A stretch of 33,499 nt of DNA, taken from the NCBI GenBank assembly GCA_007695295.1, contig REEB01000163.1:1-33499 (forward strand), in the 5' to 3' direction. The notes beneath the pieces were generated by a model that saw only the letters and a program-made list of their open reading frames with translations, ran no database searches and had not been told where the DNA came from. Below are positions 1-33,499 of the stretch, piece by piece (positions within the stretch are counted from its first letter, which is position 1; the number at the start of each line of letters is the position of its first letter). The position numbers were made by a program, and so were the translations under genes. Source of the stretch: Puniceicoccaceae bacterium (GTDB taxonomy: Bacteria > Verrucomicrobiota > Verrucomicrobiia > Opitutales > Opitutaceae).

Positions 1-18
1 AATGATGGACACGATGGA

Positions 19-146
19 CCCCGCGGTCGCGGGGCGGGTGGGTAAGGGGTGAGGGTCCGCCTTCGCCGCAAGCGGACTACGGCGTGACAGTCCTCGCTCC
101 ATGTGAGAAGGCTGGAGGACTGCCGTCTTACGACGTCGGCTACGGG
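19..146. repeat. Composite palindromic intergenic repeat, copy A
   Basis: Seen directly: this block is repeated at 18053-18225. It has three shared modules. The first is a hairpin at 19-34 (CCCCGCGGTCGCGGGG). The second is a 38-base module at 53-90 that matches 18121-18158 at 36 of 38 positions and contains TCCGC/GCGGA arms. The third is a 40-base module at 107-146 that matches 18185-18225 apart from one inserted G and two T/C changes. Copy A lacks the GGGAGCATCTTGCTCCC hairpin present in copy B. No reading frame is needed to explain it. It behaves like a REP/MITE-type dispersed element, but I cannot see a transposase or name the family. Confidence 0.8.
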
Positions 147-242
147 AGGGGGCCATGGGGACTGCCGTCTTACGACGTCAGCTACGGGAGGGGGCGAGGG
201 GGACTGCCGTCTTACGACGTCGGCTACGGAAGGGGGCGATGG
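117..242. repeat. Three tandem 42-bp repeats
   Basis: The units start at 117, 159 and 201 with an exact 42-base period. Each opens GGACTGCCGTCTTACGACGT and continues GGCTACGG followed by a G-rich tract; units differ at only a few positions. The unit is an amplified form of the last module of the composite repeat at 107-146, which is single-copy at 18185-18225. The array lies directly in front of the gene starting at 299 and could influence its transcription, but no operator is proven. Because 42 is divisible by three, all frames stay open and produce spurious repetitive reading frames. Confidence 0.9.
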
Positions 243-298
243 GGACCTCGCCGCGGAGCGCTTGCGCGGCGCGGGGAGATGGGGTAAAGGTGGCGGCG

Positions 299-1228
299 AT
301 GGAGCAATCCCACCCAGTAAAACCGGATCCGGCGACCCCGGCGGGGCCAACGGCGACCTTGGTCAAGCAGACCCTCTGGATCACCTTGGTGGCGGTGGCG
401 GTGTTTGTTGGGTTCCGGAACCTGCCGGTGAATTCCGAGCACCTGCACTATACGGATTTCGATGCGGGGAACGCCTCGTTTCTGGAACTTTGCGAGCCGG
501 GCGGGCCGGCTTTTGTGCCGGTGCGGGACGTGCCCTCGCCAGTGACCCTGGAGTTGGAGGCGGAAAGAATGCCGGAGGCGGGCCAGCCGGTGCGTTTCAC
601 GGTGCGGTTGCGGGCCTTCAGCGGGCGCTTGATCGGGCCGCGGGATCTGCTTCCGGTGCATGAAGAGCGGCTGCATCTCCTGGTGGTGGACCCGAGCCTG
701 GAGGACTACCAGCACGTGCACCCGCAGCCCCTGGGGTCGGGGGATGCCTTCACCTTTGAGATCACGCCGCGGCGCAGCGGGGAGTACCGCGTGTTCGCCG
801 ATTTCATGCCGGTGGCGACCGGGCGGGGGTTGTATGCCGGGGCCGCGTTCCGGGTGCCCGGGGACCCCGGCGTGCCGGAAGAAACGGTGCGGACGGAGAC
901 ACGGGTGGGCGAGTACCTCCTGCGCCTGGTTTCGGAAAAAGAACAACTGCGGCGCAACCGAAACTTCCCCTTCTCGCTGGACGTGCGGCGCAGCGACGGC
1001 GGGGCGGTCGAGCTGGGTCGGATCATGGGAGCGTACGCGCATGTGGTGGCTTTTGACCGGGAGCGCTCCGGCTTCGCGCACCTGCATCCGCTTCCCGAGC
1101 GCGAAGGTGGTGGGCCGCTGGACTTTGTCCTCCTGCTGGAGCGTCCCGGGACCTACCGGCTCTGGGCGCAATTGATGGTCGACGGGCGGGAACTCTTCGC
1201 TCCCTTCACCCTGAGGGTGGACGCGTGA
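299..1228 (+). CDS. Membrane-anchored protein with two His-containing beta domains, function unknown
   Basis: A 309-residue protein with one N-terminal membrane segment (about residues 22-40) and a periplasmic remainder. Two similar beta-rich halves each carry paired histidines: HEERLHLLVV followed by HVHPQP in the first, GAYAHVVAF followed by FAHLHP in the second. Each half ends in a strand pattern of the kind YRVFADFMP or YRLWAQLMV. This resembles YtkA-like/secreted His-motif domains, some of which occur with metal-handling systems; metal binding here is inference only. I chose the ATG at 299 because AAAGGTGG lies just upstream and the longer frame back to 155 only translates the tandem repeats. 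The stop overlaps the GTG start of menA (GTGA), so the two are probably translationally coupled. Confidence 0.75.
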   Translation: MEQSHPVKPDPATPAGPTATLVKQTLWITLVAVAVFVGFRNLPVNSEHLHYTDFDAGNASFLELCEPGGPAFVPVRDVPSPVTLELEAERMPEAGQPVRFTVRLRAFSGRLIGPRDLLPVHEERLHLLVVDPSLEDYQHVHPQPLGSGDAFTFEITPRRSGEYRVFADFMPVATGRGLYAGAAFRVPGDPGVPEETVRTETRVGEYLLRLVSEKEQLRRNRNFPFSLDVRRSDGGAVELGRIMGAYAHVVAFDRERSGFAHLHPLPEREGGGPLDFVLLLERPGTYRLWAQLMVDGRELFAPFTLRVDA

Positions 1229-2166
1229 CGGCGGCGGTGGGGCCGGGTGCGGCGGCGGACCCGGGGCCGGCCGGGCCGGCGGTGTGGTGGCTGGCGGCGC
1301 GGCCGAAGACCCTGCCCGCGGCGGCGGTGCCGGTGCTGGTGGGATCGGCGGCGGCGGCGGGGCTGGGCGGGTTTCGACCGGAAGTGGCGCTGGTCTGCCT
1401 CGTCTTCGCCCTCTTGGTGCAGATCGGCACGAACTATGCGAACGACCTCGGCGACCACCTCCGCGGGGCGGACCGCGCCGGGCGCGAGGGGCCGCAGCGT
1501 GCGGTGGCCTCCGGTTGGATCGCCCCGCAGACGATGGCAACGGCGACCGGGGTGGTCTTCGGGCTGGCATTGGTGGCCGGGCTGCCCCTGGTGGTGCTGC
1601 GGGGGTGGGAAATGCTGCCGGTCGGCTTGGTTTCGATTCTTTGCGGCGCGGCCTACACCTTGGGGCCGTATCCGCTCGCCTACAAAGGCTTGGGCGACGT
1701 CTTTGTGGTGCTGTTTTTCGGAGTCGTGGCGGTGGCGGGGACGGCCTACGCGCATCTCGGAGTGGTGGCGCCGGAGACGGTCCTGCTGGGCCTGGGAGTG
1801 GGCTTCATGGCCAACAACCTGCTGGTGGTGAACAACCTGCGGGATGCGCGGACGGACCGGGAGGCAGGCAAAAGAACCCTCGTGGTGCGGTTCGGGCGGA
1901 AGACCGGGCTCGGGCTGTATGGAATCGGCCTGGCAGTGGCCCTGGCGGTGCCCTTGGCGGCTTGGCTGCGGTCCGGCGGGGGATGGTGGCTGGGACCGAT
2001 GGCGGCGGTGGTCGCCGGCGGAGGTCTGGGGTGGCGGCTGGCCCGTGCCACCACGGGCGGGGACTACAACCGCATCTTGGGTCAGACGGCGGGACTGCTC
2101 CTGATCTACGGATTGCTGCTGGCCCTCGCTTCAGGGTTGAGTTTCGCAGGGTTCCTCGTACGGTAG
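1225..2166 (+). CDS. menA: 1,4-dihydroxy-2-naphthoate polyprenyltransferase (MenA)
   Basis: This is an integral membrane UbiA-superfamily prenyltransferase that joins a polyprenyl chain to 1,4-dihydroxy-2-naphthoate, giving demethylmenaquinone. The 313-residue length is typical. The first Asp-rich motif is NDLGD at residues 73-77, followed by GADRAGR at 81-87. The second is NNLRDARTD at 203-211. Hydrophobic segments fill the rest, as expected for about eight or nine helices. The start is GTG at 1225, overlapping the stop of the upstream gene. The polyprenyl diphosphate synthase encoded at 2885-3913 would supply its second substrate. UbiA-family members with other aromatic acceptors are possible, but the NDLGDxxxGxDRxGR pattern is characteristic of MenA. 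Confidence 0.93.
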   Translation: MTAAVGPGAAADPGPAGPAVWWLAARPKTLPAAAVPVLVGSAAAAGLGGFRPEVALVCLVFALLVQIGTNYANDLGDHLRGADRAGREGPQRAVASGWIAPQTMATATGVVFGLALVAGLPLVVLRGWEMLPVGLVSILCGAAYTLGPYPLAYKGLGDVFVVLFFGVVAVAGTAYAHLGVVAPETVLLGLGVGFMANNLLVVNNLRDARTDREAGKRTLVVRFGRKTGLGLYGIGLAVALAVPLAAWLRSGGGWWLGPMAAVVAGGGLGWRLARATTGGDYNRILGQTAGLLLIYGLLLALASGLSFAGFLVR

Positions 2167-2203
2167 CGGAGTCTCGCATTCCGCAACCTCCCCACATCCC
2201 CTC

Positions 2204-2869
2204 ATGGCCTCATCGCACCTCACCTGGGTTTTGGCTGTCCTGCTTCTGCCGGCGGCCCTGATTGCATCGGACGGACTGGTCTGGGAAACCCAGACCATAG
2301 AAACCCGCGCACCCTACGGCGCGCCGCAGGTGACGGCCGACTTCGGCTTTGTCAACCAGGGTTCCGCACCGGTCACGATCGTGGAAGTAAACTCGAGCTG
2401 CGGTTGCACCACCACTGGCCTCGACAAGCGAACCTTCGCCCCCGGTGAGTCCGGCAAAATCACCGCCGTTTTCACGGTCGGGAGCCGGATGGGCACGCAG
2501 CGCAACATGCTGCGCGTGGTCACCAATGAAGGCGGCCGACGGATGACGGACCTCCACTTCACCGTCGTCATCCCCGAGGCCATTTCGATCAGCCCGCGTT
2601 TGCTGCACTGGCGGCAGACGGATGAGCGCACGGCAAAAACCGCGGTCATCGATGTGGCGCACGACTCTCCGCTGCAGATCCGCGACATCGAAGTGGACGG
2701 CGACAGCTTTGAGGTGAATCTGGAGAAGGACCCTGAAATCGAGGGCCGGTATCACCTCGTGATCACGCCGGTGGCGGAGTCGGGAATAGCCCGGGGCATG
2801 GTGATGATCCGCACCGAGCCGGAAACGGCGCGGCCGCGGCAATTCACTGTTTTCGCCTACGTGCGCTGA
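2204..2869 (+). CDS. Secreted DUF1573-domain protein
   Basis: A 221-residue exported protein with an N-terminal signal peptide (hydrophobic core about residues 7-20, likely cleavage near ALIAS). The DUF1573 Ig-like/ASPM-SPD-2-Hydin-type fold follows at about residues 30-120. Its hallmark is VNSSCGCTTTG near residues 63-73, with the CGC pair typical of the family, and then an APGESGKI turn. A second beta domain fills the C-terminus. DUF1573 proteins are common in Bacteroidota, Planctomycetota and Verrucomicrobiota; their biochemical role is not established. It starts 37 bases after menA, so co-transcription is plausible. Its stop lies only about 16 bases from the stop of the converging prenyl synthase gene. 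Confidence 0.85.
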   Translation: MASSHLTWVLAVLLLPAALIASDGLVWETQTIETRAPYGAPQVTADFGFVNQGSAPVTIVEVNSSCGCTTTGLDKRTFAPGESGKITAVFTVGSRMGTQRNMLRVVTNEGGRRMTDLHFTVVIPEAISISPRLLHWRQTDERTAKTAVIDVAHDSPLQIRDIEVDGDSFEVNLEKDPEIEGRYHLVITPVAESGIARGMVMIRTEPETARPRQFTVFAYVR

Positions 2870-2889
2870 GGGGGCGGCTCACTCTCAGC
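2865..2889. terminator. Possible shared stem-loop between convergent genes
   Basis: GCTGAG (2865-2870) and CTCAGC (2884-2889) form a perfect six-base inverted repeat with a 13-base loop. It covers the stops of both converging genes. There is no U-tract on either side, so termination is only a guess from its position. Confidence 0.3.
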
Positions 2890-3913
2890 CCGGACCGAGC
2901 CGGGCGAGCTGGGCTTCGAGCAGATCGGCGAGATCGGCGAGATGGGTGGCGGCGGGATCGCCGTTGAAAGGCCGGAGCAGATCGCGGGCGGCCTCGATCC
3001 GCCGCAAGACCTCCGCATTTCCGTTCGCGAGTATTTCGGGGCGCCGGAGGGAGGCGAGCACTTCCCGGGTGGCGTCGGCATCGCCGGAGGCGAGGGCCTG
3101 GTGGATGGCGGCGGCCCGGTCGGGCTCAGAGCACTCGAGAAGAATAAAGAGCGGCAAAGTCGGTTTGCCGGTGGCGAGGTCGGTGCCGAGGGTTTTGCCG
3201 ATGCGATCCTCGGTGCCGAAGAAGTCAGCCAGATCGTCGTACATCTGGTAGGCGATGCCGAGGTCGCGGCCGAAGCGGGCGACGGCATCGACAAAGGCCG
3301 CGGACTGACCGGCGACGCTTGCTCCGAGTTCGCAGGAGACGGCGAACAGCTCGGCGGTTTTGAGCTCGATGATGCGAAGGTAGGTGCCGCGGTCGGGAGC
3401 CGTTTCGCGGGGGCGCAGGCTCTGGATGATTTCGCCGGAGCAGACCTTGCGGGTGGCTTGGGCGACGCGCCGGCAGATGTCCGGGGTGGGGAAAGCGGCG
3501 GCCAGCTCGACGGCGTGGGCAAAAAGGGCGTCGCCGAGGAGAACGGCGGTGGCGGGGCCGAATTTCTGGGCTGCGGTGGAACGGCTGCGGCGGATGCTGG
3601 CGTCGTCCATGATGTCGTCGTGGACGAGGGTGGCGAGGTGGACCAGCTCGATGACCGCGGCGAGCCGGACGGCATCCTCGGTGACGGCGTGGTCGCTGCG
3701 CCAGCCGCTGAGGAACGTGAGGGCGGGGCGGATGCGCTTGCCGCCAGACTCGAGGCAATAGGCGACCTGGGTGCGGATCTCCTCCTCGAAGGACGGGAGC
3801 CGGCCGAGGAGGAAGCGGTCCAGGGAGGCGAAATGCTCCTGGAGCAGGGAAAGCGGCCGGGGCAGGGTGGCCGCGGCGGAGTTGTCCCGGGTTGCCTTGG
3901 AGTCAGCCAGCAT
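2885..3913 (-). CDS. Long-chain all-trans polyprenyl diphosphate synthase
   Basis: This cytosolic enzyme condenses isopentenyl diphosphate onto allylic diphosphates to make the long isoprenoid tail of a quinone. The sequence shows GGKRIRP at residues 57-63, the first Asp-rich motif DDIMD at 99-103, GEIIQ near 160-164, KTAELF at 185-190, the second Asp-rich motif DDLAD at 226-230, and GTDLATGK at 243-250. Small residues (Ala94, Thr95) sit four and five places before the first Asp-rich motif, which in this family usually allows long products. I take the ATG at 3913, giving 342 residues; the open frame runs back to 4144 but that extension is proline/arginine-rich and unlike the family. Being close to menA, it probably makes the menaquinone side chain. 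Product length cannot be read from the sequence. Confidence 0.9.
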   Translation of the reverse strand: MLADSKATRDNSAAATLPRPLSLLQEHFASLDRFLLGRLPSFEEEIRTQVAYCLESGGKRIRPALTFLSGWRSDHAVTEDAVRLAAVIELVHLATLVHDDIMDDASIRRSRSTAAQKFGPATAVLLGDALFAHAVELAAAFPTPDICRRVAQATRKVCSGEIIQSLRPRETAPDRGTYLRIIELKTAELFAVSCELGASVAGQSAAFVDAVARFGRDLGIAYQMYDDLADFFGTEDRIGKTLGTDLATGKPTLPLFILLECSEPDRAAAIHQALASGDADATREVLASLRRPEILANGNAEVLRRIEAARDLLRPFNGDPAATHLADLADLLEAQLARLGPG

Positions 3914-4046
3914 GGTGCAAACCCGGGACCTTGGATCAAGCCGGGGGCTTTGGCCACCAAATAGTCGAAAAAGCGGCGGCGGCGGGGGCGTGCGGGTGAA
4001 CAAACTTCCGGCTCGCCTGAGGGGATGAGCGCTGCAAGTTGGGGGC

Positions 4047-4847
4047 ATGCCCGTGCTGCACTTGGAATGGAAGAGCGAAGTCTTGCGCAAGGACACGCGA
4101 TCGATCGTGTTTCTGCCGAAAAGCGGAGAACCGCCCTTTCCCACCCTCTACCTGCTTCATGGAATGGGCGATGACCAGAGTGCCTGGCTGCGCCGCACGA
4201 GGCTGGAGGTCTACCTTGAAGCACTGCCATTGGTGGTGGTGCTGCCGGACGGCTACCAGAGCATGTACACGGATCATGAAGACGGGCCGCCCTACGGCAT
4301 TCATCTGGCCGAAGAAATACCGGCGGTAATGGAGCGGTGGCTTCCGCTTCACCGGGAGCGCTCGGGCCGGGCTGTCGGCGGCCTCAGTATGGGTGGTTAT
4401 GGGGCGCTGCGGGCCGCGCTGGCGTACCCGGACCGGTATGTCTCCGCCCACAGCCACTCCGGTGCCTTGCGGCACGGGGGGCGGCGGATCGAAGAGTGGG
4501 AGCGGACGGAATGGAAGAACCGGCCCAGTCCGGCCCGCGAGCGGGGCTTTCTCCTCCGGGTCTTCGGGGAAAATCCGATCGGCTCGCGGCACGACTTGGA
4601 GGCGCTGGCGAAAGCGGCGCATGCGGACGGCAAGCTGCCCGCCCTGCACCTCGACTGTGGTCGGGAGGACTTTCTGCTCGAAGACAACCGGGAGTTTCAC
4701 CGGCGGCTGGAGGCTGCCGGCATCCCCCACACGTACATAGAGCACGATGGCGCGCACAACTGGGACTACTGGGATCTGCACATCCGGGAAGCGCTGGCCT
4801 TTCACGCCCGGCATCTGGGGATGGATGGTGCGTTGTCGGCCGACTGA
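4047..4847 (+). CDS. Alpha/beta-hydrolase esterase (esterase D/tributyrin esterase type)
   Basis: A 266-residue cytosolic-looking hydrolase with no signal peptide. The nucleophile elbow is GGLSMGG with Ser114. The oxyanion-side motif is YLLHGMGDD near residues 35-43. The likely acid is Asp208 in CGREDFLLEDN, and the catalytic His is His237 in DGAHNWDYW. This layout matches the putative-esterase family that includes S-formylglutathione hydrolase and tributyrin esterases. The natural substrate cannot be told from sequence. It is divergent from the prenyl synthase gene (133 bases between starts) and converges on the small membrane-protein gene, with a palindromic repeat between them. Confidence 0.85.
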   Translation: MPVLHLEWKSEVLRKDTRSIVFLPKSGEPPFPTLYLLHGMGDDQSAWLRRTRLEVYLEALPLVVVLPDGYQSMYTDHEDGPPYGIHLAEEIPAVMERWLPLHRERSGRAVGGLSMGGYGALRAALAYPDRYVSAHSHSGALRHGGRRIEEWERTEWKNRPSPARERGFLLRVFGENPIGSRHDLEALAKAAHADGKLPALHLDCGREDFLLEDNREFHRRLEAAGIPHTYIEHDGAHNWDYWDLHIREALAFHARHLGMDGALSAD

Positions 4848-4936
4848 ATAGGCCCGGCCGAGACCGCGCGGGAGGCGGGGCGCGGAGGTCGGAGACCGGA
4901 AGGCCGGAGGATTCCGTGGTCTCTGGATCAGCAAGG

Positions 4937-4975
4937 TAGCGGGAGCGTCTTGCTCCCATGCGTGCGGGATCCCGC
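4937..4975. repeat. Partial palindromic repeat, copy C (two hairpins)
   Basis: Bases 4939-4957 read GCGGGAGCGTCTTGCTCCC. This is the same element as the hairpin at 18087-18107 with one A-to-G change, which keeps a G-U pair in RNA. A second perfect palindrome, GCGGGATCCCGC, sits at 4964-4975. The pair lies between the convergent genes ending at 4847 and 4992, where hairpins could act as a bidirectional terminator; this is positional inference, since no T-tract follows. Confidence 0.7.
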
Positions 4976-4991
4976 GGATGGCGCCGGCGGT

Positions 4992-5201
4992 TCAGCGCAG
5001 GCGCGGGGTGAAGATGGCGGCATCCACCACCGACCAAATGTGAATGATGAAGCCGAAGGGGGTGAAAAGCGTCCACATGACGCCGGCGAGGATGAAAAAA
5101 ATCGCCGCCCGGATGAGCCGGCCCTGGATGAGCTGGCCGAGGCCGGGGATGAAAAAGCTGCAAAGCGCGGCGATGACGTTACCGGTCGATCCTTGTGCCA
5201 T
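4992..5201 (-). CDS. Small two-helix membrane protein (TM2-like)
   Basis: A 69-residue protein with two hydrophobic helices. The first (about residues 9-25) contains the FIPGLGQLIQGR motif seen in TM2/DUF-type small membrane proteins. The second spans about residues 32-60. I chose the ATG at 5201 because the longer frame to 5510 is a shadow of the RidA gene rich in arginine and proline. The gene lies 47 bases downstream of the RidA-family gene on the same strand and may be co-transcribed with it. Function is unknown. The GLGQ turn is characteristic enough that I regard it as a real gene. Confidence 0.7.
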   Translation of the reverse strand: MAQGSTGNVIAALCSFFIPGLGQLIQGRLIRAAIFFILAGVMWTLFTPFGFIIHIWSVVDAAIFTPRLR

Positions 5202-5248
5202 CGCGACAGTAAGGGTGGCGGCGCAGCGCGGAGCAAGACGGGAACGGC

Positions 5249-5713
5249 TCAATCGGGCAGAACCTCGACCGTGATCTGCAGCTCCACGGTGCTGTCCTTG
5301 GGCAGCCCCGTCACTGCGACTGCGGCGCGGGCATGGCGGCCGGCATCGCCGAAGACTTCGACGAGAAAATCGGAGGCTCCGTTGATGACGAGCGGGCTGT
5401 CGGCAAACCCTGAGACGGCGTTGACGTAGCCGCTCACGAAGACGAACTGCCGGACCTTGTCGAGCGAACCGACCGCGCCCTTGATCGAAGCGAGGGCGTT
5501 GAGCACGCAAACCCGGGCGGCCTCGCGTCCATAGTCGAGATCGCGTTCACCGCCGACCTGGCCGGTGTGGCTCATCCGGCCATCCCGCAGGCAAATGGCG
5601 CCGGCGAGAAAGAGCAGGTTGCCCACGCGGCGGTGCGGGAGGTAATTGCCGGCCGGGGCGGGGGCTGGAGGGAGTTCAATTTTCAATTCAGAAAGACGGG
5701 CTTCAAAACTCAT
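5249..5713 (-). CDS. RidA/YjgF/UK114-family protein
   Basis: A 154-residue protein of the RidA superfamily, whose archetype hydrolyses reactive enamine/imine intermediates such as 2-aminoacrylate in the cytosol. It belongs to the longer subgroup of about 150 residues. Seen motifs include VGNLLFLAGAI near residue 31, a G-Q-V-G turn after the first strand pair, the Arg-containing ARAAVAVTGLP segment near 128-138, and the terminal VELQITVEV strand. The Arg before AVAVTGLP corresponds to the arginine that contacts the substrate carboxylate in RidA, so deaminase activity is plausible but unproven. The ATG at 5713 fits the family N-terminus. Confidence 0.88.
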   Translation of the reverse strand: MSFEARLSELKIELPPAPAPAGNYLPHRRVGNLLFLAGAICLRDGRMSHTGQVGGERDLDYGREAARVCVLNALASIKGAVGSLDKVRQFVFVSGYVNAVSGFADSPLVINGASDFLVEVFGDAGRHARAAVAVTGLPKDSTVELQITVEVLPD

Positions 5714-6273
5714 GATGGACGGTTTGGGTCGGAGCTGGTTTGGCCTGGCCAGTGCGCCAGTGCGGGAATGGCTGGCAGTATTTTTCGTTGGCGGGCCGAG
5801 GCCAGAAAAAAACCCAAAGCGACGGCGGGGGCCGCGGCAGAGAGATTGCTGGCCGGCCCGGCCGAAGCCGCGGCGTTGGCTGTGCCCGTGGAGCCGTCTG
5901 GCGGCGGACGCAACGGGTGGTTTTTTGTCAAAGCGGTGTAAATCTGCCTCTGGCGGGGCGCGGGAGGGTGGGAAAGATTGCCGCGGCGCTCAGGTGGGCG
6001 CTTATTCTGCCGACGTCAGGTCAACTGTTTGAACGGGGAAAGTGCCCGGGTTGCGTTGTATAACCGACCCCCGAGCGGACCCCGCTTCAGGCACTCGATT
6101 TATTCCGGGGCCGCCATTTCCCGGAGCACCATCATGAGCCATTCGCAGACCCTATTGCCCGCTCGAAGTATCGCGAGCAGTCCCATCCATAGGATTTTCA
6201 CGGCACCTCTTGTGGCGCCAACCCATCCGACGGCGGTACGGCCTTTCGGGAACTTCCTGTCTCTGCATTTGCA
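5714..6273. other. 560-bp gene-free leader before the giant glycosyltransferase gene
   Basis: I find no convincing gene on either strand here; the open frames are short and run out of neighbouring coding sequence. A TATAAC at 6059-6064 could be a -10 element, but the only TTGAAC-like box upstream (6029-6034) is 24 bases away, which is too far. A small stem-loop with GCTCG/CGAGC arms lies at 6161-6178. The stretch from about 6000 to 6273 is less GC-rich than its surroundings. If transcription starts near 6070, the giant gene would have a leader of about 200 bases. Confidence 0.5.
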
Positions 6274-9200
6274 ATGCCCGTAACACGTTTTGTCACCGGG
6301 GCGGAAGGGACAGGGAAAACCACCCTCCTTCCGCTGCTTCGCAAGCGATTGCCAGGGTGGGCGATCCATGACTTTGACGAAGTCGGTGTTCCTGATGCAC
6401 CGACCGCAGAATGGCGCCGGACAACAACGGGGCACTGGCTGGGTGTTGCACTGGACAATCAGCGCAAAGGAATTTCGACCTGCATTGTGGGATTGATCTA
6501 TCCCAGTGAGGCCAAAGCCTTTCCCGCTCACCGTGAGCTGGCGCCAAGCTACTGTATCCTGGAGTTGGATACAGCCGAACGGGCCAAACGCTTGCGGGAA
6601 AGAAATACGCCGCATCACATCGATTCGCCCTGTGTGGGTGAATTACAGCAGGAGTTTGCTATGCCCGATCCCGCCCTGCATCGCATCGACGTCACGGGCT
6701 TTGATCCCGAGACCGCCGGCGAAGCGGTGGCCGCGTGGGCGAATGGGACACTCACCGAGGCCGCTTCTCGTCGCCAGTCCTGGTTGTTTGTCACCCACGA
6801 GGCGAGTCTGACCGGAGCACCCATGTTTCTGCTCCACTTCCTGCGCTGGCTGCGGGCAAACACGGATTTGGATCTCAGGCTCTATAGTGTGAAGGATGGT
6901 CCCTTGCTCAAAGCCTTCGGTGAAGTGGCCCGGGTGCACCCGATGGGCGATGAAGCAGGCCTGGTCCGTCTAGCCGCGTCCTGCGACTTGGTCTATATCA
7001 ACACCATCTGTGCGGCGAATCTCGGACACCGGCTGGCCGGACCGGGGATTCCACTGGTGACTCACGTGCACGAGTTGGATGTGGCCTACGAGAATTTTGG
7101 GCCACGATGGATGGCTTTGATGCTGCAGCAGAGCCGTCGACTGGTGTGCTGTTCGGAGTTCGTGGCGGAGCGGATGCGGATGCGCTACGGGGTGGCGGCG
7201 GAACGCCTGACCGTGGCGGCGGAGATGATCGACACCAGGAAGCTGCGGGTGAGGCGGGAGGCGAGAGAAAAACCTCCGCCGGAACTGGCCGCATTTCCCC
7301 AGGGGACGCGGTTTGTGATGGGCTGCGGATCGCGTGATGTACGCAAGGGCTTTGATCTCTTTTTGCAGGTGGCGGTGGCTTTGCGCGGGCAATGGAGTGC
7401 GGTCGATCCGGTGCGCTTTGTTTGGATCGGGAAAGAATTTTCAGACGCCTATGCCACCAACATGCGGCTGGACATCGGCAAAGCGGGGCTGGCCGGAGAT
7501 TTCATTTGCATTGCGGAGACGGATGATCCGCACCGTTACCTCAAGCGGGCCGACGTTTTCTGCCTTACTTCGCGGGAAGATCCCTATCCGCTCGCCATGT
7601 TGGAGGCGGCGGCCTTGGGCAAGCCCATCGTGGCCTTTGCCGGGGCGGGTGGCGGCGAACACTTTTGCGGGCAGGGGGCTGGGCTGGTGGTTCCGTATTT
7701 GGATGTCTATGGCATGGCGGCTGCCTGCGGTGTGCTGCTTGAAGACGAGGAACGTCGCCAGAGCTTGGGCCGTCGTGCAGAGGAGCTGGCCCGGGAGCGG
7801 CATGCGATCGACGTAGTTTCCCGCGGACTACACAGGCAGCTAATGGGGATGATGGAGGGCGGCCTCGGCCGGCAACCCTTGGAGTCATTGGAAACGGTTG
7901 TCGAGCGGTGGAGTCGGGAAGAAAATCCCCGCGGCACACAATATCGAGAGTCGATTCGCCGGCGCCGGCATCTTCGATCGAAGGTAGGGGAACTGCTGCA
8001 GCGGGGAAACACTGCTGCGGTGCAGCATGCGGTGGTGGATGTACTCAACCAAGTCATGGATGCGGGTGATGCCGATGCCATCATCGAGACTTTGGTGGAA
8101 GCTTCCGAGGTGTTGCAGGCGGTGCTGCCCGAACAGGCGGGGGCGTTGCTGGAGCGGGCCAAGGGTATGGCCACGGCGAGACTTCGTGAAGTGGACTTTT
8201 ATCGTGACACCCCGGCAGTGGAACCCGGGCGGACTCAAAGAGAACGGAAGGTTGAAGCCGTCACCAAGGAGATTGCTCCGGCGATGTCCGCCACTCCCGG
8301 ATTGGAGGGGAAGCGCGTGTTGGTATTTTCCGACGATCCCGGGCAGGGCGGGGTGGCGCAGTATGTGCACGGGGTGCTGCTCGGGTTGCGGGCGGCGGGG
8401 GTGGAGGCGGTTTGCGCCCAGCCGGAAGCGGAAAACCCTCTCGTGGAGGCGCAGCGGGCCGCCGGGGTGAGGCATGTCTGGACCGGTTTCAATCCCGAGG
8501 AGGACTTCACCCGCTCCTTCAGCGACGGGGAGGATGCGGTGCGCATCCTTGATGCGGTCGAGCCCGAGGTGGTGTTGTTTGCGGACTGCTGTCCGCTCTC
8601 CCACCTCGCGGCCAAGCAGGCCGTGATCGACCGGCTGATCCCTTGGGTGGCGACCTGCAACGTCGATGCGCCCTATTTGGCGAAGAAGTTTCCCGAGGCG
8701 TTGCCGGTGGCGAAGCGGCAGTATGGCTGTGCGTCCGAGGTGATCGGCGTCTCGCGGTCGGTGCTGGAGACCCTGCGGACAACCTACGGCCTGGAGACGG
8801 AGCGGGGCCGGGTCGTCTATTACGGCCGGCCGGACTTGTATTTTAAAACTCAGGACAAAGCGGCCCGGATGCGCCTGCGAAAAGAGCTGGCGCTGGGGGC
8901 GGACGCGGTGCTCTGCCTGACCGCCGCCCGGCTGGCGCCGGACAAAGGCCACCTTTACCAAATCGAGGCGGTCCGCCGGCTCCGGGAGAAGGGCCGCCTG
9001 GGCAACCTGCACCTTGCCTGGGCGGGTGACGGTCCGCTGCGCGAGGAACTGCAAAAGGCCATCGAGGCCAACGGCCTCGGCGACCGCATCCACCTGCTCG
9101 GCCATCGCTGGGATCTGCCGGACTGGCTTTCGGCGGCGGATGTCTTCGTGCTATCGTCGCGGGTGGAGGCGATGCCGCTGAGCATCATGGAGGCGATGGC

Positions 9201-12200
9201 GATGGGCCTGCCGGTTGCAGCGACGGCGGTGGCGGGCGTCCCCGAGGAACTCGGCGAGACCGGAGCGCTATTGCCTGACCCGAAAATTGACCCCGCCGAG
9301 ACCGTCCGCGCCCTGGCCGATGTATTGGATAAGTGGGGACGTAATGAGAAGCAGCGGCGGACTGTCGGCGCCGCCGCCCGGGAGCGGGCGGAGCGGCTCT
9401 TCCGTGAAGAGCGGATGCAGTCCGAAACCCTTGCCATCCTGACAGAGGCCACCCGGGAGCGCGTGGCGGAGCGGGCGGCGCGCAAACTCAACGCCTTGGT
9501 GCGCGATGGAGAAATCCTGCCGGCCCTGGCGCGCTACCGGGAAAACCTCGAAACCGCGGTGGAGCCGGAGGCGGGCGAAACCCTGCCCGTATTCGCGGCC
9601 GAGGAGCTGGCTTCGATCCGGCAGGTGGCGGCGGCGTGGAAGGAGAATCCCGGCGATACGGCTGCGGCGGCGCAACTCCGCGAGCTGCGCAACCAGATGG
9701 CGGTCTTTCTTGCCGGCACCGAGGAGCGCCTCACTCCGGCGCTTTTCGCCGGCAATTTTGGGGAGGTTTACCGGGAGCTGATTCGAAGCGGCATCCAAGA
9801 TGAAGACCTTACCGCCGAGGAAGCGGAGGCTGCGGCGCAAGTGGCGGCGGGTTTTGACACCGAGGGGAACTTTTCGCTGGCCCGGCTGATGGCCTCGCTG
9901 CTCTTCCGCCGGGCTTGGCAGGAGCCCGCCTTGCTGGCCTTTGAACTAATCCCTTCTTGGTTTGGCGAACTCTATTTCGAGGCCTTGTTGCACGCGCCCG
10001 CGTTGTTTGACCAGCCCGGGGATGCTGAGCGCTATCGACGGCGGCTGGCGGAGGTGACCCGGGAAATCCACCGCCGCATCCAGGTGGAAGAACCGGATGG
10101 GATGGCGGCGGAAGCGGCCCTGACCTTCTTGCGGCGCGCCAACTTCATGCCGCTCTATTTCACGGAGGCCCCCTGCGCCGAGCTGCACCGCCTGCGGGCG
10201 GAGATCATGGCCTGGCGGCTTGGCTACGATGGATTCGACCTCGCCGGCCCGCCGCAGGCGGCGCGGGCACGGTCGGCCGGCGGCAAGATCCGGCTCGGCA
10301 TCCTCTCGGCGCATTTCGGTCCTCAGACCGAGACCTACACCGTCATCCCGCTCTTTGCCGAACTCGACCGCCGCCGTTTCGAAGTGGTGCTGATCGCGCT
10401 CCAGAAAACGGATACACCACTGGAGCGGTTTTGCCGGGAGCGGGCCGACCGTTTTATCGTCCTTGATGGTCGTCTGCCGGAGCAGGTGAACGCGGTGCGG
10501 GCGGCGGCGCTCGACGCCCTTGTCATCGGCACCAACGTAACCGCGGTGACCAATGACATCAGCCTGCTGGCCCTGCACCGCCTGGCGCCGGTGCAGATCT
10601 GCTCGAACTCCTCGCCGGTCAGCACCGGCATGGCGCAGATCGACGCCTACCTCTCGGGAACGCTGAGTGAAGCGGAAGCGGAGGAAGCGCGCGGGCACTA
10701 CACCGAAGCGCTGTGTCTGCCAGAGGGACCGGCCCATTGCTTTGCCTACGGGGCGGATGCGCGCCCGGCGGAGATCAGTGTTTCCCGGGCCGAGCTCGGA
10801 CTTCCGGAAGATGCGGTCGTCTTCGCGAGCGCGGCCAATTGCTTCAAGCTCCTGCCGGAGCTGCAGGAGACCTGGGCGCGGATCCTTGCCGCGGTGCCCG
10901 GATCGCGGCTGCTGCTGCATCCCTTCAATCCCAACTGGAGCAACCGGTATCCGGTTTTCCACTTCGCGCGGGCGGTGCGGGCGGCCATGCGAAGGCACGG
11001 GGTGGAGGAGGACCGACTGATCCTTTCGGAGAGCCGCCTGCCCGGCCGTGAAGACGTGAAAGCCCTGCTGGCGGTGGCGGATGTATACCTCGATTCCTAT
11101 CCCTTTGCGGGGGTTAACTCGACGGTCGATCCCCTCGAGCTGGGGCTGCCCTGCGTGGTGCGGGAAGGAAGGACCTTCCGCTCGCGCATGGCGGGGGCGC
11201 TGCTGCGGGACCTCGGTTTGGAGGATCTCATCGTCACCGAAGAGGACGCCTACATCGAACAGGCGGTGCGGCTCGGCCGGGAGCCGGCCTTCCGCGGCGA
11301 AGTGAGCGCGCGGATCCGGAAGGCGATGGCCGCCGGCCCGCGTTTCTTCGACACCGCCGGCTATGCCGGGCGTTTTGCGGCGGTGGTGGAGGTGCTGGTG
11401 CGGGGACGGCCCGAACCGGGACCGGAGCGGAAGGAAACGGCCCCGTCGCAGGCAATCGAAGTCGCGGACGAGGACTTGCTGGCGCGGGCGACGGCGGCGT
11501 ATGCGGATGGCCGCTACGAAGAGACAGAAACCCTCTGCCGTGAATTGGTGGAGCGGTCTCCGGAGACGGCGCCTGCCTGGGCTCTTCTGGGGCGGCTGGC
11601 CCGGCGTTTTGGCGATTACAATTTCGCGGCCGAACTCCTGGAGCAGGCCCTGGCCTTGGATGCCGCGCCCGAAGAAAGTTGGGTGGCATTGGGCGAAGTG
11701 CGCCTGGCACAAGCGGCTTGGAGCGAAGCACTGGAAGCCTTTGCCGCCGCGCTGGATCGGGATCCCGGGCGGAGCGATGCCGTGCACGGCCGGGCCCTGG
11801 CGCTCTGGCGGAGCGGCGACACCCCATCGGCGGAAACCGCCTTCCGCGAAGGACTGGCTTCGTCCTGCGACCGGGCGGAAGCGGCGCGGCTGCGGATGAG
11901 TTATGCCGCCTTTCTCCATGAGCGGGGGCAGGTGCCCGAAGCGATCCGGCAACTCCGCAAGGCGGCCACGGCGGAACGGGAATCCGCCGAGCCATGGGTG
12001 CTGCTGGGACGCTGGCTGCGGGAAAGCGGCAACCCTGGTGACGCTCTCGCCAGCCTCAACCGCGGATTGAAGAAATTTCCCGAGGCCGGGGGTCTCTGGC
12101 TGGAGGCGGGCAAAGTTCTTTTGCTTGATGGGCGCGCGCGGGAAGCGGTCGACCGTTTGCGGCGGGCGGCCGAGCTGATGCCGGACGATGGAGAGACGTA

Positions 12201-13851
12201 TTTTAATCTCGGATACGCCCTGCAGCAGACCGGGCGACGCGGCGAAGCGCTGGAGGCCTATCGCAAGGCGGAGGCCGGTGGTTGGGAGGCGGCTGAACTG
12301 CACCTCAACCTCGGAGTGTTGCTGAAGGACCGGGAGGAATTCATGGAAGCGGCCCGGTCTTTCGGGCGGGCGTTGGCCTTGAAGCCGGATTCCGTGGCCG
12401 CCTACAACAACCTCGGCGCCGTCTGCAGCCAGCTCGGCATGATCAGCGATGCGATCGACTGCTTCGGCAAGGCCTTGGAGCTGGAGCCGGCCATGCCCGG
12501 AGCACTCAACAACCTCGGGCAGTTGCTGAAAAACACCGGCCGGGCCGGGGAGGCGCTGCCCTGCTACCGCCGGGCGGTGGAAGCGGATCCCGGTCAGCTT
12601 GGTGCAATCCAGAACCAACTGCTCTGCACCTTGTATCAGACCGACCTCACGCCGCAGGCCATTTTCGAGGCTCACCGGCACTGGGGCGCGGTGGTGGCCG
12701 ACGCCGCGCCGCGGTGGCGGCGGCAGGCGCGCTCGCCGCGGTCCGGCCGGCGCCTGCGCATCGGCTACCTCAGCCCTGACTTCTGCGCCCATCCCGTGGC
12801 GGCCTTTGCGGAGGCGCTCTTGGCGGGGCATGACCGGGACCACTTCGAAATCCATGCCTACGCCGATGTGCTGCGGCCGGATGAAACCACCGGGCGCCTG
12901 TGCGGCTGCGTCGAGCATTGGCACGAAGTGGCCGAGTGGAGCGATGAGCAACTTGCGGAGCGGATCGAGCGCGATGGCATCGACCTGCTCATCGATCTCG
13001 CCGGGCACACCGCCCGCAATCGGTTGCAAGTCCTGGCGGCCCGGCCCGCGCCTGTGACACTGACCGCACTCGGCTATCCGGCGACCACCGGCGTGCCCGG
13101 GATTGATTACCGCCTGACCGATGCCGAAGCGGATCCCGAAGGCGAGGCCGACGCCCGGCACACCGAGCGGCTGCTGCGGCTGCCGCGGACCGCCTGGTGC
13201 TGGCGTCCCCCCGGGCAGAGTCCGCTTCCGGCGCCGGCACCGTGCGAGAAAAATGGATACATAACCTTCGGCTCATTCAACAACCTGGCCAAGATGAATG
13301 CGGCGCTTCTGGAGACATGGGCCGAATTCCTGCGAACGGTGCCGGATTCGCGGCTGCTCCTGAAGGCGCGCCCCCTCCTCGATGAAGGCGTGAGGCGGCG
13401 GTTCGAGAGCTTTTTCACCGCGCGGGGGATTGCGTCGGAACGCCTGCGGCTGGTTGGGCCGGATGCGGGGGTGGAGGCCCATTTGGCGCGCTACCACGAA
13501 GTCGACATCGCCCTGGACACCTTTCCCTACCACGGCACGACCACAACCTGTGAGGCGCTTTGGATGGGTGTGCCGGTGGTGACGCGGGCTGGGGAGGATC
13601 ATCGCTCGCGGGTCGGGGTGAGTTTGCTGAAAGCGGTGGGGCGGCCGGAGTGGATCGCCGATGATGCCGCGACGTGGGTGCGGCGGGTGGCGGAAATGGC
13701 CGGGGATAGCTCCGCCTTGTCGGCCGTCCGCGCGGGCCTGCGCGAGGACCTGCGGCGGAGTCCGCTGCTGGATGTGGCGGGCTATGTCGCGGCGGTGGAA
13801 GCCGCCTTTGGTTCGATCCTCGAACCCGCGCTGAGCGGGGTGGAGCGGTAG
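6274..13851 (+). CDS. Giant multi-domain glycosyltransferase: P-loop kinase-like + GT4 + GT4 + GT41 + 11 TPR + GT41
   Basis: A 2525-residue single open frame. Domains in order: (1) residues 1-165, a small P-loop kinase-like domain with Walker A GAEGTGKT at 9-16. (2) About 170-530, a GT4 transferase starting FVTHEASLTGAP, with REDPYPLAMLE ending at Glu444. (3) About 680-1057, a second GT4 with SDDPGQGGVAQY, ARLAPDKGH and the E-x7-E pair Glu965/Glu973. (4) About 1060-1335 helical, then 1338-1707 a GT41/SPINDLY-type domain of the variant class (SAHFGPQTETY, LDSYPFAGVNST). (5) About 1730-2108, eleven TPRs. (6) About 2160-2520, a canonical-type GT41 domain with SPDFCAHP (His2173), FGSFNNLAKMN (Lys2340), DTFPYHGTTTT (2415-2424) and EDHRSRVG. 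No signal peptide or membrane helix is seen, so it should be cytosolic. It probably builds glycans on a protein or carrier; the acceptor is unknown. Glycosyltransferase families are certain, specificities are not. Confidence 0.9.
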   Translation: MPVTRFVTGAEGTGKTTLLPLLRKRLPGWAIHDFDEVGVPDAPTAEWRRTTTGHWLGVALDNQRKGISTCIVGLIYPSEAKAFPAHRELAPSYCILELDTAERAKRLRERNTPHHIDSPCVGELQQEFAMPDPALHRIDVTGFDPETAGEAVAAWANGTLTEAASRRQSWLFVTHEASLTGAPMFLLHFLRWLRANTDLDLRLYSVKDGPLLKAFGEVARVHPMGDEAGLVRLAASCDLVYINTICAANLGHRLAGPGIPLVTHVHELDVAYENFGPRWMALMLQQSRRLVCCSEFVAERMRMRYGVAAERLTVAAEMIDTRKLRVRREAREKPPPELAAFPQGTRFVMGCGSRDVRKGFDLFLQVAVALRGQWSAVDPVRFVWIGKEFSDAYATNMRLDIGKAGLAGDFICIAETDDPHRYLKRADVFCLTSREDPYPLAMLEAAALGKPIVAFAGAGGGEHFCGQGAGLVVPYLDVYGMAAACGVLLEDEERRQSLGRRAEELARERHAIDVVSRGLHRQLMGMMEGGLGRQPLESLETVVERWSREENPRGTQYRESIRRRRHLRSKVGELLQRGNTAAVQHAVVDVLNQVMDAGDADAIIETLVEASEVLQAVLPEQAGALLERAKGMATARLREVDFYRDTPAVEPGRTQRERKVEAVTKEIAPAMSATPGLEGKRVLVFSDDPGQGGVAQYVHGVLLGLRAAGVEAVCAQPEAENPLVEAQRAAGVRHVWTGFNPEEDFTRSFSDGEDAVRILDAVEPEVVLFADCCPLSHLAAKQAVIDRLIPWVATCNVDAPYLAKKFPEALPVAKRQYGCASEVIGVSRSVLETLRTTYGLETERGRVVYYGRPDLYFKTQDKAARMRLRKELALGADAVLCLTAARLAPDKGHLYQIEAVRRLREKGRLGNLHLAWAGDGPLREELQKAIEANGLGDRIHLLGHRWDLPDWLSAADVFVLSSRVEAMPLSIMEAMAMGLPVAATAVAGVPEELGETGALLPDPKIDPAETVRALADVLDKWGRNEKQRRTVGAAARERAERLFREERMQSETLAILTEATRERVAERAARKLNALVRDGEILPALARYRENLETAVEPEAGETLPVFAAEELASIRQVAAAWKENPGDTAAAAQLRELRNQMAVFLAGTEERLTPALFAGNFGEVYRELIRSGIQDEDLTAEEAEAAAQVAAGFDTEGNFSLARLMASLLFRRAWQEPALLAFELIPSWFGELYFEALLHAPALFDQPGDAERYRRRLAEVTREIHRRIQVEEPDGMAAEAALTFLRRANFMPLYFTEAPCAELHRLRAEIMAWRLGYDGFDLAGPPQAARARSAGGKIRLGILSAHFGPQTETYTVIPLFAELDRRRFEVVLIALQKTDTPLERFCRERADRFIVLDGRLPEQVNAVRAAALDALVIGTNVTAVTNDISLLALHRLAPVQICSNSSPVSTGMAQIDAYLSGTLSEAEAEEARGHYTEALCLPEGPAHCFAYGADARPAEISVSRAELGLPEDAVVFASAANCFKLLPELQETWARILAAVPGSRLLLHPFNPNWSNRYPVFHFARAVRAAMRRHGVEEDRLILSESRLPGREDVKALLAVADVYLDSYPFAGVNSTVDPLELGLPCVVREGRTFRSRMAGALLRDLGLEDLIVTEEDAYIEQAVRLGREPAFRGEVSARIRKAMAAGPRFFDTAGYAGRFAAVVEVLVRGRPEPGPERKETAPSQAIEVADEDLLARATAAYADGRYEETETLCRELVERSPETAPAWALLGRLARRFGDYNFAAELLEQALALDAAPEESWVALGEVRLAQAAWSEALEAFAAALDRDPGRSDAVHGRALALWRSGDTPSAETAFREGLASSCDRAEAARLRMSYAAFLHERGQVPEAIRQLRKAATAERESAEPWVLLGRWLRESGNPGDALASLNRGLKKFPEAGGLWLEAGKVLLLDGRAREAVDRLRRAAELMPDDGETYFNLGYALQQTGRRGEALEAYRKAEAGGWEAAELHLNLGVLLKDREEFMEAARSFGRALALKPDSVAAYNNLGAVCSQLGMISDAIDCFGKALELEPAMPGALNNLGQLLKNTGRAGEALPCYRRAVEADPGQLGAIQNQLLCTLYQTDLTPQAIFEAHRHWGAVVADAAPRWRRQARSPRSGRRLRIGYLSPDFCAHPVAAFAEALLAGHDRDHFEIHAYADVLRPDETTGRLCGCVEHWHEVAEWSDEQLAERIERDGIDLLIDLAGHTARNRLQVLAARPAPVTLTALGYPATTGVPGIDYRLTDAEADPEGEADARHTERLLRLPRTAWCWRPPGQSPLPAPAPCEKNGYITFGSFNNLAKMNAALLETWAEFLRTVPDSRLLLKARPLLDEGVRRRFESFFTARGIASERLRLVGPDAGVEAHLARYHEVDIALDTFPYHGTTTTCEALWMGVPVVTRAGEDHRSRVGVSLLKAVGRPEWIADDAATWVRRVAEMAGDSSALSAVRAGLREDLRRSPLLDVAGYVAAVEAAFGSILEPALSGVER

Positions 13852-13870
13852 CAGGGAAGGAGAAGTTTTG

Positions 13871-13903
13871 ATCCGGCCGTGAAATTGGCGACCACGGCCT
13901 GAT
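13871..13903 (+). terminator. Stem-loop after the giant gene
   Basis: GGCCGTG (13875-13881) pairs with CACGGCC (13893-13899) across an 11-base loop. The stem extends outward with ATC/GAT after one mismatch. It lies 20 bases past the stop codon. There is no T-run downstream, so it is at best a weak or factor-assisted terminator. Confidence 0.4.
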
Positions 13904-14057
13904 CCCCCGAGTAAGCCGGGAAGCGCCTGGGTCGTCTGTCGGCATGATGCTGGCAGGACCCCGGTGACCAACCCAAATGCCCGAACCCCGCACAGAACGA
14001 GCGGGGACAGACCTTGGGTGGCAGCGAGACCGGATGGTCCTTGACCCGGGAAAGCCA

Positions 14058-14063
14058 TATAAT
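14058..14063 (+). promoter_or_regulatory. Likely -10 box of the vapBC operon
   Basis: A perfect TATAAT lies 13 bases before the vapB start. TTGACC at 14041-14046 is only 11 bases upstream, too close for a normal -35, so the promoter is incomplete by consensus. CTACCAT occurs at 14064-14070 and again at 14084-14090. This direct repeat around the start codon could be an antitoxin operator, since AbrB-type antitoxins usually bind their own promoter. Confidence 0.4.
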
Positions 14064-14076
14064 CTACCATAAAACC

Positions 14077-14349
14077 ATGAAAACTACCATTGATCATGCG
14101 GGACGAGTGGTCATCCCCAAAGCCCTGCGGATTCAGTACCACCTGACTGGTGGCACCGAGTTGGAAATTGTGGCGGATGGTGATGCGCTGCGCCTTCGGC
14201 AGCCTCAAGCGGCATCCCGTTTCACGGAAAAGGACGGCGTTTTGGTGCAAACCGGTGAACCCCAGTTGGGTATCGATGCAGCCGCGTTCATCAACCAACA
14301 GCGGGACGCGCGAGCCTTGGGGACGGCCGCTTTCGGAAAATCCTCATGA
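14077..14349 (+). CDS. vapB: AbrB/MazE-fold antitoxin (VapB)
   Basis: A 90-residue antitoxin. The N-terminal half is an AbrB/SpoVT-type swapped-hairpin DNA-binding domain (TTIDHAGRVVIPKALR at residues 3-18, then a GTELEIV strand). The C-terminal tail (about residues 48-90) is the part that normally wraps the PIN toxin. I use the ATG at 14077, which begins the domain exactly; the frame extends to 14014, but that would add 21 residues unlike the family. Its stop overlaps the start of vapC (ATGA), the usual arrangement for a coupled antitoxin-toxin pair, and it probably represses its own promoter. Confidence 0.88.
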   Translation: MKTTIDHAGRVVIPKALRIQYHLTGGTELEIVADGDALRLRQPQAASRFTEKDGVLVQTGEPQLGIDAAAFINQQRDARALGTAAFGKSS

Positions 14350-14780
14350 GCGGGGTGTTCTTCGACACCTCGGCCTTGGTTCCGGTGGTCACCGAGCAGT
14401 TGCCCAATCATGCCGCTTCCCACGCGCGTTTTGTCAGCGAGTTGCGCCGCGGCCATCCCGTTTGTTGCAGCACCCACACCCTGGCCGAATGTTATGCCAC
14501 GCTGACGGCATTGCCGCTGCCCCGGCGCATTTCCGGTCCGGAGGCGGCCCGTTTGATCGAGATCAACTTCATCGGAAAAATGAAGGTGGTGGAGCTGACT
14601 TCCGCGGACTATGGGAAAGCGATTCGACACTGCGCCGATGCCGGACGGATCAGCGGGCAAATGTACGACGCTCTGCATCTGGTCGCGGCACTCAAAGCGC
14701 GGTGCAATCAGCTCTTCACCTATAATCTCTCCGACTTCACGGCTCTGGGAGGCGATCGGATCGCAGTCTCCGTGCCTTGA
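14346..14780 (+). CDS. vapC: PIN-domain ribonuclease toxin (VapC)
   Basis: A 144-residue PIN-domain protein, expected to be a magnesium-dependent ribonuclease held inactive by the VapB encoded just upstream. The acidic active-site residues are visible: Asp7 in FFDTSAL, Glu48 in TLAECYATL, Asp108 in MYDALHLVAA, and the Asn127/Asp130 region in TYNLSDF. All conserved positions are present, so the toxin looks intact. Known VapC targets are tRNAs or the 23S rRNA sarcin-ricin loop; the target here cannot be inferred. The start codon lies within the last codons of vapB. Confidence 0.9.
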   Translation: MSGVFFDTSALVPVVTEQLPNHAASHARFVSELRRGHPVCCSTHTLAECYATLTALPLPRRISGPEAARLIEINFIGKMKVVELTSADYGKAIRHCADAGRISGQMYDALHLVAALKARCNQLFTYNLSDFTALGGDRIAVSVP

Positions 14781-14891
14781 TGGCAGCAGCGCTTGAAGGG
14801 CTGTGAAACGACGTTGTCGTTCCGCAGCGGATACGAATTCCGCGCGCACATCCGGCCGGCGGGGCCGCCCGACCGGAGAAGCGACCGAAGC

Positions 14892-16400
14892 TCAGTAAAC
14901 CGCCTCTGCGAGGAGGGCGAGGAGATCCTTTTCGTCCATCCTCTCCTGCTTCATGGAATCGCGGTGGCGGACGGTGAAAGAGCCATTTTCGAGGGAGTCG
15001 AAATCGTAGGTCACGCAGAAAGGGGTGCCGATCTCGTCCATCCGGCGGTAGCGGCGGCCGATCGCCCCGGAAGTGTCCCAAAAAGCCGGATACCGGCGGC
15101 GGATGCGGTCGTAGAGGCCGCGGGCGGCTTCGACCAGCTCGGGCTTGTTTTTGACGAGGGGGAAGACGGCGACCTTGACCGGGGCGATCCGCGGGCTGAA
15201 GCGGAGCACGACGCGGGTTTCGCCCTCGACCTCCTCCTCGGCGTAGGCGGCGGTGAGGAGGGCGAGAAAGATGCGGTCCACGCCGACGCTCGGTTCGATC
15301 ACGTGCGGGATGTATTTGGATTTCCGTGACTCGTCGAAATACTCCATCGACCGGCCGCTGTGCTCCTGGTGCTGGCGGAGGTCGTAATCGCCGCGGGCGG
15401 CGATGCCCTGGAGCTCCTGGACGCCGAAAGGGTAGCGGAAAGTGATGTCGGTGCAGGCGCGGGCGTAGTGGGCGAGTTTTTCCTTCGGGTGGAGATCCTC
15501 CCCGAGCATTTCCCGGGGCAATCCGATGGAGAGAAACCAGTCCATGCAGGCATCGATCCACTCGCGGTGGTGGCGGGGCCAGGCGTCCTCATCGGGCGGG
15601 ATGAAGTATTCGATCTCCATCTGCTCGAACTCGCGGGAGCGGAAGATGAAATTGCGCGGGTTGATTTCGTTGCGGAAAGCCTTGCCGACCTGGGCGATGC
15701 CGAAGGGGACCTTGACCCGGCCGGTGTCGACGACGTTGCGGAAATTGATGAAAATGCCTTGGGCGGTTTCCGGGCGAAGGTAGGCGACGGCGGAGTCATC
15801 CCGGAGGGCGCCGACGTAGGTCTGGAACATCATGTTGAACGAGCGCGGGGGGGTGAGGGAGCCGGGCTCGCCGGTGGCAGGGGAGGGGATGAGAGGGATG
15901 GCCTCGGCGGGTGCCTCGGTGAAGTCGCGGATGGCGAGCGGGGCGAGGGTGCCGCGGGCGGCTTTTTTGCGTTTCAGCTCTTCGGCCTTGGCATGGAGGC
16001 TGGCGGCGGTGTCTTCGCTTTCGAGGTCGCTGACGTAGCCGATGGTCTCGCCCTCGACGACGACCGGGGCGAAGAAAAGCTGGTCGGCGCGGAAGCGTTG
16101 TTTGGAGACCTTGCAGTCGACGAGCGGGTCGGTGAAGTTGTCGACGTGGCCGGAGGCCTTCCAGGTGGAGGGGTGGTGGATGATGGTGGAGTCGAGGCCG
16201 ACGACATCGTCGCGGCGCTGGACGAAGTCCCGCCACCAGGCGTCCTTAATGTTGCGGCGCATCTCCGCGCCGAGGGGACCGTAGTCGAAAAAGCCGTTGA
16301 TGCCGCCGTAGATCTCCGAGGACGGGAAGATGAAGCCCCTGCGTTTGCAGAGGCCCACGAGCGTTTCCATGAAAGAGGCGGAGTCACGGGTGTCAGCCAT
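14892..16400 (-). CDS. glyQS: Glycyl-tRNA synthetase, single-chain dimeric type
   Basis: This class II aminoacyl-tRNA synthetase charges tRNA-Gly. It is the alpha2 single-polypeptide type, not the alpha2beta2 type with separate glyQ and glyS. The N-terminus [19 protein letters not shown] (residues 20-38) and YGPLG are diagnostic. The sequence also shows [11 protein letters not shown], the class II motif 2 region [10 protein letters not shown] with [11 protein letters not shown], and motif 3 [14 protein letters not shown]. The C-terminal anticodon-binding domain starts near [12 protein letters not shown]. Length is 502 residues from the ATG at 16400; the open frame extends 13 codons further but lacks family similarity. 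It lies 35 bases downstream of an AT-rich membrane-protein gene on the same strand. Confidence 0.95.
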
Positions 16401-16435
16401 AAGGGCCGATCTTGTGGGGCAAGAGCGGGCGGGGG

Positions 16436-17791
16436 TCAATCCCGGGGTTGAAACTGGTTGGGCACTGGGGCAGAGTCCTCTTCCCTGAATGCGCTCAAGC
16501 CGTGCGATTTCAGATGGTCGAGGCGAGAAATGATGGCTTCCGGTTTGGGATAAATTTCATAGCCAGAATCTCGGGTGGCTTGAACAACATTTTCCGTGGA
16601 CCGGTATGCCTCAAGCCAGCTTTCTTTGGCCGCCTTCCTGCTAAGGGCGAGATCCGATGCGTAGAAAACGTTGGAGGCATAGGACAAGGCCGCCAGGATA
16701 AGGAAGATGGCCAGTCGTGGGGTTTTCCATCGGCACGATCGGGATTGGGACAAGATTAGGTGGAGGGTCAAAATTGCTGGCAGAGCAAGGGATAAATAGC
16801 GGGATGAACCTCCCGTGTTTACGCCGAGGGAGACTCGGCCAAAGGAATTGGCGATAATGAATCCGAAGGAAGTTGCCAAAAAAAGGAGGATGATTGAGTC
16901 AATAGCATTTAGATCTTTGGTTGCATGGATTGCTGTTCGCAGCAGGACCGCAAGCAGGCAAAGCAGAATTGTAAAGCCAATGTAGGGTCGGATTGGACTT
17001 GGCAGGTAGAAAAGCCTACCAAAGAGGTAGTGGATGAACACCACATAATCGTGGATGGGAAGATGGGGAAACCGAACGTCCGGATTGGCGGGATCCCATT
17101 GGTACTCAATGCTGAATATGACCGAACCAAAGCAGAAAAAAGCCAGACCGAAGGTTCTCCAGCATGTGTCCTGGTGGTTGCGCTTCCAAATCGAAAAAAT
17201 CCAATCATAAACGTAAATGAATAAAGCCCCGGTGAAAACAAAAAAACCAAACCCCGTAAACAAAGCAATTGTTGCCAACGCCGGAGCAGCGGCGTAACGC
17301 ACCATGGGGTGCTGGCTGATGTAGCAATGCGCGAAACACAACAACAGGAAAAGTGGCAGGATGCTGTGAGACAGGTTTGGAGTAACAGTAATCGTTTCGA
17401 TTTGGACCGGATTAAGAACAATGAGCGGAATGGCCGTGTCCCAGACCGTAATTTCGGATGTGAGCCGTTTTTTCAGCGCTACTGCCAAGATGGACGCCCC
17501 GACTAAAAAGACAGCGATCATGATCGATTCAATCCGATGCGAAAAGCCTGTGGCATTTGCAGTAAAATACGTTATAATTCCCCCCAGGCCTTGGCGATGC
17601 GGACCGTGTTGGTACATGAAGGCGTTGACTGGACCATCCTGATTAAACATAGGGGTGTAGAGATCCCACTGATCATGAAATAATATAGGGCCACTGAAAG
17701 CGGCTGCCTGATAAAATAAATGACAAGCCAAAACAGCCGTAAACAGGGAGACAATCTTGAGCGGTAAATGGGAGTGAGAAGAATATTTCAC
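16436..17791 (-). CDS. AT-rich polytopic membrane protein, possibly GT-C-like, unrecognised
   Basis: A 451-residue protein with roughly nine to eleven hydrophobic helices and a short polar C-terminal tail. After the first helix there is a luminal-looking loop [12 protein letters not shown] followed by [11 protein letters not shown]. An acidic residue in the first loop and a QHxxHR-type motif recall uncharacterised GT-C-fold membrane glycosyltransferase-like proteins, but this is weak inference. The start is GTG at 17791; no ATG gives a better N-terminus and no strong ribosome binding site is visible. The gene is clearly poorer in G+C than its neighbours (one 60-base line, 17221-17280, has 25 G/C) and its codons reflect that, suggesting recent transfer. 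No flanking transposase is visible. Confidence 0.75.
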
Positions 17792-17874
17792 GACATGGAA
17801 TTTTTAACGCTTGGAATTCCAATCGTCTGGTGCAAGGAAAATTCCAAAAGAAAATTGCAAGCCATAAAGTTTCA

Positions 17875-17946
17875 GAAGGAGCAGTGCGCCGCTCCCGATG
17901 TTCATGTATCCGATTTTAAGCGACATAGCGGGAGCGCACTCCTTCC
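17875..17946 (-). promoter_or_regulatory. Large imperfect inverted repeat upstream of the AT-rich gene
   Basis: The arm at 17875-17897 (GAAGGAG..TGCGC..CTCCCG) is complementary, with two small bulges, to the arm at 17927-17946 (GCGGGAGCGCACTCCTTC). About 29 bases lie between them. On the minus strand this is 84 bases or more before the GTG start at 17791, so it could fold in the mRNA leader or mark the end of another transcript. The right arm also contains TAGCGGGAGC, the opening of the dispersed hairpin family. Confidence 0.45.
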
Positions 17947-17970
17947 TTTAGGTCTCTAAAGCAAATAACA

Positions 17971-17986
17971 CCAAGGATTTCCTTGG
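17971..17986. repeat. Perfect 16-base palindrome
   Basis: CCAAGGATTTCCTTGG has seven-base perfect arms around a two-base centre. It is a possible protein-binding site or a small hairpin in the intergenic AT-rich region. No function can be assigned. Confidence 0.4.
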
Positions 17987-18052
17987 ATCTGAGCATCCAT
18001 TCTAGAGCCAACTTTGGACTTAATGAAGGGATGGGCTGTGGGTTGTGAGTAA

Positions 18053-18225
18053 CCCCGCAGTCGCGGGGCAGGTGGGTGGGCTAAAGTAGCGGGAGCATCT
18101 TGCTCCCGTGCGGCGGGGTCGGGTCCGCCTTTGCCGCAAGCGGACTCCGGCGTGACAGCCTTCGCTCTCCGCGGAGCTCCGAGTGAAGGCTGGAGGGACC
18201 GCCGTCTCACGACGTCGGCTACGGG
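18053..18225. repeat. Composite palindromic intergenic repeat, copy B (fullest copy)
   Basis: A chain of successive inverted repeats: CCCCGCAGTCGCGGGG at 18053-18068; CGGGAGCATCTTGCTCCCG around 18090-18108 with eight-base perfect arms; TCCGC/GCGGA within 18121-18158; CCTTCGCTC (18159-18167) facing GAGTGAAGG (18181-18189); and GCCGTCTCACGACGTCGGC at 18201-18219. Three of the modules recur in order at 19-146, and the GGGAGC hairpin recurs at 4939-4957. The multi-hairpin design and intergenic placement fit a REP/MITE-like mobile or RNA-structured element; the family is not known to me. Confidence 0.8.
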
Positions 18226-18332
18226 GTGGTACCGGCCGGGGGGCAGGCGAAATTCGATAACGTGCCCGCGGTTGCGACGCAAGCGCGGGGCAGGCGGGAG
18301 CGTCAGGGGGAGCCGACTCCGGCCGGGCCGGA

Positions 18333-19019
18333 TCAGGACTCGGGCGATTTCGAGAGGAGCGGCTGGAGGGCGGGCCAGACGAGATCGGCGATGACGCGGT
18401 GGCCCTTGGGGGTGGGGTGCACGCCGTCGGGGAGGTTGAGGTCGGGATTTCCGCCGACGCCTTCGAGGAGAAAAGGCAGGAGGTCGACCTCATGATTGTG
18501 GGCGAGCTCGGGGAAAATGGCGGCGAAGTCGCGGGTAAAATCCGGGCCCATGTTAGGCGGGGCCTGCATGCCGGCGAGGAGGATGCGGGCCTCCGGATGG
18601 GTGGAGCGGACGCGCTCGATGATGCCCTCGAGATTGCGCCGGGTGACCTCGGGGGGGATGCCGCGGAGCCCGTCGTTGCCGCCGAGGGCGAGGACGAACA
18701 CCGCCACGGGCTGGCGGAGAATCCAGTCGACCCGCCGGAGGCCGGCGGCGGTGGTTTCGCCGCTGAGGCCGGCATTGATGACCCGGTGGGGCAGACCGGC
18801 GGCTTCGAGCCGCTCTTGGATGAGCGCGGGATAAGCCCGGTCGGGATCGATCCCGTAGCCGGCGGTCAGGCTGTCCCCGAAGAAGAGGACGGCCGGGGCC
18901 CGGGGATCGTCTGTCGCGGCCGGTGCGGCGAAGCCGGAGGCGGCGAGCGAGGCGAGCAGCCCGATGGCGGAGAACAAGCGGACGGTCAACTTGGCAAAGG
19001 TGAAGAAACGTGCTTCCAT
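18333..19019 (-). CDS. tesA: SGNH-family esterase/lysophospholipase (TesA-like)
   Basis: A 228-residue periplasmic hydrolase of the GDSL/SGNH family related to E. coli TesA (thioesterase I/protease I/lysophospholipase L1). A signal peptide covers about residues 1-32 and ends in ASGFAA. Block I is FFGDSLTAGYG with nucleophile Ser50; the Gly oxyanion block follows in INAGLSGETT; block III is GGNDGLRG; block V is DGVHPTPKGH with Asp198 and His201. All catalytic residues are present. It is divergent from the ybbA-ybbP homologues with 50 bases between start codons, the same neighbourhood as in E. coli, which supports the assignment. The start is the ATG at 19017-19019. Confidence 0.9.
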   Translation of the reverse strand: MEARFFTFAKLTVRLFSAIGLLASLAASGFAAPAATDDPRAPAVLFFGDSLTAGYGIDPDRAYPALIQERLEAAGLPHRVINAGLSGETTAAGLRRVDWILRQPVAVFVLALGGNDGLRGIPPEVTRRNLEGIIERVRSTHPEARILLAGMQAPPNMGPDFTRDFAAIFPELAHNHEVDLLPFLLEGVGGNPDLNLPDGVHPTPKGHRVIADLVWPALQPLLSKSPES

Positions 19020-19069
19020 GGGCGTCTAACGAGTCGGAGCGGAAGGTGCCGTCCGGCAAAAATTTACCG

Positions 19070-19798
19070 ATGGCAGCGATACTTGAAGTCAGCAACCTGA
19101 CCCGCGAGTTCCGTTCCGGCAAGGAACGGTTGCGGGTTCTGGACGATGTGAGCTTTACCCTGGAGGCGGGGGCGACCTGCGCCGTGGTGGGTCCTTCGGG
19201 CAGCGGAAAATCGACCCTGCTCGGCCTCTGTGCGGGGCTGGACGCACCGACCGCGGGCGGGGTGGTGCTGGCGGGAAAGGAGTTGGCCGGTCTGGACGAG
19301 GACGAGCGGGCGGCGCTGCGCAACCGCGAAACCGGCTTTGTGTTCCAAAACTTCCAGCTCATCCCGACCCTGACCGCGTTGGAAAATGTGATGGTGCCGC
19401 TGGAGATGCGGGGCGGGGCGCCCTTGAAAACCGTGCGGGAGCGAGCGCGGGAACTGCTGGCGGAAGTCGGGCTGGCGGACCGCGAGACTCACTATCCGGT
19501 GCAGCTCTCCGGAGGTGAGCAGCAGCGGGTGGCGTTGGCGCGGGCCTTTATCAACCGGCCCTCGATCCTCTTTGCGGACGAGCCCAACGGCAACCTGGAC
19601 GGTGAGACCTCCGCCCGGGTGACGGACCTGCTCTTCAGTTTGAATGAAAAAGAAGGTACCGCACTCGTCCTGGTGACGCATGACCTGGAGCTGGCGGAGA
19701 GGACCGGCCGGCTGCTGCGCCTGAAGCGGGGGCGGCTGGAGTCCGACGAGTCCACCACCGCTGCGGCCGGCGATCCGGCTGCTCTGGACGCCCGATGA
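19070..19798 (+). CDS. ybbA: ABC transporter ATP-binding protein (YbbA/LolD type)
   Basis: A 242-residue ATPase subunit of the MacB/LolD-like class that pairs with FtsX-type permeases. Walker A is GPSGSGKST at residues 41-49; the Q-loop is FVFQNFQLIPTLTALENV; the signature is LSGGEQQRVALARA; Walker B is ILFADEPNGNLD; the switch His lies in LVTHDLELA. The ATG at 19070 gives the standard start AILEVSNLTREF; an in-frame ATG at 19010 would overlap tesA on the other strand. The stop overlaps the permease start (ATGA), so the two are coupled. In E. coli the substrate of YbbAP is not firmly established; extraction of hydrophobic molecules linked to TesA is an inference from synteny. Confidence 0.92.
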   Translation: MAAILEVSNLTREFRSGKERLRVLDDVSFTLEAGATCAVVGPSGSGKSTLLGLCAGLDAPTAGGVVLAGKELAGLDEDERAALRNRETGFVFQNFQLIPTLTALENVMVPLEMRGGAPLKTVRERARELLAEVGLADRETHYPVQLSGGEQQRVALARAFINRPSILFADEPNGNLDGETSARVTDLLFSLNEKEGTALVLVTHDLELAERTGRLLRLKRGRLESDESTTAAAGDPAALDAR

Positions 19799-22329
19799 GC
19801 TGGATCCTGCGGATGGCGTGGCGGGACACCCGGTCGTCCCGCTGGCACCTCTTGCTCTTTGCCACCCCGGTGGCGCTGGGCATTGGCGTGCTGGTGGCGG
19901 TATCGGCCTTTTCCGCGGATCTCAACCGGGCGGTGGAGCTGCAATCGCGCAACCTGCTGGGGTCCGATTTGGTGGTGACCTCGCGGCAGGGATTGAGCGA
20001 GGATATGGAGGCTTGGCTGGCGGAAATCGAAGGAGAGCGCCTGCTGGAGATCACTTTTGCCTCGATGCTGGTGCACGAAGGCAGCGGGCAGAGCCGGCTG
20101 GTTTCGGTGCGGGCGGTGGAGCCGGGATTTCCCTTTTACGGGGCGCTGGAGACGCGGCCGGAGCCCGGGGCGGAGCGGATGTTTGCCGAGGGAGGGGTCT
20201 TGATCGAGGAGAGCCTGCTCTATCAGCTCGGAATCGAGCCTGGCGCAGAAATCCGGCTTGGAGAGCTGCGCCTGCCGGTGTCGGGGGCGCTCCTGCGGGC
20301 GCCCGGCGAGTCGCCGGCCTTTGGCTTGGTGGCACCGCGGGTGTACCTGCCGATGGAGCTGGTCGAGGCGACCGGCCTCCTCCAGCGGGGCAGCCGGGTA
20401 AATCACCGGGTGCACTTCCGGTTGCCGGAGGGGGTGACCGCATCGTCGCAACTGGAGGGCCGGCGGGAGCGGATGCGGGAGCTGGCGCTCTCGGCGGAGA
20501 CGGTGCGGGGGCGGCAGGTGAGCCTGGGCCGGGCCTTTGAGAACTTGACCCGGTTTCTGGGGCTGGCGGGCTTTGCCGCGCTGCTTTTGGGAGGACTGGG
20601 CGTGGCGAGCGGCTTGGCGGCCTTTTTGCGGGAGCGGCGGGTTTCGCTGGCGGTATTGCGTTGTCTGGGGGCGAGCCGGGGCGCGGTGGCGTGGATCTGC
20701 CTGGTGCAGGCGGCGGGTCTGGGCTTGGCCGGCGCGGTGGCCGGCGGGTTGCTGGGACTGGCGGTGCAGCAGCTCTTCCCGTGGATCTTTGCGGGCTTGT
20801 TGCCGGTGACGGTGGAGACGCAACTCCCCTGGCAGGCCCTCGCGGTGGGCCTGGCGGCCGGCACGGGGCTGACGGTGCTCTTCTCGCTACCGCCGCTGGC
20901 GGGCCTGCGGAGGATGGGTCCGCTGCTCGCCCTGCGGGCCACGGTGGAGTCGCCGGGAGCGCCCTGGCGGGAAATCCGCTGGTGGCTGGGCGGGCTCGTG
21001 GGCCTGGCTGGGCTGGTCGTGCTGGCTCGGATACAGGCAGGCAACTGGCAGTACGGTTTGGGCTTCACCGGGGTGGTGGCCGGGGTGTTGCTGGTCCTGT
21101 ATCTGACCGGGCGGAGCATGATGGCCCTGCTGCGGCGGCTGCGGCTGGACGGCGCTCCCTTCGCCTGGCGTCAGGGCGTGGCCAACCTCTTTCGGCCCAA
21201 CAACCGGACGGCGCTGCTGGTGCCGGTGCTGGGTCTGGGGGCCTTTCTGCTGGCGGCCTTCGCCCTCAGCCAGGAAATGCTTCTCCGGCAGATCAACCAA
21301 CTCCAGGAAGGCGGCCGGGCCAACCTCATCATCTTCGACATCCAGCCCGACCAAGAGCGCGACCTGGAGCTGCTCTTGGAGCGGGAGGGCCTCTCGGTGA
21401 TCGACTCCGCGCCACTGGTTACGATGCGTCTCAGCTCGATCAAAGGTGTGCCTGTTCGTGAGCTGCTCCGGCAGGAAGGCCGGACGACGCCGTCCTGGAT
21501 GCTGACCCGCGAATACCGCAGCACCTATCGGGCCGGCCCCGGGCCGGCGGAGCGGCTGGTGCGGGGGGAAATGGTGCCGCGGGTGGATCCGGCCACCGAA
21601 GTGGTGCCGGTGACGCTGGAGCAGGACCTGGCCCGCGACCTCGGGGTGGACCTCGGAGACCGACTGGTCTTCGATGTCCAGGGCGTCCCGGTGGAGACTG
21701 AAGTGGTGGGCCTGCGGGAAGTGGACTGGCAGCGGATTCAGCCGAACTTCTTCGTTGTTTTTCCCGAAGGCGTGCTCGAAGGGGCGCCACGCTTCGGCAT
21801 CCTGGCGACGCGAACGGAAGGTGCGCAGCAATCGGCGGCCCTGCAGCGTTTGCTGGTGCGGGATTTCCCCAACCTCTCGATCATCGATTTGACCCTGATC
21901 CTGCAGACCGTGGATCAAGTGGTGGAACAGATCTCCTTCGTCTTCCGCTTCATGGGAGGCTTTCTGGTGGGGACGGGATTGTTCGTGTTGGCGGGGGTCT
22001 TGATCGGCGGCCGGCTGCAGCGGATGCGGGAGGCGGTGTTGTTGCGTACCCTGGGGTCGCAGCGGCGTCAGATCGGGGCGATTCAGACGATCGAGTATGC
22101 GCTCATCGGCCTCCTGGCTGGAGCAGCCGGGCTGGTTTTGGGCTGGGTGGGCGGCTGGGCGTTGGGGCATTTCGTTTTCGAGATTGAAGGAGTCCCGCCG
22201 ATCTGGCCGCTCCTGCCCGCGGTGGTGGTCATCACCCTTTTGACGACCCTGACGGGCTGGTTGACCGGAGCCCGGCTCTTGCGGCACCCGCCCTTGGAGT
22301 TGCTCCGGGAAGAAGGTGGCGGCGGGTAG
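19795..22329 (+). CDS. ybbP: FtsX-family ABC permease (YbbP type)
   Basis: An 844-residue inner-membrane permease with the large-periplasmic-domain, two-FtsX architecture of YbbP. TM1 lies at about residues 18-40, followed by a long periplasmic MacB-like domain. A first FtsX core starts near residue 258 (GFAALLLGGLGVASGLAAFL) with DxxLxxLGAS-like VLRCLGASRG. Central helices lie at about 395-445. A second periplasmic part follows, with a final FtsX core from about residue 715 containing LLRTLGSQRRQIGAIQ. The length matches YbbP (about 800). It works with the ATPase encoded at 19070-19798, whose stop it overlaps by four bases. Nothing suggests truncation. Confidence 0.9.
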   Translation: MSWILRMAWRDTRSSRWHLLLFATPVALGIGVLVAVSAFSADLNRAVELQSRNLLGSDLVVTSRQGLSEDMEAWLAEIEGERLLEITFASMLVHEGSGQSRLVSVRAVEPGFPFYGALETRPEPGAERMFAEGGVLIEESLLYQLGIEPGAEIRLGELRLPVSGALLRAPGESPAFGLVAPRVYLPMELVEATGLLQRGSRVNHRVHFRLPEGVTASSQLEGRRERMRELALSAETVRGRQVSLGRAFENLTRFLGLAGFAALLLGGLGVASGLAAFLRERRVSLAVLRCLGASRGAVAWICLVQAAGLGLAGAVAGGLLGLAVQQLFPWIFAGLLPVTVETQLPWQALAVGLAAGTGLTVLFSLPPLAGLRRMGPLLALRATVESPGAPWREIRWWLGGLVGLAGLVVLARIQAGNWQYGLGFTGVVAGVLLVLYLTGRSMMALLRRLRLDGAPFAWRQGVANLFRPNNRTALLVPVLGLGAFLLAAFALSQEMLLRQINQLQEGGRANLIIFDIQPDQERDLELLLEREGLSVIDSAPLVTMRLSSIKGVPVRELLRQEGRTTPSWMLTREYRSTYRAGPGPAERLVRGEMVPRVDPATEVVPVTLEQDLARDLGVDLGDRLVFDVQGVPVETEVVGLREVDWQRIQPNFFVVFPEGVLEGAPRFGILATRTEGAQQSAALQRLLVRDFPNLSIIDLTLILQTVDQVVEQISFVFRFMGGFLVGTGLFVLAGVLIGGRLQRMREAVLLRTLGSQRRQIGAIQTIEYALIGLLAGAAGLVLGWVGGWALGHFVFEIEGVPPIWPLLPAVVVITLLTTLTGWLTGARLLRHPPLELLREEGGGG

Positions 22330-22477
22330 CAGCGGCGATGGGTGGGGATGGGGTCCGGCGCCCCGGCAGGGGCGGCGGATTTCCTGCAACCCCTCCCTGC
22401 ACCTGGATTCTCCGCTGGCACGGTCGCGACGAGGCTCTGCGAAGCCTGACAGATGCCATTGGCTGTGGCACCCCGTC

Positions 22478-22507
22478 TTAAAGATGCACCTTCGGCCCAA
22501 GTATAAA
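22478..22507 (+). promoter_or_regulatory. Weak promoter candidate for the ppiD-like gene
   Basis: TATAAA at 22502-22507 is preceded, 18 bases upstream, by TTAAAG at 22478-22483. The -10 is good and the -35 is poor. It lies in the 277-base gap after the permease gene and would give a leader of about 95 bases. Nothing else in the gap is recognisable. Confidence 0.25.
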
Positions 22508-22606
22508 ATTGTCCGGCGCCCTGCGGCCGGCTTACTGTGACCTTGACGGGCGGAGGGTCGGAAGTAGAGTGGACCGTTTACCACTCTCCATTGACCCCTC
22601 TCCGGT

Positions 22607-24322
22607 ATGATATCCTGGCTCCAAACCCGTTTCCAACGGCATTACAAAATACTCTTCCTGGTGCTGCTGGCCGTGATCATCGTGGCCTTCGTTTTCACCA
22701 TCGGTGCGGCACCCGGGATCGGGGGGCATGAGGCCCGGTTGGCCCGGGCGGAGTTTTTCGGCATTCCCTTGGGGAGCGAGGCCCAGCAGCGGGACTTCAT
22801 TGAACGGGCGCAGATCAGCGCCTTCTTGCAGGGGGCGGATGATATCTTCGAGGGCAACCGGCTGCAGGAGTATGCCTTCGAGCGGGCGGCGGCGGTGCAC
22901 CTGGCTCGGGAGCTGCGCCTACCGGAGCCGACGGAAGGCCAGCTGCTTGACTTTATCCGCGGGCTGGGAGGATTTCAGACCCCCGACGGCCGCTTTGATG
23001 CCCAATCTTATGCGACCTTTTTGGACGACGTGGACGCCAATCCGCGGCTTAGTCAGACCATGATTTCCGAGGTCCTGGTGGAGGACTTTCTGGCTGCGCG
23101 GGCCCGCAGGGCGGTGGCGGGGCCGGGCTACATTCTGCCGGTGGATGTAAAGGCCTCCCTGGCCCAGGCGGACACCATTTGGACGATCGCGGCGGCCTAT
23201 GTGGATTTTTCCGACTTCCAGCCCGAAGTGACGATCGACGAGGAGGAGCTGGAGAATTTCTTCGAGGAAAACGCCTTTCGGTATGAAGTGCCGGAGCGCA
23301 AGGCAGTCCGCTATGTGACCTTCCGGTCCGAGCGCTACCTCGACCGGGTGGAATTGCGGGAGGAAGAGATCCGGCGGCACTGGCAGGACAACCGGGCCCG
23401 CTTCGAAGAGCGGGTGAGGGAGCGGCGCGAGCAGGAAGCGACCCTGCGCTTCGACCTGCCCGGCGGCGACCTGCTCGCGGAGGAAGCGGATGAAGCCGCT
23501 TCCGAGGAGGAAAAGCCGGTCACCTTTGACGATGCCCGGGATCTGGTGGTGGCGGACCTGCGCCGGGTGCGGTCGAGGACGCTGGCGACCCGGGCGGCGG
23601 CGGACTTTGCCTACATGCTTTTCGAGGACCAGATTCAGGCCGGCTCGGAAGGCTATTATTCGAGACTCGAAAGCTACGGGCTGGAAGAGCGCGAGACGCC
23701 GCCGTTTGCCGCCAACCAGGTGCCGCCGGGCACGGGCTGGTCCCGCACGGTGGCCCAGGAGGCCTTCAGCCTCTCCCCCCTCAGGCGGATGTCCGATCCG
23801 CTCACCGTGGGCGACAACACCATTCTGGCCTTTTACGGAGAAACTTATCCCGCCCATGTTCCACCTCTGGAAGATGTGCGTCCCCGGGTCGAGGCCGACT
23901 TCCGCCGCCAAGTCATCGATGACATGAAAGTCGAGCGCGGGAAGGAATTGCGGTCGGCCATGGTTGCGGCGCTGGAAGAAGGCCACGGCCTCGAAGAAGC
24001 CGCCGAAATGCTCGAGCTCGATTTTCGGCGCTTCGATGCCTTCACCCTCCGGAACCCGCCCGACGACATGGACTGGGCCTTGATGTCCCGCCTGGATCAA
24101 CTTGTGGAGGGCAGGCTGACCGAGATGGCCCTCCAGCAGCAGCGCGGATCCTTCGTTCTCCTGGAGGAGAAAGTGATTCCCGAGGTCGACACCGACAGCG
24201 ACGAGTTTCTGGAGACCTTGGAGCGGATGCGGGAGTTTACCGCCAACTTCAACGAGCGGCTCGTGCTGAGTGAGTACGTCAACCGCGAACTCGTCCGCAG
24301 CGGGCTCGCGAGGACCGACTGA
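22607..24322 (+). CDS. Membrane-anchored SurA/PpiD-like periplasmic foldase
   Basis: A 571-residue protein with a short cytosolic N-terminus, one membrane helix (about residues 14-35) and a long periplasmic part. A SurA-N/PpiD-like helical chaperone region covers about residues 40-180 (LQEYAFERAAAVHLAREL, then DGRFDAQSYATFLDD, the F-x-Y/F pattern common in PpiD). A charged middle region (about 210-320) and C-terminal helices follow. I do not see the conserved core of a parvulin PPIase domain (no clear GGDLGW-type motif), so it may be a chaperone without isomerase activity. The likely job is folding or quality control of exported proteins at the inner membrane. A small zinc-ribbon gene follows after 22 bases. 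Confidence 0.75.
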   Translation: MISWLQTRFQRHYKILFLVLLAVIIVAFVFTIGAAPGIGGHEARLARAEFFGIPLGSEAQQRDFIERAQISAFLQGADDIFEGNRLQEYAFERAAAVHLARELRLPEPTEGQLLDFIRGLGGFQTPDGRFDAQSYATFLDDVDANPRLSQTMISEVLVEDFLAARARRAVAGPGYILPVDVKASLAQADTIWTIAAAYVDFSDFQPEVTIDEEELENFFEENAFRYEVPERKAVRYVTFRSERYLDRVELREEEIRRHWQDNRARFEERVRERREQEATLRFDLPGGDLLAEEADEAASEEEKPVTFDDARDLVVADLRRVRSRTLATRAAADFAYMLFEDQIQAGSEGYYSRLESYGLEERETPPFAANQVPPGTGWSRTVAQEAFSLSPLRRMSDPLTVGDNTILAFYGETYPAHVPPLEDVRPRVEADFRRQVIDDMKVERGKELRSAMVAALEEGHGLEEAAEMLELDFRRFDAFTLRNPPDDMDWALMSRLDQLVEGRLTEMALQQQRGSFVLLEEKVIPEVDTDSDEFLETLERMREFTANFNERLVLSEYVNRELVRSGLARTD

Positions 24323-24344
24323 CCGGGGCGCGCGCCCCGCCGCC

Positions 24345-24593
24345 ATGCCGTTGAGGCGCTATCGTCCCGTCAAGCCCCCCTGCCGACTCTGCGGGGAAGG
24401 TTTCGATCATTTCGCAAGTGGTGAAGCCACGCTCAGCGCATGTCCCAAGTGCGGTCAGGCCATCCTGCCGGAGGCGGTGCAGGGAGCTGCCCCCCAGCCG
24501 CGGGTGGTGAGAAAACCCGGACTGAGCGAAATCAAAAACTCCGGCTTCACGGTGCTGAAACGGACACCCGGCGGGGAATACGAGAAACAATAG
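24345..24593 (+). CDS. Small FmdB-type zinc-ribbon protein
   Basis: An 82-residue protein with two Cys pairs, CRLCGEGF (about residues 13-20) and ACPKCGQ (about 33-39), spaced as in the FmdB/CxxC zinc-ribbon regulatory-protein family. The remainder is a basic tail with VVRKPGLSEIKNSGFTVLKR. The family is widespread and its role is mostly unknown; a regulatory or metal-binding job is usually assumed. I chose the ATG at 24345, after the stop of the foldase gene; the frame extends back to 24270 inside that gene, without family resemblance. It may be co-transcribed with the foldase. Confidence 0.8.
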   Translation: MPLRRYRPVKPPCRLCGEGFDHFASGEATLSACPKCGQAILPEAVQGAAPQPRVVRKPGLSEIKNSGFTVLKRTPGGEYEKQ

Positions 24594-24615
24594 GGGCATC
24601 TGCCGGGTTGTTGTA

Positions 24616-24636
24616 ACGAGGTGCGCTTGCCCTCGT
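24616..24636 (+). terminator. Hairpin between zinc-ribbon and tolC-like genes
   Basis: ACGAGG (24616-24621) and CCTCGT (24631-24636) form a perfect six-base stem with a nine-base loop containing CTTGC. The surrounding GTAACGAG...CTTGCCCTCG has the same length and 14 of 23 positions in common with the dispersed GTAGCGGG...CTTGCTCCCG hairpin. It may be a divergent member of that family or an intercistronic terminator; no T-run follows. Confidence 0.45.
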
Positions 24637-24668
24637 CCCTAAGAACACCACGATAGCGAACTCCCGAC

Positions 24669-26177
24669 ATGACTGCATCCAACTTCCGACTGGCCCGCCT
24701 GGCGGGTCCGATCCTATTTGTCTGCCTGCTGGCCGCGGCTCCTTCCGGCCTGCTCGCGGAAGAAGCCGCCGAGGCTGAAGCCGAGCGGCTGGATTTGCGA
24801 ACCGCGATCCTGCTCGCCCTCGACAACAACCTCGGCCTGGCGGTGGAGCGTTACGCGCCCCAGATCGCGCGGGAGCAGGTGACAATTGCGCGCAGCGAGT
24901 TCGAACCCACGCTGACGGGTACGGTGCGCAGCCGGGTGAGCCAGCAGAGCAGTGCCGCGAGCACCCTCGATGGAGCGGCCGGGCCGCGCTCGGAAGTGTC
25001 GGATGCCCGCATCGGTGTGTCGCAAAAAATCGACACCGGGGCGGTCGTCAGCGTGAGCACCGGCATGGTGCGGCAGGAGACCAACTCGACCTTTTCGACG
25101 CTCAACCCGGCCTACGACGCGGATGTATCGCTGAGCGTGCGCCAGCCGCTGCTGCAAGGCTTCGGGGCAGCCGTGAACCGGGCCAACCGCCAGCGGGCGG
25201 AGATTGGCGTTGATCGGGCGGACTACCTCTTTGATGCCGAAGTGCTGAATGTCGTTCTGAACACGGAACTCGCCTACTACCGGTTGGTGTTTGCGCGGGA
25301 GCAGCTCACCGTCCGCCGCCTGGGGCTGCAGTTGGCGGAGCGCCTCCTCGAGGAGGCGCGGATCAGGCGGGAGACCGGAGTGGCGACCAGCTTGGATGTC
25401 CTGCAGGCGGAAGTCGGCGTGGCCAACCAGCGATCGGCCCTGCTGTTGGCGGAACAGGCGGTGAGTGATGCAGAAGACGCGCTCCTGGCCCTGATCGGGC
25501 AGTTCGACTTTGACCGAGCGATCGGGACCGTCGAAGCGCTTCTGCCCGAACCTGTGCGGCCGGACGTGGAGGCCTCGTTTCGCCGGGCCCGGGACCGGCA
25601 ACCGGAGTTTCTGGCCACGCTGGCCTTGGTCGACCAACTCGAACTCGACTTGGTGGCGGCGCGCAACGGCCGCCTGCCCTCGCTGAGCCTGAACGGCGCC
25701 CTTGGCTATAGCGGGCGTGACGGAACCTCGCGTGGGGCCTGGGGTGAAATCCCCGACCGGGAAGGTTACAACTGGCAGGTGGATCTAGCCCTCAGCGTAC
25801 CCTGGGGCATGCGGGAAGGGAGGGCGCGTTTGCGGCAGGCCGAAGCCAGTTTGGAACGGGAGGAGATGCGTTTGCGGCGCATCGAGCAGGACATCCTGGT
25901 GGAAGTGCGCTCGCGGGTGCGCACGGTGGAGACGGCCATGGAGCGGGTGCAAATCGCGGCCTTGGCGACCAGCCTGAGCGAGCGGGAATATGAATTGGAA
26001 CTGGCCCGCTTTGAAAACGGGTTGAGCACGAGCCGACTGGTTCTGGATTCACAGCGTGCGCTGGATGAGGCCCGGGTGTCCGAGCTGCAGGTGGGCATCG
26101 ACCTGCAGGAAGCGATTGCCCGCCTGCACCGCCTGGAAGGCACTTCTCTCGAGCGATTCACGATCGCCAATCGATAA
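24669..26177 (+). CDS. TolC-family outer-membrane efflux/secretion channel
   Basis: A 502-residue outer-membrane factor. A signal peptide (about residues 8-31, ending ASG/LLA) precedes the first OEP repeat with LDLRTAILLALDNNLGLAVER. Two homologous halves follow, each with long coiled helices: the first includes VRQPLLQGFG (strand into helix) and ARIRRETGVATSLDVLQAEV, the second ARFENGLSTSRLVLDSQRAL near the C-terminus. The length suits the family. It would trimerise into a channel spanning outer membrane and periplasm. No adaptor protein, RND pump or ABC exporter gene lies next to it, so its inner-membrane partner is elsewhere. Confidence 0.92.
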   Translation: MTASNFRLARLAGPILFVCLLAAAPSGLLAEEAAEAEAERLDLRTAILLALDNNLGLAVERYAPQIAREQVTIARSEFEPTLTGTVRSRVSQQSSAASTLDGAAGPRSEVSDARIGVSQKIDTGAVVSVSTGMVRQETNSTFSTLNPAYDADVSLSVRQPLLQGFGAAVNRANRQRAEIGVDRADYLFDAEVLNVVLNTELAYYRLVFAREQLTVRRLGLQLAERLLEEARIRRETGVATSLDVLQAEVGVANQRSALLLAEQAVSDAEDALLALIGQFDFDRAIGTVEALLPEPVRPDVEASFRRARDRQPEFLATLALVDQLELDLVAARNGRLPSLSLNGALGYSGRDGTSRGAWGEIPDREGYNWQVDLALSVPWGMREGRARLRQAEASLEREEMRLRRIEQDILVEVRSRVRTVETAMERVQIAALATSLSEREYELELARFENGLSTSRLVLDSQRALDEARVSELQVGIDLQEAIARLHRLEGTSLERFTIANR

Positions 26178-26178
26178 C

Positions 26179-26194
26179 CGCGGGCCGGGCCGCG
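26179..26194. terminator. GC hairpin between convergent genes
   Basis: CGCGG and CCGCG arms flank a six-base loop just after the stop of the TolC-like gene and 30 bases before the stop of the convergent phosphotriesterase-like gene. Position suggests a terminator; there is no T-tract. Confidence 0.35.
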
Positions 26195-26223
26195 CCATCG
26201 CCGCCTGAGCGGATACCCTCAAC

Positions 26224-27180
26224 TCAAGCCGCCGGGGCGAAGCTGTAGGCCTCGGCGGGGTTTTCAATCATGAGGGTGTGGAAGGGGGTCTGACCGAGGC
26301 CGGCCGCCTCGAGCGTGGTGCGGAATGCGGTGAGCAGGAAATCGAGGCCGGGGCCGCCGCCGTGGGAACGCCAGTAGCTGCGGCGGGCCATGTCCATGCC
26401 GAGGAGGAGCTGGCGGGGGTGTTCGGGAAAGAGAACGGTCAGCAGATCGCAAGTGGGATTGCCGCGCTCCGCGGACCAGCGGAAAGCGCTGTCGTACTCA
26501 AGGCAGACGCCGGTTGCCAGCACCTCTCGGTGGTAAGCGGGATCGGGGCGGCGATCGAGGTGGGAGAGAACGATCTTTCCCGGAGCGACGCCGGCGTCGA
26601 TCAGGCGGGTGGCCTGTTCGAGACCGAGGGTGCCCTGCTCGGTGTGGGTGAGGATGGGGCAACCGGTGCGGCGGTGGGCCTCGGCGGCGGCGGCGAAGAT
26701 GCGCTCCTCGCGGAGGGTGAAGGCGGCGCCGGTGGCGATCTTGATGACGCCGGCCCGGTGGGGTGTGCGACGGACCACGGGGCCGCCGTAGTCGCCGGCA
26801 TCAATGCCCTCCTCGATGTCAGCGATGAAGAGGCCGGCGAGGGTGGTCTCGTCATAGTGGCGGCTCCAGTGCCCGGAATCGTAATACATCGGCAGGTGGA
26901 GGCCGGTGGAAGCGACGATGTGGGCGCCGGTGCGCCGGGAAAGCTCGGCCAGTTGGCCGGGGTTGCGGCCGCTGTCGCAGGGCATGGCATCGACGAGGGA
27001 ACATCCGCCGGCCCGGCGGAAGCGGTTGACCTCATCGATGGCGCGCCCGAGGTCATCGAGGAGAAACTCGGGAAAGCGGTCGGTGGTGAAAGAGCGCTCG
27101 ATGATGAGGTGCTCATGGGCGTAGGTGACGCCGAGCCCGGCCGGCGGGATGTCGCCGAGAACGGTGCGGACAAAGCTCAC
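26224..27180 (-). CDS. Phosphotriesterase-like (PTE family) metal-dependent hydrolase/lactonase
   Basis: A 318-residue TIM-barrel hydrolase of the amidohydrolase superfamily, PTE branch. The binuclear metal site is visible: HEH at His22/His24, Lys147 in GVIKIATG as the carboxylated bridging lysine, His179 in ILTHTEQG, His207 in VLSHLDRRPD, and Asp263 in LLLGMDMARRSYW. Family members natively hydrolyse lactones, including phosphorylated sugar lactones; organophosphate hydrolysis is usually a side activity. It is the last gene of the minus-strand operon and starts at a GTG that overlaps the stop of the UlaG-like gene (GTGA). Context points to lactone hydrolysis in sugar-acid breakdown. The substrate is not known. 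Confidence 0.88.
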   Translation of the reverse strand: MSFVRTVLGDIPPAGLGVTYAHEHLIIERSFTTDRFPEFLLDDLGRAIDEVNRFRRAGGCSLVDAMPCDSGRNPGQLAELSRRTGAHIVASTGLHLPMYYDSGHWSRHYDETTLAGLFIADIEEGIDAGDYGGPVVRRTPHRAGVIKIATGAAFTLREERIFAAAAEAHRRTGCPILTHTEQGTLGLEQATRLIDAGVAPGKIVLSHLDRRPDPAYHREVLATGVCLEYDSAFRWSAERGNPTCDLLTVLFPEHPRQLLLGMDMARRSYWRSHGGGPGLDFLLTAFRTTLEAAGLGQTPFHTLMIENPAEAYSFAPAA

Positions 27181-28031
27181 CGGCGTGCCTCCGGGCTGCT
27201 CCAGCGCTCGCCGTTGCGGAGCACGGTGGCGGGCTGGCCGGCGGCGCGGGCGGCTTCGGCGAAGGGGGCGGGATCGACGGTATTGAAGGCAAACATGTCG
27301 AAATGGTGCGGGATGATGTGCCGCAGCCCGGTTTCCCGGGCGAGCCGGACGGCTTCACCGGCATCAAGGTTGCCGGCGACCCGGCGCTCGGGCTGGAAGC
27401 CGTTGATGGGGAGAAAAGCGAGGTCGATGGAGAAACGTCCCAACCTGTCCTCGAGACCTGGATACAGGCGGGTGTCGCCACTATGGTAGACCGTCCAGGG
27501 GCCGATTGCGGCGATGAAGCCGAGAAAGTGGTGGCGGCCCTCGGCATCGGTCCGGAGGTCATTGTGGGCGGCGGCGATGGCGTGGAAGCGGAGGCCGGCG
27601 ACGTCGGCGGAGCGGCCGTCGTCGAGCAGGGTGAGCGTCTCGGCCGGGCGGCCGGTGCGCTCCGCGATGGTGGCGCGGTTGGCTGCGGGGCCGACGAGGG
27701 CGGCCTCCGGGTTGGCGGCGAGGAGTGGGCGGAGCGTCTCCGGGTCGAGGTGGTCGGTGTGGTTGTGGCTCGTAGTGATGACGTCAATACCGGAGAGTCG
27801 GGCGGGATCGACGACGCGGCCGGTGAGGCGGACGTGGGGCTTGTCGGTGGCGGCGTACTTGCGGGTGAGGGAGTCGGAAAGGTAGGGATCGAAGAGGACG
27901 GTTTTGTCCCGCCAGGTGACGAGAAAACCGCTCTGGCCGAGCCACCAGGCGTGGAGGCGGCCGTCGCGCCGGGAGCGGACCTCGGCGAGGTCGGCGAGAA
28001 AGGCGTCGTCTTGGAGAAGAGGTGCCTGCAT
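27177..28031 (-). CDS. UlaG-like metallo-beta-lactamase-fold hydrolase
   Basis: A 284-residue MBL-fold enzyme with the metal motif HNHTDH at residues 89-94 (HxHxDH). Before it come WLGQSGFLV and TVLFDPYLSDS, after it HSGDTRLYPGLED and the terminal HHFDMFAFNT. This pattern is closest to the UlaG branch, whose archetype opens L-ascorbate-6-phosphate lactone. It sits between the MetE-like gene (12 bases upstream) and the phosphotriesterase-like gene (four-base overlap). Two unrelated lactonase folds side by side suggest that two different lactones, or the same lactone in two forms, are handled. RNA-processing or N-acyl-phosphatidylethanolamine-type MBL enzymes are less likely given the sequence around the metal site. 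Confidence 0.85.
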   Translation of the reverse strand: MQAPLLQDDAFLADLAEVRSRRDGRLHAWWLGQSGFLVTWRDKTVLFDPYLSDSLTRKYAATDKPHVRLTGRVVDPARLSGIDVITTSHNHTDHLDPETLRPLLAANPEAALVGPAANRATIAERTGRPAETLTLLDDGRSADVAGLRFHAIAAAHNDLRTDAEGRHHFLGFIAAIGPWTVYHSGDTRLYPGLEDRLGRFSIDLAFLPINGFQPERRVAGNLDAGEAVRLARETGLRHIIPHHFDMFAFNTVDPAPFAEAARAAGQPATVLRNGERWSSPEARR

Positions 28032-28043
28032 GGGGCAAGGGGT

Positions 28044-29099
28044 TCAGCCAAGTTTTTCGCGGACGCGGCGGACGCCCCCGACCATGGCCTGAAGCTTGCG
28101 TTTGGCGGCCCAGCGGGCGGTCTGGCTGAGGCCGCAGTCGGGGGCGAAGGCGAGCCGGTCGGCGGGGGCGTGGCGCAGGCAGAGCTCGGCCCGCTCGACG
28201 ATGTCCTCGACGGTTTCGATGTAGTAGCTCTTGACATCGACGATGCCGACGGCGGCGGTTTTGCCGTGTTCGGTGATGCGGGCGATGCAGTCGATTTCGG
28301 CAAACTCGCGGTTGGCCATTTCGACGTGGATCTCCTCGACGTCGAGCTTGAGGAATGCGGGGAAGAGGGGGGCGTAGCGGCGGTAGCCGACCGGGTGGCC
28401 CTTGAAGTTGCCGAAGCAGAGGTGGGTGGAGAGCCGGCATTTGCCGACGACCGGGGCGATGGTGCGGTTGAAAATATCGACGAACCGCTCCGGATCTTCG
28501 CGGTGGCCGTAGCAGCTCATGGAAGGTTCATCGACGGTGATCTCGGTGCAGCCGGCTTCGACGAGCCGTTCGAGCTCGGTGCGGACGATGGGGAGGAGGG
28601 CTTCGGTGAGGGCGTAGCGGTCGGGGTATTGGTCGTTGGGCAGGAGGCGGCCGCTGAGCGTGTAGGGGCCGGGCACGCTGGCCTTGAGGACGGGCCCGGG
28701 CGGGGCGAGGCGGCGGAGGCGGTTGAACTCCTCGACGGCGCCGAGGCCGCGTGGGGCGGCGAGGGCGGCGATGACGCGGTGCTTGCCCCGCTGGTCGTGG
28801 GCGGGCGGGCCGAAACGCCGGGGCGGGGCCGGCTCGAGATCGATGCCCTCGAGGTAGCCGTAAAAGGAGAGGTTAAAGTCGAAGCGCGTCTGCTCGCCGT
28901 CGGTGATGGCATCGAGCCCGGCGGAGACCTGGTCGTGGATGGCGGCGATAACGGCGTCTTCCTGCATTTCGGCGATGTCGGCGGCGCCGAAGCTGGCAAG
29001 GTGGGAGCTGGCGAACTCCAGCCAGCCCGGGAAGGGATAGCTGCCGATGACGGTGGTGCGGAGCGGGGGGACAGAGGCGGGGTGATTTGGTGTCGTCAT
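28044..29099 (-). CDS. MetE C-terminal-domain-like zinc methyltransferase
   Basis: A 351-residue protein equivalent to only the catalytic C-terminal barrel of cobalamin-independent methionine synthase (the UROD/MetE-like fold). The N-terminal half of full MetE is absent. It starts TTVIGSYPFPGW, then has DGEQTRFDF (residues 67-75) and TVDEPSM (188-194). The zinc ligands fit His226 and Cys228 (STHLCFG), Glu260 (IHVEMANREF) and Cys322 (PDCGLSQTARW). VGIVDVKSY near 284-292 is also conserved in the fold. Such stand-alone proteins include archaeal-type methionine synthases, epoxyalkane:coenzyme M transferases and uncharacterised alkyltransferases. In this operon a thiol-alkyl or demethylation reaction is plausible but not shown. 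It overlaps the FAD gene by four bases (ATGA). Confidence 0.85.
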   Translation of the reverse strand: MTTPNHPASVPPLRTTVIGSYPFPGWLEFASSHLASFGAADIAEMQEDAVIAAIHDQVSAGLDAITDGEQTRFDFNLSFYGYLEGIDLEPAPPRRFGPPAHDQRGKHRVIAALAAPRGLGAVEEFNRLRRLAPPGPVLKASVPGPYTLSGRLLPNDQYPDRYALTEALLPIVRTELERLVEAGCTEITVDEPSMSCYGHREDPERFVDIFNRTIAPVVGKCRLSTHLCFGNFKGHPVGYRRYAPLFPAFLKLDVEEIHVEMANREFAEIDCIARITEHGKTAAVGIVDVKSYYIETVEDIVERAELCLRHAPADRLAFAPDCGLSQTARWAAKRKLQAMVGGVRRVREKLG

Positions 29100-30475
29100 G
29101 ATGAGAAATTGTTGGCCCAGCCGCGGGCGGAGGTGTCGGCGGGCGTTGCGGGCAGGGCGAGGAGAGCGCCGAGGCGGCGGAGTCGCTCCCGAAGTTCGTT
29201 TGTATCCAGACTTCGGGCACCGCAGTCGGTTTCGAGGGAGAGGGCGGCGGCGAGGCCGGCGGCCTGGCCCATGGCCATGGTCTGGCCCATGGAGCGGCAG
29301 GAGGCGTGGGCGGAGTGGGTGGCGCTGAAGCAGCGGCCGGCGACCCAGACCTCGTCGCGCCCTTTGGGCACGAGGGTGCGGTAGGGCACGTCGTAGGCCC
29401 GGCCGCCGGGGATGAGGGTCCACTCGGTTTCCTCGCCGCCGTCGCGGGCGGCGCGGTGGTCTTCGATGGGGGCGCCGCAGAGGAGGACGGCGTCGTCGAA
29501 GCGGCGGACTTCGAGACAATCCTGGCGGGTGAGGCGGTATTCGCCGTAGACGCGCCGGGTCTCGCGCACCCCGATATGGTGGGAGAGCCCGATGATCATG
29601 GCGTTTTCAAAGCCGGGAACGCAGTCGCGGAAAAACGCCTCGAAAACATAGGCCTGGCGGCGGCCCTCGCGCTCGGCGGCGGCGAGTTGCTCGTGGTCGG
29701 TGGCGTCGACATCGGCGACGCGCACGGCGACGGTGGCGATGCAGCCCGGCTGGACCATGGCATGGGCGCTGCCGGCTTTGCGGGGGAGCGGGTGGCGGCC
29801 GGAGGCGACGGCTTCCTCCATGCGGGCGGCGAGCATCGATTTGCCGCCGGCGGATTGGAAGCGGCCGAGGTCGACCGCGCACATGCGGAAGGTGGTGGTG
29901 AGGGTTTGGGCGGGTTCGAGATCGCCGGCGCGCTCGAAAGGCATCCCCGCGAGGGCGCAGAGATCGGCATCGCCGGAGGCATCAATGAAGCGGCGGGCGG
30001 GCTGGCGGAAGAAGCCGCGTTTCGTCCAGAGCACGGCGGCGCGGAGGCCGTCGGCACCCTCCTCGACATCGACGAGGTGGGCGTGGAGGGCGACGCGGAC
30101 CCCGGCCTCTTCGAGGAGGGTGTCCCAGGTGAATTTAAGAAACTCAGGGTCGTAGGTGACGCCGGTGCCGGCCCCGTAAGTGTTGGGGCGAAGATAAATG
30201 CGTCCGGCGCGGTCGAGGGCGTTGACGACCCGGTCGGGGATGCCGCCGACAACCTTGCGCGGGGAGTCTCCGGGGGTGAAGAAGCCGTAGAACGTATCCA
30301 GCATCTGGGTGCTGGTGCCGCCGGGAAACCCGTAGCGTTCGACGAGGGTGACGGAGTGGCGGCGGCTTACGCGGGCGGCGAGGGCGGCGCAGCAACCGGC
30401 GGAGCCGGCCCCGACGACGAGAATGTCGACGGCGGGAAGGGCGGGGATGCGGTCCTTGCGGAGGGCGTCAGTCAT
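29096..30475 (-). CDS. FAD-dependent oxidoreductase (FAD_oxidored/GidA-like Rossmann family)
   Basis: A 459-residue flavoprotein. The dinucleotide-binding motif VVGAGSAG lies at residues 20-27 with Glu46 at the end of the second strand. It continues with FPGGTSTQM, the inner RRFIDASGDADLCALAG, and the C-terminal VWVAGRCFSATHSAHASCR and MGQTMAMGQAAGLAAAL, which are typical of pfam12831-type FAD oxidoreductases common in Verrucomicrobiota and Planctomycetota sugar-degradation loci. It probably oxidises a sugar or sugar-alcohol group; the substrate is unknown. The start ATG at 30475 overlaps the SIS gene by eight bases. The open frame continues upstream to 31192, but that part is the antiparallel-frame shadow of the SIS gene. 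Confidence 0.88.
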   Translation of the reverse strand: MTDALRKDRIPALPAVDILVVGAGSAGCCAALAARVSRRHSVTLVERYGFPGGTSTQMLDTFYGFFTPGDSPRKVVGGIPDRVVNALDRAGRIYLRPNTYGAGTGVTYDPEFLKFTWDTLLEEAGVRVALHAHLVDVEEGADGLRAAVLWTKRGFFRQPARRFIDASGDADLCALAGMPFERAGDLEPAQTLTTTFRMCAVDLGRFQSAGGKSMLAARMEEAVASGRHPLPRKAGSAHAMVQPGCIATVAVRVADVDATDHEQLAAAEREGRRQAYVFEAFFRDCVPGFENAMIIGLSHHIGVRETRRVYGEYRLTRQDCLEVRRFDDAVLLCGAPIEDHRAARDGGEETEWTLIPGGRAYDVPYRTLVPKGRDEVWVAGRCFSATHSAHASCRSMGQTMAMGQAAGLAAALSLETDCGARSLDTNELRERLRRLGALLALPATPADTSARGWANNFSS

Positions 30476-31259
30476 GGGCGGCGGGCCCGACGCCGGCGTA
30501 GAGACGGGCGAGGCGGTGGGCGTGCTCATCGTACGCGGCTTCGAAAAGCTCGACGGCACGTTTCGCGCCGACCACGGCTCCGGCGCTGAGGACCTTGGGC
30601 GGGTGGCCGGCGGCGGTGAGGCGGCCGGCCGTCTCGGCCTTGAGGGCGTTGATGAGGAGGCAGCCGCCGACGGTGGAGCCCGGTGCGACCGGAGTATCCA
30701 ATCCTTCGATACGAACCATGGCGTCGCCGACGGGAGCGCCGGTGTCGAGGACGAGGTCGGCGAATTCGGAGAGTTTTTTGCCATCGCTGCGGCGGCTGGA
30801 GCTGGCTTCGAGGTGGGCGAGACTGACGAGGGCGACGACGCGCAGACCCTGTTGCCGGAAGTGCTCGGCCATTTCGATGGGGACGATATTGCAGCCGCTG
30901 GAGGAGACGACGAGAGCGGTGTCGTCGGCCGAGAGGTCGAAATTGCGAAGGATCCTCTCGGCGAGTCCGCTGACATTTTCGAGGAACATGGCCTGGCGCT
31001 GGCCGTTGGCGCCGACAACGAGGTTGTGGAAGCTGAGGGATAGCTCGACGATCGGATTGAAGCCGGGGAAGGAGCCGTAGCGCGGCCACATTTCCTCGAC
31101 CATGATGCGGCTGTGGCCGGAGCCAAAAACGTGGACCATGCGGTCCTTGATGATGGTGTCGGCAAACCAGCCGGCGGCGGTGCGGATGGCATCGGTCTGG
31201 GCGGCGACGGTGTCGACGAGGCGGCGGGCGGCCTCGAGATAGGATTCGGCGGGATTCAT
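30468..31259 (-). CDS. SIS-domain sugar-phosphate isomerase/deaminase-like protein, paralogue 1
   Basis: A 263-residue single SIS-domain protein with the sugar-phosphate loop VFGSGHSRIMVEEM (residues 44-57), a second loop VVSSSGCNIVPIEMA (about 117-131), and RRSDGKKLSEFADLVLDTGAPVGDA around 155-180. This subfamily recognises phosphosugars; characterised SIS proteins are isomerases, amino-sugar-phosphate lyases/etherases or regulators. It lacks a helix-turn-helix domain, so an enzyme is likelier than a regulator. The gene overlaps the FAD gene by eight bases downstream and the ROK gene by four bases upstream. A clear paralogue lies two genes upstream (32294-33064). Confidence 0.85.
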   Translation of the reverse strand: MNPAESYLEAARRLVDTVAAQTDAIRTAAGWFADTIIKDRMVHVFGSGHSRIMVEEMWPRYGSFPGFNPIVELSLSFHNLVVGANGQRQAMFLENVSGLAERILRNFDLSADDTALVVSSSGCNIVPIEMAEHFRQQGLRVVALVSLAHLEASSSRRSDGKKLSEFADLVLDTGAPVGDAMVRIEGLDTPVAPGSTVGGCLLINALKAETAGRLTAAGHPPKVLSAGAVVGAKRAVELFEAAYDEHAHRLARLYAGVGPAAHD

Positions 31260-32269
31260 GGCAGGGGAGGAGAGCCGGGTGGTCGGACGGCGGCAGCGCG
31301 GGCTTCGCGGGCGGCTCCGAGGGCGCCGGCCCACTCGTCGAGTTGGGCGAAGCGGATGGGAACGGGTTCGCCGGAGGGCACCCACTCGACTTCGCGGAGG
31401 TTGTCGCGGAGCGGGCCGAGCAAGGTTTCGCCGGCGCGGGCGATGCCGCCGCCGAGGATGACGGCCTCGGGATCGACGGCGTTGATGATGGAGCCATGAA
31501 AACTTGGTTCGCCGAATTGAAAGTGCAAAGTATAGCCTAAATGAATCGAGGGGTTTTTGATGGCGCCGTGGGCGCTGGGGTGGGCGCGGTGGGCGGGGCC
31601 CAAACCCGGGCGGGCGGCGGAAGCGCCCGCTTCGGCGGCTTCGACGAGGGCGCGGGTGGAGTCGAAGCGGCCGCCGCAGCGCTCGCGGACGGTGGCCTCG
31701 CCGATGGCGAGCTCGAGGGCGCCGGGCATGCCGGTGATGCTGGGCGGCCCCCAGGGATCGAGGGAGAGGTGCCCGAAGTGGCCGGCGCGGCGGTGGCGGC
31801 CGAGGACAAGTCGGCCATCGAGCATGAGGGCGCCGCCGACTCCGGTTCCAAGGGTGAGGAGGACGACATCGCGGAAGCCGCGGGCGACCCCGAGCCATTG
31901 CTCCGCGGCGAGGGCGGCGTGGGCGTCATTGAGGGTGCGGCAGGGATGGTCGCCGCCGAGGGCATCGACCCAGTCGAGCCCCTCGAGGCCGGTGAGCTTG
32001 ACGGGCAGGACGGCCATGGAGCGGCCGTCGCGGGCGGCGAGCCCGGGGCAGGCGATGCCGGTGGCGGCGATATCCGGATGCTCGCGGCGCCAGGCGCGGT
32101 GGAGCGAGGTGACCGCGGCAAGCCAGAGGGGTTTGCCGTCCGGCCCGGTCTCGCCGTCGCGGGTGGGGAGGCTTTCCCGGCGAAGGACGGTCCCATCCGG
32201 CCCGGCGAGCACGGCCTTGATGGTGGTGCCGCCGATGTCGATGCCGAGGGTGGGTGGGGAGGAGCTCAA
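31256..32269 (-). CDS. ROK-family sugar kinase lacking the zinc-binding cysteines
   Basis: A 337-residue ROK-family protein, expected to phosphorylate a hexose or amino sugar. The phosphate-binding start is LGIDIGGTTIKAVL, the catalytic Asp lies in CRTLNDAHAALAAE, the glycine loop is LLTLGTGVGGALM, and the ROK signature region is AGHFGHLSLDPWG. Where most ROK proteins carry CxCGxxGC, this one has SITGMPGA, so the structural zinc site is absent. A stretch before DPEAVILGGG (bases about 31488-31563) is unusually AT-rich and reads HLGYTLHFQFGEPSFHGS, unlike the usual helix there. The only usable start is TTG at 32269, since a stop lies eight codons upstream. No HTH domain is present, so it should be a kinase, not a repressor. 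Confidence 0.85.
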   Translation of the reverse strand: MSSSPPTLGIDIGGTTIKAVLAGPDGTVLRRESLPTRDGETGPDGKPLWLAAVTSLHRAWRREHPDIAATGIACPGLAARDGRSMAVLPVKLTGLEGLDWVDALGGDHPCRTLNDAHAALAAEQWLGVARGFRDVVLLTLGTGVGGALMLDGRLVLGRHRRAGHFGHLSLDPWGPPSITGMPGALELAIGEATVRERCGGRFDSTRALVEAAEAGASAARPGLGPAHRAHPSAHGAIKNPSIHLGYTLHFQFGEPSFHGSIINAVDPEAVILGGGIARAGETLLGPLRDNLREVEWVPSGEPVPIRFAQLDEWAGALGAAREARAAAVRPPGSPPLP

Positions 32270-32293
32270 GAGAGGCGGGGAATTGTAGGAGAT

Positions 32294-33064
32294 TTACTGA
32301 TACAGATGGGCGAGGCTTTTGCGAAACGCCTCGTAGTAGGCCTCGAGCTGATCCTCGGCGGAAGTGTTGCCGACGAAGTGGTGGCTGGGGAGCATGACCG
32401 GGGGGCGGCCGCGGGCGACGAGGCGGGCGGCGACCTCGCAGCGGAGCATATTGATGAGGAGGGCGCCGGTGACGGTGGAGACCGGGCCGGTGCGCCACTC
32501 CAGCCCCTCGATCTCCGAGACGCAGTCGCCGGCGGGGCACTGATTGTCGAGAACGACATCGGCGATGTCGGGCAGTTTTTTGCCGGAAGGGTGGGCGGGG
32601 TTGGAATTGTCGCAATGTTCGCGGGAGACGATGCCGATGACGGGCAGGCCCCGGGCCTTGGCACCGAGGGCCATCTCGACGATGACGGGGCGGATGCCGG
32701 AGGTGGAGATGATGATGAAAGCGTCGTGCGGCCCGAAGGAAAAGCTCTTGAGCAGCTCCTCGGCATAGCCCTCCACCTTTTCGAGGAAAAGCGGACCGCG
32801 GAGCCCGTTGATACCGACGGTGGCGGCATGATTGGAGAGGGCGAGTTCGACCATGGCGTAGAAGCCGACGAAGCAGCCCTGGCGGGGGGTCATTTCCTCG
32901 CACATCATGCGGGAGTGGCCGGAGCCGAAGAGGAAGACGAGTCCCTGGTGGGCGATGGACTCGGTGCAAATCCCGGCGGCGCGGTCGAGGGCGTCGAGCT
33001 GGGTTTCGCGCAGGCGCCGGGCACGGGCGAGGGTTTGGTCGAAGTAGTTGAGGGCGGCTTTCAT
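32294..33064 (-). CDS. SIS-domain sugar-phosphate isomerase-like protein, paralogue 2
   Basis: A 256-residue SIS protein, clearly related to the one encoded at 30468-31259. The shared core is LFGSGHSRMMCEEMTPRQG (about residues 44-62), MVELALSNH, NGLRGPLFLEKVEG, ISTSGIRPVIVEMALGAK, and the conserved SGKKLPDIADVVLDN. The two proteins diverge at their N-termini and after the GKKL segment, so this is not a recent duplication. It probably binds a phosphosugar as a dimer in the cytosol. It is 24 bases upstream of the ROK gene start and 33 bases downstream of the SDR gene. The reaction cannot be named from the sequence. Confidence 0.85.
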   Translation of the reverse strand: MKAALNYFDQTLARARRLRETQLDALDRAAGICTESIAHQGLVFLFGSGHSRMMCEEMTPRQGCFVGFYAMVELALSNHAATVGINGLRGPLFLEKVEGYAEELLKSFSFGPHDAFIIISTSGIRPVIVEMALGAKARGLPVIGIVSREHCDNSNPAHPSGKKLPDIADVVLDNQCPAGDCVSEIEGLEWRTGPVSTVTGALLINMLRCEVAARLVARGRPPVMLPSHHFVGNTSAEDQLEAYYEAFRKSLAHLYQ

Positions 33065-33097
33065 GGGAAATGGGTTCTGGGTAAAAGGAGGACGGCT

Positions 33098-33499
33098 TCA
33101 GTCCGGGTGCCGGCCCTCGCTGACGGACCATCCTCCGTCGACGCAGAGCACTTGGCCGGTGGTGTAGCGGCTGTCGTCGGAAAGGAAATACACGGCGGCT
33201 CCGTCGAGATCTTCGGGCCGGCCGATGCGGCCGCCGTCGAGCGGCTGCTTGGAGCGGATGTAGCCGAGAATGGTGGAGTCACCGGCGGCACGGGCGGCCA
33301 TGGGGGTTTCGACGAGGGCGGGGGCGAGGAGATTGATGCGGATGTCGTGCGGGGCGTAATACGCGGCGGTGGAGCGGGTGAAGCCGATGACGGCGGCCTT
33401 GGCGGCGGCGTAGGCGTGGGTGGCGAAGTGAGCGGGGGCGGGGAAAATGCCGAGGACGGAACCCATGTTGAGGATGCTGCCGGGACGGCCCTGGTCGAG
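33098..33499 (-). CDS. Short-chain dehydrogenase/reductase, 5' part cut off by the window edge
   Basis: The C-terminal 133 residues of a classical SDR; the open frame continues to the last base of the window. Visible are the catalytic Ser strand ILNMGSVLG, the active-site YAAAK (Tyr and Lys three apart), the IRINLLAPALVETPM segment, and the family-typical terminus FLSDDSRYTTGQVLCVDGGW. The NAD(P)-binding TGxxxGxG motif lies outside the window, so cofactor preference cannot be judged. It is the first visible gene of the operon and probably oxidises a sugar or sugar-acid hydroxyl group. More upstream operon genes may lie beyond the edge. Confidence 0.9.
   Translation of the reverse strand, partial: LDQGRPGSILNMGSVLGIFPAPAHFATHAYAAAKAAVIGFTRSTAAYYAPHDIRINLLAPALVETPMAARAAGDSTILGYIRSKQPLDGGRIGRPEDLDGAAVYFLSDDSRYTTGQVLCVDGGWSVSEGRHPD

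Follow-up and report, generated by a model that had tools for sequence, protein, structure and literature searches.

A single open reading frame carrying two GT4 and two GT41 glycosyltransferase modules in a Puniceicoccaceae bacterium

FlmG of Caulobacter crescentus is a flagellin O-glycosyltransferase in which a TPR part binds flagellin and a glycosyltransferase (GT) part modifies it (PMC7591256). According to the same work, flagellin is glycosylated in steps and without an oligosaccharyltransferase (PMC7591256), a mode that soluble GTs in one chain would fit. In Pseudomonas aeruginosa PAO1 a flagellin-modifying GT is joined to a phosphotransferase in PA1091 (FgtA) (PMC11833859), a precedent for one chain that combines steps in making a single flagellin glycan. 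Several GT domains are also found together in PBCV-1 A111/114R, where the proposal is that they attach sugars one after another to a single protein-linked glycan, independently of the ER and Golgi (PMC7826918).

Here we describe a gene that resembles each of these systems in part. It lies in a window of 33,499 bases, which is an entire contig (REEB01000163.1) of a draft genome assembly of a Puniceicoccaceae bacterium (278 contigs). A sequence-only reading had proposed that the gene encodes four GT modules of two families in a single uninterrupted frame, and our analysis upholds this.

The fusion gene and its modules

The frame comprises 2525 codons, begins with ATG, ends with TAG and, in the translation of the window, contains no internal stop. 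From the N- to the C-terminus, the order is P-loop, GT4a, linker, GT4b, mid region, GT41a, about 11 TPRs and GT41b:

6274..13851, + strand: whole fusion gene, 2525 aa
6274..6768, + strand: aa 1-165, P-loop NTPase/kinase-like domain with Walker A GAEGTGKT and DFDEV; AAA_18 match sub-threshold
6769..7953, + strand: aa 166-560, GT4a; Glycos_transf_1 E 1.1e-17
7954..8298, + strand: aa 561-675, linker; predicted helical in a low-confidence model
8299..9453, + strand: aa 676-1060, GT4b; Glycos_transf_1 E 6e-31, EX7E motif in EAMPLSIME
9454..10263, + strand: aa 1061-1330, mid region; undescribed, helical, about 20-29% identity, where aligned, with the same region in relatives
10264..11433, + strand: aa 1331-1720, GT41a; Glyco_transf_41 E 3.4e-22, SPINDLY E 1.7e-22
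11434..12618, + strand: aa 1721-2115, TPR array of about 11 repeats; TPR_2 E 7e-45
12619..13848, + strand: aa 2116-2525, GT41b; Glyco_transf_41 E 2.7e-52, SPINDLY E 7e-89, 5djs E 1e-67

The Pfam scan was made on pieces of the translation separately. Glycos_transf_1 was matched twice (E 1e-17 and 6e-31; 64.5 and 107.6 bits against a gathering cut-off of 26.4), as was Glyco_transf_41 (PF13844; GT41a, E 3e-22 and 78.8 bits; GT41b, E 3e-52 and 178 bits; cut-off 25). The domains listed earlier as GT4, GT4, GT41, TPR and GT41 were recovered, but that list had missed the linker and the mid region. The linker matched no Pfam family above its cut-off and the mid region matched none. The two GT41 modules are 27-28% identical and the two GT4 modules 38% identical over 95 aa; the chain thus did not arise by recent internal duplication.

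No stop or frameshift separates the modules over 7.6 kb. Codon-position GC is of the coding-frame type along the whole gene, and GC3 is of the coding type in every module, although it drops to 0.61-0.71 over aa 1-560 and to 0.65 in the linker, against 0.76-0.83 in the rest of the fusion. An antisense open frame of 1071 codons (9946-13161, - strand) lies opposite the gene and most likely just mirrors its coding frame, which is high in GC. Internal translation starts were uninformative: Shine-Dalgarno-like sites in frame with potential start codons are scattered, and a few of them are near junctions (GTG 682, GTG 1709). AlphaFold models made without an alignment for aa 1-675 and aa 1060-1739 had a mean pLDDT of 40, too poor for use; the helices of the linker come from such a model.

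The N-terminal domain had been called kinase-like with a P-loop. The Walker A motif is visible, but every Pfam match is sub-threshold and the kinase label can only be putative. The best match was AAA_18 (E 2e-4, 22.3 bits, below the cut-off of 29.4), and no kinase family exceeded its cut-off over aa 1-165. A PDB search gave nothing better than E 0.69, and among 252 genomes of the same family no homologue was better than E 8e-4; the weak matches fell in unrelated regions or on generic AAA proteins.

At the other end of the protein, aa 1721-2525 makes up an entire TPR-GT41 unit like those of FlmG, SPINDLY and OGT. It has the layout of FlmG, with N-terminal TPRs and a C-terminal GT-B/GT41 domain, and aligns over its full length with SPINDLY and bacterial OGT. 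In the alignments, GT41b keeps the histidine and the lysine at the positions where SPINDLY has them.

GT41a differs from GT41b at both columns where GT41b and SPINDLY have histidine, and retains the lysine (FKLLPE) and aspartate (VDPLE) positions. Its motifs are HFGxQTETY, GTNVTA, HPFNPNWS and VDPLE; the strings HF.xQTET, GxNxT and PLE/PLD are common to 12 of 15 aligned sequences (the fusion and 11 of 14 relatives). Alignment places GT41a in a divergent GT41 subgroup marked by conserved motifs of its own. Because its relatives keep these strict motifs, the module appears to be under constraint. Our survey points to this GT41 subgroup as one located at flagellin loci, and we found no description of it in the literature searched.

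Separate genes, flagellin loci and the history of the fusion

Within the family, these modules are mostly encoded by separate genes. Homologues of TPR-GT41b are typically encoded by genes of their own of 600-900 aa, frequently as tandem copies; those of mid-GT41a measure about 740-870 aa, the mid region travelling with GT41a. GT4b homologues (40-52% identity) occur in flagellar and fusion loci, and GT4a homologues were found in L095/L132 (42% identity) and L096 (44-45%). A wider contig scan returned mainly generic GT4 matches, plus a tandem pair of TPR-GT41 genes in Aureimonas altamirensis (L028, 9254-13855; 755 and 741 aa, 37-41% identical to GT41b). Viral contigs gave two weak matches and nothing more.

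Many of the family's GT41 genes lie close to flagellin genes. The distance was at most 20 kb in 11 of the 17 genomes that have both, and the share of the genome that close to a flagellin is at most 2-4.2% (three closed genomes). The remaining six showed no such proximity: five had no flagellin on a contig that carries GT41, and G007 has the two 380 kb apart. Three loci illustrate the arrangement, with FliD denoting similarity to a FliD-like gene adjoining a flagellin in the fusion-bearing genome. In G230 (L132), a distant GT41a-like gene and separate GT4b and GT4a genes are followed by two flagellins and FliD. G191 (L137) has two TPR-GT41b genes and a GT41a-GT4b fusion, then two flagellins and FliD, and G004 (L079) has FliD and three flagellins followed by TPR-GT41b and mid-GT41a. 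By analogy with FlmG, we take these as putative flagellin glycosylation loci. The relatives' GT loci include further GTs and methyltransferases.

Fusions are frequent in the family; for instance, two TPR-GT41 units are joined in L084. Fused types that include GT41 measure 1144-1765 aa, and other GT41 frames reach about 1000 aa among the family matches listed by Pfam. Long GT chains near GT41 or flagellin genes were also seen in relatives: GT4-methyltransferase-GT4-GT4 (L139, 12832-18750, 1972 aa), GT2-GT2-GT4 (L138, 3721-7053, 1110 aa) and three GT4 domains (L147, 6292-10272, 1326 aa).

The closest relative of the fusion is a protein of 1447 aa from a second genus (L074, genome G006) with the order GT2-TPR-GT4b-mid-GT41a. 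It shares the GT4b-mid-GT41a core with the fusion in identical order at 44% identity. Searches of 373 genomes from the order and 338 from the phylum, two samples that overlap, gave this arrangement in these two proteins only. The two proteins group together in the GT41a and GT4b trees (bootstrap 100 and 87%). Because the GT4b-GT41a junction is present in a second genus and both proteins group in both trees, it was probably inherited, and an artefact of assembly is an unlikely explanation for it. The additions of P-loop/GT4a and of TPR-GT41b were seen in this genome only among the genomes searched. The exact architecture was absent from every genome searched in the family, order and phylum, and we found no paper describing it in the literature searched, in agreement with the earlier statement that no identical architecture was known.

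The reverse order, GT41a-GT4b, is fused in three relatives (L076, L077 and L137). This weakens the earlier suggestion that the order of the chain reflects an ordered assembly line: because relatives carry homologous GT41a and GT4b modules in opposite order, where a module stands in the chain does not necessarily tell when it acts in synthesis.

Neighbourhood, acceptor and proposed function

The fusion gene is flanked by genes for UbiA, DUF1573, an esterase, a YjgF protein, a MazE-PIN pair and glycyl-tRNA ligase. The MazE-like antitoxin and PIN-domain toxin pair (14014-14780, + strand) lies directly downstream. No flanking glycan-synthesis enzyme gave a significant match in the window, and the sequence-only reading had seen no other glycan gene adjacent. 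A 451-aa polytopic membrane protein with low GC3 (16436-17791, - strand) has a sub-threshold DolP-mannosyltransferase match (E 0.003). It is possibly a GT-C enzyme, which would make it the sole other glycan gene nearby. Synteny of the window's flanks was not conserved at the relatives' GT loci.

No flagellin was found on the contig, within 6.2 kb upstream or within the 19.6 kb downstream to the contig end. Elsewhere, the host genome encodes FliW, a FliD-like protein and several members of the flagellin family; its flagellin genes sit on other contigs, some of which break off in or close to that gene. In L150 (8572-13551, contig C16 of the host), one of these flagellin genes lies about 8-11 kb from genes whose sequences resemble those for bacterial microcompartment shell proteins, an aldehyde dehydrogenase and an acetate kinase. 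No 16S gene was recovered from the host genome or from three relatives with single-contig genomes, which makes the result of an 18-base rRNA probe uninformative. No second GT41 was matched in the host genome, and other GT4 genes occur elsewhere in it. In G006, L074 lies away from the flagellins and is clustered with GT11-GT2 and FkbM methyltransferase genes; at L074 3276-8522 (- strand), beside the related fusion, the GT11-GT2 fusion measures 850 aa and the FkbM methyltransferase protein 876 aa. A separate GT41 set lies about 10 kb from the G006 flagellins.

We propose, with moderate confidence, that the fusion is one soluble cytoplasmic chain that assembles a short glycan directly on Ser/Thr residues of an acceptor, with flagellin the likeliest. 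The TPR-GT41b unit would recognize the acceptor and add the first sugar, as Caulobacter FlmG does. GT41a and both GT4 modules would then extend the glycan from nucleotide-sugar donors with the acceptor still bound, and the P-loop domain may phosphorylate the sugar or glycan, or regulate the chain. What we have in hand is the frame, the identities of the modules, their homology to flagellin-adjacent genes and one fusion junction shared with another genus; from these we infer activity, target, order and sugars. The FlmG-like unit and the flagellin neighbourhood of homologous genes support the earlier suggestion of a glycan on a protein. That one polypeptide performs every transfer from acceptor recognition to the last sugar, with the P-loop domain adding a phosphate or activating a sugar, we consider quite unlikely. 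The earlier suggestion that the whole pathway may be packed into the protein is not supported, as the chain comes without nucleotide-sugar genes, relatives use extra GTs and methyltransferases, and the host has GT4 genes elsewhere.

The host is flagellated, and the fusion is its only GT41 match, so that no other GT41 would be available for its flagellins; the module families are also concentrated at flagellin loci across the family. However, neither the fusion gene nor L074 adjoins flagellin genes. Because L074 lies in a glycan cluster away from the flagellins and G006 keeps another GT41 set near them, the fusion clade may have another target. We therefore regard it as a serious, if somewhat unlikely, alternative that the same machine acts on some other surface or secreted protein. 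It is unlikely that the modules are merely tethered, each GT serving its own acceptor with no common glycan and the fusion securing equal dosage. The two module orders, GT41a-GT4b in three relatives and GT4b-GT41a in the fusion and L074, would suit such an arrangement, and two different GT41 modules could each modify proteins. Yet modules of these types are found together or fused time and again at a single kind of locus, as one pathway predicts, and GT4 enzymes usually extend glycans, which counts against tethering.

Two further readings concern the integrity of the gene. If part of the frame were a mis-join, two or three genes would have been read as one. The draft state of the assembly, the lower GC3 at the N-terminus and the two junctions seen in this genome only (P-loop/GT4a to GT4b, and GT41a to TPR) are compatible with this, but the shared GT4b-GT41a junction in an independent genome, the uninterrupted coding-type frame and the frequency of module fusions in the family make it very unlikely. 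We consider it equally improbable that the chain is partly decayed, with modules such as GT41a or the P-loop domain serving as a non-catalytic scaffold. The missing histidines of GT41a and the sub-threshold, unique P-loop domain would agree with decay, but the lysine and aspartate positions and the strict motifs common to most aligned homologues speak against it. If the chain proposed here is active, acceptor recognition by TPR-GT41 would be coupled to extension by GT4 and GT41a in one soluble polypeptide. One purified protein would then suffice to test in what order, and how processively, flagellin is glycosylated in the cytoplasm, and it could also be of use in engineering protein glycans, as a tool that is genetically compact.

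Comparison with known systems

FlmG is the described enzyme that aa 1721-2525 resembles: both have N-terminal TPRs and a C-terminal GT-B transferase, FlmG in about 600 aa (PMC7591256), and genes homologous to the fusion sit at flagellin loci in relatives. FlmG differs in being a single transferase that uses pseudaminic acid (PMC7591256); in the fusion the corresponding unit makes up the C-terminal third, joined to three more GT modules and a P-loop domain. SPINDLY/OGT (PDB 7y4i, 5djs, 2vsn) align with GT41b over the whole catalytic domain and carry TPRs. Unlike the fusion, they have one catalytic domain and no GT4, and GT41a is far more divergent from them (E 2e-22).

The multi-domain enzymes differ in other ways. 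PBCV-1 A111/114R is viral and consists of three domains of about 300 aa, proposed to be Gal, Xyl and Fuc transferases acting on an N-glycan; the portion of the account used here describes no TPR-GT41 part (PMC7826918). PA1091 combines a GT2 with a phosphotransferase, giving two functions, and no GT41 or TPR is described for it (PMC11833859). In L074, a GT2 replaces the P-loop domain and GT4a, and the C-terminal TPR-GT41b is absent. In sum, the parts, multi-GT chains, bifunctional flagellin enzymes and TPR-GT flagellin enzymes are already known, and the exact combination of modules is new with respect to the genomes and papers searched.

Follow-up and report, generated by a model that had tools for sequence, protein, structure and literature searches.

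The cluster of palindromes at positions 18053-18225 of the window (copy B; the window is the whole stretch of 33,499 nucleotides that was analysed, and corresponds to C28, one of the 278 contigs that make up a genome of 4.6 Mb) is a mosaic of REPs whose parts come from different transposase systems. Its central part, M3-M4, is shown by comparison with other Verrucomicrobiota to be homologous to a two-hairpin element that, in nearly all of the loci examined, directly follows the CCA of a tRNA or tmRNA gene. Copy B is a member of a dispersed, BIME-like mosaic family in which the REPs M2 and FA have probably spread by way of their cognate Y1 transposases, and into which an M3-M4 block derived from stable-RNA tails has probably been joined. 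The assignment of parts of the mosaic to different transposase systems makes the question of who moves the mosaic a testable one. The tRNA-tail element, if confirmed, would be a structured element that touches the mature 3' ends of tRNA and tmRNA throughout the phylum, with a stem that includes bases of the CCA, and it would represent either an overlooked feature of stable-RNA maturation or a mobile element that targets tRNA genes.

Copy B had been described in the initial annotation as containing about five inverted repeats, and five palindromes, M1 to M5, can be read in the sequence. M1 (18053-18068, no strand assigned) is the palindrome CCCCGC-AGTC-GCGGGG and lacks a GTAG tag; its pattern, CCCCGC[AG]GTCGCGGGG, occurs nine times in a pool of 406 kb (described below). 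M2 (18086-18108, plus strand) is a REP composed of a GTAG tag and CGGGAGC-ATCTT-GCTCCCG, and M5 (18199-18222, minus strand) is likewise GTAG-tagged, with the hairpin CCGACGTC-GTGA-GACGGCGG. Between them lie M3 (about 18122-18155, minus strand), a hairpin whose tag reads GGAG here but GTAG in copy A and which was delimited from alignments of the copies in this genome and of tRNA-linked relatives, and M4 (18156-18192, minus strand), a long untagged hairpin; in relatives, the place of its outer arm, CAGCCTTC..GAAGGCTG, is taken by the CA of the terminal CCA of a tRNA together with the trailer. Viewed in the orientation of the tRNA, M3 of copy B takes the form TC(A)CGCC-GGAG-inner hairpin-CAAA-GGCGGA; a drawing of M3 as GTCCGC..GCGGAC was replaced by this outer-stem structure, which is seen in the tRNA-linked copies. 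The model R3 (see below) matches copy B at 18124-18192 on the minus strand. When positions 18040-18240 were folded as single-stranded DNA, an energy of -53.9 kcal/mol was obtained, as compared with a mean of -45.1 for shuffled sequences (z = -2.9), and this value was equalled in none of 200 shuffles. The cluster sits between two minus-strand ORFs, namely a 451-aa ORF without a Pfam match (16436-17791) and an ORF for a GDSL-type lipase (18333-19019). No match at the Rfam gathering score was found in the window.

A second cluster, copy A, spans positions 19-229 and shares modules with copy B, as had been claimed. It comprises M1 (19-34, no strand assigned), a degraded M3-M4 with a GTAG tag in its M3 part (56-114, minus strand; matched by R3 with E 5e-9 and by the model R1 at 54-122), and three M5 hairpins (120-143, 162-185, and 204-227, all on the minus strand) that belong to three tandem units of 42 bp. 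A block of 47 nt is common to the two copies and is 91% identical, and no M2 was called in copy A. The GGGAGC hairpin that had been reported to recur at 4939-4957 is a solitary M2 with two mismatches (4936-4958, plus strand). The suggestion that the family has at least three copies can be extended considerably, as copy B, used as a query, finds 61 matching places in the genome at E <= 0.001, a figure that includes copy B itself and in which some places are adjacent pieces; weak matches were obtained in 4 of 37 relatives. Counted as hairpins, there are 58 copies of M2 and 54 of M5 (each with up to two mismatches) and 22 of another REP, FA (up to three mismatches), for all of which the backward control pattern gave zero in this genome. 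When 60 further genomes from the family were scanned, M2 turned up in three (with 5, 3, and 5 copies, and none for the control pattern) and M5 in four (2, 1, 1, and 1 copies), the latter matches carrying little meaning because the control also occurs once each in two genomes. Several copies were seen near contig ends, which is to be expected since repeats break assemblies.

The order and orientation of the modules were surveyed for 39 M3 copies in a pool of 405,631 bases that was drawn from the surroundings of hits and of Y1 genes and from 15 contigs chosen by number; a scan of this pool for tags with a hairpin after them also revealed further GTAG families. M2 is found within 75 nt of M3 on one side in 20 of the 39 copies; the opposite side has M5 or FA no farther than 130 nt away in 29, and M4 comes immediately after M3 in 31 (three M4 were counted via the other strand, as M4 is palindromic). 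All 55 of the M2, M5, and FA neighbours of M3 that were counted have the same relative orientation, and M2 and the right-hand REP carry tags that face outwards. From left to right the order is M1, the GTAG-type REP M2, the M3-M4 unit, and a right-hand GTAG-type REP, this last slot being interchangeable and filled by M5 in copy B and by FA in other copies. The gap between M2 and M3 is 9-15 nt in 15 of the 20 copies, and in four copies FE, a GTAG repeat of 30 nt, stands between the two modules, with a gap of 41-47 nt. Modules are gained and lost between copies, as had been noticed from the two clusters in the window, and they are also exchanged, as at the right end.

The view that the cluster is REP-like is upheld by the GTAG-type tags, by the dozens of copies, and by the Y1 and RAYT-type genes that are flanked by FA or M2 hairpins; the search for a RAYT-type gene, which had been proposed as a check, yielded such a gene beside FA here and beside M2 in two relatives, and none beside M5 or M3-M4 in the loci searched. 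The genome contains 14 matches to Y1_Tnp (PF01797), some of them within one gene. One of the genes (C169:121-564) is IS200-like, and FA together with a GCACCCC..GGGGTGC palindrome lies inverted at both of its sides; the flanks are identical in 74 of 91 aligned columns and contain an exact FA block of 35 nt. A single continuous inverted repeat of 80 nt at this gene was considered and rejected, as the repeat is discontinuous. Three tandem FA units follow the gene and its inverted repeats (positions 1-1130 of that locus, L132). Outside this genome, FA-type hairpins occur at 4 of 29 orthologue loci of the FA-linked gene, namely on both sides at two loci of genome G063 (50% identity), upstream in G045 (61% identity), and downstream of a gene fragment in G107; they are absent from the flanking DNA examined at the other 25.

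M2-type hairpins flank RAYT-type Y1_Tnp genes in the relatives G022 and G166, mostly as head-to-head pairs, and in G165, which has three M2 hairpins, a RAYT-like match was found at none of the three loci examined. The gene on contig C198 of the present genome is 33-34% identical to the genes of G022 and G166 and has M2-like hairpins at distances of 0.6 and 1.3 kb. On C198, a RAYT-type gene (L141, 3700-4430) is flanked by long compound repeats made up of CCCCGGGAACGCGGGG and a hairpin with 16-bp arms, unlike M2-M5 or FA. Among the Y1_Tnp matches of this genome and the chosen loci of relatives there was no RAYT-like gene with flanks of M5 or M3-M4. As read, 12 of 20 chosen short RAYT-type loci have like GTAG, GGAG, or GTGG hairpins on both sides, none of them of the M5 or M3 type. 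GTAG hairpins at RAYT-type genes were seen at nine loci (L255, L261, L263, L264, L266, L267, L270, L273, and L277), with a stem that differs from gene to gene, and such variation between the genes of relatives points to many separate REP systems in the family. Six further loci (L135, L136, L138, L139, L140, and L142) encode paralogous R13-type Y1_Tnp proteins of about 323 aa, five of the six being 57-87% identical to the L136 copy; no repeat is shared by the two 400-bp flanks of these six paralogues. At C4:2417-2890 (L019/L020), two PF01797 matches fall within one ORF of 279 aa with the halves of the profile reversed, as if permuted or fused. With a gene for FA in this genome and genes for M2 in relatives, two or more distinct Y1 systems have contributed REPs to the composite, and ends drawn from two systems, as in the FA-type composites, are a poor fit with mobilisation of the whole as one unit by one enzyme.

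GTAG-tagged REP families and their RAYT 'REPtrons' have been described by Nunvar et al. (2010, PMC2817692), whose definition of RAYT is followed here, and by Di Nocera et al. (2013, PMC3733652). According to the latter article, GTAG repeats of several families are strongly enriched in the Verrucomicrobium Opitutus terrae, hybrid dimers of different GTAG families amount to about 10% in Stenotrophomonas maltophilia, and structured spacers between REPs are already known; M2 or M5 may equal one of the O. terrae families listed there. The present repeats resemble these systems in their GTAG-type tag and GC-rich hairpin, in their many copies, in the presence of several families per genome, and, for FA and M2, in a location by cognate Y1 genes, but they differ in that one ordered block is made up of members of unrelated families and in that M3-M4 belongs to a tRNA-tail element. 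In that article the word "tRNA" appears four times, in two passages on matters other than REPs at tRNA ends. M2 and M5, as tagged short palindromes with high copy numbers, are GTAG-type REPs, and the recurrent combination of REPs with other motifs in a set order is that of a BIME. An ordered block of four to five modules with one interchangeable end nevertheless sets the present family apart from the BIMEs and hybrid REP dimers that it otherwise resembles as a mosaic of REPs and other palindromes. The definition of the REPIN applied here is that of Bertels and Rainey (2011, PMC3116915), in which two copies of the same REP are inverted around a structured spacer; the mosaic shares inverted REPs and a structured spacer with REPINs, but its ends are M2 and either M5 or FA instead of two identical REPs, and two hairpins lie between them.

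The relationship of M3-M4 to stable-RNA genes emerged from three models, R1, R2, and R3, whose sets of loci overlap. R1 was built from 31 copies of this genome, including the tmRNA copy and a few flanking columns, and it matches 20 of 130 genomes of the family (this genome included), with 31 matches in other genomes; 25 of the 27 loci examined lie directly at a tRNA 3' end as called by ARAGORN, and the remaining two (L301 and L305) are preceded, as read, by a duplicate of a tRNA 3' end. Because R1 held the tmRNA copy and flanking sequence, R2 was built from 29 copies of this genome with both left out. It matches 28 of 273 genomes of the order, again counting this genome, with 56 matches in other genomes, and 24 of the 28 loci examined adjoin a tRNA or tmRNA, the latter in three cases. 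A duplicated or truncated tRNA end was read at three other R2 loci (L387, L395, and L408), and the weak match L406 (E 0.006) was set aside as unrelated. R3 is a model of 23 tRNA-linked sequences, among which is the tmRNA copy of this genome. At E <= 0.001 it finds matches in 98 of 387 genomes searched across the phylum, with this genome counted, and in 74 of 198 genera. Of 28 further loci outside this genome, 24 adjoin a tRNA or tmRNA, whereas L430, L434, L436, and L437 have tails that, as read, resemble tRNA 3' ends. Altogether 58 distinct elements, counted with a loose M4 hairpin rule (up to one mismatch, G-U allowed) and including the tmRNA element of this genome, are found behind 14 kinds of tRNA and tmRNA. 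In a sample from genome G184 the hairpin and motif were present at 5 of 26 tRNAs. In comparisons within and between genomes the tRNA-linked copies gave median similarities of 0.71, 0.71, and 0.70, and copies within a genome are no more alike than copies from different genomes, a result that does not separate movement from inheritance. The one RAYT-like match near the tRNA-linked copies examined was an R13-type gene in L415, at a distance of about 0.8 kb, and Rfam matches in 10 loci with M3-M4 were to tRNA and tmRNA alone. The element is apparently undescribed, in that no repeat fixed to tRNA 3' ends could be recognised in listings and the opening parts of abstracts of the open-access literature.

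Read from the tRNA, the element has the form ...C-CA-arm-loop-arm'-TG, followed by TC(a)CGCC-GTAG-inner hairpin-CGAA-GGCGGA. The first stem takes in the CA of the CCA, and its arms form pairs such as CAGCCTTCG/CGAAGGCTG, CATCCTTCG/CGAAGGATG, CACTTTTCG/CGAAAAGTG, and others. A sequence like CTACGGCTTGGCATGCC often comes after the second hairpin (26 of 58 elements by text pattern); in loci such as L411, L415, and L423 this module is placed about 10-40 nt past the hairpin, and in several loci the bases that precede it complement the loop of M4. For the analysis of covariation 25 elements were parsed, those with long loops or poor stems being left out, and the removal of L287 and L289 by hand left 23 tRNA-linked sequences, the tmRNA copy of this genome among them. 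In these, 95.4% of cells pair as compared with 87.0% in shuffles, and 11 pairs (34 cells) are changed on both sides as compared with 4.0; neither the share of paired cells nor the number of two-sided pairs was reached in any of 500 shuffles, and the number of further pair types was reached in six. This test is cleaner than one based on arm fitting, which kept 32 of 34 sequences (including two chance rows, L349 and L373) and is biased because arms were picked by best fit; in its refit control no mismatch was found in 26 of 31 own arms versus 104 of 636. Base complementarity lends moderate support to a contact at longer range that would join the M4 loop to sequence past M3, with at least seven complementary bases in 27 of 58 own pairs versus 494 of 3226 swapped pairs. 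The possibility raised earlier that the repeat is a structured RNA is therefore borne out in part, in that the two-hairpin structure of M3-M4 covaries in tRNA-linked relatives; no covariation was found among the M3-M4 copies of this genome, which are very alike.

This genome has 39 tRNA matches, and 30 stable-RNA tails (29 tRNA tails and that of tmRNA) were tested, none of which passes an exact-arm hairpin rule; the tmRNA tail, on contig C63, has a hairpin with one mismatch, and an M3-M4 copy adjoins the tmRNA. On C63 there is also an array in which tRNA-Ser is followed by two identical tandem units of 175 bp, each ending in the last 19 nt of the tRNA (57-494 of locus L145), and an M3-M4 copy (C63:493-563) lies behind a third copy of these 19 nt. 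A degraded M2-like stretch, uncalled by the M2 profile, follows this copy. The rtT repeats behind the E. coli tyrT gene are tandem repeats that carry the 3' end of the tRNA, and the tRNA-Ser array can be likened to them by description. At 28 of 30 copies checked in this genome a tRNA end is absent, the best identities over 20 nt being within the range of shuffled sequences, and copy B does not adjoin the CCA of a tRNA or tmRNA. We infer that the dispersed copies derive from a copy at a stable-RNA tail that was combined with REPs, the direction from tail to dispersed copies being drawn from the position of the element at tRNAs throughout the phylum.

Under the scenario favoured here, M2 and FA hairpins would have spread as single-stranded intermediates, with the GTAG tag cut by cognate Y1 transposases; an ancestral copy at a tRNA or tmRNA tail, of which one still adjoins tmRNA in this genome, would have come to lie beside M2, and the resulting M4-M3-M2 block would then have been dispersed, presumably by transposition, with M5 or FA as its neighbour. 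It is also possible, if somewhat doubtful, that movement of the mosaic as a whole does not occur, and that each REP inserts alone at a preferred site or recombination homogenises the copies, either of which would yield a fixed order. The exchangeable right end and the insertion of FE between M2 and M3 in four copies would suit such independent arrival, as would a Mantel test of module divergences within copies, which gave no correlation for eight pairs of modules (smallest p 0.17); however, the test has low power for modules of about 30 nt, a single burst would likewise leave the modules uncorrelated, and both the narrow spacing of M2 and M3 and the immediate succession of M3 and M4 speak for a joined block. 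That the palindromes are chance products of a GC-rich genome, or the remains of a decayed protein gene, is scarcely credible. Although ORFs in such a genome overlap on both strands mechanically, neither source would produce the copy numbers of M2, M5, and FA where the control gives zero, a fixed architecture, and homologues throughout the phylum; the decayed-gene origin that had been named as a way of refuting the initial annotation is excluded by those copy numbers.

The nature of the tRNA-tail element itself is a separate matter, and it may be a mobile element, an RNA element, or the remnant of an attachment site. Tentatively, M3-M4 can be seen as a mobile element of Verrucomicrobiota of about 70-110 nt, present throughout the phylum and at home where the CCA of tRNA and tmRNA genes ends, with a first hairpin built on the CA of the CCA and the trailer, a second hairpin with a GTAG/CGAA internal loop, and possibly a pseudoknot-like contact between the first loop and the third module; in this Opitutales lineage it would have abandoned that location, become fused to RAYT-borne REPs, and reached about 36 places. 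The best guess for its arrival at tRNA ends would be GTAG-dependent insertion of the Y1 type at a ...CCA end. The main alternative, which deserves consideration while falling short of being probable, is a function of the tRNA trailer as RNA, in which a 3' trailer hairpin pairs with the CA of the CCA and thereby influences how the 3' end is processed or decays; the dispersed copies would then be passengers or would have been reused as 3' structures of mRNAs. The strong covariation in the tRNA-linked copies, with some G-U pairs, is what such a role would predict, and the same can be said of the single position and orientation relative to the CCA over all the kinds of tRNA and tmRNA and of the excess of complementarity of the M4 loop to sequence past M3. 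Yet occupancy is patchy both in this genome, where none of 29 tRNA tails has exact arms and the tmRNA hairpin has a mismatch, and in the G184 sample; the GTAG or GGAG tag is typical of Y1 elements; and nearly all of the copies checked in this genome lie away from stable-RNA ends. It is unlikely, if worth consideration, that the M3-M4 copies at tRNAs mark the termini of integrative elements such as islands or satellites that attach at tRNA 3' ends, the 70 bp or so by the CCA being a conserved flank of attP. Duplicated or truncated tRNA 3' ends, read at L301, L305, L387, L395, L408, L434, and L436, the tandem array at tRNA-Ser, and the use of tmRNA as a target all point in this direction, whereas the covariation of the hairpin arms with the tRNA trailer would not be expected for a fixed attP.

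Some minor features of the window may be recorded. Within the GDSL-type lipase ORF, ARAGORN calls a tRNA-Arg (18768-18864) without a CCA end, which is probably false. A class-II tRNA-synthetase-like protein is encoded at 14892-16439, and among the 80 loci compared the closest are from Opitutales/Opitutia, with a top identity of 75%; the genome is accordingly taken to be a MAG of the Opitutales (Verrucomicrobiota). A large ORF at 6274-13851 encodes 2525 aa and combines glycosyltransferase domains of the GT4 and GT41 types with TPR domains.
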